Source: Virgibacillus sp. 7505 (GTDB lineage: Bacteria; Bacillota; Bacilli; Bacillales; Amphibacillaceae). From it: DNA of 64,000 nt. Under the pieces are notes generated by a model, which worked only from the letters and a program-made list of their open reading frames with translations, did not search any database and was not told the origin of the DNA. Position 1 is the first letter of the stretch, and each line of letters starts with the position of its first letter. Below, one piece after another: positions 1 to 64,000 of the stretch. The stretch is from NCBI RefSeq assembly GCF_002272135.1, contig NZ_NPBF01000032.1, positions 62,001 to 126,000 of the forward strand, read 5' to 3'. A program made the position numbers and the translations under genes.

Positions 1-112
1 AGTCTTCTGTCAGTAAATTGCCGACAGCGTCTGTCGATAGTCTCGTGTCATCTTCCAGCAGGGATCTTTCTAATTGCAAAATTGTCTCTTTCACTTGCAG
101 CTGTTCATCCAT
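1..112 (-). CDS. DUF4440/SnoaL-like protein, N-terminal fragment
   Basis: Only the first 37 codons lie in the window; the gene runs off the left edge. Reading leftward from the ATG at 112 gives MDEQLQVKETILQLERSLL and then a stretch rich in Leu, Asp and Thr ending in NLLTED. This resembles the start of DUF4440 (NTF2-like fold) proteins of Bacillaceae, where a helix with E..LL is followed by a loop and L(L/A)xDDF. A GAGGCGA sequence upstream could serve as a weak ribosome site. Function is unknown; the family assignment rests on a short fragment. Confidence 0.5.
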   Translation of the reverse strand, partial: MDEQLQVKETILQLERSLLEDDTRLSTDAVGNLLTED

Positions 113-257
113 CTCGACTCGCCTCGCTTTTTATCTTAATTATATCTTTACGTCCATTCTATGAAAAGGGTTTCAAAATACAATAAAAAAGACTTGCTGA
201 CCATATTTGTATACATTTATGAAAACTGGTACAGTATTTAAAAGATGGGGTGACAAG

Positions 258-524
258 ATGGAATTGAAAAGAAGACCGCTCGTTGCGGCACTATTGAGCT
301 TTCTATTCGCTGGCTTGGGTCAGTTTTATAACCAACAGAGTTTGAAAGGGACTATCTTCATCCTGATCAATCTGATCAACTTGTTCCTGATGTGGTTTGT
401 TGTTGGTCTGTTCACGTTTTTCATTTTCTCGATCTATAATATCTATGACGCCTATAAAATGGCAAAACGCGCGAATATGAAGCTCGCCCGTCAGAGCGGA
501 AAAGTCGAGCCTTCGCCTAACTAA
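258..524 (+). CDS. Small TM2-like membrane protein
   Basis: This 88-residue protein has two hydrophobic segments (about residues 10-27 and 32-58) and a charged C-terminus. The stretch AALLSFLFAGLGQFYNQQ followed by KG is the typical TM2/DUF5683-like signature of a Gly-Gln-Phe-Tyr turn between two helices. An upstream in-frame ATG at 207 exists, but the ATG at 258 is preferred because GGGGTGA lies seven bases before it and the membrane motif begins right after it. It is a single-gene unit that ends in a shared hairpin at 527. Such proteins are often mis-annotated as sugar ABC permeases. The function is not known. Confidence 0.7.
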   Translation: MELKRRPLVAALLSFLFAGLGQFYNQQSLKGTIFILINLINLFLMWFVVGLFTFFIFSIYNIYDAYKMAKRANMKLARQSGKVEPSPN

Positions 525-526
525 AA

Positions 527-553
527 CAGCTGCCCTACTTAGGCAGCTGCTTT
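527..553. terminator. Bidirectional intrinsic terminator
   Basis: The 8-bp perfect stem CAGCTGCC/GGCAGCTG (527-534 with 542-549) has a 7-base loop. Short T runs lie on both sides. It separates the convergent small membrane gene and the licR-like gene. Confidence 0.8.
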
Positions 554-2460
554 CATATAGATACAAGCGCCTTATAAAACTCCTCATACGTCTGGGCTTC
601 CAACAGTTTCTGAACATGCTCCGGCTCCTCGATGATTCGCACCAGCTGCTGATACATACCGGTAAAATCCTCATCGCTTTCCTTTTCGATACATAACAGA
701 CACACAAACCGCACTTGCTTACCAGACCAGTCGATTGGTTTTTTTAAGGTGCAGATCACCCACAAGGTCTCTTCCACTCTGGCTTCGATCGGATGCGGTA
801 CTGCTACAAAATTTCCAAAGCTGGTCGGCGCCATAGACTCTCTCTCATATACAGCAGCAAGAAAATCCTCGCCAACCTTTCCATCCGTTTGCAGTACCTC
901 AGTCAAATAAGCCAGAACTTCCTCCTTGCTCTCTAGATCCTGCTGCAGGTATACATAAGCAGGATTAATATAGCGGATCTGCTGACCGAAATGCAGGTAA
1001 GCTTCCAGCTTTGAAATTGCTTCTTTATCCAGAATGACGGGTACGAGAATAACCGGTAATGGTGTGACAGCCGATTCAATTGGAATTGTACTGATTATCA
1101 AGTCAGCTTCCCATTCTTTTTCACGAAGCAAGCGATAATATTCGATTGTATCAATGATATCCAACTTGTCCGGAAAAAGTGATTGCAGCTTATATCGAAG
1201 CAGCTGCGCACTGCCTGCGCCAGATGCACAGACCAACAAACATCTGATTTTCCGCCCTGTTTGCTTGCTTCGTTCTAAAGCGGCACCGATATGCAGCGCC
1301 AAGTAACCGATTTCCTCCTCTGCCAGCTGAATGCCGACCTCTTTTTCTACCGCACAAGAACCGATGACAGCAGCCTCAAATGCAAGCGGATAATGCCGTT
1401 TAATATCCTCAAGCAGCGGGTTGTGTACATTCATGCCATACAGGTGTCGATGCACGGCAGGCTTAAGATGCAAACTCAAGCCACGCAGAAGCTCCTGGTC
1501 AAGCCTCAGATCTAATCCCGTCTTATCATATATCCTCGCTACAATTGCTGCTGCCAAGTCCGGCATACCCATGTGACCATCCAATTTACTTTTGGATACA
1601 TAATCTGTTCCCATCAGATGTATCGTCATATAAGCTACTTCAACCTGCGGGAAAAACAGATGAAGCTCTGCCTCCAGCATAGCGGTAAGCTGGGCTGCTT
1701 CCCGGAATGCCGGCTGCTGGATGATATCCTGCATGGCATCAGGGGCAAGCTCCACATATTGTTCATCCTTGATCCGCCGGCAGGCAATCGCAATATGCGT
1801 AACCAAGTTCTGCACTGCTACATCCGACAGTATCAATTGATTTTCCGTCACAAACTTATGCACAATATCATGTACGTAACGAATCTCCGCTTCAGAGATA
1901 ATGCTATCCGGTAAACTGTACGCTTTATGCCAACCGACCTGCTTCGAAAAAAATGCAGACAGGAAATACCGTCTCTCTGTCTCTGTTCCAGCGATACGAA
2001 TACCGTACTTCGGCTTTTTCTCCAGATCCAGCCCCGATTGCTGTAATAAAGAACGCACTTGTTTAAGATCGTTCTGCACTGTCGGAAAACTGACAAAACA
2101 AGCTTGTGCCAGGTCTTCCATCTTGATAAAGCCATCAGCTAAAAGCAACAGCTGCATAAGGTGATTCACTCTTTCAGCAGGTGTTTCTACCCGCGTATAC
2201 AAACGCTCCTGCTTTACTCGGATAGTTTCCTGCAAGTACTGCTGAAAGAGCTTTTCCTCTATTACCACCAGCCGATAGCCCTGCCCTCGTATCGATTCTA
2301 TTTTGGCATAATCCGCCGGCAGTTCCTGCTGAAGCAGCTTGATATCAGAACGCACTGTCCTTTCAGAAACAGCCAGCTTCCTTGCCAGTTCATCCGCTGT
2401 CAGCGTCCGCGATTCAGATGACAGGAAAGTCAATACTTCCAACAGCCTTGGTTGCAGCAT
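553..2460 (-). CDS. licR: PRD-containing transcriptional activator, LicR type
   Basis: This 635-residue BglG/MtlR-family activator is near the length of B. subtilis LicR. Domains in order: a winged HTH (1-60, with SERTVRSDIKLL), a second HTH (about 90-150), two PTS regulation domains (about 175-395, His in VTHIA, IHLMG, SLHLK and LALHIG), an EIIB-like domain (about 405-490, CASGAGSAQLL) and an EIIA-like domain (about 500-635, His in AVPHPIE). Phosphorylation by the PTS should reduce or raise its activity according to sugar supply. It is the last gene after EIIB, EIIC and EIIA on the same strand, so it most likely activates that operon. Start: ATG with GGGGGTG upstream. Confidence 0.88.
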   Translation of the reverse strand: MLQPRLLEVLTFLSSESRTLTADELARKLAVSERTVRSDIKLLQQELPADYAKIESIRGQGYRLVVIEEKLFQQYLQETIRVKQERLYTRVETPAERVNHLMQLLLLADGFIKMEDLAQACFVSFPTVQNDLKQVRSLLQQSGLDLEKKPKYGIRIAGTETERRYFLSAFFSKQVGWHKAYSLPDSIISEAEIRYVHDIVHKFVTENQLILSDVAVQNLVTHIAIACRRIKDEQYVELAPDAMQDIIQQPAFREAAQLTAMLEAELHLFFPQVEVAYMTIHLMGTDYVSKSKLDGHMGMPDLAAAIVARIYDKTGLDLRLDQELLRGLSLHLKPAVHRHLYGMNVHNPLLEDIKRHYPLAFEAAVIGSCAVEKEVGIQLAEEEIGYLALHIGAALERSKQTGRKIRCLLVCASGAGSAQLLRYKLQSLFPDKLDIIDTIEYYRLLREKEWEADLIISTIPIESAVTPLPVILVPVILDKEAISKLEAYLHFGQQIRYINPAYVYLQQDLESKEEVLAYLTEVLQTDGKVGEDFLAAVYERESMAPTSFGNFVAVPHPIEARVEETLWVICTLKKPIDWSGKQVRFVCLLCIEKESDEDFTGMYQQLVRIIEEPEHVQKLLEAQTYEEFYKALVSI

Positions 2461-2522
2461 ACAGATTCACCCCCATATCCTCCATGCCTATGCAAAAAAG
2501 GCGATCAAATGACCGCCCAGCT

Positions 2523-2855
2523 TTAAACTGACCCTCTAGCTGCTGCCTGTCTGGCCAGCTCCTCCTGCAAATAAATGATCTCTTCCGCTAATTCCCGTAC
2601 TGTCATGGCATTCATCAAGTGATCCTGCGCATGCACCATCAAGAGAGTCAAGGTCGTCTGTTCACCGCCTGCCTCGGCAGTGATAAGCTCCGTCTGGATA
2701 TGATGCGCCTGATTGATTGCTTCTTTGCTAGCCTGGATTTTCTGTTTCGCTTCCTCAAATGCATGCTGTCTGGCCAGTATCATTGCTTCCATCGCATAGC
2801 TTCGGCCATCACCGCCATGCAGTATCAGCTGAAATGCTTTCTCTTCTATATTCAT
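2523..2855 (-). CDS. licA: PTS lactose/cellobiose-family EIIA component
   Basis: This 110-residue protein is the size of EIIA-Lac family enzymes. It receives phosphate from HPr on the His of the motif VHAQDHLMNAM (about residue 76) and hands it to the EIIB encoded upstream. The ATG at 2855 is chosen over the adjoining GTG at 2858 because AAGGAGG lies six bases before it. It sits 14 bases after the EIIC gene and about 60 bases before the regulator. The sugar is probably an oligo-beta-glucoside such as lichenan products or cellobiose, judged by operon order and the LicR-like regulator. Confidence 0.88.
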   Translation of the reverse strand: MNIEEKAFQLILHGGDGRSYAMEAMILARQHAFEEAKQKIQASKEAINQAHHIQTELITAEAGGEQTTLTLLMVHAQDHLMNAMTVRELAEEIIYLQEELARQAAARGSV

Positions 2856-2869
2856 CACGTTCCTCCTTT

Positions 2870-4219
2870 TTACCTGCTCACCGGATCTGTGCCGTCTTCT
2901 GACGCTGCCACTTCACGCTGTCTTGCTTCCTCTTCCTTCAGCTGGTTTTTCTCAAGGGCGCGGAAGAACGGATAATAGATAACCATCGCAATCGCTAAGT
3001 TGATCAGCTGAATAACAGCACCTGAGATTTTGCCTCCTGTAGCCAGGTAACCCGAGATAAATGGCGGCATGGTCCAAGGAACAACAATTCCTGCTGGTTT
3101 AGCCACCAGACCTGTGCTCATCCCGATGTATGTGGTGATTACCATCACGAGCGGGACAGTGATGAACGGTATGATCATAATCGGATTCAGTACAATCGGA
3201 AGACCGAAAACGACTGGTTCGTTAATATTGAAAATCGCTGGACCGGTCGCTAGCTTACCCAGCTGTCTATTTTGCTTAAGCTTCGCCCGCCAAATCATGA
3301 TCAAAACCAAACCGATCGTCGACCCTGATCCACCCACATGAATGAACACTTCAAAGAATTGAGCTGTGAAAATGTGCGGCAGTTCTGTGCCAGCAGCAAA
3401 TGCTGTAGCGTTTTCCGCTGTCGCCTTCAGCCAAATCGGGGACATGATTCCGCCGACGATATTGGCACCATGCAGACCGCACACCCAAAGCAGCACGATC
3501 ATCAATTCTGCGACAAAGCTGCCGATGAAGGAGGAACCGACGAGCGTAAGCGGCGATCCAATAACAGTTGCAATCAAATTATGGATATCACCGAACGATG
3601 TTGCTTCTACAAGCAAACGAATAAGCCAAACAAGGATGATGACAGCAAAACCCGGAATAAGTGCAATGAATGACCGCGCCACAGCCGGCGGTACACCATC
3701 TGGCATACGGATGACAATATTCTTTTTAACAATGAATCGATACACCTCGGTAGCTAGCATCGCTACCAGCATACCAACGAACAAGCCGCCGCTGCCCAAT
3801 AAGGATACCGGCACGAAATTGGCAGTAGCTTCTCCAACTTGGAAAGGGCTGTAAGGTGTTGCAAGCAAGAATGCAGATAAGGCAATTGCTCCTGAAGAAA
3901 GCGGATCCACGCCATCTGATTCATATGCTTGCGCCAGTCGGTACGCAATACCGAAACAAGCAAATAATGCCATAACATCAAAGGTTACATTAACGGGATA
4001 TTGCAGCTTTGTACTCCATGACTCCCCAAAAATACCAGCCATGAAATCGGCGTATCCCGGAATCGGCAAGTTACCTAGAATAAGGAAGAGTGATCCGACA
4101 ATGATCAATGGCATTGTCAGGATGATACCATCCCGCAGCGCTACCAGATGCCGTTGTGCTGCAACTCTACCAGCAATCGGCATTACCTTCATTTCAAGAA
4201 AATCATTGAACCGGCTCAT
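2870..4219 (-). CDS. licC: PTS cellobiose/lichenan-family EIIC permease
   Basis: This 449-residue integral membrane protein of the EIIC Lac/Cel family (CelB/LicC) has about ten hydrophobic helices. The substrate-binding region includes FNINEPVVFGLPIVLNP (about residue 330), the family hallmark in which NEP and the following loops contact the sugar. It translocates the beta-glucoside while EIIB phosphorylates it. The gene starts six bases after the EIIB stop with GGGGTGAG as ribosome site, so the two are translated together. The C-terminus is hydrophilic and charged. The exact sugar cannot be read from sequence. Confidence 0.9.
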   Translation of the reverse strand: MSRFNDFLEMKVMPIAGRVAAQRHLVALRDGIILTMPLIIVGSLFLILGNLPIPGYADFMAGIFGESWSTKLQYPVNVTFDVMALFACFGIAYRLAQAYESDGVDPLSSGAIALSAFLLATPYSPFQVGEATANFVPVSLLGSGGLFVGMLVAMLATEVYRFIVKKNIVIRMPDGVPPAVARSFIALIPGFAVIILVWLIRLLVEATSFGDIHNLIATVIGSPLTLVGSSFIGSFVAELMIVLLWVCGLHGANIVGGIMSPIWLKATAENATAFAAGTELPHIFTAQFFEVFIHVGGSGSTIGLVLIMIWRAKLKQNRQLGKLATGPAIFNINEPVVFGLPIVLNPIMIIPFITVPLVMVITTYIGMSTGLVAKPAGIVVPWTMPPFISGYLATGGKISGAVIQLINLAIAMVIYYPFFRALEKNQLKEEEARQREVAASEDGTDPVSR

Positions 4220-4224
4220 CTAGC

Positions 4225-4536
4225 TCACCCCTTCTTCGCAAATAGCGATTCAGCATGATGAAGCACATTCTTTCCATTTCCAGTACCATAATCGACACTA
4301 TTGATTACATCAACCGGAATACCGCGCTCTTCTCCTAGTTTTTTCATCTGTGGCAGCATGTAGCGTACTTGCGGACCAAGCAGCAATACGTCAGCCTGTG
4401 CAATATGTTTTTTCGCCTGATCGGCAGATACAGCTTGAATATTGTACGTTTTCGATTCTGCTACTGCTGTTTTCTCCATTTTTGAGACAAGCAGACTAGT
4501 AGACATTCCTGCGGCACATACGAGTAAGATATTCAT
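4225..4536 (-). CDS. licB: PTS cellobiose/lichenan-family EIIB component
   Basis: This 103-residue EIIB of the Lac/Cel family is the first gene of the operon. The phosphocysteine is Cys7 in [16 protein letters not shown], the canonical P-loop. Two features confirm the fold: [13 protein letters not shown] and the C-terminal helix. The frame is open upstream, but the ATG at 4536 is preceded by AAGGGGGT and begins at the family's usual first residue, so the longer reading is rejected. A perfect cre site lies 38 bases upstream of the start, implying CcpA repression by preferred sugars. Confidence 0.92.
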
Positions 4537-4573
4537 TTTTCTACCCCCTTCGGTTCTTACTCTCAATATACGA

Positions 4574-4587
4574 TGAAAGCGTTTACA
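4574..4587. promoter_or_regulatory. CcpA cre site before lic operon
   Basis: TGAAAGCGTTTACA fits the B. subtilis consensus TGAAARCGYTTNCW at every position. It lies just upstream of licB, with a TATATT hexamer (possible -10) immediately downstream on the minus strand, a position expected for repression of initiation. Confidence 0.8.
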
Positions 4588-4672
4588 TTTCCTGCTATTT
4601 TTTTGCCGTATCACAACGGAAACTTGTTTAAGTACAGGAAAGCCAGCATGCATGCTGCATCCCGGCTCTGCC

Positions 4673-5551
4673 CTATAATACTTTTATATTCAATAGTCCT
4701 GCCAATTCCTTACGCAAACCATCCAGTTCCCCGATGCCTTTAAAGTTGGCAATCAAGCCTTGGATGAGCAGCTTTTTCGGCTCTTTTTTCTGCATCTCTT
4801 CCTGAATCAGTTCAACAACTCCTTGCAGCTCCTGCACATCCTGGACATCTGCATCAAGGGTTAGAATAACAACCTGCATCCGTTCTAACACCTGTTTTAC
4901 TTCCCGCTCCTTCATCTCTTTCTCGAAAATGGAAGCTGAAACTGGTGTTGCATCTGTCACAAGTGGTTCAGCTTTCCTTCTCAAAAGGCCTTCCACCATA
5001 TCATCGATTCGTTCGAGAATATAAGAAGCTGTCTTGTCCAGATCCAGGATCAGCCCATGAAGAAGCATATCACCGATGATTTGTGCAAGAATCCCTTCCT
5101 GCATCATTCTTAAATCCTTTAAATACGGTTTGCTTTCTTCTCCGTATACTTCGAGCAAATCAAGCTCTGTCTTACGCCTTCCCTTTTCCATTTCCTCCAG
5201 GAAAAACAATTCCATCTCTTTCCCTATATCGGAATCGATATCGTGACGCTGCATTACGATGAAATTTCCGCGTTTGACGAGTTCACGCATCATGGTTGCC
5301 AGACGCAGCTTTGCTTTCTCCCGGCTGTCCAAATCCAGCTGATCGACTTTTTCGATCTCCTTCGTTATCAAACGGATATGATAGCGGAGGATTTCTGCCA
5401 TCAGCTCTTCCTTGGATTTGAAGTAAAGGTAAAATGCCCCCTTGGAAAGCTTGCTCGCGACTGCAATCTCTTGAATGCTTGCAGCATGATAGCCCTTTTT
5501 GGCAATAATCTCAGTTGCTCGTTCAATTATTGTGATTTTTTTCTCCTGCAT
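4673..5551 (-). CDS. yerO: TetR-family repressor, YerO type
   Basis: This protein of 292 residues is long for a TetR regulator. The N-terminal HTH (about residues 8-55) contains [27 protein letters not shown], the classic TetR recognition region. The remaining helical part, including a C-terminal extension of about 90 residues, would bind ligand and dimerise. It is divergent from the RND exporter gene, the same arrangement as B. subtilis yerO-swrC(yerP), where the two proteins are neighbours. Start: the ATG at 5551 has AAGGAAAGG upstream; the longer frame would run through the operator. A palindromic operator lies in its own leader, so autorepression is expected. Confidence 0.82.
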
Positions 5552-5566
5552 ATTGCCTTTCCTTTC

Positions 5567-5582
5567 GACTGACCGGTCGGTC
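5567..5582. promoter_or_regulatory. TetR-type operator, yerO side
   Basis: GACTGACCGGTCGGTC is a near-perfect 16-bp palindrome (one mismatched pair) 15 bases upstream of the yerO start. It shares 13 of 14 bases (TGACCNGTCGGTCA) with a second copy before the exporter gene. Confidence 0.75.
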
Positions 5583-5715
5583 ATAGTGTGTTAAGAGACT
5601 GTGAATAATATATGAATTCTTAGAATAAAGCTGTAATTAAGCTATTGAACTTCCTTATATCCTTGATATAATTGTTGCATTGTGATGTGGTTGCCTATAT
5701 AGTATAGAGGACTAA

Positions 5716-5729
5716 TGACCAGTCGGTCA
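5716..5729. promoter_or_regulatory. TetR-type operator, swrC side
   Basis: TGACCAGTCGGTCA lies 25 bases upstream of the exporter start. It matches the yerO-side operator at 13 of 14 bases. Two copies across a divergent gap point to one repressor controlling both genes. Confidence 0.72.
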
Positions 5730-5753
5730 AATGGAGAGTAAAGGAGCTGGACC

Positions 5754-8700
5754 GTGAGAAAGTTTATCAACTTTTCTTTGAAAAATAAGGTTGCCGTATG
5801 GTTACTTACCATCATGGTTGTCGTGACAGGTATTTATGCTGGAACAAATATGAAACTGGAAACACTTCCGGATATCAGTGTACCAGTCCTCACCGTAACA
5901 ACTACATATCCTGGCGCACCGCCAGAGGAAGTCATGGAAAATGTAACAGAACCAATTGAGCAAGCTGTCCAAAGCTTGGATGGCATAGAGAATGTAAGCT
6001 CTACATCGATGCAGAATGCATCAACTATCCAGTTGGAATACGCCTATTCCAAAAATCTGGATGATGCAGAACAGGAAGTAAAGGATGCACTTGAGAATGT
6101 ACAGCTTCCAGAGGATGCAGAAGAACCAGAAGCTGCACAAATCAATTTGAATTCCTTCCCTGTCATCACCCTTAGTGCTTCTAATAGCAATCAAACAATA
6201 GAAGAACTGACTCAGACTGTCGAATCCGATCTCCAGCCAGCACTTGAAGGAATTGAAGGTGCCGCTTCTGTTGGTATCTCGGGACAGCAGCTACAAGAAG
6301 TACAAATCACTTACGATGAAGATGCTCTGGCTGAAAATGGTTTGACACAGGATACTGTCGGTCAAGTCATCCAGAACAGCAGTGATTCTTACCCGCTCGG
6401 CTTGTACCAATTTGGTAACAGCGAGAAAAACGTTGCTGTAGACGGCAACATTGTCACACTAGATGATTTACGTAACTTGGAAATTCCGGTTACAGGCGGC
6501 GCAAGTGCACAACAGGCACAAGGTGGCCAAGAAGCAGCAGCAGGCCAAAGCGGTCAGGCAGCTGCAGGCGGTCAAGCTGATGCTGCAGCACAAGCGGCGC
6601 AGGCTGCACAAGCTCCGACTGAACTGCCAACTGTCCAGCTGCAGGATGTAGCGGAAGTGGAAATAGTCGGTGAAGTAGAATCCATTTCCCGCACAAATGG
6701 CGAGGACTCCATCGGGATCGACATTACGAAGGATCCAAACGCCAATACTGTAGAAGTTGTCAATGCAGTAAAAGATGAAATAAAGCAGTTTGAAGAAGAT
6801 CATGATGGTATGACCATTACGTCAACAATGGACCAAGGTGCACCAATCGAGGATTCTGTCCACACGATGGTGAACAAAGCACTCTTCGGCGCCATTTTCG
6901 CTGTGATCATCATCCTCTTGTTCTTGCGTAACATCCGTTCTACAATCATTTCTATCATTTCGATTCCATTATCGATTTTGATCGGTCTGATTTTCCTATA
7001 TGAAATGGATATCAGCTTGAACATCATGACATTGGGTGCCATTACCGTTGCCATCGGCCGGGTAATTGATGACTCGATTGTTGTTGTAGAAAATATTTAC
7101 CGACGCATGTCCTTGGCAGATGAAAAACTGCGCGGCAAAGAATTGATCATTGATGCAACACGCGAAATGTTCGTCCCGATTTTATCCTCTACTGTTGTAA
7201 CAGTAGCAGTATTCCTTCCTCTTGGATTAGTTGAAGGACAAATCGGAGAATTGTTCCTGCCATTCGCATTAGCTGTCGTATTCGCTTTGCTGGCATCCTT
7301 GCTCGTTGCGGTTACCGTTGTACCGATGGTGGCACATACATTGTTCCGCAAACGATTGGATCGCGGCACTAGCGAACAAGATGCAAAAAATTATGTACAC
7401 AAAGAAGAAAAACCAAGCAAACTGGCGAATTTCTACAAGCGAATCTTGAATTGGAGCTTGTCGCATAAAATCATCACTTTCGTTATTGCGCTTGTTTTAC
7501 TAATCGGAAGTCTGTTCTTAGTTCCTTCGATTGGTGTCAGCTTTATTCCTAGTACCGGCGAGAATATGGTCGTTGCGTCTTATTCACCTGAACCAGGTCA
7601 AACACGCGAAGACATTCAGGAAGTTGCCGACCAAGCCGAGGATATGCTGCTAGATCGCAACGGCGTTGAAACATTGCAGTATACAATCAGCAGCGGAGGT
7701 AATCCGCTCTCAGGTTCAACCGGAGATTCAGCCCTCTTCTATTTAGGCTATAGCGATGATTATGAAGATATCCAAAGCGAGACAGAAGCAGTCGTCGATG
7801 ATCTGCAAGCCTTGACAGACCAAGGTGAGTGGGGATCCATCGACATGACGGGCACAAGCAGCAACACAACACAATATTACATCTACGGTGATAACGTAGA
7901 AGATATTCAAACTGCGTCTCAGCAGGTCATTGATCTAATTGAAAATGACGATAACTTCACTAACGCGGATTCTGATGCTTCTGAGCAATATGACAAATAT
8001 ACAATTGTAGCCAACCAGGAAGAACTGGCTCAGTTAGGTTTGACAGCAGCTCAAGTCACGGCTCAGCTGTCCAACATTGGCAGCCAGCCGTCAATCGCTA
8101 CTATTCAAAATGATGATGGCGAAGCACTGGATGTTTATGTGCAAGTAGCAAACGAATCTTTCGAGGATAAAGAAGATCTGGAAAATACAACGATCCAAAC
8201 ATCACTCGGGACAGAAGTGGCTCTGAACGAAATTGCTGAAATCGAAGACGGTCAGTCTCCGAATACATTGCAGCGACGTGATGAAAAACTTTACGGTTCT
8301 GTATCTGCTGATATTACAAGCGATGATGTCGCAACTGCTACTAGCGGCTTGCAAGAAGAGATTGATAACCTTGAATTGCCTGATGGCGTAAGCATCGATC
8401 AGGGCGGGGTTTCTGAACAGATCAATGAATCGTTCAGTCAGCTTGGTCTTGCAATCCTGGCAGCGATTGCGATTGTATACTTCGTACTAGTATTAACATT
8501 CGGCGGAGCACTGGCACCGTTTGCTATCCTATTCTCCCTGCCGTTCACAGTCATTGGTGCGTTGGTAGGATTGCTCATCGGCGGCGAGACAATCAGTGTT
8601 TCCTCCCTTATCGGGATGCTTATGCTGATCGGTATCGTTGTAACGAACGCCATCGTTCTAGTCGATCGTATCATTCATAAGGAAAAAGAAGGCATTCCGA

Positions 8701-9002
8701 CTCGCGAAGCGATTCTCGAAGCCGGTGTAACTCGTCTTCGTCCGATACTGATGACAGCCATTGCTACAATCGGCGCACTTGCACCACTTGCTTTCGGCTT
8801 CGAAGGCGGCGGTTCCGTTCTAATCTCGAAAGGACTTGGAATCACTGTAATGGGTGGTCTTATCAGTTCTACCTTGCTGACACTTGTTATCGTACCTATC
8901 GTGTATGAAGCAACAACACGCTTCAGCCTGCAAGAGCATCATAAAGCAGAGCGCCAGCGCCGCAAGGAAAGAAAACGAGCGAAGAAAGCAGCTAAGGAAT
9001 AA
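5754..9002 (+). CDS. swrC: RND-family multidrug/lipopeptide exporter SwrC
   Basis: This 1082-residue RND (AcrB-type) proton antiporter has the usual two-fold layout: TM1 (about 12-30), a large extracytoplasmic domain, TM2-6 (about 365-540), a short loop, TM7, a second large domain and TM8-12. The proton-relay acidic pair is seen in TM4 as GRVIDDSIVVVENIYR. The B. subtilis orthologue SwrC (YerP) gives resistance to surfactin and other agents. The first periplasmic-type domain holds an Ala/Gln/Gly-rich insert at about residues 247-290. Start: GTG at 5754 with AAAGGAG nine bases upstream. The C-terminus is highly basic. A strong terminator follows. YerO repression is likely through the operators at 5567 and 5716. 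Confidence 0.9.
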   Translation: MRKFINFSLKNKVAVWLLTIMVVVTGIYAGTNMKLETLPDISVPVLTVTTTYPGAPPEEVMENVTEPIEQAVQSLDGIENVSSTSMQNASTIQLEYAYSKNLDDAEQEVKDALENVQLPEDAEEPEAAQINLNSFPVITLSASNSNQTIEELTQTVESDLQPALEGIEGAASVGISGQQLQEVQITYDEDALAENGLTQDTVGQVIQNSSDSYPLGLYQFGNSEKNVAVDGNIVTLDDLRNLEIPVTGGASAQQAQGGQEAAAGQSGQAAAGGQADAAAQAAQAAQAPTELPTVQLQDVAEVEIVGEVESISRTNGEDSIGIDITKDPNANTVEVVNAVKDEIKQFEEDHDGMTITSTMDQGAPIEDSVHTMVNKALFGAIFAVIIILLFLRNIRSTIISIISIPLSILIGLIFLYEMDISLNIMTLGAITVAIGRVIDDSIVVVENIYRRMSLADEKLRGKELIIDATREMFVPILSSTVVTVAVFLPLGLVEGQIGELFLPFALAVVFALLASLLVAVTVVPMVAHTLFRKRLDRGTSEQDAKNYVHKEEKPSKLANFYKRILNWSLSHKIITFVIALVLLIGSLFLVPSIGVSFIPSTGENMVVASYSPEPGQTREDIQEVADQAEDMLLDRNGVETLQYTISSGGNPLSGSTGDSALFYLGYSDDYEDIQSETEAVVDDLQALTDQGEWGSIDMTGTSSNTTQYYIYGDNVEDIQTASQQVIDLIENDDNFTNADSDASEQYDKYTIVANQEELAQLGLTAAQVTAQLSNIGSQPSIATIQNDDGEALDVYVQVANESFEDKEDLENTTIQTSLGTEVALNEIAEIEDGQSPNTLQRRDEKLYGSVSADITSDDVATATSGLQEEIDNLELPDGVSIDQGGVSEQINESFSQLGLAILAAIAIVYFVLVLTFGGALAPFAILFSLPFTVIGALVGLLIGGETISVSSLIGMLMLIGIVVTNAIVLVDRIIHKEKEGIPTREAILEAGVTRLRPILMTAIATIGALAPLAFGFEGGGSVLISKGLGITVMGGLISSTLLTLVIVPIVYEATTRFSLQEHHKAERQRRKERKRAKKAAKE

Positions 9003-9012
9003 AAGAACACAG

Positions 9013-9045
9013 AAAAGCCTGCAGTAAATGACTGCAGGCTTTTCC
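9013..9045 (+). terminator. Intrinsic terminator of swrC
   Basis: A long perfect stem GAAAAGCCTGCAG/CTGCAGGCTTTTC (13 bp, loop TAAATGA) starts ten bases after the swrC stop. The stem's own T run completes it. Confidence 0.88.
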
Positions 9046-9065
9046 ATCATATTGGGGGACTTTAT

Positions 9066-9599
9066 TTGAAACCTGAAAAGGAACGTTTACTGACAGTTGA
9101 TGCATCCGACTCTTTGAATTTCCTTTTATTTGTACATAACTATGCCAAACAAGAGAAACATCGTTTTCCCTATATGCCTGGTAACCCATGGAAACTGCGG
9201 GAAAAAGCAGTTTTGCAGCCTTTATTACAGCAGCTGTGGAATGAATCATTATCCAGCACTACTTCCCCTTCCTTGTCTCTTTACCACCAAAAAGAAAAAT
9301 TCCGACTGCTTTTTCAAGATGATAACAGCTTTGAAGGCTGCTTAGACGCCTTTTTATCATGGTGGGGTAGCATGACCGGAAGTATGGCCGTTGAACGTTT
9401 CATTGGACAAGATGGCTTCAGTTCATTGTATACACTCTTCCGAATAACCGACAAAGAAATACTTACCATCCATCTCCTTTACGAAAATGACATCTTAGGA
9501 CGCCCTGTCGTAAAGGATCAGTTGGTCCTTACCTTAAGAGAAACGTTTGTACAGGAAGAAATGATAACTACAATGAAAGATCGTCTAGGTATTAACTAA
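9066..9599 (+). CDS. Hypothetical protein
   Basis: This 177-residue, soluble-looking protein has no signal peptide, membrane helix or recognised motif. The TTG start at 9066 is preceded by GGGGGAC. Aromatic residues are frequent (FLSWWGSM, LYTLFRI) and the C-terminal third looks like a beta-rich small domain (LTIHLLYEN, DQLVLTLRETF). It follows the swrC terminator, so it is probably transcribed alone or by read-through. A second hairpin shared with the gas vesicle cluster lies 60 bases beyond its end. I do not recognise the family. Confidence 0.6.
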   Translation: MKPEKERLLTVDASDSLNFLLFVHNYAKQEKHRFPYMPGNPWKLREKAVLQPLLQQLWNESLSSTTSPSLSLYHQKEKFRLLFQDDNSFEGCLDAFLSWWGSMTGSMAVERFIGQDGFSSLYTLFRITDKEILTIHLLYENDILGRPVVKDQLVLTLRETFVQEEMITTMKDRLGIN

Positions 9600-9659
9600 G
9601 GAAACACGATTATTGTACACATGGTATAGTCATTGCAGAAACAATCGCAACACATAAAA

Positions 9660-9685
9660 AGCTCCGGCAACCATATGCCGGAGCT
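9660..9685 (-). terminator. Terminator of the gas vesicle operon
   Basis: A 10-bp perfect stem AGCTCCGGCA/TGCCGGAGCT with a 6-base loop lies five bases beyond the gvpU stop. On the minus strand it is followed by five T residues. It may also stop transcription from the plus-strand gene at 9066. Confidence 0.88.
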
Positions 9686-9689
9686 CTCT

Positions 9690-10061
9690 TTATTCTTCAT
9701 CTGACATCCTACCAAGGAAGAATCCATCTACCTCGCTAATCTTTCCGCGCCATAGAAGATCAGAATTAGCTGGTGTAGTTTTATTTTCTGCCAGATATGT
9801 GGACATATTTTTTAAATGAATGTACTCCGCATTGCTTTGCTTGGTGTCCGCCGATTCCTCCGCCTGCTTCAAAGCTTCCTTCAATTGCTTAGCCACATCA
9901 TTTTTTTCTGAGATGCTGTCTTTTAAATCGGAGAAGTAAGATGCGGCTGAAATGATAGTCCCAGTGACCAGCCCACCTTTCACATGCAGTGTTATATCCG
10001 TGGAGAAATCATGATGATTAGCTGCCTGTACAAAGAATGATAAAATTTCATCTTTAGCCAT
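9690..10061 (-). CDS. gvpU: Gas vesicle protein GvpU
   Basis: This 123-residue protein is the last gene of the cluster, as in B. megaterium, where GvpU follows GvpT. The N-terminal part ITLHVKGGLVTGTIISAASYF is a beta-rich segment typical of the family, and the C-terminus LLWRGKISEVDGFFLGRM is conserved in type. The family has been linked to clustering of vesicles. The ATG at 10061 is preferred because GGAGG is seven bases upstream; the in-frame TTG at 10067 would be too close to it. It ends just before the operon terminator. Confidence 0.85.
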   Translation of the reverse strand: MAKDEILSFFVQAANHHDFSTDITLHVKGGLVTGTIISAASYFSDLKDSISEKNDVAKQLKEALKQAEESADTKQSNAEYIHLKNMSTYLAENKTTPANSDLLWRGKISEVDGFFLGRMSDEE

Positions 10062-10076
10062 TTTCAATCCTCCTAA

Positions 10077-10787
10077 TTACTTTGTTACGTCATCTTGTCG
10101 CACGATTGTTATTCCATTGCTGTTCGCAGTATCTTCCTCTTTTGATGAGTTCTCATTCAAAAGCTGGCTCAATTTATTTTCCAATTCTTCGATTTTCTGC
10201 TTTAAATGCTCATTCTCGTCACGCAGGTTCTCGTTAGCTTGGTTGTTCTGGCTGCCTGGATCCTTTTGTTTATCCTGATTGGTGTTATCATCTTGATTTT
10301 CTTGATTGTTGCTATTATCCTGCTTATCCTGCTTGTTGCTATCATCTTGCTTATCCTGATTGTTCTTATCATTTTGATTGTCCTGGTTGTTATCATTCTG
10401 GTTACCTGTATTGTTGTTATCCTGTTGACTGTCCTCGTTGTTCTTATCATTCTGGTTCGCAACATTCTCGTTCTTTTCTTCTTGTTCTTCTGTGTTATTA
10501 TCATCGTCTGAACTCTTGTCTTTTTTAAATTTATCCTGCACCATATTGATGGTTTGGTCTTTCATCTGCTTAACTGATTCACCTAAGTCTTTTCCCGTCA
10601 CCTTCGTTTTCGCTGATTTGAAAGTACCTGCGATTTTCTTCCCGATATTCGGGCTAGTTAGTAGTCCGATTGAGGCTCCGGCTATACCACCTGCAATTGT
10701 CCTATTCCAGGTATTATCTACCTTCCTTACTTTATCTGCTGCTTTAACTACTGCCTTATTTACAACTTTATCTTTCATTTCACTCAT
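10077..10787 (-). CDS. gvpT: Gas vesicle protein GvpT with Asn/Asp/Gln-rich linker
   Basis: This 236-residue protein sits between gvpJ and gvpU, the B. megaterium gvpT position. Residues 1-90 are basic and contain an amphipathic/hydrophobic segment (IAGGIAGASIGLLTSPNIGKKIAG). Residues about 95-185 are almost only Asn, Asp, Gln, Lys and Glu in imperfect short repeats built on NQ-D and N-QDKQD units. Residues about 186-215 form a coiled coil (heptads in LRDENEHLKQKIEELENKLSQLL). The repetitive coding DNA suggests length variation by slippage. Start ATG with AAGGAGGAACAG. The role is probably accessory, at the vesicle surface or in clustering. Confidence 0.82.
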   Translation of the reverse strand: MSEMKDKVVNKAVVKAADKVRKVDNTWNRTIAGGIAGASIGLLTSPNIGKKIAGTFKSAKTKVTGKDLGESVKQMKDQTINMVQDKFKKDKSSDDDNNTEEQEEKNENVANQNDKNNEDSQQDNNNTGNQNDNNQDNQNDKNNQDKQDDSNKQDKQDNSNNQENQDDNTNQDKQKDPGSQNNQANENLRDENEHLKQKIEELENKLSQLLNENSSKEEDTANSNGITIVRQDDVTK

Positions 10788-10800
10788 TTTCTGTTCCTCC

Positions 10801-11109
10801 TTAGTCCGACATTTTTTGTTCTAGTAATTCCAGGCGTTTCTGAAGCTGTTCGTTTTCCTCCTGCAACCTTTTCGTATTGCTGTCTGCTGCTTTTGAGGAT
10901 AGATATGGATCTGATTCCCACCAGTCTAAGCCAATTTCCTTTGCTTTATCGACCGAGGCTACGATTAAACGTATCTTGATGGTAAGCAGTTCTACATCAG
11001 CTATCCCTACTGTGATGTCCCCAGCAATAACGACACCTTTATCCAGTACTTTTTCCAATACATCGACCAAGTTACTCGTGTTGCTCTGAACGACTTGTTG
11101 ATCTGCCAT
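10801..11109 (-). CDS. gvpJ: Gas vesicle protein GvpJ (GvpA-like minor protein)
   Basis: This 102-residue member of the GvpA/J/M family has its core at residues 12-75: LVDVLEKVLDKGVVIAGDITVGIADVELL, then IKIRLIVASVDKA. The core matches GvpA, but the C-terminal tail is different, a predicted coiled coil (LQEENEQLQKRLELLEQKM). It is thought to act in nucleation or at the cone tips of the vesicle. The gene is separated by 4 bases from gvpK. Start ATG with GAAGTGAG upstream. Confidence 0.9.
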   Translation of the reverse strand: MADQQVVQSNTSNLVDVLEKVLDKGVVIAGDITVGIADVELLTIKIRLIVASVDKAKEIGLDWWESDPYLSSKAADSNTKRLQEENEQLQKRLELLEQKMSD

Positions 11110-11113
11110 GTTC

Positions 11114-11410
11114 TCACTTCTTTTCTGGTAAGAGATTTCCTAATGGGCCAAGGTCAATATTCAAATCTTCATCTTTTAAGTTGAAGATTAGCTTCAGTTC
11201 TTCCATCTTTAATTCCAAATTCATCAATGCCATGCCAAGATCTTCAATTTGCTGATCCGATAGTGTTCCGCCTTCCACCCGACGAATGGCATGACGTTCG
11301 ACAATCTGGCGAAGCAATTCGATCACTGTCATAACTAATTGTGCCAAACCATGTTCCGCATCATCAGGATCTAAATGGATTCGCCCGCTCTTCGGCTGCT
11401 GCACTTCCAT
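11114..11410 (-). CDS. gvpK: Gas vesicle protein GvpK
   Basis: This 98-residue protein has the GvpK signature IHLDPDDAEHGLAQLVMTVIELLRQIVERHAIRRVEGG followed by LSDQQIEDLGMALMNLE. It is an essential assembly factor in other vesicle systems. The ATG at 11410 has GGAGG nine bases before it; the longer reading frame is unlikely. The first 47 bases overlap the end of gvpS in another frame, so the ribosome site and start are inside gvpS and translation is probably coupled. Confidence 0.9.
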   Translation of the reverse strand: MEVQQPKSGRIHLDPDDAEHGLAQLVMTVIELLRQIVERHAIRRVEGGTLSDQQIEDLGMALMNLELKMEELKLIFNLKDEDLNIDLGPLGNLLPEKK

Positions 11411-11657
11411 GTTCCAGCTCCTCCTTCTGTTTATCAAATGCTTCTGATGTAAAGTCCACCCGTGTATTACCGGATTGATTTTGTACTAGCGTCTCAACAG
11501 AGGCAATCAGCACTCGCAAGTCTAAGTACACTAAGTCAACTCCAGCAATTGAAATAATTAAATCCCCTTTTATTGCAACACCCTTATCGAGGATGACATC
11601 AAGTATATCTATCAAGGAAACATCCTTGTTTCTGTCAATCGTCTCACGTGTATTCAT
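11364..11657 (-). CDS. gvpS: Gas vesicle protein GvpS (GvpA-like minor protein)
   Basis: This 97-residue GvpA-family protein contains LIDILDVILDKGVAIKGDLIISIAGVDLVYLDLRVLIASVETL (residues about 14-57). It is shorter and more divergent than GvpA, with a charged tail (EELEHGSAAAEERANPF). The order gvpL-gvpS-gvpK-gvpJ is that of B. megaterium. The ATG at 11657 is preceded by GGAGG; the upstream in-frame codons lie inside gvpL and are not used. GvpS is a minor component thought to aid nucleation. Confidence 0.88.
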   Translation of the reverse strand: MNTRETIDRNKDVSLIDILDVILDKGVAIKGDLIISIAGVDLVYLDLRVLIASVETLVQNQSGNTRVDFTSEAFDKQKEELEHGSAAAEERANPFRS

Positions 11658-11670
11658 CTTGTGCCTCCAT

Positions 11671-12480
11671 CTAATAGACGAAATGATAAGCTGGCCAAGG
11701 TCCAGTTGCTTCGAATCTCCATCCAGACGAAGCACTTTCTTCATTTTTCTGTTGAACAAGCTCTAAAAATGCTTCTACTTGGTGCTCCTGGATAAGATAA
11801 ACACTATTCCAGCTCATTTCCAGCTCACGACCTGTGACGTCCTTGCTCCAGGCTGTCTTTACTTTCTCTTCTGAAGCAATTTCAGTTAGTTCAGCATGTA
11901 CCTGTTCACAGAATTGGTTTTTCTCTTTTTCTAATTCAGCCTCGACAAGCTGGTCGATTTTCCGCTTCTCAAAGAATTGACGGCCGGGAGGCAAGCTCTC
12001 TATTTCCTTCATCTTTTCTTTAATGCTGGGGCTGTGCTGCAGTACGTGCGCACGGAGGGGTTCATCATCACAGTAGATTTTCAGATTCCATTCCTGGCTG
12101 CCTTTAATTCTGACAAATAGACTTTGGATTGTATCTGCTTGTTCACGCAGCTTCTCTTCCAGACTGTCCTGACTCAGGTAGATTGTACAGAACTTCATCG
12201 GAATCAGCGTATACTGCTTTTGCAAATCAAGCAGCACTTCATGATGGTGCATTGCACTCTCCTGAAGCCATTCAAGGTCGTCCTTCATTCTCGACTCCAA
12301 TGCTTCCCCTTCATACGCTTCCGCATCCACTTTCGTATAAATAGCTGCAATGTCCCCGTATATTGCAACCGCTGCTTGCTGTTCCTTATCAATGCCAGCA
12401 AAAGAAGAAAATGGTGTTTTATCCAGTTCAATAACAGGTACAATACCGTATAAATAAATATAATTTTCCTTCTGTTCCAT
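11671..12480 (-). CDS. gvpL: Gas vesicle protein GvpL (GvpL/F family)
   Basis: This 269-residue GvpL/F protein begins with IYLYGIVPV and has the family's two alpha/beta domains. The middle is MHHHEVLLDLQKQYTLIPMKFCTIY (the block HxxV...ViPmkFGT), followed by a helical region rich in Glu/Lys and the C-terminal GWRFEATGPWPAYHFVY, equivalent to the TGPWPPYNF motif of GvpF/L. It is required for assembly and binds GvpA subunits in other species. Start ATG with AAGGGAT. It follows gvpG by 5 bases. Confidence 0.92.
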   Translation of the reverse strand: MEQKENYIYLYGIVPVIELDKTPFSSFAGIDKEQQAAVAIYGDIAAIYTKVDAEAYEGEALESRMKDDLEWLQESAMHHHEVLLDLQKQYTLIPMKFCTIYLSQDSLEEKLREQADTIQSLFVRIKGSQEWNLKIYCDDEPLRAHVLQHSPSIKEKMKEIESLPPGRQFFEKRKIDQLVEAELEKEKNQFCEQVHAELTEIASEEKVKTAWSKDVTGRELEMSWNSVYLIQEHQVEAFLELVQQKNEESASSGWRFEATGPWPAYHFVY

Positions 12481-12485
12481 ATCCC

Positions 12486-12749
12486 TTACTCCTTATCCTC
12501 TTCTTCAGCAAGCTTTTCCCACTCATCCAATTCACGCTGCTTGGCTACTTCATAGCGCAGCAGCAGTTCCTGTTCCTTTTCTTTGTATGCCGCTTCTGAG
12601 ATTTCCTCCAACTCATACAGCATCTGCAGCTGAATCAACTTTTGCTGTATAACGGAGATATCGAAATACTCCTTATCAGCTTCGCCCTTAATTTCCCGCC
12701 CAATTCTTATCAGTAGTTTGATTGGTGCAGAGACCAGAAAAGGGATCAT
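12486..12749 (-). CDS. gvpG: Gas vesicle protein GvpG
   Basis: This 87-residue protein begins MIPFLVSAPIKLLIRIGREI, the hydrophobic/amphipathic start typical of GvpG. It continues as a long charged helix (LIQLQMLYELEEISEAAYKEKEQELLLRYE), another family hallmark. It is an accessory assembly protein. The start overlaps the end of gvpF by four bases, showing tight coupling in the order F-G-L. Confidence 0.9.
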   Translation of the reverse strand: MIPFLVSAPIKLLIRIGREIKGEADKEYFDISVIQQKLIQLQMLYELEEISEAAYKEKEQELLLRYEVAKQRELDEWEKLAEEEDKE

Positions 12750-13501
12750 GATGGCTTTTCAACCTGTAAACGAATATTGATAAAGTTATATGCTGGCCAT
12801 GGGCCGGAATATTTAAAATCTACTTTTCCTTCCCATTTGTCATGAAGCTCATTGACTGCTTCATCAAATTGAGATTCTTTTTCCTTATCCAGCAAAAACG
12901 CACTGTTAAGCAGCATCTTCTCACTGATCGGTTCATTTGCTTTTGCTGCTGTGGCGAGCTTCTGAAGCGGCGTAAGAATCTGTTCTTCCATTTGCCGGCG
13001 CTTTTCTGTAAAGAACTTCTGGGTTAGTTCACCAAGCTTCATTCGATCATAGTATCCAGCTTCCTTGGATTTCTTGCTTACGGCTTCTTTCAGTCTGACG
13101 ATAGCAGGATCTTTATGAATTTCCTCCTCCAGCCATTCCTGTTTGCCGATCACTTTCAATCCCAGCTCGATCTTATTGCGAATCTCCGGAAATAGTTCTG
13201 TAAACTGAGGTTCTAGCTTCTTCAGTATCACCTTGGCATCTTCATCCGTTTTAAAAACATTGCCGAAACTGACAGGAATCATCTCCTCCTGTTTCTTCAT
13301 TACAGAGGAAAGGATAGCTTGATGAGCCATTAGATTATCCTTGGTAGGATGATAAATTTTCTGCGGAACTTTAGCCGCCACAAATGCCATATCTCCATGA
13401 GGGATCATATATGTGCTCCCGGAAACGCCATCCAGCTCCACATCTCCGAAGCTCGGCTGAACCGGATTCTGTACTGCGCAAAATACATACGTTCCATCCA
13501 T
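12746..13501 (-). CDS. gvpF: Gas vesicle protein GvpF (GvpL/F family)
   Basis: This 251-residue GvpF begins with GTYVFCAVQ. It has the block HQAILSSVMKKQEEMIPVSFGNVF (residues about 60-83), a helical centre and the C-terminal signature KFSGPWPAYNF-like (FKYSGPWPAYNFINIRL). GvpF is the assembly factor found in the vesicle shell of some organisms and interacts with GvpA. In B. megaterium gvpN precedes gvpF; here the preceding gene is the GvpO-like one and no gvpN is present. Start ATG with AGGCAGC, a moderate ribosome site. Confidence 0.92.
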   Translation of the reverse strand: MDGTYVFCAVQNPVQPSFGDVELDGVSGSTYMIPHGDMAFVAAKVPQKIYHPTKDNLMAHQAILSSVMKKQEEMIPVSFGNVFKTDEDAKVILKKLEPQFTELFPEIRNKIELGLKVIGKQEWLEEEIHKDPAIVRLKEAVSKKSKEAGYYDRMKLGELTQKFFTEKRRQMEEQILTPLQKLATAAKANEPISEKMLLNSAFLLDKEKESQFDEAVNELHDKWEGKVDFKYSGPWPAYNFINIRLQVEKPS

Positions 13502-13518
13502 TGCTGCTGCCTCCTTTA

Positions 13519-13791
13519 TTAATGATCTACTGCACTTCTGTAACGTGTGCTTTGTCTTGAATAAGATTCAATTTCTGCATCTTTATTAAGAGTGACGCTA
13601 TACACACCAAGCATTTCGTCTTTTGCATACTTCTTCATATAATCCCTTTCTTCAAATACTTCTATCGTGACAGTCCATCCGTCTGCACTATCTTCACCCT
13701 GTCTCGGTTCCACTGCTGTGATTTTATGGGGCGGCGCGATATATTCTTCAAAGAAGCTGCTAACTTTTTTCATGATTTCTGTAATGCTCAT
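13519..13791 (-). CDS. GvpO-family gas vesicle protein (position of B. megaterium gvpR)
   Basis: This 90-residue protein carries the GvpO signature: GWTVTIEVFEERDYMKKYAKDEMLGVYSVTLNKDAEIESYSRQSTRYRS, in which W..EV.E......D.LG.Y.V.LD....Y.R..RY is shared with the GvpO family. Its place directly after the structural gene equals gvpR of B. megaterium. GvpO proteins are needed for vesicle formation in haloarchaea, with an unclear regulatory or assembly role. A strong GGGGGGGG run lies just upstream of the ATG as ribosome site. Confidence 0.8.
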   Translation of the reverse strand: MSITEIMKKVSSFFEEYIAPPHKITAVEPRQGEDSADGWTVTIEVFEERDYMKKYAKDEMLGVYSVTLNKDAEIESYSRQSTRYRSAVDH

Positions 13792-13820
13792 ATTCCCCCC
13801 CCTTTAACTAAATTGTGAAA

Positions 13821-13850
13821 GAGGAAACAGGCCTAAAGCCTGCTCTCCTC
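13821..13850 (-). terminator. Attenuator hairpin between gvpA and downstream genes
   Basis: The inner stem CAGGC/GCCTG has a 5-base loop, extended by GAGGA/TCCTC with an internal bulge. On the minus strand a T/C-rich tract (TCTTTC) follows. Its place right after the gvpA stop suggests partial termination, giving more gvpA message than downstream message. Confidence 0.5.
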
Positions 13851-14112
13851 ATACACTGAATAAGGAATTGCCTCGTTCATTCTTTTGTTCCGGTAATCCT
13901 TCATTTTGTACTTCGTCACGCAATAGCCCGACTGCTTCCGCATATCGCAGCCAAGTATCCACACTTGCGATTACGACTCTGGCCTCGATTGTTAGAATTT
14001 CAATTCCTACTACAGAGACCCGGACAAACGCGTCAATTACAATCCCTTTATCTAGAATGCGGTCAATTACATCTGCCAAACCGGAACTATCTGTACTTTT
14101 TTGAACTGCCAT
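13849..14112 (-). CDS. gvpA: Major gas vesicle structural protein GvpA/GvpB
   Basis: This 87-residue shell protein forms the ribbed wall of the vesicle. The core [18 protein letters not shown], then [41 protein letters not shown], is almost identical in type to GvpA/GvpB of B. megaterium. It contains the two amphipathic helices and beta hairpin of the conserved fold, with the tail [10 protein letters not shown]. The ATG at 14112 has AAGGAG eight bases upstream; the earlier in-frame ATG at 14121 is too near that site. Only one full structural copy is present, while B. megaterium has gvpA and gvpB. Confidence 0.96.
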
Positions 14113-14127
14113 GTTAAACACTCCTTC

Positions 14128-14592
14128 TTATTTTTTCTTCACGTCGCTCAACTTTTTCGCTGCTGCCGGCCCTTTTACATCCCGGTAGCTTTTTATATCT
14201 TCAATATGTTTGATATTAGAAACAGACTTGACTTGCGGGCCATGGTTATCAGATCCGCGGTCACCCTCCACCTTGTCCTTCATCTGCTTTGCAGTATCCT
14301 GGAGTTCACCTTTCCAATCCAGTAATTTCGTCCTCAGCTTATCGGCCGATTGCTGAGCCTTTTCGTGTACATCAGTACTTTTGTTTTTCTTGATGTCTTC
14401 TAGTTTCGAAGCGGCAGTTTCCGCTTTTTCTCCTACCTTATTCGATAGAGAGGCTTCCATTTGATCCTTTGCTATCTGCCCCATTTTTTTCTTAAGGTTT
14501 TTCTTCTTTTCCTCGGGAATAGCTTTTTTTAGAACACCGGTTACCAGCCGCGTTGCTGCCTTAGCTGTTTTTGTTTTGTAAGCTTTAACGAT
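14128..14592 (-). CDS. GvpQ-like protein, first gene of gas vesicle operon, probable ATC start
   Basis: The open frame gives a basic, Lys/Ala-rich helical protein of 118 residues from the ATG at 14484. The frame continues upstream without a stop to an ATC codon at 14592 that lies six bases after a perfect AGGAGG (minus strand AGGAGGTGAGCA). From ATC the product has 154 residues, and the extra 36 contain many Lys plus a TRLVTGVLKKAI amphipathic stretch. No ATG, GTG or TTG lies in frame between the strong ribosome site and 14484, and no usable ribosome site precedes 14484. By position it may equal gvpQ of B. megaterium. The assignment is tentative. The 5' end given here is the ATC. Confidence 0.55.
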   Translation of the reverse strand: MVKAYKTKTAKAATRLVTGVLKKAIPEEKKKNLKKKMGQIAKDQMEASLSNKVGEKAETAASKLEDIKKNKSTDVHEKAQQSADKLRTKLLDWKGELQDTAKQMKDKVEGDRGSDNHGPQVKSVSNIKHIEDIKSYRDVKGPAAAKKLSDVKKK

Positions 14593-14640
14593 TGCTCACC
14601 TCCTGTGCACATAGAAGCTACATTCCCAGAAGTAATCACT

Positions 14641-14646
14641 TTTATA
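14641..14646 (-). promoter_or_regulatory. Possible extended -10 of gas vesicle promoter
   Basis: On the minus strand TGC-TATAAA (TG one base before the hexamer) lies 40 bases upstream of the strong ribosome site of the first gvp gene. I see no good -35 element, so this is a weak call. Confidence 0.3.
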
Positions 14647-14699
14647 GCAAAAAAATTGTGAATGAAGATATTGGCATCATTGGTAACAAAAAATCAGAA

Positions 14700-14729
14700 A
14701 ACCGCGCTATCTGATGCGATAGCGCGGTT
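14700..14729 (-). terminator. Terminator of the araC-lysE unit
   Basis: An 11-bp perfect stem AACCGCGCTAT/ATAGCGCGGTT has an 8-base loop. On the minus strand it is followed by TTTTCTGATTTTTT. It isolates the araC-lysE genes from the gas vesicle promoter region. Confidence 0.9.
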
Positions 14730-14825
14730 GCAACGTTTCTTGCACTTAATAATATTGTTAATCACTGTTTCCTTGTAAAGATGTTCATTTTTTAGTTGAC
14801 TTCCTTATTTCCGATAAGTGGAATC

Positions 14826-15602
14826 TTACCTTATATTCGCCACATAATCATGCGCAGTTATTCCATAGACACTTTTGAAATGCTTATTCAAATGAGTCAG
14901 ATCAACAAACCCACAAGCCGCAACTGCTTCATATATATCTTTGTTTTTCTCTATGATTTGCTTCGCATGCTGGACTTTGCTATTTAGGAAATACTGATAC
15001 GGCGAAATGCCCGTATGCATGTTAAACAATCTAATAAATTTGTATTTCGAAATTTGTAATTCGTGACTTATTTCATCCAGTTTTAGTACACCTTGAAGGT
15101 TGCTGTGAATCATTTCCTTCGCCTTCAGAATTAATGCATTATCCTTTTTACTGGTAGTATTTAATTCCGTTTTTGTGAGTCTATCTGCTAGAGAAACAGC
15201 TAGTTCATTACTTAGGACTTCTTCGGTTTCATTTAATATTGCCTGACCAAGTCTCAGGATCTTTTTTTCGAGTCCAGCATCATATACGATTGGCTCTGCA
15301 AAACGAATCAATTCCTTTTGCCCTGTAATTTCCTGCAGCAACTCAGGCTCCAAGTACAGCATCACATACTCAAGACCAGTCTCATCGTGTGCCATACCAT
15401 CATGTGTCTGTTCCGGATTAAATAACATCACGCCATTCGGATAAGACAATTGCTTGTGGCCATCCAAATTATATTGTTGTATACCTCGTAAGGTAACACC
15501 CATTGCATACTCCCTATGCGCATGTTTCTTATATGTGAATTCCTTCATGCTCGCCGACAAGACAGTGATCCCAGCCGACTTCTTATAGATGAACTTTTCC
15601 AT
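14826..15602 (-). CDS. AraC-family transcriptional regulator
   Basis: This 258-residue protein has an N-terminal cupin sensor (about 15-100, with HREYAMG and YPNGVMLFNPEQTHDGMA, the AraC_binding fold) and a C-terminal pair of HTH motifs (about 160-258: LKLDEISHELQISKYKFIRLFNMHTGISPYQYF and IYEAVAACGFVDLTHLNKHFKSVYGITAHDY). The ATG at 15602 has AGAGGTGA eight bases upstream. It lies 19 bases after a LysE exporter on the same strand. AraC-LysE pairs of this kind are common in Bacillales; the regulator probably senses an amino acid and induces its own operon. Confidence 0.85.
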   Translation of the reverse strand: MEKFIYKKSAGITVLSASMKEFTYKKHAHREYAMGVTLRGIQQYNLDGHKQLSYPNGVMLFNPEQTHDGMAHDETGLEYVMLYLEPELLQEITGQKELIRFAEPIVYDAGLEKKILRLGQAILNETEEVLSNELAVSLADRLTKTELNTTSKKDNALILKAKEMIHSNLQGVLKLDEISHELQISKYKFIRLFNMHTGISPYQYFLNSKVQHAKQIIEKNKDIYEAVAACGFVDLTHLNKHFKSVYGITAHDYVANIR

Positions 15603-15621
15603 TTTCTTCACCTCTGGTTAT

Positions 15622-16197
15622 CTAAATCCATATCATGCAGGCTGCATAGAGTAAAAACACTGCCATGAGTATATTTACCACTTTGGTATGTTTCTGGAGG
15701 AATCTCTTAAAAATAGTACCGAAAAGGACCCATCCAATGAAAGCCAAGAAACCAATTATCGTTATAACAGCAACAAAGATCAGTATCACTGCATTTTCTG
15801 TATAGTTTTTCATAACGAAACTGGGAATGACAGTCAGTGTAAAGATAATCACCTTCGGATTCAAAAACTGCATGAAGAAACCGGATAGAAAAGTGCCGTT
15901 CAGTTGACCGCTCTTTTTCGAGCTGTCTGACTTATATATTTGATATGCAAGGTATAACATGTAAAGACTTCCGATTACTTGCAGGAAAACGAGTATTTTC
16001 GGTAAAACAGTTACAAGTACTGCATTCAGTATAGCAGATAGAAATAACAGAAGACTAAATGCGAGAGTCGCTCCGTACGTATAGCGCATTGCTCTTTTAG
16101 TACCAAATTGATTCACAGTTGATAAGATAACAATATTCGTAGGTCCAGGTGTAAATGTAACGATAAAGCAGTAAATCAGAAAAGAAGTGATATTCAT
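15622..16197 (-). CDS. LysE/RhtB-family amino acid exporter
   Basis: This 191-residue membrane protein has six hydrophobic helices. The N-terminal signature FIVTFTPGPTNIVILSTVNQFGTKRAMRYTYGA is the LysE/RhtB motif (PGP), followed by FLNPKVIIFTLTVIPSF, the second conserved loop. It would export an amino acid or a related metabolite. First gene of a two-gene unit with the AraC regulator; start ATG with AAGGAG. The substrate cannot be deduced. Confidence 0.87.
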   Translation of the reverse strand: MNITSFLIYCFIVTFTPGPTNIVILSTVNQFGTKRAMRYTYGATLAFSLLLFLSAILNAVLVTVLPKILVFLQVIGSLYMLYLAYQIYKSDSSKKSGQLNGTFLSGFFMQFLNPKVIIFTLTVIPSFVMKNYTENAVILIFVAVITIIGFLAFIGWVLFGTIFKRFLQKHTKVVNILMAVFLLYAACMIWI

Positions 16198-16296
16198 GCT
16201 GACTCTCCTTTTTCAATGGTCTAACATGAATATAAACCGAAGCAACTGCTGTTATATAGTACATTATTGCAAATTATAAGTGTCTAATTACGAACA

Positions 16297-16605
16297 ATGC
16301 CCCTAAGCACCGCTTCGGCAGAACACTCCGCTTTCCACGGGCACGGCCTCAGCCTCCTCGTGGAAATACACCACTGCGGGGTCTTCGACTCGCGCTGTTC
16401 CCGTAGGACAAGGAAAGCTACGACAGCTTCTCTTCGCACGAAGAAAATTGATTCGTATTTTCGAGGAGTCTCCGTATTCTGCCTACGCTAGTATAGATTA
16501 TAGTAAAACAAAAAACCTGAACTTACGCAGATCTTGTTTTAAGATTTACGCACTTGTTCAGGTTTTCATCTGGCTAAAACATTTTTGTTCCAGCCTCCCT
16601 AGGAC
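16297..16605 (-). repeat. Bacillaceae interspersed intergenic repeat
   Basis: This fills most of the 415-base gap between lysE and the symporter gene. On the minus strand it reads GGCTGGAACA, a two-arm hairpin, TAGGCAGAATACGGAGACTCC, then GAAGACCCCGCAG and GAGGAGGCTGAGGCCGTGCCC, followed by GGAAAGCGGAGTGTTCTGCC. This order of blocks is familiar from repeats found in many Bacillaceae chromosomes between genes. No coding potential is seen. Part of it is shared with 19466-19565 and a decayed piece near 18380. Confidence 0.7.
16512..16566 (-). terminator. Long hairpin terminator within repeat
   Basis: AAACCTGAAC (16513-16522) pairs with GTTCAGGTTT (16556-16565), with an inner AGATCTT/AAGATTT pairing. 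A T run follows on the minus strand. It lies 47 bases beyond the symporter stop. Confidence 0.7.
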
Positions 16606-16612
16606 TTCAACC

Positions 16613-18070
16613 TTACACAGATTTCAATTTATTTTTCTGTGTAGCCAAACTCACTAATACCATCACTATACAGTTAACTATCAATGCAATAATCCCCGTA
16701 TTCACATCATTCCATGATTGCGGAAGAGATGGGATTAAATCGACTAATGTTGTTTGACTTGTTGTGATATAAGCGACAACAGCTAGTCCGGAAATGATTC
16801 CCGCTGCTGCCCCATACTTATTGATGAAGCTGCGCTTCCACAAGCTGCAGAATAGGGACGGAGCGAGTTGCGTCATCAGGCTGTAGCCCATCAATATGAT
16901 ATTCGATAACGTTGCTCCTCCATGCAGTGTGAAATAGACTGCCAGCAAGGAAACAATCGGAACAAACAATCTAGCCAACTTTCCTATTGTCTTGTCACTT
17001 GTCTTAGGTGCAAACACCTGATAGATATTTTTTGCAAGTAGAGTGGCTGTATTCATGACCAGCAAGGAACCTGGTACCAACGCTGTCAGCAATCCCGCGC
17101 CGCCGATGATACCGATCACCCACGGGTCGAAGGTCTCAATCGATAGTCGCAATAGGGAAAGATCCACATCTTCCCCTTCCAATCCAGGCACAGCCAGAAT
17201 CGCTGCTGTTCCGACGAAAAAGACGAATAAGAGCATAAGTGTATAAAGCGGGCTTATTATCGCGTTTTTACGGAAGACCTTCTCGCTTTTCGCTGTATAT
17301 GTGGAACTGAACACTTGCGGCCACATATAGAACCCAAGCACGAGCAGCAAAACAGTTGAGATGACCCATGTCATACTATAGCCTTCATCCGGGAACTTGA
17401 GAAATTCAGGGTTAGCCGCGTGAACTGCCTCGAACATAGGCTGGAAGCCGCCATAATAATGAAGCGGCAGATAGATACCGAGGAAGCAAATGACGATTAC
17501 CATGACAATATCCTTGATTGCAGCTGTCCATGCTGAACCATGCACGCCCGATAGCATCACATAAATCGTTAAGCTGATAGCGCCGATCCATACAGCAGTT
17601 TGCATAGAAATAGCCCCATATGATGCTTGCGAAACGATGATTCCCAACCCCTTGAGCTGCACAACAATGACAGGAATCATACCAATCACCCCGACTAGTG
17701 CAACAAGTACACCTAGATACGGACTGTTAAACTTGCTGACGAAGAAATCAGATTGTGACACAAGTCTATGTTCCTTCGCGTATCGCCATATGACCGGCAA
17801 AAGCCAATAAGACATAATATATGACAAACCAATATACATAAGTACATATAAAGCAGGTGCGCCTTTCCCATATGCCCAGCCGCTTCCACCCAGGAAGGAG
17901 AATGTTGTATAAATTTCCCCTGCCATCAGCAGGAAGACAAAAATGCCGCTGAATCCTCGGCCTCCGACTGTCCATTGCTCCAGGTCCATATCCTTTCCTT
18001 TTGTGGATCTGATTCCCAGGAAGACTGCCAAAAGCAAAAATCCCGATATAATTATAAGTGCAATATTCAT
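16613..18070 (-). CDS. Sodium:solute symporter, YhjB-like
   Basis: This 485-residue SSS-family transporter has about 13 helices. The family motifs GEIYTTFSFLGGSGWAYGKGAPALY (helix 2 and its loop) and GVHGSAWTAAIKDIVMVIVI (helix 6 region) are clear. It follows a DUF3311 protein with a four-base ATGA overlap, the same pair as B. subtilis yhjC-yhjB. Substrates of this subgroup are carboxylic acids or amino acids; which one is not readable here. Ends before a repeat-borne terminator. Confidence 0.85.
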   Translation of the reverse strand: MNIALIIISGFLLLAVFLGIRSTKGKDMDLEQWTVGGRGFSGIFVFLLMAGEIYTTFSFLGGSGWAYGKGAPALYVLMYIGLSYIMSYWLLPVIWRYAKEHRLVSQSDFFVSKFNSPYLGVLVALVGVIGMIPVIVVQLKGLGIIVSQASYGAISMQTAVWIGAISLTIYVMLSGVHGSAWTAAIKDIVMVIVICFLGIYLPLHYYGGFQPMFEAVHAANPEFLKFPDEGYSMTWVISTVLLLVLGFYMWPQVFSSTYTAKSEKVFRKNAIISPLYTLMLLFVFFVGTAAILAVPGLEGEDVDLSLLRLSIETFDPWVIGIIGGAGLLTALVPGSLLVMNTATLLAKNIYQVFAPKTSDKTIGKLARLFVPIVSLLAVYFTLHGGATLSNIILMGYSLMTQLAPSLFCSLWKRSFINKYGAAAGIISGLAVVAYITTSQTTLVDLIPSLPQSWNDVNTGIIALIVNCIVMVLVSLATQKNKLKSV

Positions 18071-18267
18071 TTTTTCTCATCCTCTTTATTCCGTGGATCT
18101 AGTTTGTACATGATTGCCAAGATAACCGATGTAAGAACAGTCCATAGAACCACCCAAAACATCACGAACGGCATGCCAAGTACAAAAGGTTCCACTCTAT
18201 TTGCGAATGGGAGGAATCCCAGCATCCCGATGAAGGGAATGACAGTGAGAAAATATAAACGTTTCAT
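18067..18267 (-). CDS. DUF3311 small membrane protein, YhjC-like
   Basis: This 66-residue protein has two membrane helices (about 4-24 and 31-55) and a charged C-terminus (DPRNKEDEKK). DUF3311 proteins are always found next to sodium:solute symporters and are probably subunits. The ATG at 18267 is chosen because the resulting length equals the family's; the ribosome site is weak (GGTGA). It overlaps the symporter start by four bases. Confidence 0.8.
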   Translation of the reverse strand: MKRLYFLTVIPFIGMLGFLPFANRVEPFVLGMPFVMFWVVLWTVLTSVILAIMYKLDPRNKEDEKK

Positions 18268-18646
18268 TTTTGATTTCACCATCCAAGTTTGTTTTGCATT
18301 GCTTTCTCTCAAAAAGCACATGATGATATCATAATCCTTCTTCTCTTGATAAGCAAAATTAATTTAGCATTTAGAAAAGAAGCTGGAACATAGATAAGAC
18401 TATAGTTCTTAAAACGAAGGTTTTATGGAATTTAGGCAGAATACAAAAGAAATCTTTCAATTAGCGGGATCATTGGTTATACCCCCTACATGGACGATCG
18501 TGATAATGAAGGCATGGTAGGTGAGTACACCTTAGAACTTTAAAGCATTTAGGTTACTGAACACTTATTATGTAGAATGCTTACTGATTTTTTAGAAGCT
18601 ATTTCTTTGCACTATGTTAAAGGAACACTTTATTTGTACAAAAAAA
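18268..18646. other. Intergenic region with decayed sequence
   Basis: About 380 bases without a convincing gene. Around 18380-18445 it has degenerate pieces of the repeat seen at 16297-16605 (GCTGGAACA, ACTATA, TTAGGCAGAATAC in the same order, plus strand). From 18436 to 18543 an open frame without a proper start ends with GYTPYMDDRDNEG-type residues and a TAA, perhaps a gene remnant. No terminator or promoter is clear. Confidence 0.5.
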
Positions 18647-18664
18647 AAGAGCCAATTGGCTCTT
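18647..18664 (-). terminator. Short terminator of small membrane gene
   Basis: AAGAGCC and GGCTCTT pair around AATT. On the minus strand eight T residues follow. It overlaps the stop codon of the gene ending at 18663. Confidence 0.8.
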
Positions 18665-18857
18665 AACTATTACTTGTTTTTAAAAGCTTTCGCAAAAGAT
18701 TGGTTATGGTACCGACAACTAACGAAAAGACAGCAGCTGATAATATTACTCCTATGACCGCTAAAACAGTAACTGGTGCCATTAGGTTGATCGTAAGAAT
18801 AAAAGCTGCTAAGACAAAGGATATGATGTAATCACGCTTTTTAAATCCTTTAAACAT
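18663..18857 (-). CDS. Small membrane protein, unknown
   Basis: This 64-residue protein has a basic N-terminus (MFKGFKKRDY) and two hydrophobic segments (about 12-30 and 32-50). AAGGGAG lies upstream of the ATG at 18857. It is 21 bases downstream of a broken secreted-protein gene on the same strand, so it may be the surviving second gene of a former two-gene unit, for example a partner or protector of the secreted product. That is inference from position only. Confidence 0.55.
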   Translation of the reverse strand: MFKGFKKRDYIISFVLAAFILTINLMAPVTVLAVIGVILSAAVFSLVVGTITNLLRKLLKTSNS

Positions 18858-18878
18858 AGTTATCTCCCTTTTTGTTTG

Positions 18879-19465
18879 TTACCTTTGGTAGAAGTTCTTT
18901 GTTACTTTTCCTGGCTTAGAAACTGTGACTGTATGCCTGATATATAATTCTTGAATAACTAAACCTATACCTTTAGCTTGAAAACCAAATTGGAAGTTAC
19001 CCTTAGCTCTTGCGTAGTATGAAGTTCCAGATTTTTCATGGAAGCCACCCCAGTCGGTTACTGTCCATGCTGACAATGTACCACGTTTGTAATAATAATC
19101 AAGCCCGCCACCATAGCTGGCACTACTACCAGTATACTTAAATTTAGATGAAACTGACACAGTAAATAATTTTAATCCTACCCATGAATAGTAAGACTTG
19201 GTCGCTGAAGCAGTCTTAGTCTTAGTTGCCATTATGGAGAATTCTCCATCTGTTTCAACTAGAGAGGAACCAGCTTGGGCATCCTCAATACCAACCAAAC
19301 CATTTTTGTATACAGTAATTTCTCTGTTACCAGCTACCGTTGATTCAAGGATTGAGCATCAGCAATTTCTTCTTCTGTAGCATTAGCAGCTTCTTGAACA
19401 GCTACTGTTGCTTGTGAAGAATCATTAAGTGCTTGTAATTCTTCACCGCTAATCGTGTTTCCATA
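18879..19465 (-). pseudogene. Truncated and frameshifted secreted-protein gene
   Basis: The 3' part (18879 to about 19345) encodes about 155 residues rich in Tyr, Ser, Thr and Gly (KSYYSWVGLKLFTVSVSS, YYYKRGTLSAW, GNFQFGFQAKG). The 5' part, in another frame from about 19350 to 19463, encodes ISGEELQALNDSSQATVAVQ, then EAANATEEEIADAQS. The two join across a frameshift near 19345-19352 (TTGAATC). No start or signal peptide remains: the sequence upstream is replaced at about 19466 by a two-hairpin repeat also found at 16512. The intact protein was probably a secreted product of about 200 residues. Family not recognised. Confidence 0.7.
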
Positions 19466-19565
19466 CAAAAACCCGAACTCACGCAAATCTTTTTTTAAAA
19501 GATTCTCGTCGTAGTTCGGGTTCTGTCTAGCTGAAACTCTCCTGCTTCAGCCTCTTCAAAAACTA
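19466..19565 (-). repeat. Two-hairpin repeat, second copy, with terminator
   Basis: AACCCGAAC (19470-19478) pairs with GTTCGGGTT (19514-19522), followed by a second arm set TCTAGCTGAAAC...CTTCAGCCTC. The same two-part structure occurs at 16512-16600 with compensating changes (CCTGAAC/GTTCAGG). It terminates gntP on the minus strand and truncates the pseudogene to its left. Confidence 0.7.
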
Positions 19566-19576
19566 GATTCATTGCA

Positions 19577-20899
19577 TCAAACGAATATATCCATAATCAA
19601 TACGCCGCCGAATGCTACAAATGACAGTATCGTTTCGAGAACGGTCCATGTTCGGAATGTCTCTTTGACGGTAAGTCCGAGGTACTCCTTGACCATCCAG
19701 AAACCGGCATCATTCACGTGGGAGAACATGAGGGAACCGGCTCCGGTAGCGATGACGAGTAGCTCTAGATTGACACCTGACATGTGCGCGATGATCGGAG
19801 ATACAATACCTGCTGCTGTTGTCAGCGCAACTGTTGCGGATCCTGTTGCAATTCGGATCAAGCCGGCAACGATGAAGGCGAGCACGATTGGAGAAAGAGA
19901 TAGATGCTCTGACATTTGCGCAATTGTATCGCCAACTCCACTGTCGATGAGCACCTGCTTGAACCCTCCGCCAGCACCAATAATCAAGATGATGGAACCA
20001 ACCGGCAGGATGCACTCCTCCGTCATTCTCTTCAAACGATCCTTATTCATACCTTGACGGAAACCAAGGAAGTAGTAAGCTGCAAATACTGCAATCAATA
20101 ACGCTACTAACGGACTTCCGATAAAGACAAGCAGTTTCTCCGCTAGACTAGGAAGCGGCAGATATGGCCCAATTGCTGACAATATCATCAATATGACTGG
20201 CAGCAGGATAACAAAGAAGCTGATACCTGTGCCTGGCTTGCTTTCAGGCTGTGTCACTTTAATGAGATTAGGCTCTCCTACTGGAATAACCCGTTTATGC
20301 ACCCACTTGGCAAATACCGGTCCGCCCAGGATACCTGCAGGGATAGCGATAATAAGGGAGTACAATAATACCATTCCAAGATCTGCCTCGAAAATGCTGA
20401 TAGCTGCCAGTGCACCTGGATGCGGCGGCACAAGTCCGTGCACAATGGATAGACCGGCTATGACAGGCAAAGCGATCAGCAAAATATTCTGCTTCGTTGT
20501 CTTATAGATACTGATAACAAGCGGGAGTACGATCAGAATACCCACCTCAAAAAATACCGGAATTCCGATGATGAAACCGGCAATAAACATAGCCCACGGT
20601 AACCTTTTCGGCCCAAACATCTTTACGAAGAAGTCTGCCACCTGATTACCGGCACCCGAATCCGCCATCATCTTACCAAGGATCGTACCGAGCGCAAGGA
20701 TACCGACTAGATGCCCAAGGACACCGCCGACACCTGTCTCATAAGCTCCGACAATCTGATCAAATGACAAACCTGCGGTAATGGCAAGGAAGAGACTGGC
20801 CACGGTCAAGCTGATAAACGCATGCCATTTGAAAACCGTGACACCGATGATAACGATCACGATTGATAATAAGGTCATGAGTAAAAGATAGATTTCCAT
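19577..20899 (-). CDS. gntP: Gluconate:proton symporter GntP
   Basis: This 440-residue membrane protein of the GntP family has about 12-14 helices. Motifs: GGVLGHLVGILALGTILGKMMADSGA (N-terminal half), LVPPHPGALAAI, and SHVNDAGFWMVKEYLGLT near the C-terminus, all typical of gluconate permeases. It takes up D-gluconate, which the upstream kinase phosphorylates. The start (ATG, GAGGGG site) follows gntK by 60 bases, a gap that contains its own cre-like site. Ends 11 bases before the repeat-borne terminator. Confidence 0.92.
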   Translation of the reverse strand: MEIYLLLMTLLSIVIVIIGVTVFKWHAFISLTVASLFLAITAGLSFDQIVGAYETGVGGVLGHLVGILALGTILGKMMADSGAGNQVADFFVKMFGPKRLPWAMFIAGFIIGIPVFFEVGILIVLPLVISIYKTTKQNILLIALPVIAGLSIVHGLVPPHPGALAAISIFEADLGMVLLYSLIIAIPAGILGGPVFAKWVHKRVIPVGEPNLIKVTQPESKPGTGISFFVILLPVILMILSAIGPYLPLPSLAEKLLVFIGSPLVALLIAVFAAYYFLGFRQGMNKDRLKRMTEECILPVGSIILIIGAGGGFKQVLIDSGVGDTIAQMSEHLSLSPIVLAFIVAGLIRIATGSATVALTTAAGIVSPIIAHMSGVNLELLVIATGAGSLMFSHVNDAGFWMVKEYLGLTVKETFRTWTVLETILSFVAFGGVLIMDIFV

Positions 20900-20921
20900 C
20901 CCTCGATTTCCCCTCTCTCTA

Positions 20922-20935
20922 TTTAAGCGCTTTCA
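20922..20935. promoter_or_regulatory. cre-like site between gntK and gntP
   Basis: On the minus strand TGAAAGCGCTTAAA matches the CcpA consensus TGAAARCGYTTNCW except for the C at position 13. It lies in the 60-base gap between gntK and gntP and could act as a roadblock or control an internal promoter. Confidence 0.65.
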
Positions 20936-20959
20936 AACCTATAGGCGGAAGCTGCTGCT

Positions 20960-22501
20960 TTAGCGCAGCATCCTCCGCTGGAAATCAGCGATTCGTTCAT
21001 ATTCTGTTTGGAAGCTTCTGGACAACTGAATATATATACTCATTAGTTCCTGATACACTTCTACACAATCCGGATCTGGAGTATGATGATACGTTCTGCC
21101 AATCATATCGTCTACCACATCAAAGGAATCGATATCCCCTAAGCTGTACAAACCGAGAATAGCTGCTCCTAAGCAGGAGCTTTCATAGCTTTCCGGTATA
21201 TGCACTTCCTGATCGAATATATCCGCCATCATCTGTCTCCACATTTCAGATCGTGCAAATCCACCTGTTGCTTGGATTCGTTTCGGCTTACCGGTTAGTT
21301 CCGTTAAAGCAAGCAGCACAGAGTACAGATTGAAAAGCACACCTTCCAGCACCGCCCGGATCATATGCTCCTTTTTATGATGCAGACCAAGTCCGAAGAA
21401 AGAACCGCGGGCATTGGCATCCCAAAGTGGTGCCCGCTCCCCGGCAAGGTATGGATGAAATAGCAAACCGTCTGATCCTGGATTTACCGTTGAAGCGATT
21501 TTTGTCAGCACTTGATATGGATCGATACCAAGTCTAGCTGCCGTTTCTGTCTCAGCAGCTCCGAGTTCATCCCGTACCCAGCGTAGCACGACGCCTCCGT
21601 TATTCACGGGACCACCGATAACCCAATGATTCTCCGTCAAGGCATAACAGAATATACGGCCCTTCGGATCAGTTGTCGGTTTGTCCGTTACAGCTCGGAT
21701 CGCGCCGCTGGTTCCGATTGTTACGGCTACTACACCTTCTTCGACGGCGCCGACACCAAGATTCGAAAGGACACCATCACTTGCACCGATGATAAATGGT
21801 GTTTGCCGCAGCACACCAAGTTTTTCTGCCATTTGCTCGGTGAGACCAACGAATTGGTACGTCGTCGAAACAGGCTCAGATAGTTTATCTTCCGTAACCC
21901 CAGCTACCTGCAATGCTTCCTTATCCCAAGCAAGCTCTTCCAGGTTGAACATCCCGGTTGCAGATGCGATGGAATAATCGACCTTATAACTGCCGAACAG
22001 TTTGAAAAAGACATACTCCTTAATAGAGATGAACTTAGCCGCTTGTTCAAAAGTGGCTGGATGTTCTTCTTTAAGCCAGCGCAATTTCGATAGAGGAGCC
22101 ATCGGATGAATCGGTGTGCCTGTGCGTAAGTAGATGCTATGGCTATCCGTCTCTTCTTTGATTTTTTCCGTCCATTTCGTCGCGCGGTTATCAGCCCATG
22201 TGATACATGCTGTGAGCGGTTTATCATTTGCATCAACTGCTATCACACTGTGCATGGCGGAACTGAAGGAAATACAGCGGATTGCCGCTTTATCTACGCC
22301 GCTTACCTGAATCGTATCCCGGATTGCCGTTACAACAGCTTGGTAGATGACTTCCGGATCTTGTTCTGCTGTTTCAGCTGTAGGCGAATGCAAAGGATAT
22401 TCAATGCCTTCCTTTGCAATTACCTCACCTTCGGTTGTGAACAGGACTGCCTTCGTACTTGTTGTGCCCATGTCCACACCGATCATATAGGAAGCTGCCA
22501 A
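20960..22501 (-). CDS. gntK: Gluconokinase GntK (FGGY family)
   Basis: This 513-residue kinase is the usual FGGY length (B. subtilis GntK is the same size). It converts gluconate to 6-phosphogluconate with ATP. Motifs: MIGVDMGTTSTKAVLF (phosphate 1), AITWADNRATKW, GASDGVLSNLGVGAVEEG and AVTIGTSGAIR (phosphate 2), and IQATGGFARSEMWRQMMADIF (C-terminal adenosine site). TTG start at 22501 with GGGAGGGG upstream. It lies 20 bases downstream of gntZ. Confidence 0.93.
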   Translation of the reverse strand: MAASYMIGVDMGTTSTKAVLFTTEGEVIAKEGIEYPLHSPTAETAEQDPEVIYQAVVTAIRDTIQVSGVDKAAIRCISFSSAMHSVIAVDANDKPLTACITWADNRATKWTEKIKEETDSHSIYLRTGTPIHPMAPLSKLRWLKEEHPATFEQAAKFISIKEYVFFKLFGSYKVDYSIASATGMFNLEELAWDKEALQVAGVTEDKLSEPVSTTYQFVGLTEQMAEKLGVLRQTPFIIGASDGVLSNLGVGAVEEGVVAVTIGTSGAIRAVTDKPTTDPKGRIFCYALTENHWVIGGPVNNGGVVLRWVRDELGAAETETAARLGIDPYQVLTKIASTVNPGSDGLLFHPYLAGERAPLWDANARGSFFGLGLHHKKEHMIRAVLEGVLFNLYSVLLALTELTGKPKRIQATGGFARSEMWRQMMADIFDQEVHIPESYESSCLGAAILGLYSLGDIDSFDVVDDMIGRTYHHTPDPDCVEVYQELMSIYIQLSRSFQTEYERIADFQRRMLR

Positions 22502-22521
22502 CGTCTTCCCCTCCCTTTTCT

Positions 22522-23418
22522 TTAGCGTTTCACCACTGCATGTCCACCGAATTCATTTCGCAGTGCTGCTACTACTTTTCCAGAGAAGGTATCTTCGTCC
22601 AAGGAACGGTAACGCATCATAAGTGACATTGCGATGACTGGAGTTGCAGCTTGCAATTCAAGCGCCGTCTCAACCGTCCATTTTCCTTCACCGGAAGAAT
22701 GCATCACGCCGCGAATCGCATCAAGTTTTGGATCCTTGCTGAAAGCAGATTCCACAAGTTCCATCAGCCAAGAACGGACAACGGAGCCGTTGTTCCACAT
22801 CTTCGCAACTTTCTCATAATCGAAGTCGTAATCACTTTTTTCTAACACTTCGAAGCCTTCTGCAATTGCCTGCATCATGCCATACTCGATTCCGTTATGG
22901 ACCATCTTCAGGAAGTGACCGCTGCCGCTTTTACCAGCGTAGTGATAGCCATTTTCCACGCTGATCGCTTGGAAGATAGGTTCAATCGTCTTGAACACCT
23001 CTGCATCGCCGCCAATCATTGTGCATACGCCGTTACGAGCACCGTCTGTTCCGCCGCTTGTACCAACGTCGAAGAAGTGTACGCCTAGTGCAGCGAAAAT
23101 TTTGGATCGTTCCACGGATTGCTTATAGTTAGAGTTACCGCCATCCATCAGGATGTCTCCCTCGGATAGGTAGCCTTTTAATTCCTCCAGCACTTTATCA
23201 GTGATTTCACCAGCCGGTACCATCGACCAGACAATTTTAGGGCTTGGCAGCTGTTCTACCAATTCTTTTAAAGAACTTGCAGCTGATCCCTTGGATTCAG
23301 CGAATTTAGCACGTGCTTCTTCACTTACATCAAAAGCTGTAACATCGAAGTTATTATCCAATAAGTTCAAACCAAGATTGAATCCCATTTTTCCAAGACC
23401 GATTAATCCAATATGCAT
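22522..23418 (-). CDS. gntZ: 6-phosphogluconate dehydrogenase, decarboxylating, GntZ/YqeC type
   Basis: This 298-residue short form of 6-phosphogluconate dehydrogenase oxidises and decarboxylates 6-phosphogluconate to ribulose 5-phosphate. N-terminal Rossmann motif GLIGLGKMGFNLGLNLL, the substrate block GGTDGARNGVCTMIGGD, and HFLKMVHNGIEYGMMQAIAEGFE with the catalytic Lys and Asn are all present. The 470-residue form is absent. First gene of gntZ-gntK-gntP; start ATG with GAAGGAG. The leader has two palindromes and a cre site. Confidence 0.92.
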   Translation of the reverse strand: MHIGLIGLGKMGFNLGLNLLDNNFDVTAFDVSEEARAKFAESKGSAASSLKELVEQLPSPKIVWSMVPAGEITDKVLEELKGYLSEGDILMDGGNSNYKQSVERSKIFAALGVHFFDVGTSGGTDGARNGVCTMIGGDAEVFKTIEPIFQAISVENGYHYAGKSGSGHFLKMVHNGIEYGMMQAIAEGFEVLEKSDYDFDYEKVAKMWNNGSVVRSWLMELVESAFSKDPKLDAIRGVMHSSGEGKWTVETALELQAATPVIAMSLMMRYRSLDEDTFSGKVVAALRNEFGGHAVVKR

Positions 23419-23435
23419 GATAAGTTAGCTCCTTC

Positions 23436-23480
23436 AAAATAATTTTCAATTTATGATACCATAATACGAAAATAATTTTC
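23436..23480. promoter_or_regulatory. Paired palindromes, candidate RpiR-type operators
   Basis: AAAATAATTTT (23436-23446) and GAAAATAATTTTC (23468-23480) are palindromes whose centres are 33 bases apart, about three helix turns. They lie between gntZ and the divergent RpiR-type gene. Confidence 0.55.
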
Positions 23481-23484
23481 ATAT

Positions 23485-23498
23485 AGCAAGCGCTTTCA
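23485..23498. promoter_or_regulatory. CcpA cre site of gnt operon
   Basis: On the minus strand TGAAAGCGCTTGCT fits TGAAARCGYTTNCW completely. It lies 67 bases upstream of gntZ and 55 bases upstream of the divergent regulator. Confidence 0.82.
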
Positions 23499-23552
23499 GT
23501 TAATTTGTGCTATACTGCTTGTAACAAATAGGACGAAAGGCAGCTGATTTTC

Positions 23553-24398
23553 TTGGCACAACAAGGTTTAACGGGGATTCGTTCCCACTATCCAAGACTG
23601 AGTGAAAAAGAGAAAAAAATTGCAGATTTCATTTTGGAACACCCGGAAAGTATTGTTCACCAGACTATCAGCCAAGTAGCAGATCAGCTCGAAGTAGCGG
23701 ATGCTACTGTTTCCCGTTTCTGTAAACGAATCGGCTACAAAGGCTTCCAAGCACTGAAAATTGCTTTAGCACCAGAAATCATTTCTCCCAATAAGATGCT
23801 GCACGAAGACGTAAACGATACGGATGAGGCAAAAATGGTTGCGGAAAAGATTTTTCATTCCAATATCCGAACCCTGGAAAATACATTGCAGGTGCTGGAC
23901 AAGGCGGAGCTGGAGCAGGCTGTCTTATTGCTCCTAGAGGCAAGAAGAGTGGAGTTCTATGGTTTTGGCGGATCGAATATGGTCGCAATGGATGCGTATC
24001 ATAAGTTTGTCCGCTCTGGTGTGCCGGCCTTCGCTTTTCCTGATGCCCACTTGCAGCTCATGTCTGCTTCCCAACTGACCGACCAGGATGTTGCTTTTAT
24101 CTTTTCTCATTCAGGTGCCAGCAAGGATGCCTATCAGCTGCTGCAGACCGTCAAGAAAACAGGCGCCAGAACGATCGCCATCACTGGCTTCCCCAAGTCC
24201 CCTATCGGCCAGCAGGTGGACGTTGCCTTGCATACTAGCTCAGAGGAAACCGATTATCGTTCCGAAGCGCTTGCGTCGCGGATTGCACAACTGAGTATCA
24301 TCGATGCTCTTTATGTAACAGTCATCATGCGTCAGAAAGAAAAGGCACAAACCTCCGTTGAAAAAGTTCGTAACGCTATCGCCGCAACAAAAATGTGA
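23553..24398 (+). CDS. RpiR/MurR-family regulator of gluconate operon
   Basis: This 281-residue regulator has an N-terminal HTH (about 1-77: LSEKEKKIADFILEHPESI and QVADQLEVADATVSRFCKRIGYKGFQALK) and a C-terminal SIS sugar-phosphate domain (about 125-260: EFYGFGGSNMVAMDAYHKF and FIFSHSGASKDAYQLLQTVKKTGARTIAIT). It faces gntZ and probably senses 6-phosphogluconate. B. subtilis uses a GntR-family repressor for gnt, so the regulator class has changed here. TTG start at 23553; the ribosome site GAAAGG is 12 bases away, slightly far. Confidence 0.87.
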   Translation: MAQQGLTGIRSHYPRLSEKEKKIADFILEHPESIVHQTISQVADQLEVADATVSRFCKRIGYKGFQALKIALAPEIISPNKMLHEDVNDTDEAKMVAEKIFHSNIRTLENTLQVLDKAELEQAVLLLLEARRVEFYGFGGSNMVAMDAYHKFVRSGVPAFAFPDAHLQLMSASQLTDQDVAFIFSHSGASKDAYQLLQTVKKTGARTIAITGFPKSPIGQQVDVALHTSSEETDYRSEALASRIAQLSIIDALYVTVIMRQKEKAQTSVEKVRNAIAATKM

Positions 24399-24420
24399 CC
24401 CGCCAGAAGCTGACGGGTCA
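24396..24420. terminator. Shared terminator hairpin
   Basis: TGACCCG/CGGGTCA (24396-24402 with 24414-24420) has an 11-base loop. The 5' arm contains the stop codon of the RpiR gene and the 3' arm includes the stop of gmuR. Confidence 0.65.
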
Positions 24421-25131
24421 CTTTCCATTGAGATTTACTGTTGTAATTTCGAACTTGTCAAACCGATGTCTTGCAAAGGAATATTCGAAGGCAATACCGG
24501 TATTGAGATAAGCGACCTGCTCTATCACAAGTACCGGTTCATTTTCGGATAATCCCAGTTCCTTCATGTCTTGTGCTGTTGCTTGCTCCGCTCTGATCCG
24601 GCGGCGTGATCCTGCAATTTTCAAGCCTAATTCTTTTTCCATGTATGCATATACCGAGTTATGCAGGACTGTCGGGGTGATACCTGGTATGAGCGGCGTC
24701 GGCATATACGTTTCTTCTATAACATGAGGATTATCATCGACACAGCGTACACGGATATGATGATATACAGGCGTATCTTCCGAAATGGCCAAGTATGATG
24801 CCACTTCAGCTGTAGGAGCAATCATGTCAAACAACAAAAGCTTTGAGGTAACTTGCTTCTCCTTCATTAAACTGGTAAAGCCGAGCGTTTCATTCGTTCC
24901 CACATGAATGTAATCCGATTGGAAGGAAGACTGCACAATGAATGTTCCATGTCCGCGCTTTCGGAAAACGATTCCCTCTGATGCAAGTACATCAAGCGCG
25001 CGTTTAACTGTCATCCTGCTGCAGGAAAATTCTTCGACAAGGCTATGTTCATCTGGTAACGGCTGGTCTAGAGGGTAGAATCCTGATTCGATACGATGTC
25101 TGATTTCTTCTGATATCACTTGATATTTCAT
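24418..25131 (-). CDS. gmuR: GntR/HutC-family repressor, GmuR type
   Basis: This 237-residue regulator has a GntR winged helix (about 1-68: LPDEHSLVEEFSCSRMTVKRALDVLASEGIVFRKRGHGTFI) and a UTRA ligand domain (about 85-230: RVRCVDDNPHVIEETYMP, VLVIEQVAYL). It is the fifth gene after EIIB, EIIA, EIIC and a GH1 enzyme, the gene order gmuBACDR of B. subtilis, in which GmuR represses glucomannan use. Start ATG with AGGAGG. A HutC-type site lies in front of the operon. Confidence 0.88.
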   Translation of the reverse strand: MKYQVISEEIRHRIESGFYPLDQPLPDEHSLVEEFSCSRMTVKRALDVLASEGIVFRKRGHGTFIVQSSFQSDYIHVGTNETLGFTSLMKEKQVTSKLLLFDMIAPTAEVASYLAISEDTPVYHHIRVRCVDDNPHVIEETYMPTPLIPGITPTVLHNSVYAYMEKELGLKIAGSRRRIRAEQATAQDMKELGLSENEPVLVIEQVAYLNTGIAFEYSFARHRFDKFEITTVNLNGK

Positions 25132-25212
25132 AGTGTTCCTCCTCTGCTGCCGATCTGTTTGTTGTTAGCTTATCAAAATACTGGAATTGCAGCAATCTGC
25201 CAATGAAAATGA

Positions 25213-25227
25213 CGGCCATATTGGCCG
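25213..25227 (-). terminator. Weak hairpin between gmuD and gmuR
   Basis: CGGCCA/TGGCCG with loop TAT; on the minus strand it is followed by TCATTTTCATT. It may lower expression of gmuR relative to upstream genes. Confidence 0.45.
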
Positions 25228-25233
25228 CCACTA

Positions 25234-26649
25234 TCAGAAACCGTTTCGCTGTACGACTTGTTTCATCCATTCGCCGCTTTTCTTGATGGTGCGTTCCCCG
25301 TCTTTCTCCAGGTTAACCGACACAAAGCCATAGCGATTTTTATATGCATTCGTCCACGACCAATTATCCATGAACGTCCACAGATGATATCCCTTTACAT
25401 TTGCTCCTTCATTCAAAGCCTTGTGCACCCAGCGTAAATGATCCTTGATGAAATCGATTCGGTAGTCATCTTGAATGATTCCATCACTGTCGCGGAACTT
25501 CTCTTCCCCTTCAACTCCCATACCATTTTCAGAAATGAAACAAGGGATGTTCCCATAATTATCTCGCAGGTTGACAAGTATATCGTAGATTCCTTTTTCG
25601 TAGATCTCCCAGCCTCGATGCACATTCATCTTCCGGCCAGGCATCTCATAGGAATCGAAGAATCTGTCAGGCATGAACGGTGCATCTGGGTGGACACTAT
25701 TTTCCTTTGCCTTCACACGTCGCGGCTGGTAATAGTTCACTCCAAGCAAATCAACTGTATTCTCCCCGATGACTTGCAGATCCTCTTGCGTGTAATCTGG
25801 CAAATAGCCTTCCTGTCGGAGTATGTCTACCAGTTCCTCTGGAAATTCACCTTTAACGGATGGATCCAGGAAGGAGCGGTTAAAGAACGCATCGGCTATA
25901 CGTGAAGCTTTCAAATCTGCCGGATTGCTGCTTCGCGGATAGGATGGAGTAAGATTCAGAATGATGCCAATCTCCCCATCCTGTGCTTGTTCCCGGTACG
26001 CCTGAATGGCAAGGGAACTTGAGAGCTGCGTATGATAACCCACTTGCACAGCTCGCCTGAAATCTACGACATTCGGATAGTGGAAGTCATACAGATAACC
26101 ACCTTCTACCGGCACGATCGGCTCGTTATGCGTGAACCACTTTTTCACTTTATCGCCGAACAAACGGAAGCATACAGACGCATAATCTCTGTAAGCCTCG
26201 ACGACTTCTCTGCTTTCCCAGCCGCCTTTTTCCTGCAGTACCATCGGCATATCGAAATGGAACAAATTCACGAATGGCTCAATATCGTTATCCAGCAGTT
26301 CATCGATTACATTCTGATAAAACGCTGCTGCTTTTTCATTGACTGCTCCTGTCCCCTCCGGTATCAGCCTTGACCAGGAAATGGAGAATCGAAAAGAGTT
26401 ATGGCCAACCTGTTTCATTAAAGCGATGTCTTCTTTGTAACGGTAGTAGAATCCGGATGTATCGGCAGGGCCGATACCATTATGAAAACGATTCGGCTCC
26501 TGCTCATACCAATAATCCCAAATATTCGGCGTCTTCCCGTCAACATCCGCAGCACCTTCCATCTGAGGTGCCGATGAGGAGGAACCCCACCAAAAGTCCT
26601 CGGGGAATAGATAGTTTGCTTGGTCTTTCTTCTGTTCTGTCACTTCCAT
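25234..26649 (-). CDS. gmuD: GH1 phospho-beta-glycosidase GmuD
   Basis: This 471-residue GH1 enzyme has the acid/base Glu176 in FTHNEP and the nucleophile Glu374 in FISENG. The C-terminal loop DNWSWTNAYKNRYG has the Ser and Tyr of the 6-phospho-glycoside signature in place of the Glu found in plain beta-glucosidases. It should split the phosphorylated disaccharides imported by GmuABC. The ATG at 26649 is used, one base after the EIIC stop, with AAAGGAGA in front; upstream in-frame codons lie inside EIIC. In B. subtilis GmuD acts on glucomannan oligosaccharides. Confidence 0.88.
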   Translation of the reverse strand: MEVTEQKKDQANYLFPEDFWWGSSSSAPQMEGAADVDGKTPNIWDYWYEQEPNRFHNGIGPADTSGFYYRYKEDIALMKQVGHNSFRFSISWSRLIPEGTGAVNEKAAAFYQNVIDELLDNDIEPFVNLFHFDMPMVLQEKGGWESREVVEAYRDYASVCFRLFGDKVKKWFTHNEPIVPVEGGYLYDFHYPNVVDFRRAVQVGYHTQLSSSLAIQAYREQAQDGEIGIILNLTPSYPRSSNPADLKASRIADAFFNRSFLDPSVKGEFPEELVDILRQEGYLPDYTQEDLQVIGENTVDLLGVNYYQPRRVKAKENSVHPDAPFMPDRFFDSYEMPGRKMNVHRGWEIYEKGIYDILVNLRDNYGNIPCFISENGMGVEGEEKFRDSDGIIQDDYRIDFIKDHLRWVHKALNEGANVKGYHLWTFMDNWSWTNAYKNRYGFVSVNLEKDGERTIKKSGEWMKQVVQRNGF

Positions 26650-26650
26650 A

Positions 26651-27979
26651 TCAAATCTTCTCCTTTGGTACTTGCATATCCGATTTTGCATTTTTCTGTT
26701 CCGCTTCTCTTTCCTGCTTTATATTCATCCGGTCGATAAATTTGAGGAATGGGAACCAAATGGCGAATACGATCAAAACGTTAACGAGCTGCAGCAGAGA
26801 TCCGGCAATTGAGTTGGTTGCCAGGAATCCGCTAATGAAAATCGGAACGGTCCACGGTATCGTTACCCCCGTCGGCGGCGGCACGAGACCAATCGCCATC
26901 GCTATATAACTGACCACCGTTACAACCATCGGTGCAATGATCCATGGCAGCAAAATCAGCGGGTTCATAACAATCGGCAAGCCGAAAATGACTGGTTCGT
27001 TGACATTGAAAATACCCGGCCCTATCCCAAGTTTTCCGACCTGCTTCATTTGCTTGCTCCGCATGAACAGGAGTATTGCCGCCAGTACGGCAAGCGTCAT
27101 CCCTGTCCCGCCTGCACCGACAAGATAGACTTCGATGAACTGTTTATTGATGATATGCGGTACTTCACCACCAGCTGTATAAACTTGCAGATTTTCCAAA
27201 GACAATGTATTCCAGATTGGATCCATGACCGAGTTGATGATGATCTGTCCATGTAACCCGAAGAACCAAAGGATTTGGATGAAGAACACGGCAATCAAGG
27301 TAGCCGTAAGCCCTCCGCCAAGTCCGACGAGCGGTGCCTGCACCGTGTTGAAGATGACATCATGCAAATTCGTATTGAAGCCTTGCGTCACAATGATATT
27401 AAGTACTAAAAATACCGACAGCGTGACAACCGCAGGAATGAGGGCAGCGAATGATTGCGATACTGCTGGCGGCACACCTGCCGGCATCCTGATGACAATT
27501 TTCTTCTGTGTAATGAATCGATAAATTTCCCCGGAAACAAACGCGACGATCATACCGAGGAACATACCCTTTGCTCCAAGACGGTCGACAGCAAGTACAT
27601 TACTCACCACTTCCCCGCTCTCTGTCGACACAACGAATGGTGTCAGCAGCAGGAATGCGGTCAATGCTACAGCCCCGCCGAAAATGGCTTCCACTCCATA
27701 GCTTTTCGCCAAATAATACCCGATACCAAAGACGACGAAGACAGACGCGATATTCATTGTGGCATTCGGTGCTGGTCCGAGCGACTCTTGGATACCAGCG
27801 AGCAGCGATTCACTCATTACATTGTCCAAAAATGGCAAGTTTGCCAAAACGACCATGATAGAACCGAAAATCGTCAATGGGAACGCCAGCATGAAGGCGT
27901 CCCGCAGCACACCAAGATAGCGATTGTTATTCAGCTTACCGGCAATCGGAATCAAAAACTTACTAAACTTATCGAACAT
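26651..27979 (-). CDS. gmuC: PTS cellobiose/glucomannan-family EIIC, GmuC type
   Basis: This 442-residue EIIC of the Lac/Cel family has about ten helices. The conserved block GPGIFNVNEPVIFGLPIVMNPLILLPW sits near residue 320. It imports the disaccharide or oligosaccharide, which is phosphorylated on entry by GmuA/GmuB. The C-terminus is charged (KQEREAEQKNAKSDMQ). It follows the EIIA gene by 15 bases. It is clearly related to, but distinct from, the LicC-type permease at 2870. Confidence 0.9.
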   Translation of the reverse strand: MFDKFSKFLIPIAGKLNNNRYLGVLRDAFMLAFPLTIFGSIMVVLANLPFLDNVMSESLLAGIQESLGPAPNATMNIASVFVVFGIGYYLAKSYGVEAIFGGAVALTAFLLLTPFVVSTESGEVVSNVLAVDRLGAKGMFLGMIVAFVSGEIYRFITQKKIVIRMPAGVPPAVSQSFAALIPAVVTLSVFLVLNIIVTQGFNTNLHDVIFNTVQAPLVGLGGGLTATLIAVFFIQILWFFGLHGQIIINSVMDPIWNTLSLENLQVYTAGGEVPHIINKQFIEVYLVGAGGTGMTLAVLAAILLFMRSKQMKQVGKLGIGPGIFNVNEPVIFGLPIVMNPLILLPWIIAPMVVTVVSYIAMAIGLVPPPTGVTIPWTVPIFISGFLATNSIAGSLLQLVNVLIVFAIWFPFLKFIDRMNIKQEREAEQKNAKSDMQVPKEKI

Positions 27980-27994
27980 TGCCTGCTTCCTCCT

Positions 27995-28330
27995 TTAGCT
28001 CTTCAGCTCTTGGAAAATTGGTATCATTTCTTTGACCATTTCTTTCATCGTCAATGTAGACATAAAATGGTCCTCTGCATGAAGGAACAAAAGAGAAAGT
28101 TCCTGCCGCTGCTGGCCTGCTGCTTCCTGCTGCACCAGCTGGAAATGGACCTTGTGTACAAGTGACAGATCATCTTCTGCATCTGCCAGCATTTCATTAA
28201 CTTTCTCTATATCACCCTCACGATAAAGCCGAAGTGCTTGCAGTACTTTACTTCTGGCATTACCGCTATGCAGGATCATCTGAAAACAAATCTGCTCCTC
28301 GGTCAGCTCTTCTAATTTCAGCTCACTCAT
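27995..28330 (-). CDS. gmuA: PTS EIIA, GmuA type
   Basis: This 111-residue EIIA of the Lac/Cel family has the phosphorylated His in LLFLHAEDHFMSTLTM (about residue 77). It forms the phosphate relay with GmuB and GmuC. The start overlaps the end of gmuB by four bases. The N-terminus is longer by about six residues than that of the lic EIIA. Confidence 0.9.
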   Translation of the reverse strand: MSELKLEELTEEQICFQMILHSGNARSKVLQALRLYREGDIEKVNEMLADAEDDLSLVHKVHFQLVQQEAAGQQRQELSLLFLHAEDHFMSTLTMKEMVKEMIPIFQELKS

Positions 28331-28641
28331 GATGTTGCTCCAATCAGACCAAGCGCCTGTTTATACGCTTTCTCTCCATCAGCCATCCCATATGCCATCA
28401 TGTCGATTACGTCAACTTGGATGCCATATTTCTGCGCTTCAGCCGCGAGTTCCCCTTTGAGAAAGCTCATTTGCGGACCGATTAGTACAACATCTGCCTC
28501 TGCCATATCTTTTTTTGCCTGATCCTGACCGACTGCCCAAATCTTTGCTTCTTCTCCTATGGAATCTGCAAACGCTTGCATCTTGGTGACCAAAAGACTC
28601 GTGCTCATACCGGAACTGCATGCTAAAAGGATTCTGTTCAT
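28327..28641 (-). CDS. gmuB: PTS EIIB, GmuB type
   Basis: This 104-residue EIIB of the Lac/Cel family has Cys8 in [18 protein letters not shown] as the phosphorylation site. It is the first gene of the gmu operon. GAGGAGTG lies nine bases upstream of the ATG at 28641. The leader holds a cre site and a HutC-type palindrome. Confidence 0.91.
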   Translation of the reverse strand: MNRILLACSSGMSTSLLVTKMQAFADSIGEEAKIWAVGQDQAKKDMAEADVVLIGPQMSFLKGELAAEAQKYGIQVDVIDMMAYGMADGEKAYKQALGLIGATS

Positions 28642-28664
28642 TTGATAACACTCCTCGGATTTAT

Positions 28665-28678
28665 TAAAAGCGCTTTCA
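28665..28678. promoter_or_regulatory. cre-like site before gmu operon
   Basis: On the minus strand TGAAAGCGCTTTTA matches TGAAARCGYTTNCW except for T in place of C at position 13. It lies 24 bases upstream of gmuB, suggesting CcpA repression. Confidence 0.68.
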
Positions 28679-28705
28679 TTTGTATTATATAACTAATTTT
28701 CTATT

Positions 28706-28715
28706 TGTCTAGACA
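28706..28715. promoter_or_regulatory. HutC-type operator, candidate GmuR site
   Basis: TGTCTAGACA is a perfect palindrome containing GTCTAGAC, which fits the GTMTAKAC pattern of HutC-subfamily GntR regulators. A degenerate second copy (GTTTAGTC at 28729) and a third half (GACTAAATGTT at 28750) follow. Confidence 0.6.
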
Positions 28716-28929
28716 TTTAATGATAAATGTTTAGTCTTTTATTACACTGACTAAATGTTAGGCAATAGTAATAGGCTTTCATTGCCTTAATATGTTAAAC
28801 TAGCTTTATCTTTTTAGGGACGGTATAGCTGCTTTTGAATCAGTTGAAAGTAGTTTTCTTATAATCGCAGTCTATTAACACCACCCCCTTAACCGTCCAG
28901 CATATTATGACTAATAGGAGTATTGGTAT

Positions 28930-29991
28930 ATGGCTGTTATTGAAAGCACGGAACAATTTATCACCCATCTACACACATGGCATAAAACAATCAAAACACG
29001 CGACCGGACTTTGTCGGCTAAACTGCGCGAAGAAGCATATACAGCTTTGCATGAAGGTGAATTCGCGGACGAACTATGGGATCGTTTTTTGCTGCTCGAT
29101 GCACGGTTTGATTTTCTGAAAGGCGATACGGATCTTTGCGAGGAAAAACTGCAGCGGTTGAACCCGGATGAGTTGAACGATTATCAGTCTTTTTTCTACT
29201 ATAGTTTTTTGGCAATCGTGAAGTATAGCAGAAAAGAATACTTTACAGCTATCGATTTATTGGAAAAAGCAGAGTTATATATGCACGCAGTTGAGGATGA
29301 AGAAGAGCATGCCGGCTTGCATTATAACAAGGCGATGCAATTCTATTATTTAGACATCAATGCCTTGTCCAGTTTTCATTTGGAAAAGGCAATAGCTATC
29401 TATTCGGCATATCCGCAATATGAACTGAAGGTTGCAAATTGCAAATCCCTCCAAGGACTGAATCAAATCGATCTGCGGGAATTCGATAAGGCAGAAAGCA
29501 ATCTCCTCGAAGCCCTCTCCATTGCCGAAAAACTCGGACAGGAAGATATGGTTGTTGCATGCGGATTTAACATCGGTCTCATGTACCACAAACAAAATGC
29601 AGATGAGAAAGGCATCCCGTATCTGCTGCAGGCTGTTACGCACTCGGAACATCCCTTGTACATACAGGCACTATTCACGCTGACTCGTTCCCTTTACATT
29701 TTAGGAAAAGCCGATCAAGCGGAGACCTATTACAAAATCGGCATGCGTGTATGCGAAGAAAAGGGAAACCTGGAATATCGCTGGCAGTTCGCTATTCTTT
29801 GGGCGAAATATGTGGAGCGTGACACAATGGATTATGTGTACGATTCAGCGATCACTTATTTTAAGGAAAACGGTCTGTTCTACTTGATGCGCAGCTATGC
29901 CCGCGATTATTCACAATTCTTATGGGAAGCACAGCAAATCGAACAATTCCATTATTATCACAAACTTGCATTGTCGAATGACTTCCAATGA
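28930..29991 (+). CDS. Rap-family tetratricopeptide protein
   Basis: This 353-residue all-helical protein has the Rap layout: an N-terminal three-helix region (about 1-75) followed by about six TPR-like helical pairs (YYSFLAIVKYSRKEYFTAIDLLEKAE; HYNKAMQFYYLDINALSSFHLEKAI; GLNQIDLREFDKAESNLLEALSIAEKL; FNIGLMYHKQNADEKGIPYLLQAV; LTRSLYILGKADQAETYYKIGM). Rap proteins remove phosphate from Spo0F or block ComA and are switched off by Phr peptides. No phr gene follows: a terminator starts right after the stop. Start ATG with AGGAG nine bases upstream. Exact target unknown. Confidence 0.83.
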   Translation: MAVIESTEQFITHLHTWHKTIKTRDRTLSAKLREEAYTALHEGEFADELWDRFLLLDARFDFLKGDTDLCEEKLQRLNPDELNDYQSFFYYSFLAIVKYSRKEYFTAIDLLEKAELYMHAVEDEEEHAGLHYNKAMQFYYLDINALSSFHLEKAIAIYSAYPQYELKVANCKSLQGLNQIDLREFDKAESNLLEALSIAEKLGQEDMVVACGFNIGLMYHKQNADEKGIPYLLQAVTHSEHPLYIQALFTLTRSLYILGKADQAETYYKIGMRVCEEKGNLEYRWQFAILWAKYVERDTMDYVYDSAITYFKENGLFYLMRSYARDYSQFLWEAQQIEQFHYYHKLALSNDFQ

Positions 29992-30021
29992 AAAACGGCT
30001 CATCTGATGATGAGCCGTTTT
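29992..30021 (+). terminator. Terminator of rap gene
   Basis: A 12-bp perfect stem AAAACGGCTCAT/ATGAGCCGTTTT with a 6-base loop begins directly at the stop codon and ends in a T run. Confidence 0.92.
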
Positions 30022-30084
30022 TCTATTTTTAAATTAGCCTTCAGACAAAATAGCATATTATCTTTAACTTAAAATCCTCTCTTT

Positions 30085-30939
30085 TTAAGAAGCCCAATGA
30101 GAGGGCTGGATTATGTGTGAAGGAAGCTGCGTCTGATTATTACCCTGTGCCGAATTTATCTGCATCTGTGTCAAGAATATACTAGTAGACAGATTGGCGC
30201 CTTCCAGATTTGCATCCCGCAAATCCGCTCCGATAAAATCGACAGCCCTTAAATCGGCATCCTTCAGGTCCGCTGCAATCAGATAGGCTCCTCGAAAGTC
30301 AGCTGCTCTAAGGTCTTTTCCTTTTGCACTTTTCCCTATCCAATCTGCACCTCTATAGTTCAGTTTCCGTTTGGCAGGAATGGAATTCGTTATTGTATGT
30401 CGGATGTGACTGCTTGTCTTGGAAAGTAACTTATTCACAGGTTTGCGCAGCTCCATTATATCCAAAGTCTGTAAGTTGTCGGCATCAAGAATTGTTAAGC
30501 TTTCTAAATCCTTTAGCTGAAGTGTAAGTTTTTTATGTAGGTCCTGCGGCAGTCGATAAGACATTGCCTCTGTAACATAAGCCAGCATCTCGTACAGCTG
30601 TACCATCACCGGAAATACAGAGAACATCTTATTGGCTGTTTCCTTGCTTTCTCTCCAATCCTGTCCATTGAATGTGACTTGGGAGACTTGTTGACCCGCA
30701 CCGAAACAATCAAATACGGTACATCCCTTAAACCCCTTCCCCCTTAGTTCACTATGGATCTGACACCGAAAATCAGATTGCAGGTTAGGACATAGTACTC
30801 CTGCAGGTTTATCAATGGCAAAGTCGCTGGATGCTGCAATATGAAGCGCTGTACAGCACAAGCCAAAACAGTTGGCACAATCTGCCCGCATACTCTTCCT
30901 ATACTCCTCGGCAGCGAAGTTATCAATCTGATAAGACAT
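30085..30939 (-). CDS. Pentapeptide-repeat protein with Cys-rich N-terminus
   Basis: This 284-residue protein begins with a cysteine cluster (CANCFGLCC, then LCPNL, RCQIH, GCTVFDCFG), a spacing typical of YkgJ-like metal sites. The centre is helical. The C-terminal 90 residues hold pentapeptide repeats of the A(D/N)LxX type (AADFRGAYLIAADLKDADLR, then AVDFIGADLRDANLEGANLS) that form a right-handed quadrilateral helix. ATG at 30939 is used, with AGGA nine bases upstream; the ATG at 30945 is too close. Such proteins with the Cys front are common in Bacilli, without a known role; some pentapeptide proteins protect gyrase, but there is no reason to assume that here. Confidence 0.8.
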   Translation of the reverse strand: MSYQIDNFAAEEYRKSMRADCANCFGLCCTALHIAASSDFAIDKPAGVLCPNLQSDFRCQIHSELRGKGFKGCTVFDCFGAGQQVSQVTFNGQDWRESKETANKMFSVFPVMVQLYEMLAYVTEAMSYRLPQDLHKKLTLQLKDLESLTILDADNLQTLDIMELRKPVNKLLSKTSSHIRHTITNSIPAKRKLNYRGADWIGKSAKGKDLRAADFRGAYLIAADLKDADLRAVDFIGADLRDANLEGANLSTSIFLTQMQINSAQGNNQTQLPSHIIQPSHWAS

Positions 30940-30974
30940 TAGCATTCTTCCTTATAGTGTAGTTTTTTACTTTC

Positions 30975-32192
30975 CTACTTTCCCCTAGTCATCAAATCCA
31001 ACAGCAGCTGAAATCTCTGCAGTACATCCGTCAAATCAAGCTCCAGCGCTTCGTTGATCTGATTAATCCGGTAATTCACCGTATTCGGATGGACAAAAAG
31101 TGCTGCTGCAGTCGGTTTGATTTTGCAGTTGTGAAGCAAATACATTTCAAGGGTTTTCAGGAGTTCTTTCTTATCGTTCGGATCGAGCTTTTGGATCTTT
31201 TTCAGATGTTCGCTTTCATAGCCAAGTTCCTCATTCTTGTCAGCAATAGCCTGAAGATAGCGCCACACGTGTAAATCCTTGTAATAAAGAGATAAAGGGC
31301 GATGGGTCAGAATGCCGGCATGGATGACCTCTTTTGCTTGATTCGCACTTTTCAGCAAGTCGAAAGGATGTTGATAAATACCTCCAACACCACTCATCAC
31401 AGCTGCGTCTTTATCCTTCACATAATCACGGATTCGCTGGATGACTTCCTTGGCTAATGCCTCAATTGGCGCATCTGCTCGCTTTCCTCCTAATACGATG
31501 AGCAGGATATCTTCTTGTATGAGAACATGATGCAATTTATCTTCAAGCTGCAAGGAAGTTTGAGCAACCTGCTGCAAATCAGAAAGAAGCGCTTCATCCT
31601 TTGCTGTCAGCTGTACAGCCGCAACAGCAAAATGTTCCGGCAGCTTCACACCGAATTCCTTTGCTCCCCATTCCAAATCTGAAGCTGATTTATATACCCT
31701 ATTAAAAATATTCTGATAAAATTGATCCTCTTTTTCCTCTTGCTTCAGCTTCGACTTCTGTATGTCATAAATGAGCCTGCCGATATGGAAGGAAATATCA
31801 TATAAAAAGTCGATCCCTTCAACAGGGAGCGGTTCCTCCATCTGCTGAATCCAGATAAAGCCCATAATACGGCCTTCATGCTTTGCACTTACAACAATTC
31901 TCGTATTCAAGCCTATTTCCGGCATTGCTTCTACTACAAAAGGACGCTCATATGTTTTCAGCTTATTTACGACACCTGCTTCAATAAACTTTTCATAGAT
32001 TGGCAGCGTCCACTTCTTTGTGAAAATCGTTTGCTGGTTCGCTTCATCAAAATGTTGGATGTAATGCGAATTATACGCAAGTAATGTATAATCGGCACTC
32101 TCGACAATCACTGGCCGTTCCAGCTCGAAGCTAAGCAAATCGATGACAGCATCCAAGTCATTGATGGATAATACACGATCGAATAACTCCAT
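30975..32192 (-). CDS. PucR/CdaR-family transcriptional regulator
   Basis: This 405-residue regulator has an N-terminal sensor part (about 1-150, GAF-like: IVVSAKHEGRIMGFIWI), a central GGDEF-like/CdaR region (about 170-290: VAAVQLTAK, GVGGIYQHPFDLLKSANQAKEVIHAG) and a C-terminal PucR helix-turn-helix (about 345-402: LLKTLEMYLLHNCKIKPTAAALFVHPNTVNYRINQINEAL). This family includes B. subtilis PucR, PutR and AdeR. PutR drives proline use, and put genes lie 8-10 kb away, so PutR is one candidate identity. It stands alone between the pentapeptide gene and the divergent chemoreceptor. Confidence 0.85.
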   Translation of the reverse strand: MELFDRVLSINDLDAVIDLLSFELERPVIVESADYTLLAYNSHYIQHFDEANQQTIFTKKWTLPIYEKFIEAGVVNKLKTYERPFVVEAMPEIGLNTRIVVSAKHEGRIMGFIWIQQMEEPLPVEGIDFLYDISFHIGRLIYDIQKSKLKQEEKEDQFYQNIFNRVYKSASDLEWGAKEFGVKLPEHFAVAAVQLTAKDEALLSDLQQVAQTSLQLEDKLHHVLIQEDILLIVLGGKRADAPIEALAKEVIQRIRDYVKDKDAAVMSGVGGIYQHPFDLLKSANQAKEVIHAGILTHRPLSLYYKDLHVWRYLQAIADKNEELGYESEHLKKIQKLDPNDKKELLKTLEMYLLHNCKIKPTAAALFVHPNTVNYRINQINEALELDLTDVLQRFQLLLDLMTRGK

Positions 32193-32337
32193 AGCTCATA
32201 CCCCTAAGCATTTTCTTTTATCATACTCCAGCAGGAGGGCTTTGCCTAGATACTTCCTTTTTTTCTATAAAAACCAAAAATATTGATAAAATCTAACTGA
32301 GTATTAGTTCTCTTTAATTATTTATATTTTAAAAAAC

Positions 32338-32364
32338 TACATAATTCTATTTACCTACCGATAA
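32338..32364 (+). promoter_or_regulatory. Sigma-D-type promoter of chemoreceptor gene
   Basis: TACA-N15-ACCGATAA differs by one base in each element from the sigma-D consensus TAAA-N15-GCCGATAA. It lies 45 bases upstream of the ATG at 32409, as expected for a motility-regulated gene. Confidence 0.62.
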
Positions 32365-32408
32365 ATAGATGTAGCCGTAATATAAGCAGAGAGAGGGACA
32401 AAATAAAT

Positions 32409-34415
32409 ATGGAAGAAAACAAAAAAAGAGGTAATTTCTTTAGTAGGAAGATTTTACGCAAAATACTTTATCCTATTCTTGCAATGTTTGTCATTTCAGG
32501 AGTAGTAACAGCCTATTTCGGCTATGAATTCAGCCGTAACATGGTGCTTGAAAACCAAACCAATCAAATGGAAGATCAAACAGTTGTTCAGCTGAACAGC
32601 ATCTACGATCTATTCCTCGACAATATCGAGTCTACATTGGGAAGTATCAGCAGAACCCAATCATTGCAGGAAGATGATATGGACCGACTAGCTGTAACGA
32701 TGGAAAGCTATACAAAAGACAACCCAAATATTAGCACCATTTTCTACCAGCCGATTGACGGTGACATGGTAGCCTATCCGCAAGCCAATTTACCAGATGA
32801 CTTTGATCCAACTACACGGCCATGGTATCAGCTTGGTTTAGAGCTGGAAGAGCGCGCTGGTTATACAGATCCATACATGTCAGCCGATTCAAGTGAACCT
32901 GTGGTTGATGCGGTAAAGCCGATCTTTGACAATGACAATCAGTTAAAAGGGATGGTTGTCGTCGAATTCAAGCTTTCTCGTCTAAAGGAGCTGACAGAGC
33001 AGGTTAAAGTTGGGGAAACAGGATTTGCTGCGGTATTCGACGGTACAGGACATTTCCTATCCCATCCGGATGCTGAAAAACTAGGCACTGATGCAACGAA
33101 AGAAGAATTCTGGAAGAAAATGCAGACCATGGGCCGAGGCGGTGTCGTCAATTACGAATTTGAAGGCCAGGATCGTGTACTTGCATTTACAACGAATGAT
33201 AGAACAGGTTGGACAATTTCAGCCATTGTTCCAAAACATGAATTCAGTGACTTAGCGTCAGGGATTATTCTTCCTCTGGTCATCACTGTATTGATTGTTT
33301 TAGCCATTGCATTAATTGTTACCTTCTTCGTCGTGAACTCTGTTGTACGGCCAATCAAACAACTACGTGATAAAATGAAACAAGTAGAAGATGGCGATTT
33401 GACTGTTAAAATGAACAACCAATCAGCCGATGAAATTGGTGATCTATCTCACAGCTTCAATAATATGATCGGGAACATCCATGGCATGATGCAGCATAAC
33501 ACTGCTATCTCGGCAAATGTCCAGTCCGCATCGCAGGCACTGGCAGCTAATGCAGAAGAGAATGCTGCGACTTCCGCAGAAGTAGCGGCAACGATGGAAG
33601 AGATTTCTGCTGGAACAACAAGTCTTGCTGAAATCATGGAGCGTAATACTGTTGCGACAGAAGCATTATCAGAGAATATCAAACTAGTAAATGCACACAA
33701 CCAGCAAGTATACGAAGAAGCACTGGAAATGACGGAATCCGCTAAAGTCGGTGGTTCCCAGATGCAGCAATTGATTGAGCAATCAAAAGATGCTATCGAA
33801 GCTACGGGCAAGATCGAACACGCAGTACAGAACCTGCAGCAAAAATCCGCTAATATCAGCGGGATCGTGAATACAATCACAGATATTGCCGGGCAGACGA
33901 ACCTGCTGGCGCTGAATGCCGCTATTGAAGCAGCGCGTGCAGGAGAAAGCGGCAAAGGCTTTGCTGTTGTAGCAGATGAAGTGCGCAAGCTGGCAGAACA
34001 GACAGAATACGCACTTCGCGATATCGGTTCCATCGTGCAGGAAATTCAAACTGAAACGGCTGAAACAGCAGCCTTCGCTTCGAAGACTGGCGACGTTGTC
34101 CGCGGTCAAGAAGCAGCGGTAAATAATACAAAAGAAATCTTCATTCAAATCCAGCAAGCAATTGCGCATAATATGGAATTGACTGCACGGACGAAGGAAG
34201 AAATGAAACTCATGATGGAAAGAGAAGCTACCCTGGCAACCAATACTGGTGAAATTGCAGCAATCAGTCAGCAGACAGCAGCCGGTACAGAAGAAATTAC
34301 GGCATCTGTAGCCGACCAAACTCATTCCATGGATCAATTGAAAGAGCTGGCAGAAAAGCTCGAGCAAGATGCCAATACCTTACAAGAGCAGCTTCAGCAA
34401 TTCAAATTAGATTAA
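32409..34415 (+). CDS. Methyl-accepting chemotaxis protein, dCache sensor
   Basis: This 668-residue chemoreceptor has TM1 (about 17-38), an extracellular dCache domain (about 40-280), TM2 (about 285-312), HAMP (about 313-367, ending in [13 protein letters not shown]) and a signalling domain (about 400-668). The hairpin tip contains [23 protein letters not shown], then [19 protein letters not shown], the diagnostic sequence. The dCache has [11 protein letters not shown] and YTDPY, the amino-acid sensor pattern, but the second-strand acidic residue is Glu (VVVEFKLS) where Asp is common. It should steer cells through CheA/CheW. Ends in a strong terminator. Confidence 0.92.
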
Positions 34416-34417
34416 CA

Positions 34418-34449
34418 AAAACCCGCTTTCCAGCAGGAAAGCGGGTTTT
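34418..34449. terminator. Bidirectional terminator
   Basis: A 13-bp perfect stem AAAACCCGCTTTC/GAAAGCGGGTTTT with loop CAGCAG has T runs on both strands. It serves the chemoreceptor gene and the convergent COG0523 gene. Confidence 0.93.
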
Positions 34450-34451
34450 TT

Positions 34452-35627
34452 CTATACAAAAGCTGGCAGCGGATCAGAAAATACAGCACTATCCTGCTGC
34501 ATTTCCTCATCTGTCAGCAGACACGAATCCAGATTCCTGCTTATACCTTCCTTATCCATGCCAATCCCGATAAAAACCAGCTCCGTCATTCTGTCTCCAT
34601 AAATGGGGTGCCATCTAGCATCCAGTTCTTTGTCCTCGGCTCGGAGAGCTCCCTGTTCATCTGGCGGATATGTGCTTATCCACGGTCCCGCAGCTTTGAT
34701 TGCCAGCGACCGTCCCGCCTGTGACAATAAACCGCTTGTATCCGGGCGTGATGCAAGCCAGAAAAAGCCCTTCGCCCGCACAACATCGCTCGGCCAATTC
34801 TCCAGCCACTTCATCCAACGATCCGGATGGAACGGCCGTTGTCTTCGATAGACAAAAGAAGAGATTCCATACTCCTCTGTTTCTGGTATATGCTCACTGT
34901 TTAATTCCTTGATCCAGCCAGCAGATTGACTGGCTTTCTCAAATGAAAATTCCTTTGTATCCAACACAAGACTCGGATCTACTTTTCCAAACTCTGTTTG
35001 ATGGATATTCGCTTCTGGATTCAGTGTATGCATCAAGCTGTATAGCCGCTGCAGTTCTTCCTTATCCAGCTGATCTGCTTTATTAAGCAAAATCACATCC
35101 GCGAATTCGATTTGGTCGAGCAGTAAATCAGAAATCTCTCGTTCGTCTTCTTCTACTGCCTGCTGCTGCCGATCCAATAAGGACTCTCCAGATTGATAAT
35201 CATGCCAAAATCTCCCTGCATCCACAACCGTCACCATCGTATCCAGCCGGCATTTGGCAGACAAGTCAATTCCGAGTACATCTTCTTGATACGTAAAGCT
35301 TTGCGCTACCGGAATTGGCTCGGATATCCCTGTTGATTCTACAATGATATAGTCGATGTCCAAGTCAGCCAGCTTGTCAATTTCGATTATCAAATCTTCT
35401 CGGAGCGTACAGCAGATACAGCCATTTTCAAGCTGGATCAGCTTCTCATCAGTGCGCTTCAATCCGCCCTGCTCGACCAAATGGGCATCAATATTAATTT
35501 CACTCATATCATTCACGAGCACACCTATTTTCAGCTGCTGCTTATTGGCAAGCAGATGATTGAGAAGCGTTGTCTTACCCGCTCCAAGGTAACCGCTCAA
35601 GACGGTCACTGGTATTCTTCGATCCAC
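34452..35627 (-). CDS. COG0523 (CobW/ZagA-like) zinc-metallochaperone GTPase
   Basis: This 391-residue G3E GTPase has Walker [12 protein letters not shown] (residues 11-21), the metal site CICC (about residue 73) and NKAD as G4, plus a C-terminal CobW domain (about 285-385). It is a paralogue of the ZagA-like gene at 35917, with 40-50% apparent identity over the N-terminal half by eye. It is the third gene of a unit starting at the Zur box at 37134. The start is a GTG at 35627, three bases after the rpsN2 stop, with a weak ribosome site, so coupling is likely. It probably gives zinc to client proteins under starvation. Confidence 0.85.
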
Positions 35628-35630
35628 AGC

Positions 35631-35900
35631 TTACCAGCTCGCTTTCCGCACACCAGGTACTTGCCCTTTATGAGCATACTCGCGGAATTTAATCCGGCTC
35701 ATGCCGAATTGCCGCATATAACCGCGCGGGCGTCCGGTTATTTCACAGCGGTTTTTCAATCGAGTCGGCGAAGAATCACGGGGCAGCTTCTGTAATGCTT
35801 CGTAATCTCCCTTTTCCTTCAGTTCCCTTCGCAGTTCTGCATACTTCATCACGAGTTCCTGTCTTTTTTTCTCTTTTGCTATTTTTGATTTTTTTGCCAT
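35631..35900 (-). CDS. rpsN2: Zinc-free 30S ribosomal protein S14 paralogue
   Basis: This 89-residue S14 lacks the four-Cys zinc ribbon; the only Cys is in [14 protein letters not shown]. This C-minus form (B. subtilis YhzA) replaces the zinc-binding S14 when zinc is scarce. The conserved end [28 protein letters not shown] is present. AGGAGG lies upstream of the ATG. It sits between two COG0523 genes after a Zur box, in full agreement with a zinc-starvation role. Confidence 0.93.
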
Positions 35901-35916
35901 TATTACTTCCTCCTAT

Positions 35917-37119
35917 TTACTGAGCAGTCTGGATGTTCCAGCGAAATGGATCTGGCAGCTGTGACCAATCGCCTGAAAGCTCTGATTCTGTCAGCAGGCA
36001 CCTGTCCAATTCCTCTGTTATTGCTTGCTGATCCAAGTCTGTTCCGATGAACACAAGCTGTGTTTTTCTGTCTCCATAGTCGGGATGCCAATCTTGATTG
36101 ATGGACGGATTTTCCCGTCTAATGAACTGCTGTCGTTCCTCTTCCAAGGAAGCAACCCAATAAGATACCGGCTCGATATTCGCTGCCGGACCAGCTTGCG
36201 ATAGCAGCAAAGCATACTGATTACGCGTCGCACACCAGGTTATTCCTTTGGAGCGGATAATATTTTCCGGCATTGTTTCTACGAACTGCATAAAGCGTTC
36301 TGAATGAAAAGGATGCTGCCGGACATACGTGAACGAGCCGATGCCATATTCTTCAGTTTCAGGTGTATGCTGCTCTGGTCCATTCTCCAATTCCTTCAGC
36401 CAGCCAGCAGAAGAGCTGACTTTCTCAAAGTCAAACGATTGGGTAAACAGTATGTCACGCGGATTGACTTTACCGTGTGTTGCCTCAATGATTTTTGCTT
36501 CTGGCTGTAATAGACGCATGACGTGTTTCAAATCACGCAGTGCTGATTCACCTACAAGATCACATTTGTTCAAAATGAGTACATTACAGAACTCAATCTG
36601 ATCGAGTAAGAGATCCGCAATTTCACGTTCATCATTCTCAGCAACCTCCTGCTGACGATCCAGCAAACTCTCACCTGAGCCGAAGTCATGCCAAAAGCGA
36701 TTTGCATCCACTACCGTCACCATCGTATCCAACGTCGTAAAATCGGATAAGTTGATGTTCAACTGCTCATCGATATACGTAAATGTCTGTGCCACAGGTA
36801 CTGGTTCACTAATCCCGCTCGATTCGATGAGTATATAATCAAAGCTGCCATTTTTGGCCAGCTTCTCCACTTCAACCAACAGGTCATCGCGCAGCGTGCA
36901 GCAGATACAGCCATTGGACATTTCAACCAGCTGTTCATCTACTCGCGATAATGTCCCCTCGTTTTCCACCAAGCCTGCATCAATATTGATTTCGCTCATG
37001 TCGTTGACAATGACTGCAACTTTCAAGCCTTCACGATTGTGTAGAATATGATTGAGCAGCGTCGTCTTCCCTGCACCCAGATAGCCACTAAGAACCGTTA
37101 CAGGAATCTTCTTGTTCAT
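35917..37119 (-). CDS. zagA: COG0523 GTPase, ZagA/YciC type
   Basis: This 400-residue G3E GTPase is the length of B. subtilis ZagA (YciC). Features: [11 protein letters not shown] (Walker A), [14 protein letters not shown] (metal motif CICC), [14 protein letters not shown] and LNKCDL (G4), and a C-terminal CobW domain with [16 protein letters not shown]. ZagA binds zinc and helps folate synthesis via FolE under zinc starvation in B. subtilis. First gene of the zagA-rpsN2-COG0523 unit, 15 bases downstream of a Zur box. Start ATG with AGGAGG. Confidence 0.9.
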
Positions 37120-37133
37120 TCTATTCCTCCTAA

Positions 37134-37148
37134 TTGTAATTATTACGA
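37134..37148. promoter_or_regulatory. Zur box before zagA-rpsN2 unit
   Basis: TTGTAATTATTACGA matches the Zur consensus TCGTAATNATTACGA at 14 of 15 positions, with AAT and TTT flanks. It is 15 bases upstream of the zagA start. Confidence 0.85.
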
Positions 37149-37175
37149 TTTAAAAATAACGAAATTTTTTTAGCC

Positions 37176-38180
37176 TTATGCTCCCTTTGTGAGAAAGTCT
37201 ATATCACCAAGACAATAAGCGAAGCCAGTCCGGAGTTCTTCTTCCTCCAACTCTCTTCCTATGAAAACAAGTTCATTTTGCTTGTCTTCTCCTTGCCTCC
37301 ACTCTCTGTCAGCAGAACTTGCAAACAGCATATGAACACCCTGAAACAGCACACGCCTGTTCTGCCCTTTCACATGGAGAATACCTTTGTAGCGGAATAA
37401 ATTCTCTCCCTTTACCTGGACCAAATAAGAAAACCATCTATCCAAACGTTTCGGGTCGATCTGCCTCTGATCCTTCAGTACGATTGCTTGAATATCATCA
37501 TGATGGTGGTGATGGTGATCCAACATGTTTGGACGAACACTCAACTTTTGATCAAGCGAAAAGCTGAATACATCCAGCAATTTAAAAATTGGAACTTGAC
37601 TGTTTTGTGCGAAGAAAAGTTCCGCCTCCGGATTCATTCTTTGAATGCGTGCCGTTAAAAGTTCCAATTCTTCTTTTGTAACCAAGTCCTTTTTATTGAT
37701 GATAACTTTATCCGCAAAAGCAATTTGCTCCCGAGCAACAGCATGAGCATGTAACTGTCTGTCGGTATGTAAAGCGTCCACGACTGTACAAACACTATCC
37801 ATTTCAAACCAATACCGCATAACATCATCCATCAGGAAAGTCTGGATGACAGGCGCGGGATTTGCCAATCCTGTTGTTTCAATGATCACGCGCTTAATTT
37901 CGGTGCCTTCCTTGTGCGCACGAACGAGCATGTCTTTGAGTATTCTAATCAAATCACCGCGAACATTACAGCAAATACAGCCATTGTTGATTTCAATTAT
38001 CTCTTCCTTCGTCTCCTCGACAAACCTTCCGTCGATTCCTGTTTCACCGAATTCATTGATGATAACGGCTGTATTGCTGCTTCGTACATCACGAAGTATT
38101 CGATTTAATAACGTCGTCTTCCCTGCTCCAAGAAACCCTGTCAAAATCATGACGGGAATTTTGTTTGTTCTGTTAGACAT
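37176..38180 (-). CDS. COG0523 GTPase with His-rich metal loop
   Basis: This 334-residue G3E GTPase belongs to a different subgroup from the two ZagA-like ones. It has [15 protein letters not shown] (Walker A), NNGCICCNVRGDL, TTGLANP and INKKDLV, and a run of six His followed by two Asp (about residue 218) between the GTPase and CobW domains, likely to bind zinc. It has its own Zur box 22 bases upstream of the start (ATG at 38180, AGAGGTG site). The likely role is zinc handling during starvation. Which enzyme it serves is unknown. Confidence 0.87.
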   Translation of the reverse strand: MSNRTNKIPVMILTGFLGAGKTTLLNRILRDVRSSNTAVIINEFGETGIDGRFVEETKEEIIEINNGCICCNVRGDLIRILKDMLVRAHKEGTEIKRVIIETTGLANPAPVIQTFLMDDVMRYWFEMDSVCTVVDALHTDRQLHAHAVAREQIAFADKVIINKKDLVTKEELELLTARIQRMNPEAELFFAQNSQVPIFKLLDVFSFSLDQKLSVRPNMLDHHHHHHDDIQAIVLKDQRQIDPKRLDRWFSYLVQVKGENLFRYKGILHVKGQNRRVLFQGVHMLFASSADREWRQGEDKQNELVFIGRELEEEELRTGFAYCLGDIDFLTKGA

Positions 38181-38201
38181 GATACACCTCTCGAATATAA
38201 T

Positions 38202-38216
38202 TCGTAATTGTTACGA
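38202..38216. promoter_or_regulatory. Zur box before His-rich COG0523 gene
   Basis: TCGTAATTGTTACGA matches the Zur consensus TCGTAATNATTACGA at 14 of 15 positions. It starts 22 bases upstream of the GTPase start. Confidence 0.85.
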
Positions 38217-38324
38217 TTTAAATCATACATGATGAAACAAAGCTTGTAAAGTCTGTCCACTAAAAATTATCCGGAGATAACCTTACAAAGTGTTTGTTAG
38301 ATTGATGAAGAGTCTGTAAAATTG

Positions 38325-38350
38325 GTTTCAATATATCCTGCAGCGGGTAT
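38325..38350 (+). promoter_or_regulatory. Sigma-B-type promoter
   Basis: GTTTCA-N14-GGGTAT has a perfect sigma-B -10 (GGGTAT) and a -35 with one change (GTTTAA consensus), at the usual spacing. It sits 35 bases upstream of a 38-codon gene. Confidence 0.7.
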
Positions 38351-38385
38351 AATTTGGTTGAAACACCGAAAAGGAGAGATGTAAC

Positions 38386-38502
38386 ATGATTAACAAATTA
38401 GAAGAGACACCAAAAGTAATCCATTGCAAAGATGACGCTGAGTTCAGAGACTGGCTCACTAGATTGAGCGAACCAGAGAACGAAGAAGAGTTAGACGGCT
38501 AA
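38386..38502 (+). CDS. 38-residue acidic protein, probable general stress gene
   Basis: This short gene has a strong ribosome site (AAAGGAGAGA) and encodes 38 residues: MINKLEETPKVIHCKDDAEF, then RDWLTRLSEPENEEELDG. It is highly acidic, with one Cys and one Trp and no membrane segment. A sigma-B promoter lies in front and a terminator 48 bases after the stop, so it is a complete transcription unit. I do not recognise the family. Coding is supported by the matching promoter, ribosome site and terminator rather than by homology. Confidence 0.7.
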   Translation: MINKLEETPKVIHCKDDAEFRDWLTRLSEPENEEELDG

Positions 38503-38549
38503 TCAGCTTCTCCTCTATCTTCCTTCTTTTTTTATCTCCTCATATATAA

Positions 38550-38577
38550 AAAAGCGTGCCTGTGATGGCACGCTTTT
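38550..38577 (+). terminator. Terminator of the 38-codon gene
   Basis: An 11-bp stem AAAAGCGTGCC/GGCACGCTTTT with a 6-base loop is followed by CTTCG. The T run is partly in the stem. Confidence 0.85.
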
Positions 38578-38613
38578 CTTCGTTTTTGGACGAGTTTTGC
38601 TTGGCGGAGGAGC

Positions 38614-38736
38614 TGTCTAGCTACAGAAACCAGAAACTAGAGGATAAGCGTTGAATCCCTGCGTGGGGAATTCGCCCACTACGGGCTTCCTTGCTTACCG
38701 CTTCTTTTCTAAGCGGTCTTTTCCGCTTTTCGGTGT
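38614..38736. repeat. Bacillaceae intergenic repeat, copy 1 of tandem pair
   Basis: Begins TGTCTAGCT and ends TTCCGCTTTTCGG, with an internal ATCCCTGCGTGGG..CCCACTACGGGCTT inverted segment. The outline (TGTCTAGCT ... CCGCTTTTC) is that of a repeat common between Bacillaceae genes. No coding potential; about 120 bases. Confidence 0.65.
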
Positions 38737-38855
38737 TGTCTAGCTGCGAAAGCCAGGAACTACGCCGGAAGTGATAAATCCCTGCGTAAGGAAAGAACGC
38801 CTTACTCCGGGCTTTCTCTCTTCCTTCTCCGTTCCTAAACGGCTTTCTCCGCTTT
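38737..38855. repeat. Bacillaceae intergenic repeat, copy 2 of tandem pair
   Basis: Begins TGTCTAGCT and ends TCCGCTTTTCG, directly after copy 1. Internal ATCCCTGCGTAAGG and CCTTACTCCGGGCTTT match copy 1 with compensating arm changes. The pair fills the gap between the small stress gene and the P5C dehydrogenase. Confidence 0.65.
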
Positions 38856-38862
38856 TCGTGTT

Positions 38863-40410
38863 TTAATACATCTCACTTACAGTCTTCGCCAACATATGCA
38901 GCTGCAGATAATCCGGGCCTCCTGCTTTGGAGTCGGTTCCTGACATTTTGAAGCCGCCGAATGGGTGGTAGCCTACGATGGCTCCGGTGCAGTTGCGGTT
39001 GAAGTACAGGTTGCCGACGTGGAATCGTTCTTTCGCATATTCGATGTGGGCTCTGTTTTTCGTAATGACTGCGCCTGTGAGACCATACTCTGTGTTGTTG
39101 GCGACGTCGATTGCTTCCTCGAAGCTGGATACTTTCGAGAAGCCAAGGACTGGTCCGAAGATTTCTTCCTGCATGATGCGGGATGTCGGAGACAGTTCAG
39201 AGAAAATGGTCGGCTGAATGAAGAAGCCTTTGCTGTCATCACTGGAACCGCCGCTTACGAGCTTGCCTTCTGTTTTGCCGACTTCGATATACTCGGTAAT
39301 CTTATCGAAGGAAGCTTGATCGATGACAGGCCCCATGTACACATCTGCACTTTCTGGTGCTGCTGTGATGCGGGATTCTGTGATTTCAATTACTCGCTGA
39401 AGGACTGCGTCATATACCTTCTCATGCACAACAGCACGAGATCCAGCCGAGCATTTTTGTCCGGCAAAGCCGAAAGCGGAAACTGCGATTGCATCTGCTG
39501 CAAGCTCGATATCAGCATCCTCATCAACAACGATCGTATCCTTCCCGCCCATCTCTGCAATGACGCGTTTCAGATGCTGCTGTCCTGGCTGTACCTTGGC
39601 TGCTTTTTCGAAAATACGTGTACCGACATCGCGGGAGCCAGTGAACGTAATGATGCTTGTTTTCGGATGCTCGACCAGATAATCGCCTACTTCAGCGCCG
39701 CTTCCTGGTACAAAGTTGATGACACCCTTTGGTACACCAGCTTCCTCGAGCACTTCGACGAACTGCGCCGCGATGACAGGTGTTGCACTTGCCGGTTTAA
39801 GAACTACCGTGTTGCCTGTCACTAATGGAGCAACCGTCGTTCCAGCCATGATGGCGAACAAGAAGTTCCAAGGTGAAATGACTACTGTAACGCCTGTCGC
39901 TGTGTAAATGTAGCGGTTCGCTTCTCCTTCACGAGACATGACGGCTTTACCAGGAGCAAGCTCCATCATTTGCCGTGCATAATATTCCATGAAATCAATT
40001 GCTTCTGCTGTATCCGCATCCGCTTCCTTCCATGGTTTGCCTGCTTCCTTCACGAGTAGCGCAGAGAAATAATGCTTTTTGCGGCGGACAATTGCTGCTG
40101 CACGCATCAAAATATGCGCACGTTCCTCCGGCTTCGTGTAACGCCATGTTTCAAAAGCTGTCGCTGCTGCCTCGATAGCACGCTCCGCATGCTCCTGGGA
40201 TGCCTTGGAAACCTCACCGACTACTTCTTCTTTGTTCGCTGGATTGATAGAGACGATTTTCTCATCGGTCGTCACTTTTTCACCGTCAATCACAAGCGGG
40301 TACGATTCTCCCATCACCTTCTGTACCTGCTCCAGCGCTTTATGGAAAGCCTGCTGTTCTTTTTCCTCTGTAAAATCGGTGAACGGTTCATGTTTATAAG
40401 GTGTCGTCAT
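38863..40410 (-). CDS. putC: Delta-1-pyrroline-5-carboxylate dehydrogenase
   Basis: This 515-residue NAD-dependent aldehyde dehydrogenase is exactly the size of B. subtilis PutC/RocA. It oxidises glutamate semialdehyde (P5C) to glutamate. Motifs: [13 protein letters not shown] (cofactor), TFTGSRDVG, the base in [14 protein letters not shown] and the nucleophilic Cys in [17 protein letters not shown]. The ATG at 40410 has AAAGGAG nine bases upstream; the longer frame runs into putB. Second gene after proline dehydrogenase, 20 bases behind it. Confidence 0.93.
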
Positions 40411-40430
40411 GATCAATCGCTCCTTTTCTT

Positions 40431-41348
40431 TTATTTTTGTGTCATACCTTTGAATGCGAATGCAATATTCGCCGGCCGCTCGGCCAGTCTGCGCATGAAG
40501 TAGCCATACCAATCATCCCCATAAGGCAAGTAAATCCTGACTTTATAGCCTTGCTTGACCAGCTCCTGCTGCAGCTGCTGCCGCATGCCATACAGCATTT
40601 GAAACTCAAATTTGTCTTTCCCTATCCCTTTTTCCAAGGCATAATGTTTAGCAAAGGAAACCATCCGATCATCATGAGTTGCAATCGCAGTATAACTGCC
40701 GCTGTCCAGCTGTTTAGCAATCAACTTGCGATAGTTGGCATCTACATCCCTTTTTTCAGGGAAAGCAACGGATTTCGGTTCTTTATACGCTCCCTTGACT
40801 AAACGAATGAACGGCTGCAGATGCTGCATCCTGTCCAAATCATCACTGCTGCGATAAAGATACGCCTGGATGACGGTACTCACATTTTGAAACTCAGCTT
40901 TCAGTTCTTGGAACAACTCCAGAGTCTTTTGACAGCGTTCCGAATCCTCCATATCAATTGTCACCATCACATCCAGACGATCGGCAGCCGTCAGGATTCG
41001 GCGAAGATTCAAACGGACAAGCTCTTCACTGATATCAAGTCCCAGTGACGTCAATTTCAAGGATACTTGCGCATCCAGATTCGCCGCTTTAATCATCTCC
41101 AGAGCTGCGACTGCCTCGCCAGCTCGTTCTACAGCTGTTTGCGGATCAGCCACGTATTCACCAAGATGATCTACTGTCACACTCATCCCTGTTCGATTCA
41201 ACTCCTGGATGAATGGTACTGCTTGATCGAAGGACACACCTCCGACGATTTTTCCTTTGACCATTCGAATGCCATATAAATTAGCCAATTTGTTCAACGG
41301 CTGATTCTTTGATAAATACAAGAAAAAATTGCGAGATAAAGCTTCCAA
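40431..41348 (-). CDS. putB: Proline dehydrogenase
   Basis: This 305-residue flavoenzyme is the length of B. subtilis PutB. It oxidises L-proline to P5C at the membrane with FAD. It has the (beta-alpha)8 motifs [35 protein letters not shown] and [14 protein letters not shown], ending [15 protein letters not shown], which holds the substrate Arg pair. The TTG at 41348 follows GGGAGGTG by six bases and begins at the family's usual FLYLSKNQ; the longer frame upstream is not needed. First gene of the put unit. No proline transporter gene is next to it. Confidence 0.92.
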
Positions 41349-41590
41349 CTGTGACACCTCCCAATCCACTTGCACATGTGCTATACCTTTATTGTAGAAA
41401 TCTATTGAAGGGCTTTCAATATGCAGAAAAGACAAACAATTTTAGCTTTTTTGTGTAAAATACACAAAAATATCTTGTGAGGAAAGTTACATTTTAAGGT
41501 TGGCTGGTTTACTGCAGGGTACTTTTGGAAAAAGGTACATAGCTGCCGACCCCATCCGATAACTACTATATTAATAATGGAGGGCTTCTT

Positions 41591-42628
41591 GTGAAAAAGC
41601 GTAAATGGATTTGGATCGGGGGAGCAATCCTCATTATTGGAATTGCCATTGGAGGGTATTTGATGGAGAGACAACCACTGCGCAAGCTTGCTCAAGACGA
41701 TGATCTGCTTATAGGCTCTTCGATTCGCTATGATGCCCTGCTGGAGGATGATACATATCGGAAACTGGCTACCACAGAATTCTCCAGCTGGACGATCGAG
41801 AACGAAATGAAAATGGATGCCATGCAGCCAGAGCAAGGAGCCTTCAATTTTGTTAAAGTAGATGAGATGGTGCTAATGGCAGAAGAGCACGATATCAAAC
41901 TCAGGGGCCATGTACTTGTTTGGGGAGAAGCGCTTCCCGCATGGGTATCTCAACAGGCTGTAGATCGCGCTTCCGCAGAGCAAGTGCTCAAAACCCATAT
42001 CCAAGAAATTGTCACTCATTATCAAGGCCGCATCGACTCGTTTGATGTTGTCAACGAAGCGTGGAATGATGATGGTACCTTACGGGATACGATTTGGCTC
42101 CGCACGATTGGACCTGATTATATTCCTCTCGCCTTCCAGTGGGCTCGTGAGGCCAATCCAGATGCTAAGCTGTATTACAATGACTATGGTAATGAAATGT
42201 CCAACGCTAAATCAGAAGCGATGCTGGAAGCTTTGAGCAATTGGAAACAAGAAGGTATCCCAATTGACAGTATCGGTATGCAAACGCATGTAGATGCCGC
42301 TGACCCCCGCTTTTCCAAGGATCGCATCCAGGAATGGTTCACCCGTATAGAAGATGCAGGCTTTGAAATTGCTGTGACGGAAATGGACGTGAAGCTGCAA
42401 AATCTCAACAATGGGGATGCCAAGAATGTCCAAGCTGAACGGTACGGAGATGTGATGGAAGTGTGTCTGGATACACCAGCCTGCGGGGAGTTCACTGTCT
42501 GGGGCATATCCGATAATCATAGCTGGGTTACCGAGCAGGAATCTCCACATGGCAAACCGCTCCTCTTCGATGAAAACGGGCAGCCGAAGAAGGCTTATAA
42601 CACATTGAAACGAAAACTATTATTCTAA
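41591..42628 (+). CDS. Membrane-anchored GH10 glycoside hydrolase
   Basis: This 345-residue protein has an N-terminal anchor (residues 6-23, after MKKRK) and a GH10 domain (about 30-340). The acid/base is Glu156 in FDVVNEAWN and the nucleophile is Glu264 in AVTEMDV; RGHVLVWGEALPAW is the conserved active-site wall. GH10 enzymes are endo-beta-1,4-xylanases. It lies 18 bases before a cellulose-synthase-like gene, so it may trim or edit the exopolysaccharide at the membrane rather than act on plant xylan. GTG start at 41591 with GGAGGG. Confidence 0.85.
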   Translation: MKKRKWIWIGGAILIIGIAIGGYLMERQPLRKLAQDDDLLIGSSIRYDALLEDDTYRKLATTEFSSWTIENEMKMDAMQPEQGAFNFVKVDEMVLMAEEHDIKLRGHVLVWGEALPAWVSQQAVDRASAEQVLKTHIQEIVTHYQGRIDSFDVVNEAWNDDGTLRDTIWLRTIGPDYIPLAFQWAREANPDAKLYYNDYGNEMSNAKSEAMLEALSNWKQEGIPIDSIGMQTHVDAADPRFSKDRIQEWFTRIEDAGFEIAVTEMDVKLQNLNNGDAKNVQAERYGDVMEVCLDTPACGEFTVWGISDNHSWVTEQESPHGKPLLFDENGQPKKAYNTLKRKLLF

Positions 42629-42646
42629 GCAAGGAAGTGATACATC

Positions 42647-44905
42647 ATGCAAACTCCAGAAATCATTTGGCTAATCGCTTCCACAGTCATTCTGCTCGTT
42701 CTTTATGGGTTGGCCCGGAAACATCTAGCTGCTAAGTATTTGCTGCTGGCTGCCTTTCTTGGTATCAACCTTGTCTACTTGATTTGGCGGACGGCATTCA
42801 CATTGCCGACAGTCGGAATACTCAGTCTGATAGTCGGAATCCTGCTGCTGGTGACGGAATGGGCTGGATTTTTACAATCCGTCGTTTTCACCATCCTCTC
42901 CTGGAAGCCGTTCAGGCGGAAAACCATTCCGCTTTCGGAATTCAAGGAACTGCCGACAGTCGATGTATATATTGCCACTTACAATGAACCAGCAGATCTT
43001 CTAAAGCGGACGATTGCAGCGAGCCAAATGATGACTTATCCGCAGGACAAGCTCAAGGTATATGTCTGCGATGATGGAAGACGAGCAGATATCCGGCAAT
43101 TGACTGAATCCATGGGTGCTTACTATTTAGATCGACCGGATAATAAGCATCAAAAAGCCGGGAATCTGAACCATGCGATGACAAAAACAGACGGCGAGAT
43201 CATCGTCACGATGGATGCTGATATGGTACCGCGCGCCAATTTCCTTGAACGCACGCTCGGCTACTTTACCGATAAGAAAGTCTCATTCGTCCAGGCACCG
43301 CAAGTATTCTATAATGCAGACGCATTCCAGTACAATCTGTTCTTCGAGGATAATATTACGAATGAACAAGACTTCTTCATGCGCCGTTTGGAGGAAGGAA
43401 AGGATCGCTTCAATGCGACGATGTATGTCGGAAGCAATGCTTTGTTCCGCCGAAGTGCATTAGAGGAAATCGGGGGTTTCGCAACGGGCGTCATAACCGA
43501 GGATATGGCAACAGGTATGCTTCTCCAGACAAATGGGCAAAAAACAGTCTTTGTGAATGAAGCATTAGCTGTTGGCTTATCCCCTGAAACGTACGCTGAC
43601 CTTCTAAAGCAGCGCGACCGCTGGTGCCGAGGCAATATCCAAGTCATCCGAAAATGGAATCCGCTCACAATCAAAGGTCTGAGCTTCATGCAGCGCTTGC
43701 TGTACATGGATGGAATTCATTATTGGTTCTTTGGTATCTATAAGATGGTGTATTTACTGGCACCATTGCTGTTCCTGCTGTTCTCCATCTATAGTCTGCA
43801 AACCGATTTCTCGACTCTATTACTGTTCTGGCTGCCGGCGTTCCTATCGTCACAGCTCGCGTTCCGCCGCATGGCAGATAACAAAAGGACGACGATTTGG
43901 AGTCACATTTATGAGGTGGCACTCGCCCCTTACATGGCTGTATCTGTTCTAACGGAACTATTCTTCCGAAAATCGATCAAATTCAATGTTACCCGCAAAG
44001 GAATAGTGAATAATCGCCGGCATTTTCTCTGGCGGACAAGCACACCATATGTGATTCTGCTTGCGATGAGCATTGCTAGTATGATTATGATCGGAATAGA
44101 TTTGTTTACCCCTATACAGATTTACGATAATGTCGAAATGCTCTATATCAATATTTTCTGGGTGCTGTACAATGCTGTCGCACTTGTAATGGCTTTGATC
44201 ATTTCGGTGGAACGGCCGCGCTTCCGAGAAGCAGAGCGCTTTGATGTGACGCTGGAAGCAGAGCTTGTGAATAGTCTTGATGAGAAGATGCATTCCATAC
44301 GAATCATTGACTTAAGCGAATATGGCGCAAGACTGGAACTGCTTGATGCAAAAGCAGCCCATCTGCTGTCAGCCGGAATTCCGCTGACGCTTTCCTCAGA
44401 CCCGCTGCAAGGCTTGAAGCTTCACAAGCATTGGGTTTCCCAGCAAGGAAAAAGCTATTATGCAGGCGTATCCTTCCAGGATGTCACGCAGGAACAGTAC
44501 CGTGCCCTTATCAAACTCCTGTTCGTCGATGCACCAGACATATATACGAGCAGGGAATATGTAAATTCAACACTATTGCATGCGGTTTCCCGCTTCTTCC
44601 GTCAAACACAAGCCGAACCAAAACAATCCGAGCGGCAGAGCATCAGGGAGACAATTTCGGTTCCTGGCGTCCTCTATTTTGCTGATACTGGTAAAATAGA
44701 AACCACTCTTATTGATTACAGTCTGAGCGGCTGCCAAATCGAACTGAAGAAACCGATTAAACCAGGTCAAGTACTGCGTCTGCACGCCAATCACAACAGC
44801 TTCCGCGAAAGTGATGTACGTGTCCAATGGGTGCAAAAACGCGGACGAAAATACTTAGCAGGATTGCGATTCCTGACTGAGACAGCTGAATCGGATACTG
44901 CGTAA
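42647..44905 (+). CDS. Cellulose-synthase-like GT2 with tandem PilZ domains
   Basis: This 752-residue BcsA-like synthase has N-terminal helices (about 5-90) and a GT2 catalytic core with all signature residues (DDG at 142-144, DAD at 190-192, TED at 284-286, QRDRW at 322-326), then more helices (about 355-520). Two PilZ domains follow. The first has RxxxR at 527-531 and DLSEYG at 555-560; the second has RQSIR at 663-667 and DYSLSG at 690-695, so both c-di-GMP motifs are intact. BcsA normally has one. It would polymerise a beta-linked glycan across the membrane when c-di-GMP is high. It is in one unit with the GH10 gene. Confidence 0.88.
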   Translation: MQTPEIIWLIASTVILLVLYGLARKHLAAKYLLLAAFLGINLVYLIWRTAFTLPTVGILSLIVGILLLVTEWAGFLQSVVFTILSWKPFRRKTIPLSEFKELPTVDVYIATYNEPADLLKRTIAASQMMTYPQDKLKVYVCDDGRRADIRQLTESMGAYYLDRPDNKHQKAGNLNHAMTKTDGEIIVTMDADMVPRANFLERTLGYFTDKKVSFVQAPQVFYNADAFQYNLFFEDNITNEQDFFMRRLEEGKDRFNATMYVGSNALFRRSALEEIGGFATGVITEDMATGMLLQTNGQKTVFVNEALAVGLSPETYADLLKQRDRWCRGNIQVIRKWNPLTIKGLSFMQRLLYMDGIHYWFFGIYKMVYLLAPLLFLLFSIYSLQTDFSTLLLFWLPAFLSSQLAFRRMADNKRTTIWSHIYEVALAPYMAVSVLTELFFRKSIKFNVTRKGIVNNRRHFLWRTSTPYVILLAMSIASMIMIGIDLFTPIQIYDNVEMLYINIFWVLYNAVALVMALIISVERPRFREAERFDVTLEAELVNSLDEKMHSIRIIDLSEYGARLELLDAKAAHLLSAGIPLTLSSDPLQGLKLHKHWVSQQGKSYYAGVSFQDVTQEQYRALIKLLFVDAPDIYTSREYVNSTLLHAVSRFFRQTQAEPKQSERQSIRETISVPGVLYFADTGKIETTLIDYSLSGCQIELKKPIKPGQVLRLHANHNSFRESDVRVQWVQKRGRKYLAGLRFLTETAESDTA

Positions 44906-44912
44906 ATAAATA

Positions 44913-44940
44913 TGGACATCTATACAATAAATGATATATT
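44913..44940 (+). promoter_or_regulatory. Sigma-A promoter of the EPS operon leader
   Basis: TGGACA-N16-TATATT. Initiation about 7 bases later gives an RNA starting just before the riboswitch candidate. The spacing to the aptamer supports a dedicated promoter rather than read-through only. Confidence 0.6.
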
Positions 44941-44943
44941 ATG

Positions 44944-45042
44944 ACAATAGAAAATGAAGCTTCGACTCTTTATCTGTATGTGGGCACTTGGGTAAAGAAG
45001 AGCTACTAGTGCAACCGCCATTTTATTGGCGGTTGTTTTTTA
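44944..45042 (+). ncRNA. Candidate c-di-GMP-II (GEMM-II) riboswitch with intrinsic terminator
   Basis: The leader has GGGCACTTG (44982-44990) and ACTAGTGCAACCG (45005-45017). They correspond to the conserved GGGCACUUG and AGUAGUGCAACCG of class II c-di-GMP aptamers, with one change in the second. GCACU (44984-44988) pairs with AGUGC (45008-45012), as in that class. The 5' part is less similar. The conserved CAACCG is also the 5' arm of a terminator: CAACCGCCA (45012-45020) pairs with TGGCGGTTG (45027-45035), followed by six T. Aptamer and terminator are therefore mutually exclusive, predicting that c-di-GMP turns the operon on. The downstream genes are c-di-GMP-linked, which agrees. Confidence 0.68.
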
Positions 45043-45067
45043 TTTTGAATAAGAAAGTAGGTTTGAC

Positions 45068-45841
45068 ATGCAGCTCCGGATTTTGTTGACATTTCTTTTA
45101 TGTAGTTTTATGGCATTATCCTTTACAGCATCGTCCTCTATTCCTTTGACCGATGGTTTAATTCTGCTTTTAGCCATTTTTTCCATCCACGCCGGAAGCT
45201 TTGCCAGACAATTTATCACGTTGCTTTTGCTTAGTCTTTCTTTTGGTTTCTTTCTACTTTTCTATGCATTATTCACGCATGCATCTTTGACAGAACAGGT
45301 TTATTATTTGCTTCGCCATATTCTCGTAACTGTTAGCATGGTTTTAATTTGGCTTACCTATGGGATAACATCACGCTATCGTAACGAAAATATAGCACTA
45401 AAAGAGAAGATTCAAGCACTTGAAAAATATGCTGGTTCTTCCCAATTACTAACTTTGACTGAATTTAAGAGTCGTGTGAAGTTGATTTCGACCGGGACGA
45501 AACGACGTAATGAACAAAACTATTATGTTTTTGCTTCCATCGTTACTCCTGAAAAAGTGCTAGAAACCACAAACTCTATTTCCCACATTGTAAGTGAGGG
45601 GATTTTAAGCTCGATACGCGCCGAATTCGACTTAGTCACACAAGTAAAAGAAGAGCAATTCCTTATCTTCCTTCAGAATACCAATGAAGCAGGATGTCAA
45701 ATTGTAATTGACAGATTGATGGGTAAACTTCGGAATCAATTTAATCTGATTGATCCTCCTCTCATATGTGAAACTGTACTGGAGGAAGAGATAGAATCTA
45801 TCTTAGAGATAACCCAGCCATTCAAAGGAGCAGCAGGATGA
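45068..45841 (+). CDS. YdaK-like membrane protein with degenerate GGDEF domain
   Basis: This 257-residue protein has four or five hydrophobic helices (about 3-115) and a cytoplasmic GGDEF-like domain (about 130-255). At the active-site position the sequence is TQVKEEQFLIFL in place of GGDEF, so it should not make c-di-GMP. B. subtilis YdaK, of the same design, is an inactive GGDEF protein that binds c-di-GMP and activates the adjoining glycosyltransferases. It overlaps the next gene by four bases. Ribosome site AAGTAGG is moderate. It directly follows the riboswitch terminator. Confidence 0.78.
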   Translation: MQLRILLTFLLCSFMALSFTASSSIPLTDGLILLLAIFSIHAGSFARQFITLLLLSLSFGFFLLFYALFTHASLTEQVYYLLRHILVTVSMVLIWLTYGITSRYRNENIALKEKIQALEKYAGSSQLLTLTEFKSRVKLISTGTKRRNEQNYYVFASIVTPEKVLETTNSISHIVSEGILSSIRAEFDLVTQVKEEQFLIFLQNTNEAGCQIVIDRLMGKLRNQFNLIDPPLICETVLEEEIESILEITQPFKGAAG

Positions 45842-47067
45842 AGATTATTCTAGTAGCAGTTATGGCCTTTTTCTGGATTCTACTCATCTATTATTCCATT
45901 CTTACAATCGCCGGCGTTTTACAGCGATTGAAAAGGAAAGAAGAAATTACTTTACCGTCCTATCCCTCTGTTGCTGTTTTAATTCCTGCGCATAATGAAG
46001 GAGTCGTGATAAAGCAGACTTTAGAAGCTATGATTCGACTAAAATACCCAGGAGCTTTGGATGTCTATGTTTTGGATGATGCCTCTACAGATGACACAGC
46101 GGAGATCATTCAAAAATTCAGCAGCACTTTCTCCCGTATACATTATTTAAAAGTCCCTCCTGGGTCTCCGAAAGGAAAATCAAGGGTACTTAATTATGGA
46201 TTATCTGTAACGACATCTGATTATTTCATTGTCTTTGATGCAGATAATCAGCCCGCTGAAGACAGTGTGATGGAATTGATTCACGCTGCAGAACGTACTC
46301 CTGACGCTGGAGGAGCAGTGGGTTATGTTAAGACTATCAATGCAGACCGAAACGTATTGACCAGAATGATCTCGATCGAATTTCAGGTCTTTCAGCTATT
46401 AATGCAAAGTGGTCGATGGAAGATGTTTAAAACAGGTTCCCTGGCAGGAACGAACATGCTGCTTCGAAGAAGTGTTCTGCAGGAAGCTGGGGGGTATGAC
46501 CTGTATGCTCTTGCCGAGGATGCAGAACTTACTGTCAGGCTGACGGCTTTAGGGTGGAAATTACCTGTTGTTCACCACTCTAGAACATGGGAACAGGAAC
46601 CAGAGAAAATCAGTATCTTTGTCAGACAGCGTACAAGATGGCTGACAGGTAATATCTATCTATTGGAGAAATCGTTTCATGAATGGAGTTATTGGAAAGG
46701 AAAGACGTTTGTCCATAGCTTCCAGCATGTTTTGACTTATTTATTATTTGTATTAATGCTGCTATTTTCAAATACATGGTTCATTCTAAGCTTACTAGGA
46801 GTCAACCTGCCCGATTTTGAATCTCCTTTGCTGTTGTTCTGGTTTATGAGCTATGTAGTTTATACTGCTCAGGTCGTCAGTGCAATGGTGCTTGAAAGGA
46901 CTATTACCCCCTTTAATGTACTTATCGGCTTAATCATGTATTTCACTTATGCTCAGATCTTCCTGTTATTGCTTTTACGGAGTGGACTTTCTTATATATG
47001 GAGCCGGCTGACGAAGCAAACAATTAAGTGGGATAAAACAGAAAGGTTTAAGGATGATGCAGCATAA
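45838..47067 (+). CDS. GT2 glycosyltransferase, YdaM-like
   Basis: This 409-residue processive GT2 enzyme has an N-terminal helix, a catalytic domain (VAVLIPAHNEG; LDDASTDDTAE; FDADNQP; AEDAELT; RQRTRW, all at the expected spacings) and four C-terminal helices (about 300-395). It resembles B. subtilis YdaM, thought to polymerise an unknown exopolysaccharide under YdaK control. It overlaps ydaK-like by 4 and ydaJ-like by 14 bases. The sugar donor is not readable; the GH10 and UDP-glucose dehydrogenase genes in this window are only hints. Confidence 0.82.
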   Translation: MKIILVAVMAFFWILLIYYSILTIAGVLQRLKRKEEITLPSYPSVAVLIPAHNEGVVIKQTLEAMIRLKYPGALDVYVLDDASTDDTAEIIQKFSSTFSRIHYLKVPPGSPKGKSRVLNYGLSVTTSDYFIVFDADNQPAEDSVMELIHAAERTPDAGGAVGYVKTINADRNVLTRMISIEFQVFQLLMQSGRWKMFKTGSLAGTNMLLRRSVLQEAGGYDLYALAEDAELTVRLTALGWKLPVVHHSRTWEQEPEKISIFVRQRTRWLTGNIYLLEKSFHEWSYWKGKTFVHSFQHVLTYLLFVLMLLFSNTWFILSLLGVNLPDFESPLLLFWFMSYVVYTAQVVSAMVLERTITPFNVLIGLIMYFTYAQIFLLLLLRSGLSYIWSRLTKQTIKWDKTERFKDDAA

Positions 47068-48097
47068 AGGTTATGTTGCTAAAATACTTTTGCTGCTGAT
47101 TTGTAGCCTTCTTTTGTTTTTAAATTTCTCTTCTTCTGTTGACCAGGAAACAGTTACTAGTACCGTCAAACAACAATACAAGAACAAAGAAGGTTTCATT
47201 GCTAGCTATGGAGATGGAGAACGCGACACTACTCCTATCCTTCTTGAAAGCCTCGGGCAATACATGGAATATTTACTCATAGTCGGAGATAGCCAAGAAT
47301 TTGAGGAGCAGTTTCTCCTGCTTCAATCTAACTTCACAGTCACTACCGATGAGGGCATTTTTCTAAAGTGGCAGCTGGAAGAAGATGTAACTGCAAATGC
47401 TTCAGTAGACGATTACCGGATAATAAGAACACTGCTAAGAGGGGGAGAACAGTTTCATAATTCCTCTTACACTAATTTTGCAGGACAGATATGGGATACA
47501 ATGAATAAAACACAAACTGTTAATGGTTTAATCGTTGATTTCTATGATTGGTCATCACAACAAAGAACATCCGAGATTCATCTCAGTTATATAGATTATG
47601 ATGTGCTGGAGAAGCTGCAAGCTTCCAAATTACCTAGATACAAGCAAATCTTGGCAGATGGCCTGACAGACAAAATTTTTTTCAATGAAATCTACAACCC
47701 GGAAAACAATAGCTACCACACAGCAAATGCAGAGACGGTAAATATGATTGATCAATTCTTGATTGCTATTCAGTATGCAGAAAGTACACATGAAAAACCG
47801 AAAAGTTTTCATGATTGGGTTCAAACTCAAATGCAAAATAATGGTCTATTATATGGCGGCTATGACCGTAACACCGGCAAGCCCGTAGTTAATTATGAAT
47901 CTAGTGCTGTATATGCGCTTGCTTTGATTTATAGTTTAATAGTAGATGATCAGCAAATGTCCGAGACTCTATACAGCCAGCTGCAGAAACAATCACCCTT
48001 GCAGGCTGACCCAAATTACAATGATATCCATTTCTTTGATTATATGTATGCTTCTTATACAGCAACACTATATAAAGAACAAAAAAGCAGTCGTTGA
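47054..48097 (+). CDS. YdaJ-like GH8-type glycoside hydrolase, membrane-anchored
   Basis: This 347-residue protein has an N-terminal signal/anchor (about 8-26) and an extracellular alpha/alpha toroid. The putative catalytic Glu is in TTPILLESLGQYMEYLLIVGD (about residue 73), the GH8-type helix. YETAVYALALIYSLIVDD-like segments (YESSAVYALALIYSL) near the end are also typical. B. subtilis YdaJ is the counterpart and probably cuts or modifies the exopolymer. It overlaps the GT2 gene by 14 bases. The operon lacks ydaL and ydaN homologues. A hairpin overlaps its stop codon. Confidence 0.75.
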   Translation: MMQHKGYVAKILLLLICSLLLFLNFSSSVDQETVTSTVKQQYKNKEGFIASYGDGERDTTPILLESLGQYMEYLLIVGDSQEFEEQFLLLQSNFTVTTDEGIFLKWQLEEDVTANASVDDYRIIRTLLRGGEQFHNSSYTNFAGQIWDTMNKTQTVNGLIVDFYDWSSQQRTSEIHLSYIDYDVLEKLQASKLPRYKQILADGLTDKIFFNEIYNPENNSYHTANAETVNMIDQFLIAIQYAESTHEKPKSFHDWVQTQMQNNGLLYGGYDRNTGKPVVNYESSAVYALALIYSLIVDDQQMSETLYSQLQKQSPLQADPNYNDIHFFDYMYASYTATLYKEQKSSR

Positions 48098-48106
48098 CTG
48101 CTTTTT
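48082..48106. terminator. Bidirectional terminator
   Basis: An 11-bp stem AAAAAGCAGTC/GACTGCTTTTT with a 3-base loop covers the stop codon of the ydaJ-like gene and abuts the convergent gene at 48106. Confidence 0.88.
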
Positions 48107-48768
48107 TATCCTTTAATATATGCATACAGCTCCTGCGTCTCCGTTTCAGCACCAAATGCACGCGTTGCGCCCCACACCTTATCCACTTCTGCTCCATTGA
48201 TTTCTGCGTCCATATCATGAAAAATCCGATGCACATAACGCAGACTGTTCAGGTCCGCGCTGTCTGTTGCGATTCGCATGAACGCCTCGGCGTTCCACAT
48301 ATCGTTTACAGCTTCTGATGGAGCAAAGCCTTCCGTTCGCAGTCTTTCTACATCCTTCTGCAGCTGCTGCCATTCCTCTGATTGAGCCAGATAGTCGATA
48401 TCTACATTATCGATGTGTCCCCAGCCAGTGAGATCATTCAAATAGGCATGCTGGTCACTGATGATTTGCTTGACCAGCTCTTCATTCTGATAGGCAACTT
48501 GTTCATCATAGACCTCGTATGTGAACGTAGAAAGGAAATCCTTTGTATCGCCAGAAAGTTCCTCCAGCTTGGACGCCCCTTCTCCTTTCTCTACTGGCTT
48601 CAATTGTTTATCTTCCGGCATTTCAGCTGGCAATTGTTCTTGCTGCGTTGCCTCATTTTCTTTCCCGCTGGCTGAATCGTTTTCTTCCTGTGATAGGAAG
48701 AAGTAGATGCCAGTACCTGTTATTGCAAGTATACAAATACATATTAATGTTATAAAAAATGCCTTCAC
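48106..48768 (-). CDS. Membrane-anchored extracellular protein, unknown
   Basis: This 220-residue protein has an N-terminal anchor (about 4-27), a Glu/Gln-rich linker (about 30-65) and a soluble helical domain (about 70-220) with conserved-looking DLTGWGHIDNVDIDYLAQSEEWQQL and LNSLRYVHRIFHDMDAEING. GTG at 48768 follows AGAGGAG by eight bases and is preferred to the GTG at 48777. It stands alone between the exopolysaccharide operon and ppk. The family may be one of the unnamed Bacillaceae DUFs; I cannot name it. Confidence 0.62.
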   Translation of the reverse strand: MKAFFITLICICILAITGTGIYFFLSQEENDSASGKENEATQQEQLPAEMPEDKQLKPVEKGEGASKLEELSGDTKDFLSTFTYEVYDEQVAYQNEELVKQIISDQHAYLNDLTGWGHIDNVDIDYLAQSEEWQQLQKDVERLRTEGFAPSEAVNDMWNAEAFMRIATDSADLNSLRYVHRIFHDMDAEINGAEVDKVWGATRAFGAETETQELYAYIKG

Positions 48769-48872
48769 TGCTTCCACTCCTCTGCTAGACTGCTAGAATG
48801 AATTTCCAGTTTAAGATTGCTAGAGTCCATTATAGCAATAATTCCCAGCAGATTCTGTCGAAAAGCAAAAAA

Positions 48873-48895
48873 ATAGGACGCTGATTGCGTCCTAT
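48873..48895 (-). terminator. Terminator of ppx-ppk
   Basis: ATAGGACGC/GCGTCCTAT with loop TGATT; on the minus strand a T run follows. It is two bases beyond the ppk stop. Confidence 0.88.
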
Positions 48896-48897
48896 CC

Positions 48898-51015
48898 TCA
48901 CTCCTCATCTTCCATCACACGATAAGCTTCATTAAACAATATCAGCTGGCTATCTATCAGCTCTTCCTGATCGCCCCTTGTTACATAATGATAGACTCCG
49001 TTTTCATCCTGCTCTCTTGCCTTGCTATTATCCTTTAGCATGACATCGAGGATGTCTCGGATTCGACGCTTGATAGGTCCGTCGAATATCGGGAAAAGGA
49101 TTTCCACCCGCTTCTCCATATTCCTTGTCATCATATCAGCTGAGGAAAGCTGTATCTTTTCCTCCCCATTATGATGGAAATAATAGATTCGCGTATGCTC
49201 CAGATATCTGCCGACAATACTCCGTACACGTATATTATCGCTCACACCCTTGATTCCAGGACGCAGGCAGCAAATGCCCCGGATGATTAAATCGATCTTG
49301 ACACCGGCGATGGAAGCTTCATATAGCTTCTGAATGATTGGCTTATCGGTGATCGAGTTCATTTTCATGATAATTCGCCCATTCCCATACCGTTTATGTA
49401 AGCGAATCTCTTCATCCATCATACTGATCATATCCGACCGGATATCAAATGGAGCTACCGACAGATGATGGAAGGTCGGTTTCTCAGTATAGCCGCTTAA
49501 GTAATTGAAAAAATTAGTCGCATCAATGCCGAATTTCCGCTTGGAGGTAAACAGCCCCATGTCTGTATACAGCTTGGCCGTCTGATCATTATAGTTCCCT
49601 GTGCCAAGATGAACAAATCGCTCGATTCGGTTATGCTTCTTCCGCACGACAAGTGTTATCTTGCTGTGCGTCTTCAGATGGGTCATACCATAGATAACGT
49701 GACAGCCGGACTTTTCCAGTTCCTTGGCCCATTGCACATTATTCTCCTCATCAAAGCGCGCTTTCAGCTCGAACAGCACGGTAACCTGTTTCCCTTTTTC
49801 TGCTGCACGCTTTAACGCATCAATAATAGGCGAATCGCCGCTCACTCGGTAAAGCGTTTGCTTAATCGCCAGCACATCGGGATCATCTGCTGCTTTTGAA
49901 ACGAAATCAACAATAGGCTCGAACGATTCATACGGATGATGCAGGAATATATCCCGATCATTGATAGCATCGAATAAATTCTCATCTGTTCCGATTTCAG
50001 CAGGCGGCTGCGGGATGAGCGTCTCATAAACTAGATGCTCCCGTTTTGCTGCAACAAGCTTGTAGAACTGCATCATTCGCGTCATGTCGATCGGTCCATC
50101 AATTTCATAGACATCCTTCCGATGGATATCCAGTGTTTCTGTCAGGAAGGTGATCATTTTGTAGTCATACTCTTGTTTTGGGATTTCCAGCCTGATAGCT
50201 GCTCCCCATTTACGTTTCTTGAGCTCTTTTTCTATTTCCTTCAATAAATCCCGGGCGCCTTCTTCATGAATCGTCATATCAGCATTCCGGGTTATACGGA
50301 AAACTGTCACAGATTTTATTTGATATCCGCGGAATAGCTTATAAATATAATGACTGATGATATCTTCCAGGAGAACAAAATGGAGTTCATCTTCCCTTGT
50401 ATCCTCCAGCTGAATAAAGCGGTCCAGAACAGCCGGCACCTGCACGATGGCTGTCTTCTGCTGAGCAGCTTCATCCATCTCATGCTCGTCCAATAAGGAG
50501 ACAGCCAGGTTCAGACTTTTGTTCAGAAGCATTGGAAACGGGCGATAAGCATCGACTGCCATCGGCGTAAGTACAGGGAATATTTCTTCTTCAAAATACG
50601 TTTCCAGACGAAGCAGCTGGGCACTGGACAGCTGCTCCATGTTCAATAATTCTACTTTCTCTTCTTTCAACTCCGGGATAATCACATCCTGGAATACACT
50701 GTTCTGCATCTCCACGAGACGGTGCGCCTTTGCTCCAATTTTTTGAAGCTGCTGTTTTGGCGTCATACCGGCTTTATTTTCCGGCCGGTTGAATCCAGCC
50801 TTCACCTGATCCTTCAAACCAGCCACGCGCACCATGAAAAACTCATCCAGATTGGAACTGAAAATCGACAGGAACTTTAGCCTTTCCAACAAAGGGTTGC
50901 GCTCATCAAGCGCTTCCTCCAGCACTCGTTCATTAAATGCAAGCCAGCTCAACTCTCGGTTATTGTAATTTTTCGGGTTATTCAGATCAACCCGCAGCTG
51001 TTCCTCAGTTCTCAA
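48898..51015 (-). CDS. ppk: Polyphosphate kinase
   Basis: This 705-residue PPK1 forms polyphosphate from ATP reversibly. It has the N domain (NRELSWLAFNERVLEEALDERNPLLERLKFLSIFSSNLDEFFMVRV), the head domain, and the two C-terminal PLD-like domains with VLFELKARFDEENNVQWAKELE and IYGMTHLKTHSKITLVVRK (phosphorylated His region). Start TTG at 51015, weak ribosome site. It follows ppx by 84 bases on the same strand. Confidence 0.95.
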   Translation of the reverse strand: MRTEEQLRVDLNNPKNYNNRELSWLAFNERVLEEALDERNPLLERLKFLSIFSSNLDEFFMVRVAGLKDQVKAGFNRPENKAGMTPKQQLQKIGAKAHRLVEMQNSVFQDVIIPELKEEKVELLNMEQLSSAQLLRLETYFEEEIFPVLTPMAVDAYRPFPMLLNKSLNLAVSLLDEHEMDEAAQQKTAIVQVPAVLDRFIQLEDTREDELHFVLLEDIISHYIYKLFRGYQIKSVTVFRITRNADMTIHEEGARDLLKEIEKELKKRKWGAAIRLEIPKQEYDYKMITFLTETLDIHRKDVYEIDGPIDMTRMMQFYKLVAAKREHLVYETLIPQPPAEIGTDENLFDAINDRDIFLHHPYESFEPIVDFVSKAADDPDVLAIKQTLYRVSGDSPIIDALKRAAEKGKQVTVLFELKARFDEENNVQWAKELEKSGCHVIYGMTHLKTHSKITLVVRKKHNRIERFVHLGTGNYNDQTAKLYTDMGLFTSKRKFGIDATNFFNYLSGYTEKPTFHHLSVAPFDIRSDMISMMDEEIRLHKRYGNGRIIMKMNSITDKPIIQKLYEASIAGVKIDLIIRGICCLRPGIKGVSDNIRVRSIVGRYLEHTRIYYFHHNGEEKIQLSSADMMTRNMEKRVEILFPIFDGPIKRRIRDILDVMLKDNSKAREQDENGVYHYVTRGDQEELIDSQLILFNEAYRVMEDEE

Positions 51016-51099
51016 TTTCCATGCACCACTTTTCGACAGTATTCTTCACTTCTAGTATATCAGTCAGTAAAAAGAGAGATTATGAAGTTATTGTAAATT

Positions 51100-52647
51100 T
51101 TAACTTATATGGAAATGAGTATCTTCACGAAAAACGAGCCCTATATTTCGTCTCAGCTGTTTTTCCAGATGTTTTTTTTGTTTTTCCACTTGATACCATT
51201 CTGCACGCCAGTCTTTGTTGCATATTACAGTAAGCAGAAGATCGTCTCCATCCTCCTGCAAATCGATGTCAGCCACAATATTCCGTTTCGTTGCATGCAA
51301 GCTGCTTGCCAGTTTGATAATAGCTCCCAGCTGCCGGTAATGTGCAAGCTCCTCTTCCTTGAACCAGGACTGGAATACTTCTGCGTTACGATTATAGAAG
51401 GATTTATTTTTGAAGGAAGCGAGTAATGCCAGAATGATTCGATCTTTATGAAGCAAGCCGTCGATTGTCCGATTCGCCAACAAGTAGAACGTGTGCTGAT
51501 TTCCGGATTCTGTATCAATATACGCTCCGACATTATATACATAAGCAGCATACTTCACGAGAAACTTATCATGGTCATTCAATTCCACCAGCCCTGTTTT
51601 CTCCACTAGCTCCGCCAGCAATACAGCTGTTTTCTGCCGCTGCAGTGCATGTGTCCGATCAATCTCGAAATCCTTCGCCAGCTCCTCGAAGCTTCGTTCC
51701 TGTACGTCTGTGAATAAGGTCATTTCGTTACGGCGATGCAGCACTTCATACAGCAATCCATCCCGCAATCCTTTTCGGCTGAGAACAAAATCTGTTGTTC
51801 CTACAATATCAAGCAAGCAGCGGAACACCTGTATTGCCGGCAAAATGATATCAGCTCTATCCTTTGAGAGACCATCCACCTTCTGCAGCTCGGCAAAGCT
51901 GAGCGGAGCAAGCTCTGATTCCATGTCTTCGATATCTTGCTTCTTCATCTTATATTGATGCAATCCAGCCAGTGGATAACCGACTTTTTCCTGGTGCATC
52001 TGGACGACATTCCGAGCACTTCCGCCAATTGCGAGGATCGGCAGCTGTTTATCCGGCAGCCATTCCAATGTTTGCAGCTGCTCACATACAAATGTATGGA
52101 TATGCTCCAGTTCTTCCTCCGTCGGCTTCTCTCCTGCTACAAATTGCCGCTTCAGAGATAAAGCTCCAAATGGGAAACTATGATAGAATAGCAGCTTGCG
52201 ATTCTCGAAATAAGTCACCTCCGTGCTGCCGCCACCGATATCGATGGTTATACCATCCCGAAACGGTGTACTGTTCGCCACAGCCAAATAACCGAGATAC
52301 GCTTCTTCATAGTCTGATAGGACCCTGATAGTAAAGTCTGTTTCTTTATCTACCTGTTCTACTATTTCCTGTTGGTTCTTCGCATGTCGAACGGTAGCTG
52401 TTGCCACACATGTTGTGGACTCCAGCTCATAAAAGCGTGTCACTTCCTGGAAGCTGTGCAATGTTTTAATCAATGTCTGGATCCCCTTTTCGTCCAGGAC
52501 TCCATCAGCAGTCAAATAATTGCGCAGACGCGCAACAACCTTCACATTCTCTTTTTCTTTGATTCTGCCGCTCTTGTCACGCAAATACACGACAAGGCGC
52601 ATTGTATTCGATCCGATATCTATAATGGCATAATACTTTGTCTTCAT
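51100..52647 (-). CDS. ppx: Exopolyphosphatase, Ppx/GppA family
   Basis: This 515-residue protein has the two actin-like domains of Ppx/GppA: AIIDIGSNTMRLVVY (phosphate 1), DGITIDIGGGSTEVTYF (phosphate 2) and AIGGSARNVVQMHQ, plus a C-terminal HD-like helical domain (about 320-515). It removes terminal phosphate from polyphosphate or pppGpp. The ATG at 52647 is preceded by GAGGGGA; the longer frame is less likely. With ppk it forms the synthesis and breakdown pair. Confidence 0.93.
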   Translation of the reverse strand: MKTKYYAIIDIGSNTMRLVVYLRDKSGRIKEKENVKVVARLRNYLTADGVLDEKGIQTLIKTLHSFQEVTRFYELESTTCVATATVRHAKNQQEIVEQVDKETDFTIRVLSDYEEAYLGYLAVANSTPFRDGITIDIGGGSTEVTYFENRKLLFYHSFPFGALSLKRQFVAGEKPTEEELEHIHTFVCEQLQTLEWLPDKQLPILAIGGSARNVVQMHQEKVGYPLAGLHQYKMKKQDIEDMESELAPLSFAELQKVDGLSKDRADIILPAIQVFRCLLDIVGTTDFVLSRKGLRDGLLYEVLHRRNEMTLFTDVQERSFEELAKDFEIDRTHALQRQKTAVLLAELVEKTGLVELNDHDKFLVKYAAYVYNVGAYIDTESGNQHTFYLLANRTIDGLLHKDRIILALLASFKNKSFYNRNAEVFQSWFKEEELAHYRQLGAIIKLASSLHATKRNIVADIDLQEDGDDLLLTVICNKDWRAEWYQVEKQKKHLEKQLRRNIGLVFREDTHFHIS

Positions 52648-52727
52648 AACAAGTCCCCTCACGTCGAAATCCTTTCTCTCCATATTACCCAAAATGGAGC
52701 TGCCATAACATTGTCCCTAAAAGAAAA

Positions 52728-52745
52728 GCCGCACAATTGTGCGAC
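52728..52745 (-). terminator. Terminator of the voc-Ser-rich unit
   Basis: CGCACAATTGTGCG-type palindrome with flanking GTC/GGC; on the minus strand it is followed by TTTTCTTTT. Confidence 0.8.
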
Positions 52746-52753
52746 TGTCTGAT

Positions 52754-53449
52754 TTATCCTACTGCTTCTATTTCTTCCTTATCATCCGCATCATCTGAAG
52801 GGACTTCCGGTTGTTCGGAGTCTTGTTCCGGTGCTGGGTCCTCTTCCGGTTCTTCCGCTGCAGGAGGCTTCGGATTTGGTTTCGGTTTATCTGCAGGTTT
52901 ATCCTCTTCTTTTGACGGTGCAGTATTACTATCATTCTCTTTCTCTGCATCCGTTTCTCCAGAAGAAGCCCCCCCACCTGAACCACTAGATGATCCTCCA
53001 CTGGAAGATCCTCCACTATACCTACTGGAGCTGCTTCCACTGTAACTGGATGAACTGCTGCCAGATGTGCTGCTTGATGGGGCAGTGTAGCTTGATCCAG
53101 GTGCTTGATAAGTAGAATCAGAGCTAAAACCGGACTCTGTTTCATCTTCTGTAACCACTGGTTCTTCCGTTGTCTGAACTTCTTCCGTTTCAGGCTCTAA
53201 TTCAGCAGCTTCTTCTTCCTCCACTGCAATCATTTCTTTCTGGAGGGCAAACTCTCCATCGATATGCTCTATTTTCACTTCTTTCGGTTCTTCTGTTAGC
53301 TTTGATTCAGCGGCATAAGACTGCTCTTTTTGCTCATTCGCCTTAAGGGAACTGCTAGTCACAGATTTGTTCTGGACATAGAAGAAAGCCGAGACTGCAA
53401 TACCAAGGAAAAGGATGAATGTCCCGATCAGCAGCGTCTCCTTTTTCAC
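52754..53449 (-). CDS. Ser/Gly-rich low-complexity surface protein
   Basis: This 231-residue protein has a signal anchor (about 5-25), an acidic middle (about 70-105, many Glu), a Ser/Gly/Tyr-rich stretch (about 108-165, with SGSSSSSYSGSSSS-type runs) and a Pro/Glu/Asp-rich end (about 170-231). It has no recognisable enzyme domain; the composition suggests an exported, disordered or cell-wall-spanning protein. GTG start at 53449 overlaps the VOC gene by four bases, so the two are cotranslated. Confidence 0.65.
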   Translation of the reverse strand: MKKETLLIGTFILFLGIAVSAFFYVQNKSVTSSSLKANEQKEQSYAAESKLTEEPKEVKIEHIDGEFALQKEMIAVEEEEAAELEPETEEVQTTEEPVVTEDETESGFSSDSTYQAPGSSYTAPSSSTSGSSSSSYSGSSSSRYSGGSSSGGSSSGSGGGASSGETDAEKENDSNTAPSKEEDKPADKPKPNPKPPAAEEPEEDPAPEQDSEQPEVPSDDADDKEEIEAVG

Positions 53450-53844
53450 TTTTCGGCAGCCTCCTCTTCATACAGTTCAATCGGCAATCCGTCTGGATCC
53501 TGGAAGAAAGTAAATGCTTTCTCTGTGAAAGGATCAATTCGGACAGGTTCTGTCTTCACACCCATTGCTTGAAGTCGTGTTACTTCCTTTTCGACATCAT
53601 CTACTGTGAAAGCAAGATGCCGCAGTCCAGCTGCTTCCGGATAACTAGGCCGTGCCGGCGGATTCGGGAAGGAGAACAATTCGATAATATATGTATCTCC
53701 CAAAGCAAGATCGAGTTTATAGGAATCCCGTTCTTCCCGATATACTTCCCGAATTACTTGTAAGCCTAATATCTCTGTATAAAATCGCTTGGATTCTGTA
53801 TAGTCCGAGCAAATGATTGCAATATGATGCAAAGCCTGCAGCAC
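53446..53844 (-). CDS. VOC/glyoxalase-family metalloenzyme
   Basis: This 132-residue single-module VOC protein has HHIAIICSDYTESKRFYTEILGLQV (first metal His), then GDTYIIELFSFP (Glu), AGLRHLAFTVDDVEKEV (His) and FFQDPDGLPIELYEE (Glu). It is like B. subtilis YwkD/SMU1112c-type glyoxalases. The GTG at 53844 has AGGGGG seven bases upstream and gives the usual N-terminus just before the first His; longer starts are improbable. Substrate unknown. Confidence 0.8.
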   Translation of the reverse strand: MLQALHHIAIICSDYTESKRFYTEILGLQVIREVYREERDSYKLDLALGDTYIIELFSFPNPPARPSYPEAAGLRHLAFTVDDVEKEVTRLQAMGVKTEPVRIDPFTEKAFTFFQDPDGLPIELYEEEAAEK

Positions 53845-53934
53845 AGTGCTGCCCCCTTCCCGCATTTCCATTTCTTCCATTCTACTACAATAACTTCCAC
53901 TATTCAGCACCATTCCACAAAATCATTTGCTTCT

Positions 53935-56472
53935 TTACAAAATGTCGGAAAAATCAAGACCTGCTGCCAATTCCTTTGCCTGCTTGCGATTTTTCACACC
54001 AAGCTTTTCATAGATTCGATGGAAATACACTTTTACCGTACCAAGTGATAAGTCCAGCTCCTCCGCTATCTCATTATTCCGTTTGCCAAGCTGAAGATGA
54101 TAGATAAGCTGCAGCTCCCTGTTTGTCAGCTTGTTTTGCAGTTTCTGCTCTGTTGTCTCTTCCCACCAGTACGCCAAGATCTGTTCAACGTATTTCCGAT
54201 GCTTCTTCGGTACTTTCTCTGTATCCATCAGTTCGTTCAGCATGTCGCGCACTGTATCGCCGTTTTTCCAATACGTACGCAAATATTTATGATCGGCGCT
54301 GAGACGCAGTGCATCACTCATAACTTGCAATGCTTGTTCACGTTCAGTTGGATACAGCAGCACCGCTTGAATGATGTACAATTCGATTTCTGCACTTAGC
54401 CGATGACCGAATTTGACGAGTGGCAGCAGCTTTTGGATATAGCTCTGCGCCTTTTCTGCTTCACCCAGCGCAGCGTAAGCCCACACAAGTGTGATGTATT
54501 CAAATAGACTTTTCTGCTGCATCGGAGGCTCTTGAAGAACGAAAAGAGAAAGCCAATTTTGAATTCGCTTTGTATCACCTTGATGAATTGCGATACGAAT
54601 TCTTGCCGCCTCTGCTTTCTTGAACCAATCTGCTGAAGCATTGCTCCGCGTGAGCATATCCTTTAGCGCATGAAGCGTAGCTTTGGCTGATTGAGCATCA
54701 CCTTGCAGTTCGATTTCATGACGTGCTTTTAGAATATATGTAGGTACGAGCAGACCTGGCAGTCCAAACAAGTCAGCAATAATCGATGCTTGTTCCAAAT
54801 GAATTTTCACTTTGCTAGCCATACCCCATTCGTAGTAAAGCTCGGCCATGCTCAAGTGATAATAGCCGCTGAACACAGACTCTTTCGAAACTGTATGTCC
54901 CAAAGCTTCGTATAAGCGCTGAACACCACGTAAATCACCGCCTCCGCCTAGAGGGGAATGAAGGATAGTGGCATCGTGACGATTATAATCAACCGAATGG
55001 GAAAAGTATCTGCTAGAGTTCGCACTGTACACTAATGCCTTGCTAGCATGATCCATTGCCCCCCTGGCATCATCCTCTAATAAGGAAATAAAACTTTTCA
55101 AGGTATACAAATCGGCAAAATGCCTCTTTTCTTCTTCTTCGGAAAGCTGCAGTTCCCGGCGCAGCAGCTGTTCTTCCATCATATATGCATGGCGCTGTGC
55201 GAGCTTCGGCTGAAAGCGCAGGCATTGCACCCAGCCATAAATGATCCCTAATTCCAGCTGATAAATAAACTTTCGCGGCAGTTTACCGATCCATTCCTGC
55301 AGCTGGTCCACACGTCCTTCCTGCAGCAGCAGCGGAGCTGTTTTGATCAAAAGCTGTTTGACACGCTCCAGGTCTCCTGCTTTCCATGCGTATTGGATAG
55401 CCATGAGCAGCATTTCTTCGTTCTCGTACCATTCGCTAGCCCGGATGTACAAGTCTTTAACGTCTGTTGTCTGCATATCGAGCATTTCTTTCAGGTATGT
55501 GCGGAAGTGCTTATTATAGGAGAACCAGCCTGGCTCCTCCTGACTCTCGATGAGCAATCCTTGTGTCCTTAGCCGACGCATGATTACCCGGCCACGTCTT
55601 GTGCCTACAATATAATCACATAACCGGACGTGCATCGTATTCAAAATAGAAGTTCTGAGCAGATAGGTCCGTTCATTCTCAGGAAGGCTATGGACGATTT
55701 CCTGAATCAGCTGCCTTGCAACAACAATATTTGAAAACTGGAGCTCGGAGTAATCCTCCTGGAACTGCTCATACATGTGGATAAGCTGAAGTCCGGCAGC
55801 CCACCCATTTGTCTGCTGCAGAATATTTTGAACAGCAGCCTCCGTTGGCTCCTTATGCAAATGTTTTCGGATATAAGTCTCAATCTCTTCTTCTGTGAAG
55901 ATGAGATCCCGCTTCGTAATCTGAAGTACTTGCCTCTGCCGCAGCAGCCGTTTCATCGAAAGACCCGGAAAAGCCTGCCCCGATACTATAATGTGAAAAG
56001 TGTCTGGCATTTCTTCTAGTAATGAAGTCAATTCATACAGTTCATTGGAATTTGTCATCAGATGAAAATCATCAATGATCAGTGCACCAGCCACATGATG
56101 CTCACGCAAATAAGCACACCATGTCGCAATGAAATGTGTCGGCGAGTAAGAAGCGGATTGGATGATATCCAATAGTTTTTTTCGTTCCTGATCTGGCAGA
56201 CCAGGCATATGTAGGATTGCCTTCTTCCAGAAGGCGACACGCTGGATATCTTCTTCCTCTAGATTGATCCAGCCTACTTCCAAATCAGTTCGTGCGGCCC
56301 ACTCCTGGAGCATTGTTGTCTTGCCGTAGCCGGAGGGAGCTGTCAACGTCGTCAGCTTGCACTTTTCGATCTTTGTCCAGACACTGTCCGGCTTAATCCG
56401 TTCTATTCTCATCTGACCGACTTTCAAAGTAGATTCAGCCGTTTCATTCCTGCTAGCTTCATGTTCCCGCAT
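53935..56472 (-). CDS. MalT-like LuxR-family ATP-binding regulator
   Basis: This protein of about 845 residues is a LAL/STAND regulator: NTPase with Walker A APSGYGKTTMLQ (about residue 50) and Walker B ALIIDDFHLM (about 133), a winged-helix part (about 270-340), TPR-like helical repeats (about 350-750) and a C-terminal LuxR HTH (about 780-840: LTNRELQLIYHLQLGKRNNEIAEELDLSLGTVKVYFHRIYEKLGV). It works as an inducer-driven activator. ATG at 56472 is preferred, with AAAAAGG nine bases upstream. It is unlinked to a clear target; the GH1-ROK genes next to it are one option. Confidence 0.86.
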   Translation of the reverse strand: MREHEASRNETAESTLKVGQMRIERIKPDSVWTKIEKCKLTTLTAPSGYGKTTMLQEWAARTDLEVGWINLEEEDIQRVAFWKKAILHMPGLPDQERKKLLDIIQSASYSPTHFIATWCAYLREHHVAGALIIDDFHLMTNSNELYELTSLLEEMPDTFHIIVSGQAFPGLSMKRLLRQRQVLQITKRDLIFTEEEIETYIRKHLHKEPTEAAVQNILQQTNGWAAGLQLIHMYEQFQEDYSELQFSNIVVARQLIQEIVHSLPENERTYLLRTSILNTMHVRLCDYIVGTRRGRVIMRRLRTQGLLIESQEEPGWFSYNKHFRTYLKEMLDMQTTDVKDLYIRASEWYENEEMLLMAIQYAWKAGDLERVKQLLIKTAPLLLQEGRVDQLQEWIGKLPRKFIYQLELGIIYGWVQCLRFQPKLAQRHAYMMEEQLLRRELQLSEEEEKRHFADLYTLKSFISLLEDDARGAMDHASKALVYSANSSRYFSHSVDYNRHDATILHSPLGGGGDLRGVQRLYEALGHTVSKESVFSGYYHLSMAELYYEWGMASKVKIHLEQASIIADLFGLPGLLVPTYILKARHEIELQGDAQSAKATLHALKDMLTRSNASADWFKKAEAARIRIAIHQGDTKRIQNWLSLFVLQEPPMQQKSLFEYITLVWAYAALGEAEKAQSYIQKLLPLVKFGHRLSAEIELYIIQAVLLYPTEREQALQVMSDALRLSADHKYLRTYWKNGDTVRDMLNELMDTEKVPKKHRKYVEQILAYWWEETTEQKLQNKLTNRELQLIYHLQLGKRNNEIAEELDLSLGTVKVYFHRIYEKLGVKNRKQAKELAAGLDFSDIL

Positions 56473-56607
56473 CCCCATCAACCTTTTTCATCTTAGTTGC
56501 TATTAGTATAGCAAAATTTGTTGAAATTTGGTGGCACAATCTAGCACTTTTGTATCTATAATTACAAATCATAGTAGTATAATGGAAACACTTCCACAAC
56601 AAACCAA

Positions 56608-56639
56608 AAGGCACCCGCTGCTGTGCAGCAAGGTGCCTT
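56608..56639. terminator. Terminator hairpin between regulator and GH1 gene
   Basis: AAGGCACC/GGTGCCTT (56608-56615 with 56632-56639) has an inner GCTG/CAGC stem. It lies just downstream of the GH1 stop; on the minus strand TTTTGG follows. Confidence 0.72.
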
Positions 56640-56644
56640 ACAAA

Positions 56645-58060
<1,416 letters not shown>

Positions 58061-58966
58061 TTAGTTCCTCCCTGTCTTTTCATGTTCCGTTAAATAATGA
58101 TATAGCGCACCGTATAAATTAGCATCACTTTGATAATGGCAGCAGACAATTGCTGGACCCGCTGCATGGAACGGGTTTGCTTGCTTTAACTCTTTTACAG
58201 TTTGCTGAATTCGTTCTACCACTATTGGCTGCGCACTGATGCCGCCGCCAATGGCAAACACTTCTGGATCGAAAATATATTGGAGATTCAAAATCTGTAC
58301 GGCGATGCTCTGGCAAAAATCATTAAAAACCCGATTCGCAGCCGTATCGCCAGCATTGATGAATTCGAATGCCTTCTTTCCATCTGTGACATCCGCTACT
58401 TCTTTTTCCTGATTGATACGTTTGATCATATTGACTGCTGAACCAGTACCTCCAAAGAAGGTGGCTTTCTTTGACTTCTCGTCAACTGCTTCCATCACAT
58501 AACTCAGTTCTCCTGCCAGCAGATTCCGGCCATGATGGACTCTGCCATCCATTAGGATACCGCCGCCCACTCCGCTGCCAAGCACTAAGACGATAGCGTC
58601 GCGCTTGTCCTTGAGACTGCCGAGCCAAAGCTCCGCGAGTGCTGCACAGCGGCCATCATTTTCAACTGCAATAGTCACACCATAGCGCTTCTGGAGTTTT
58701 TCTTTCAGGTTCACGCCATGCTGGAAAGGAAAGGATCCGCCATTATAGATAACACCAGTGTCTGTATCGACAGCTCCCGGCGTACTGACAGCAATGCCTC
58801 GTACATCCTCCTGGAACATGTCATCTATGCTGGCAAACAAGATTTTATCGAAAGCTTCAATATTTTCCCGGGAAGCCGGCCGGCTGTCCTTTTTGATGAT
58901 TTTGCCGCCTCTATCCATCAAAGCGGTTTTGACCAAAGTTCCGCCGATGTCGACTACAAGATACAT
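58061..58966 (-). CDS. ROK-family sugar kinase
   Basis: This 301-residue ROK kinase has VVDIGGTLVKTALMD (phosphate 1), VSTPGAVDTDTGV, AVENDGRCAALAELWLGS, LVLGSGVGGGILMDGRVHHG and GELSYVME. The cysteine zinc motif of most ROK repressors and glucokinases is missing, and there is no HTH. Members in this context are beta-glucoside kinases or fructokinases. The ATG at 58966 has GGAGGAGGTG six bases upstream, better than the GTG at 58975. First gene of the unit with the GH1 gene. Confidence 0.82.
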   Translation of the reverse strand: MYLVVDIGGTLVKTALMDRGGKIIKKDSRPASRENIEAFDKILFASIDDMFQEDVRGIAVSTPGAVDTDTGVIYNGGSFPFQHGVNLKEKLQKRYGVTIAVENDGRCAALAELWLGSLKDKRDAIVLVLGSGVGGGILMDGRVHHGRNLLAGELSYVMEAVDEKSKKATFFGGTGSAVNMIKRINQEKEVADVTDGKKAFEFINAGDTAANRVFNDFCQSIAVQILNLQYIFDPEVFAIGGGISAQPIVVERIQQTVKELKQANPFHAAGPAIVCCHYQSDANLYGALYHYLTEHEKTGRN

Positions 58967-59098
58967 GCCCTGCACCTCCTCCAGTTGTCCTATTACAATA
59001 CCCCTGCATATTTATGATATAATGACACCGATTACATTTCTGGTATTGATTTCGTTTTTTTGGTAGTTACTTTCTATTTTCTGCAATGGGGGTTATGT

Positions 59099-60088
59099 AT
59101 GCCGAACGAATGGTCCACCGTCACACGATTGCTTCATCAGACTTTTTCTATACCTGTTACCTATCAGTCAGAAGCTGCACCCTCTAGCTCTCCATATGTA
59201 CAGGAAGAAGCTGCCGGCTTCTCTTTTTACATACCATTTGAAAATAACGGCGGGATGCTGCAGCTTGGTCCTGCACCAGAAACCAGCCTGTCAAAGGAGA
59301 AGCTAATTGATATCGGCTCACTCGCTTATTACATGCTCTACCAGCGCGAACTGGATGCGGCCGCATTGCAAAAGCCCTCCTTTGAACTGCCGATGATTCA
59401 GTCTGCCGAAAACAGACAGAATACCAATTTGCACCATCACCCTTATTTAGAGGAAAAGCTTTTCGACTGTATCCGTGCCGGCAAGCCAGATCTCGTCAAG
59501 GAACAGCTGCAGAGTTTTCCAGACGAGCTCAGCGGGACATTAGCGAAACAGAATGCAGTTCGAAACCGGAAGAACCTTGCTATAACGGCAATAACATTAG
59601 CCACGCGCGCTGCCATTAACGGCGGACTGGCTCCTGAGCTTGCCTTTACGATGAGTGATGTGTATATCCAGCAGATTGAGGAAAAGAAGGATTTGTCTGC
59701 ACTTGTGCGTCTCCAAACCGAAGCACTGTGCACATTTGCTGAAAAAGTAGGCGAAATAAAGGCGGGAACATATTCGCGTAAAATTGCCCATTGCGTCCAT
59801 TATATCTACCAGCATCTTTACGAGGTTCTCACGCTGAAGCAGCTTGCTGACATGCTAAAGATGAATCCGACTTATTTATCCGCTCGATTCAAACAGGAAG
59901 TCGGCATGCCCATACGGACCTATATCCAGCACCTTCGAATCGAGGAAGCCAAGCTCTTGCTGCGGCTGACGGATCATTCCCTGCTGCATATTTGTGCTTT
60001 GCTTCATTACCATGACCAAAGCTATTTCACGAAAGTATTCAAAAAACATACAGGCCTTACACCCCGGAGATTCCGGGAGCAGGCATAG
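59099..60088 (+). CDS. AraC-family regulator, divergent from ROK-GH1
   Basis: This 329-residue regulator has an N-terminal sensory region (about 1-215, with the YesN/YSIRK-like helical pattern EEKLFDCIRAGKPDLVKEQL and FTMSDVYIQQIEE) and the AraC HTH pair (about 232-329: YIYQHLYEVLTLKQLADMLKMNPTYLSARFKQEVGMPIRTYI and LLHICALLHYHDQSYFTKVFKKHTGLTPRRFRE). It is divergent from the ROK-GH1 unit and probably activates it. ATG at 59099 with GGGGGTT. A strong terminator follows. Confidence 0.84.
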   Translation: MPNEWSTVTRLLHQTFSIPVTYQSEAAPSSSPYVQEEAAGFSFYIPFENNGGMLQLGPAPETSLSKEKLIDIGSLAYYMLYQRELDAAALQKPSFELPMIQSAENRQNTNLHHHPYLEEKLFDCIRAGKPDLVKEQLQSFPDELSGTLAKQNAVRNRKNLAITAITLATRAAINGGLAPELAFTMSDVYIQQIEEKKDLSALVRLQTEALCTFAEKVGEIKAGTYSRKIAHCVHYIYQHLYEVLTLKQLADMLKMNPTYLSARFKQEVGMPIRTYIQHLRIEEAKLLLRLTDHSLLHICALLHYHDQSYFTKVFKKHTGLTPRRFREQA

Positions 60089-60090
60089 AA

Positions 60091-60118
60091 AAAGCCGACA
60101 GCAGAAGCTGTCGGCTTT
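60091..60118. terminator. Bidirectional terminator
   Basis: A 12-bp stem AAAGCCGACAGC/GCTGTCGGCTTT with loop AGAA separates the araC gene and the convergent ugd gene. Confidence 0.9.
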
Positions 60119-60121
60119 GAA

Positions 60122-61465
60122 TTAGTTTGCTGGCTGATTCGATTTTTTCGCACGGATGACAGAAGGTCGTCCGATAGAATAGTAATCGATATTCGCTGTT
60201 TCTACAAACTTAAGCGGGTAGCAGTTACGGCCATCGATAACGATTGGCTGTTTCATCTGCTGTTCGAAAACAGTCAGCGGAAGGTCCTTGAACTCATCCC
60301 ACTCTGTCACGATGATTGCTACATCTGCATCCTTGAGAGCTTCTTCTGTATTAGCTGCATAATGAACAGTCTCTGGAAGCAATCGCTTCGCATTGTCCAT
60401 AGCGATTGGATCAAATGCAGAGATGTTCGCACCAAGATCAGTCAATTTCTGGGCAAGAACAATGCTTGCTGATTCACGCATATCATCGGTATTAGGCTTG
60501 AATGCAAGACCAAGCATGGCAACTTTCTTGCCTTCCAATCCGCCGCGTACGACCATTTGTGCCATATCAACAGGAATTTGCTGCTGCTTGTTATTTACAT
60601 TGATAACGGATTCCAGCAAATCGAATGTATGATTCACATCTCCAGCGATCTGAACAAGTGCTTTTGTATCTTTCGGGAAGCAAGAGCCGCCATAACCGAT
60701 TCCGGCATTCAGGAATTTATCGCCGATACGTTTATCCATACCCATTCCTTTCGCAACATCTTCAATGTTGGCACCCAGCTTACCGCAAATCGTACCAATT
60801 TCATTGATAAAGCTTATTTTCGCTGCCAGGAAGGCGTTGGACGCATATTTAATCATTTCGGCACTCTCGATATCCGTACGGAATACCGGTACGCCAAATG
60901 GTTTATTGATTTCTTCTATTAAAGCTGCTGCTTCTTCAGACTCAGAACCGATTACGATACGATCACCATTGTATGTATCGTGTACAGCGGAACCTTCGCG
61001 AAGGAATTCCGGATTAGATACAACCTCAATCTGCACATCACGATCAAGAGCTTCTGTAATCCAATGCTTCACAAGCTTGTTCGTACCGACAGGCACTGTA
61101 CTCTTTGTTACGACAACTGCTCCTTTGTCTGTTACATGAGCAGCGATATCCCTTGCTACCTGCTGGACAAAGTCAAGGTTAGCAGAACCGTCCGCTCTCT
61201 CTGGGGTACCGACAGCAATATAGATAGCATCTGCATCATGGAATGCGATGCTGTGGTCAGTCGTGAAATGAAGATTGCCTCTTTCGATATTTTTGGTCAT
61301 TAATTCTGCTAGACCTGGCTCATAGATTGGAGACAAGCCTTGATTCATCTTGGCAACCTTCGTCTCATCGATATCCACACATGTGACATCATGTCCTACA
61401 TCTGAAAGTGCCACTCCTGTAACTAAGCCTACATATCCTGTTCCAACAATTGCAATTTTCTTCAT
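60122..61465 (-). CDS. ugd: UDP-glucose 6-dehydrogenase
   Basis: This 447-residue enzyme makes UDP-glucuronate from UDP-glucose with two NAD. It has the Rossmann motif IAIVGTGYVGLVTGVALSDVGH, VVVTKSTVPVG, EMIKYASNAFLAAKISFINE and the catalytic Cys in GIGYGGSCFPKDTKAL, followed by the central helix and a C-terminal domain (VAMLGLAFKPNTDDMRES). The ATG at 61465 is preceded by AAGGGAT; the longer frame is less probable. A product could feed acidic polysaccharides (TuaD/teichuronic type). It stands alone. Confidence 0.93.
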   Translation of the reverse strand: MKKIAIVGTGYVGLVTGVALSDVGHDVTCVDIDETKVAKMNQGLSPIYEPGLAELMTKNIERGNLHFTTDHSIAFHDADAIYIAVGTPERADGSANLDFVQQVARDIAAHVTDKGAVVVTKSTVPVGTNKLVKHWITEALDRDVQIEVVSNPEFLREGSAVHDTYNGDRIVIGSESEEAAALIEEINKPFGVPVFRTDIESAEMIKYASNAFLAAKISFINEIGTICGKLGANIEDVAKGMGMDKRIGDKFLNAGIGYGGSCFPKDTKALVQIAGDVNHTFDLLESVINVNNKQQQIPVDMAQMVVRGGLEGKKVAMLGLAFKPNTDDMRESASIVLAQKLTDLGANISAFDPIAMDNAKRLLPETVHYAANTEEALKDADVAIIVTEWDEFKDLPLTVFEQQMKQPIVIDGRNCYPLKFVETANIDYYSIGRPSVIRAKKSNQPAN

Positions 61466-61633
61466 TTTTACGATCCCTTCTTGTTTCGAGGTGTACAAAC
61501 ACTTCTACTAAGCTATAACTAAAACCAATTTTTTCTAAAAGATAATGATACTAGTTTACTATAAATTATCCAAAAAGCGGTTAATATTTACGATATTTTT
61601 TCATTAATTTTACAATTTTAACTGTAATGTAAA

Positions 61634-61655
61634 GAGGGCATAAAGATGCCCCCTC
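61634..61655. terminator. Hairpin after sigma-factor gene
   Basis: GAGGGCAT (61634-61641) pairs with ATGCCCCCTC (61646-61655), with a two-base bulge. Seven T follow on the plus strand; on the minus strand the T tract is weak. Confidence 0.5.
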
Positions 61656-61665
61656 GTTTTTTTCG

Positions 61666-62187
61666 CTATTTTCTGCAATCCTGAATAAATGCAGAATCCC
61701 GCAGCTTACGTTTCACTTCTTTTCCCCAGTTCTTCACAGCATCCTCTGTGGTGCGTTCGATTACAGCGATTTCCTTCACAGCATAACCATGGATTATGTA
61801 CCAGTACACCCATTTCCATTGCCTGTCAGTGAGTGTATGTTTGACACGCTTCCAGAATTCTTGTTTTTCGAGTAAGTCGAGCTCTTGCTGGATGAGTTCC
61901 TTTGTGTGGGCTTCATTGATGATGAGGTCGGTTTTTTCTTGTTCGCGGATGATTTTTCTGAGGTGGTCAATTAGGCGAAAGCGGATTGTTCTGTTGGCGT
62001 AGGCGTTAAAATCACCTTTTGATTCATCATATCCGGTCCAGGCGAGGAACAATGCCATAATTCCTTCTTGCAGAAATTCATCGTGCGGATCTCGAATACG
62101 CATGCGGTGGATATGATAATGAATCATATTTTTATACTGGTCCAGAATCAAATTAAAATCGTTATTGCGAATGTCCTTCAATGTCAT
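61666..62187 (-). CDS. Sigma-70-like factor, orphan
   Basis: This 173-residue protein has region 2 (about 1-70: YKNMIHYHIHRMRIRDPHDEFLQEGIMALFLAWTGYDESKGDF, then NAYANRTIRFRLIDHL) and a C-terminal region 4-like HTH (about 118-170: LTDRQWKWVYWYIIHGYAVKEIAVIERTTEDAVKNWGKEV). It resembles small alternative sigma factors of Firmicutes such as SigH/ComX-type. No anti-sigma gene is adjacent. AAAGGGAG precedes the ATG. It could control a stress or competence response; target unknown. Confidence 0.72.
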   Translation of the reverse strand: MTLKDIRNNDFNLILDQYKNMIHYHIHRMRIRDPHDEFLQEGIMALFLAWTGYDESKGDFNAYANRTIRFRLIDHLRKIIREQEKTDLIINEAHTKELIQQELDLLEKQEFWKRVKHTLTDRQWKWVYWYIIHGYAVKEIAVIERTTEDAVKNWGKEVKRKLRDSAFIQDCRK

Positions 62188-62522
62188 CCACTCCCTTTGA
62201 TTTTTAGATAGAACAGCTTATCCTCCTTTATGCAATATTTAGGACTATTTATTCATCCCATGCCATTCTGTCTTATAATCGTATCTTTTGCAAGAAAAGG
62301 GTGAATTTACCATAATCGACATCTTGAAGCATAAACAGCTTGTTTTTACAGGAACTTAACCGCAAGATTTGTCGTATTTTCAAGAAGCAAAACGAAAACA
62401 CGCATTTTCCATTAAGAAATGCGTGTTTCAGACAGTGTATTAATAATTTGTAAAATAAAAAGATGGACTACCCTTCCCATGCTCTGAATAGGCTGTACAA
62501 GTCAGCCAAAAGGAGGCCAAGC
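62188..62522. other. Intergenic region with orphan hairpin
   Basis: 335 bases without a gene. AAACACGCATTT (62396-62407) pairs with AAATGCGTGTTT (62417-62428), and the minus strand continues TTCGTTTT. A TATAAT at 62274 has no clear -35. Nothing else is recognisable; the left part is A/T-rich. Confidence 0.55.
62396..62428 (-). terminator. Terminator-like hairpin upstream of lysE
   Basis: A 12-bp stem AAACACGCATTT/AAATGCGTGTTT with a 9-base loop. T tract is better on the minus strand, on which no gene ends nearby. It could stop transcripts coming from the right-hand permease gene. Confidence 0.5.
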
Positions 62523-63143
62523 ATGGGTAATATACTCAATTATATATTGTTAGGAGTAAGTCTCTCTGCACCAGTCGGTCCAGTCAATGCCGCTCAAATG
62601 GAAAAAGGAATACGCGGCGGGTTCCTGCAAAGTCTATCTGTCGGGTTCGGTGCCATGCTGGCAGATATCCTGTATATGCTGCTTGTATATCTTGGGTTCT
62701 ATCATGTCATCATGATCCCGGTCGTCCAGTCTTTTCTTTTCTTCTTCGGAAGCTTTGTATTCCTTTATCTTGGTATTGAGAGCGTTCTGAAAACACGGAC
62801 CTTGACTCGAGCCAGTATGACGACGGTTGCACCGCTGCAAGGGCTTCGATATGGTTTCTTTCTTGCACTCGTAAACCCAATCAGCATTATGTTTTGGGTA
62901 GGCGTTTATGGATCCGTTCTTGCCAAGATAGTCGAACAAGGCGAGTCAAATCATTTATTGCTTTACACGATCAGCATCTTTGTCGGTGTTTTTCTATGGG
63001 ATAATGTAATCGCCCTATTATCCAGCAGCCTGCGCCGGTTCCTGAATGATCGGCTGCTGCGGCTGATTACCTTTGTTTCTGGATTGTCATTGCTTGGTTT
63101 TGGTATCTATTTTGGCTATTTAGGCATTTTGAGTGTGCTCTGA
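62523..63143 (+). CDS. LysE-family amino acid exporter
   Basis: This 206-residue membrane protein has six helices and the LysE motifs SLSAPVGPVNAAQMEKGIRGGFLQSLSVGFGAMLAD and FLALVNPISIMFWVGVYGSV. It exports an amino acid or related compound. The ATG at 62523 follows AAAGGAGG by six bases; the longer frame is not needed. Its last 24 bases overlap the end of the convergent permease gene, leaving no room for a terminator between them. Confidence 0.87.
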   Translation: MGNILNYILLGVSLSAPVGPVNAAQMEKGIRGGFLQSLSVGFGAMLADILYMLLVYLGFYHVIMIPVVQSFLFFFGSFVFLYLGIESVLKTRTLTRASMTTVAPLQGLRYGFFLALVNPISIMFWVGVYGSVLAKIVEQGESNHLLLYTISIFVGVFLWDNVIALLSSSLRRFLNDRLLRLITFVSGLSLLGFGIYFGYLGILSVL

Positions 63144-64000
63144 TTTTTTCCGTTTGATCCAAATACCGATAATAAGAATAAGTACCGCAAAGCCGGCACT
63201 TACATATAAGCCTGGACGTACTTCCGCTTCGACTGCTGTTCCGCTGATTCCTGCGAGCAGCAGAATACCTCCTATTACCGTCACCAGCTTATTGCCCATC
63301 TTGAACTTTTCAATCTTCCACGCAGATGCCAGGATGAACATCCAATTGTACAATAGCAGCAATCCAGCAGCCGTGGTGATGTACTCATATATTTTCCCGG
63401 GCAATAATAAAGCGGTGATGATACTGGCAAGCAGACCTACTGCCGCCAGCAGCATACTAGCTAAAGGAAGGTCCTTATACTTCAGTTTCTTCGCAAACAG
63501 CTGCGGCGCATCTTTGTCTTTTGCCAATACGACAAGCAGATTCGTTACTGCAAAAAGTGCTGCACATAAAGTGGAGAACCCAGCAATGATGACAGCAGCA
63601 TTAAACACATGCGGGAAGAAATCAAGCGGCGTTTTCGATAGCGCCGTAACAAATGGACTTTCATTCATCTTGAAATCATGCGTCTTGACCATGCTGATTG
63701 CCAAAAGCAGCGAAACGACATAAAAAATCGCCAGTCCGATCAGCATAATTGTCCCAGCCTTTGCGGCTTCTTCCTTCTTCTTCAACTGCATGGACATCAT
63801 TCCGATAACCTCAATACCCCCAAAAGCATAAAAAGCATAAATCAGCGATGCCCATAGCCCTTTGTATCCATCATGAAGGAACGACTCCTCAAAAGGCTTA
63901 TACGTTGATTCTGTAGAGATAACGTTAAATAACACAAGTGCGGCCAATATAATAAACATCGTAATTGCTGCAGTTTTGACGACCGCAAATATATTCTCCA
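63120..64000 (-). CDS. Amino acid permease (APC family), C-terminal part
   Basis: The gene enters from beyond the right edge. The 292 visible residues begin ENIFAVVKTAAITMFIIL and contain about eight helices. SLIYAFYAFGGIEVIGMMS is the TM6 signature of APC permeases, and STLCAALFAVTNLLVVLAKDKDAPQLFAKK is the TM8-to-loop motif. The C-terminus is short and basic (KRKKSEHTQNA). Substrate is unknown. It converges with and overlaps the lysE gene by 24 bases. Confidence 0.85.
   Translation of the reverse strand, partial: ENIFAVVKTAAITMFIILAALVLFNVISTESTYKPFEESFLHDGYKGLWASLIYAFYAFGGIEVIGMMSMQLKKKEEAAKAGTIMLIGLAIFYVVSLLLAISMVKTHDFKMNESPFVTALSKTPLDFFPHVFNAAVIIAGFSTLCAALFAVTNLLVVLAKDKDAPQLFAKKLKYKDLPLASMLLAAVGLLASIITALLLPGKIYEYITTAAGLLLLYNWMFILASAWKIEKFKMGNKLVTVIGGILLLAGISGTAVEAEVRPGLYVSAGFAVLILIIGIWIKRKKSEHTQNA

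Follow-up and report, generated by a model that had tools for sequence, protein, structure and literature searches.

A class II c-di-GMP riboswitch aptamer before a three-gene ydaK-type operon, predicted to form a two-step c-di-GMP gate on exopolysaccharide synthesis

In Bacillus subtilis, YdaM is a GT2 glycosyltransferase and YdaJ is a hydrolase. The ydaJ-N operon of this species is described as PsigB-driven, and its YdaK protein requires the I-site for exopolysaccharide (EPS) production (PMC5422440; literature is cited here and below from the consulted parts of each source). Control of YdaK in that species is described as most likely post-translational and tied to local contact between DgcK and YdaK. 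The locus analyzed here was compared with B. subtilis ydaJKLMN by description and not by sequence; it shares the degenerate-GGDEF YdaK with 4 transmembrane (TM) helices and a polymer operon apparently governed by c-di-GMP, but is predicted to be riboswitch-driven, has the gene order K-M-J and lacks YdaL. With Listeria monocytogenes pssA-E and PssZ it shares a degenerate-GGDEF protein (in Listeria the I-site receptor PssE), a GT2 enzyme and a PssZ-type hydrolase, whereas Listeria has the BcsB-like PssD, and the genome that carries the window yielded no BcsB. Listeria is described as being without identifiable c-di-GMP riboswitches (PMC4125290). In the Pel system, the inactive-GGDEF receptor PelD turns on the synthase (PMC5852609), as is proposed here for YdaK, but the gene set is different and a riboswitch before pel is not mentioned in the parts of the literature examined.

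In C. difficile, class II c-di-GMP riboswitches act as ON switches (PMC6200980, PMC11477304). Cdi-2-4 of that species, upstream of pilA1, has the same aptamer, pseudoknot and kept core as the copy in the window, and the same ON direction by prediction. Its target is a pilin, which is also the commonest target among the relatives examined, whereas the target in the window is an exopolysaccharide operon encoding its own likely c-di-GMP receptor. Use of this known riboswitch class on such a target was not found reported, and no riboswitch before ydaK or pss operons was described, in the consulted parts of the literature searched, which did not reach subscription journals (PMC5422440, PMC7064775, PMC4125290, PMC9800504, PMC7479077, PMC12564702, PMC8461298, PMC8428550, PMC11477304, PMC8470499, PMC6200980, PMC5852609, PMC2864571). 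The first-pass annotation knew of no riboswitch on ydaJKLMN itself, which agrees with the PsigB-driven description and with the silence of RF01786 in B. subtilis: no match at E 0.001 was obtained in 14 control genomes including B. subtilis, and at E 1 matches below the cut-off appeared in three of the 14, B. subtilis not among them.

The window is the whole stretch of DNA analyzed (64,000 nucleotides, Virgibacillus sp. 7505, taken here as a Terribacillus genome). It is likely that a transcriptional ON c-di-GMP-II riboswitch, with YdaK as a second gate, controls a three-gene exopolysaccharide operon at this locus, the features of which are as follows.

42647-44905, + strand: cellulose-synthase-like GT2 gene (bcsA) with two C-terminal PilZ domains (RPRFR/DLSEYG, RQSIR/DYSLSG), a neighbour outside the riboswitch unit
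44913-44942, + strand: sigma-A-like promoter, TGGACA-16-TATATT or -18-TATTAT (sequence, and conservation in 2 Terribacillus)
44946-45029, + strand: class II c-di-GMP riboswitch aptamer, RF01786 (covariance-model match, Rfam)
44951-44956/45019-45024, + strand: aptamer P1 (Rfam structure line)
44958-44960/45002-45004, + strand: aptamer P2 (Rfam structure line)
44967-44974/44991-44998, + strand: aptamer P3 (Rfam structure line)
44984-44988/45008-45012, + strand: aptamer pseudoknot P4 (strands named in the present analysis)
45011-45045, + strand: intrinsic terminator, 10-bp stem 45011-45020/45027-45036 with a T-rich tail to 45045 (stem finding, ensemble, shuffles)
45068-45841, + strand: YdaK-like protein of 257 aa with 4 predicted TM helices and a degenerate GGDEF domain
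45838-47067, + strand: processive GT2 glycosyltransferase, 409 aa, QRTRW at 264 (PF13641, PgaC_IcaA)
47054-48097, + strand: (alpha/alpha)6 glycoside hydrolase of 347 aa, YdaJ/PssZ-like, secreted or membrane-anchored (profile search of solved structures)
48081-48107, + strand: hairpin AAAAAAGCAGTC-GTT-GACTGCTTTTTT, likely operon terminator (read from sequence)

The covariance-model search that the first-pass annotation had proposed as a check of its aptamer-like core gave a clear match to RF01786, scoring 68.8 bits where the cut-off is 53.5 (E 2.5e-13, model positions 1-84 of 84), which identifies 44946-45029 as a class II c-di-GMP riboswitch aptamer of full length. It was the sole Rfam match at gathering threshold within the 64-kb window, and the single class II copy found in its own genome. 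The 5' half had been thought the weaker match, which is true for the outer P1 alone, where 4/11 pairs are non-standard; P2, P3 and the pseudoknot are all fully paired in the window. The suggested comparison with related genomes showed that the arrangement recurs with covariation. Across an alignment of 34 aptamers, 82.4% of cells were paired (66.3% in shuffles), with P2 and P3 at 95.1%, P1 at 60.9%, and P4 at 100% with compensatory changes at 3/5 pairs; 17 columns were identical in 34/34 aptamers, the window included. A chance match was ruled out by the covariance score, this covariation and the terminator shuffles.

Three overlapping genes follow the riboswitch, with the overlaps as first claimed. 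The GT2 product matched PF13641 (8.7e-31) and PgaC_IcaA (1.2e-34, far under its equivalog cut-off), and we take it to be of the YdaM/PssC/PgaC type. For the YdaJ-like product no Pfam family was above cut-off (one match below it) and NCBIfam gave no match, but the profile of its family matched solved structures, with PssZ (6R2M) best at 1.9e-84 and CPF_2247 (3REN) at 1.3e-26; such searches outperformed Pfam and NCBIfam for both YdaK and YdaJ. A GT2 synthase (YdaM) and a YdaJ-type hydrolase are therefore both encoded, and the gene for a degenerate-GGDEF membrane protein adjoins that of the synthase. The operon is nevertheless not a full ydaJKLMN system. The riboswitch and the end hairpin enclose only three genes, none of them encoding YdaL, and for YdaN/PssD (BcsB-like) a PF03170 search of the entire genome gave no match at E 0.01, the B. 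subtilis control being positive; the operon is a three-gene variant of ydaJKLMN/pss, a ydaK-GT2-ydaJ trio without YdaL in the operon. A DUF2334 protein, labelled YdaL-like on our assumption, was present in 15/80 named GT2 loci.

The degenerate GGDEF domain proposed for the first product was borne out by fold comparison, in which a GGDEF match settled the domain identity and PelD structures 4DMZ and 4DN0 were among the matches. The domain spans approximately residues 118-248 and reads KEEQF at the GGDEF position. The YdaK-like protein had no Pfam match at cut-off (the GGDEF model scored below it), its only NCBIfam match was far below cut-off and over a TM stretch, and its profile matched the GGDEF domains of its own genome weakly (probability 22.8, E 0.00091). 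In place of RxxD, the I-site reads R184-x-x-x-D188. D188 stands five residues before the GGDEF position, as in RxxD I-sites, with the Arg one residue further away, and of 90 YdaK-like ORFs surveyed by regular expression, 54 had RxxxD alone, 5 had both motifs, 10 had RxxD alone and 21 had neither.

The reading that competes best is one in which the riboswitch works (c-di-GMP ON) and control is transcriptional alone, the YdaK-like protein being no c-di-GMP sensor and its GGDEF domain a structural or assembly subunit. The form of the I-site, RxxxD and not RxxD in the window and in 26/26 rows of the YdaK alignment, fits this reading, as does the GGDEF Pfam score under cut-off. However, R and D are among just 11 invariant columns of 288 in these rows, the GGDEF motif itself being lost, which suggests a retained binding site, and the structure model puts R184/D188 between helix 165-182 and strand 189-194, the region in which an I-site lies. 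Moreover, B. subtilis YdaK and Listeria PssE are reported to bind c-di-GMP at ~1 uM. Loss of sensing is accordingly considered unlikely, and c-di-GMP sensing by the YdaK-like protein through a variant RxxxD I-site is inferred.

A promoter-like sequence is present as described in the first-pass annotation, and the aptamer is preceded by the same promoter in two further species of Terribacillus (T. saccharophilus, L063, and G008, L064), the gene upstream of it in G008 being different from that in the window; by itself the match is no commoner than chance (8 comparable matches against a mean of 9.9 in shuffles). The terminator was likewise as claimed, since its 5' arm, GCAACCGCCA, reuses the CAACCG of the aptamer and covers the GC of P4, the AACC core and the start of the P1 3' strand. 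Its stem was equalled by 1/2000 shuffles, and in the ligand-free ensemble it was dominant, with a mean pair probability of 0.966-0.987 (transcripts of 88 to 100 nt). Because the conserved CAACC and the P1 3' strand are reused in the terminator, the folded aptamer and the terminator are mutually exclusive; an expression platform competing with the aptamer is present, and its geometry is predicted to be that of a ligand-ON terminator switch. The same design was found in 6/7 ydaK riboswitch loci (5 distinct sequences, the window and G520 being one species), each equalled by <=5/2000 shuffles, and the arms co-vary among the loci. Terminators were compared by stem finding, their MAFFT alignment being out of register.

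Transcription would start at ~44948, and the aptamer would be made first. Without c-di-GMP, GCAACCGCCA would pair with the following UGGCGGUUGU and transcription would stop at the U tract, ~22 nt short of ydaK; with c-di-GMP present, the aptamer would keep hold of P1, P4 and the AACC core, no terminator would form, and the operon would be transcribed. The YdaK-like membrane protein would then have to bind c-di-GMP via its variant I-site for the GT2 synthase to be activated. The signal thus probably acts twice, letting the genes be read and then switching the machine on, and a single signal gating both the making and the running of the machine would give coherent feed-forward, AND-like control. 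An OFF switch or a translational switch, in which the ligand-bound aptamer represses the operon, is brought to mind by the class I c-di-GMP riboswitches of C. difficile, which are mostly OFF, but genes behind 4/4 class II switches of that species rise with c-di-GMP (PMC6200980). As the terminator also takes bases that the folded aptamer needs and, with its U tract, precedes the ydaK start codon, repression is highly improbable.

That the aptamer belongs to the upstream bcsA, or is a type IV pilus leftover with ydaK behind it by chance, is scarcely credible: bcsA runs to 44905, with 7 bases separating it from the -35 box, and a prepilin motif lies downstream of 24/30 class II loci of relatives (L002-L031; 23 within 300 nt), but the promoter comes only after bcsA, a gene that occurs in four congeners (G003, G004, G005, G007) without ydaK and with their class II matches elsewhere, G008 has the riboswitch and ydaK and no bcsA, and the riboswitch-ydaK pairing recurs in three other genera. 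This comparison of congeners led to rejection of bcsA as the target. Aptamer identities carry little weight here, since the window aptamer is 0.74-0.76 identical to the ydaK aptamers of Priestia and Heyndrickxia and 0.73 identical to a Terribacillus pilin aptamer, a small difference, and they did not decide the common ancestry of the ydaK aptamers.

Besides other Terribacillus, the riboswitch with ydaK was found in Heyndrickxia ginsengihumi, a Priestia megaterium strain and Bacillus badius. Within the set of relatives, 18 genomes (the window's own among them) were YdaK-positive, and in 4 of these 18 the aptamer was directly upstream of ydaK. The unit is not always kept, because G008, one of these 18, has a terminator stem of 6 bp only, an IS30-like transposase gene between riboswitch and ydaK, and a broken ydaK. 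Among named GT2 loci the aptamer was present in 4/80, three of them from genomes already counted and B. badius new, with an aptamer above the Rfam cut-off; it was absent from the other 76 within the stretch examined per locus, and the riboswitch is therefore no standard part of such operons. On a GT2 tree of 57 rows the riboswitch label changes three times, and independent class II gains are put at two or three. Within Terribacillus, the promoter, the riboswitch and the three genes are present or absent together, as a single block at the same site. In five other Terribacillus genomes the class II aptamer fronts a type IV pilin, and none of 10 genomes had both ydaK and the pilus marker PilM.

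We give roughly even weight for and against the broader view that a two-step c-di-GMP gate (RNA, then the encoded YdaK) was repeatedly recruited before ydaK (two or three branches for class II, another for class I), and that class II in Terribacillus marks either of two sessile outputs, type IV pili or, in other species, exopolysaccharide. How specific outputs arise from one diffusible second messenger is, in our framing, an open question in c-di-GMP biology. A single operon appears here to be under an RNA receptor and, at a later step, a likely protein receptor, so that removal of either could show what double sensing is worth, and repeated recruitment together with the pilus-or-polysaccharide split within one genus offers a natural comparison set. 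The benefit would be modest should the ligand response prove ordinary, since neither the RNA class nor any of the protein families is new.

Class I riboswitches were surveyed as well, and at least one copy was found in 41/49 genomes; copies were not systematically matched to operon positions, so the single case that follows is a lower bound. In Priestia koreensis (L086), an RF01051 class I aptamer immediately precedes ydaJ-ydaL-ydaK-GT2-ydaJ, and the whole set shares one strand. The logic is that of the window, a c-di-GMP aptamer before a yda-type operon, but the RNA class and the genus are different, and this is a separate recruitment.

The candidate class II c-di-GMP riboswitch proposed in the first-pass annotation was searched with its covariance model and was borne out. 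A full-length RF01786 (c-di-GMP-II) match was found by cmscan (Rfam 15) at 44946-45029 (+) with 68.8 bits (E = 2.5e-13; gathering cut-off 53.5 bits). This was the sole Rfam match in the window at gathering thresholds, and the only class II copy found genome-wide (3.66 Mb, 578 contigs). The comparison with relatives proposed alongside also supported the aptamer. Four helices were scored across 34 aptamers (window plus relatives), with P1, P2 and P3 taken from the Rfam structure and the pseudoknot P4 (GCACU with AGUGC) added by hand. They were paired in 82.4% of cells vs. 66.3% in shuffles, and both-sided changes occurred at 23 of 27 pairs (shuffled mean 18.7). For P4, every cell was paired (100%) and 3/5 pairs showed compensatory changes; P1 was the weak helix (60.9% of cells), in keeping with the earlier remark that the 5' half was the poorer match.

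Two class I c-di-GMP aptamers lie elsewhere in the window genome, L158 (G000:C25:52851) and L159 (C26:79191). The gene behind one encodes a 122-aa protein with no Pfam match; the product behind the other (342 aa) has an HD_5 domain and may be a c-di-GMP phosphodiesterase. The GGDEF family gave 11 matched stretches over cut-off in the genome (two being adjacent halves), and these and the class I aptamers show that c-di-GMP signalling is present.

Directly 3' of the aptamer is an intrinsic terminator, GCAACCGCCA-UUUUAU-UGGCGGUUGU, followed by a U tract. Its 5' arm consists of two P4 bases, the AACC core and two bases from the start of the P1 3' strand, the remainder of which lies in the loop. 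In ensemble calculations on 88-100 nt transcripts, which omit ligand energy, pseudoknot energy and prior folding of the aptamer, mean pair probability was 0.966-0.987 for the terminator and 0 for P1; the aptamer can therefore hold only if ligand and pseudoknot energy make up the difference, or if it folds before the terminator. The 5' arm starts inside the aptamer GCAACC at 6/7 ydaK riboswitch loci (five distinct sequences, as the window and the same-species genome G520 are alike), with stems of 8-11 bp. The bases after AACC vary by genus and the 3' arm follows (GCCA/TGGC, AACCATT/AATGGTT, ACCTA/TAGGT, GTCC/GGAC); none of these terminators was equalled by more than 5 in 2000 single-base shuffles. 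The exception was G008, another Terribacillus, where the stem finder gave 3 bp from GCAACC (equalled by 1009/2000 shuffles); inspection by eye shows that CGCCAT/ATGGCG, a stem of 6 bp, is retained together with a T tract. In C. difficile, class II riboswitches act as ON switches (PMC6200980, PMC11477304), and the window riboswitch is very probably one also.

Among 150 genomes of relatives, YdaK was matched in 18, own included (G037 and G121 weakly and through stops). A class II aptamer lay directly upstream of ydaK in four of these, the window genome, T. saccharophilus (G001), H. ginsengihumi (G129) and P. megaterium CH447_14T (G132), and G008 was a fifth with a transposase gene intervening. 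Regions from 15 of these 18 genomes were examined, and the order ydaK-GT2-ydaJ was found at 13 (L076 and L077 had no ydaJ). The arrangement in G520 was identical, and the T. saccharophilus GT2 was 96% identical to that of the window. At the named GT2 loci (the best 80 of 129 relatives), ydaK was directly upstream at 77 and ydaJ directly downstream at 49 by our own rule. When the 34 aptamers were made into a model of their own, it matched 4/80, in T. saccharophilus, H. ginsengihumi, P. megaterium CH447_14T and B. badius, and 0/11 further regions; almost no sequence was available upstream of GT2 at L100, and <600 bases upstream of ydaK at L079, L130 and L142. The first three matches arise by construction, being the same genomes as before; B. 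badius had not been met before, and at 67.3 bits it passes the Rfam cut-off too. Order-wide, strong YdaK matches (E below 1e-25, a cut chosen in the analysis) were present in 32/397 genomes among the matches listed, and the aptamer adjoined ydaK in at least four (G000, G129, G132 and B. badius, G487).

The window genome belongs to Terribacillus, and genomes of this genus were compared over the interval that runs from proline dehydrogenase to the ppk region. Upstream of the riboswitch the window carries:

41591-42628, GH10 enzyme gene, adjoining bcsA
42647-44905, bcsA, cellulose-synthase-like GT2 carrying a tandem pair of PilZ domains, each with RxxxR and DxSxxG motifs

A search of the window genome turned up no BcsB partner. 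GH10-bcsA was present in G003, G004 and G005, with no ydaK or riboswitch-like sequence in that interval, and in G007, also without ydaK or riboswitch (the stretch examined excludes hyp223 and ppk). The window genome, G520 and G001 have GH10-bcsA, promoter, riboswitch and three genes, and G008 has the riboswitch and a damaged operon without bcsA. Promoter, aptamer and three genes thus form one block, with bcsA a neighbour. At the G008 locus (L064, 6262-8203), the transposase gene, IS30-like (HTH_38 and rve), separates riboswitch from ydaK, which is broken over two reading frames; the unit here is in decay.

Origins were considered on a quick-method GT2 tree of 57 rows, in which the window and G008 joined 55 named loci out of the 80; the 25 omitted, mostly Planococcus/Sporosarcina, included no class II match. 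The class II label took three changes. Terribacillus and the Heyndrickxia-Priestia pair fell within one well-supported 14-row group, where one gain with losses is possible, so the origins number two or three. In Priestia koreensis (L086) a class I aptamer lies 113 bases upstream of a ydaJ-ydaL-ydaK-GT2-ydaJ run:

L086, 1689-1785, class I c-di-GMP riboswitch

By eye, its 3' flank resembles a terminator sharing the P1 strand. Two more class I matches near ydaK (L080, L112) were on the opposite strand and were excluded from the count.

Affinity for c-di-GMP is reported to be ~1 uM for YdaK and PssE and, for class II riboswitches (PMC12564702), ~200 pM. It is tempting to read this gap as two thresholds; C. 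difficile class II targets respond in cells over 0.6 to 14 uM (PMC6200980), so the two may overlap. Coupling of YdaK sensing to the riboswitch is likely, and the ON switch and coupled sensing jointly are slightly less so. Each component belongs to a known kind. No c-di-GMP riboswitch on a ydaK operon was encountered in the passages of openly accessible literature covered, a scope short of subscription journals and riboswitch databases. For a two-step c-di-GMP gate, repeated riboswitch recruitment to ydaK operons and pili-or-exopolysaccharide outputs in Terribacillus, taken together, we hold the case evenly balanced.

Among 10 Terribacillus genomes, intact PilM (type IV pilus, PF11104) was found in five (G003-G007), a remnant with stops in G002, and none in the four ydaK-block genomes; PilM and the block co-occurred in 0/10, a separation that, with 10 genomes and few events, falls short of proving exclusion. 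A class II riboswitch precedes pilin in all of G003-G007, and G002 gave one class II match below cut-off (44.8 bits). A prepilin motif was found downstream at 24/30 class II loci of relatives, within 300 nt in 23 of them. G003 has a second class II match over cut-off, L162 (G003:C2:95491-95573; 57.4 bits), on a 115-kb contig with other neighbour genes.
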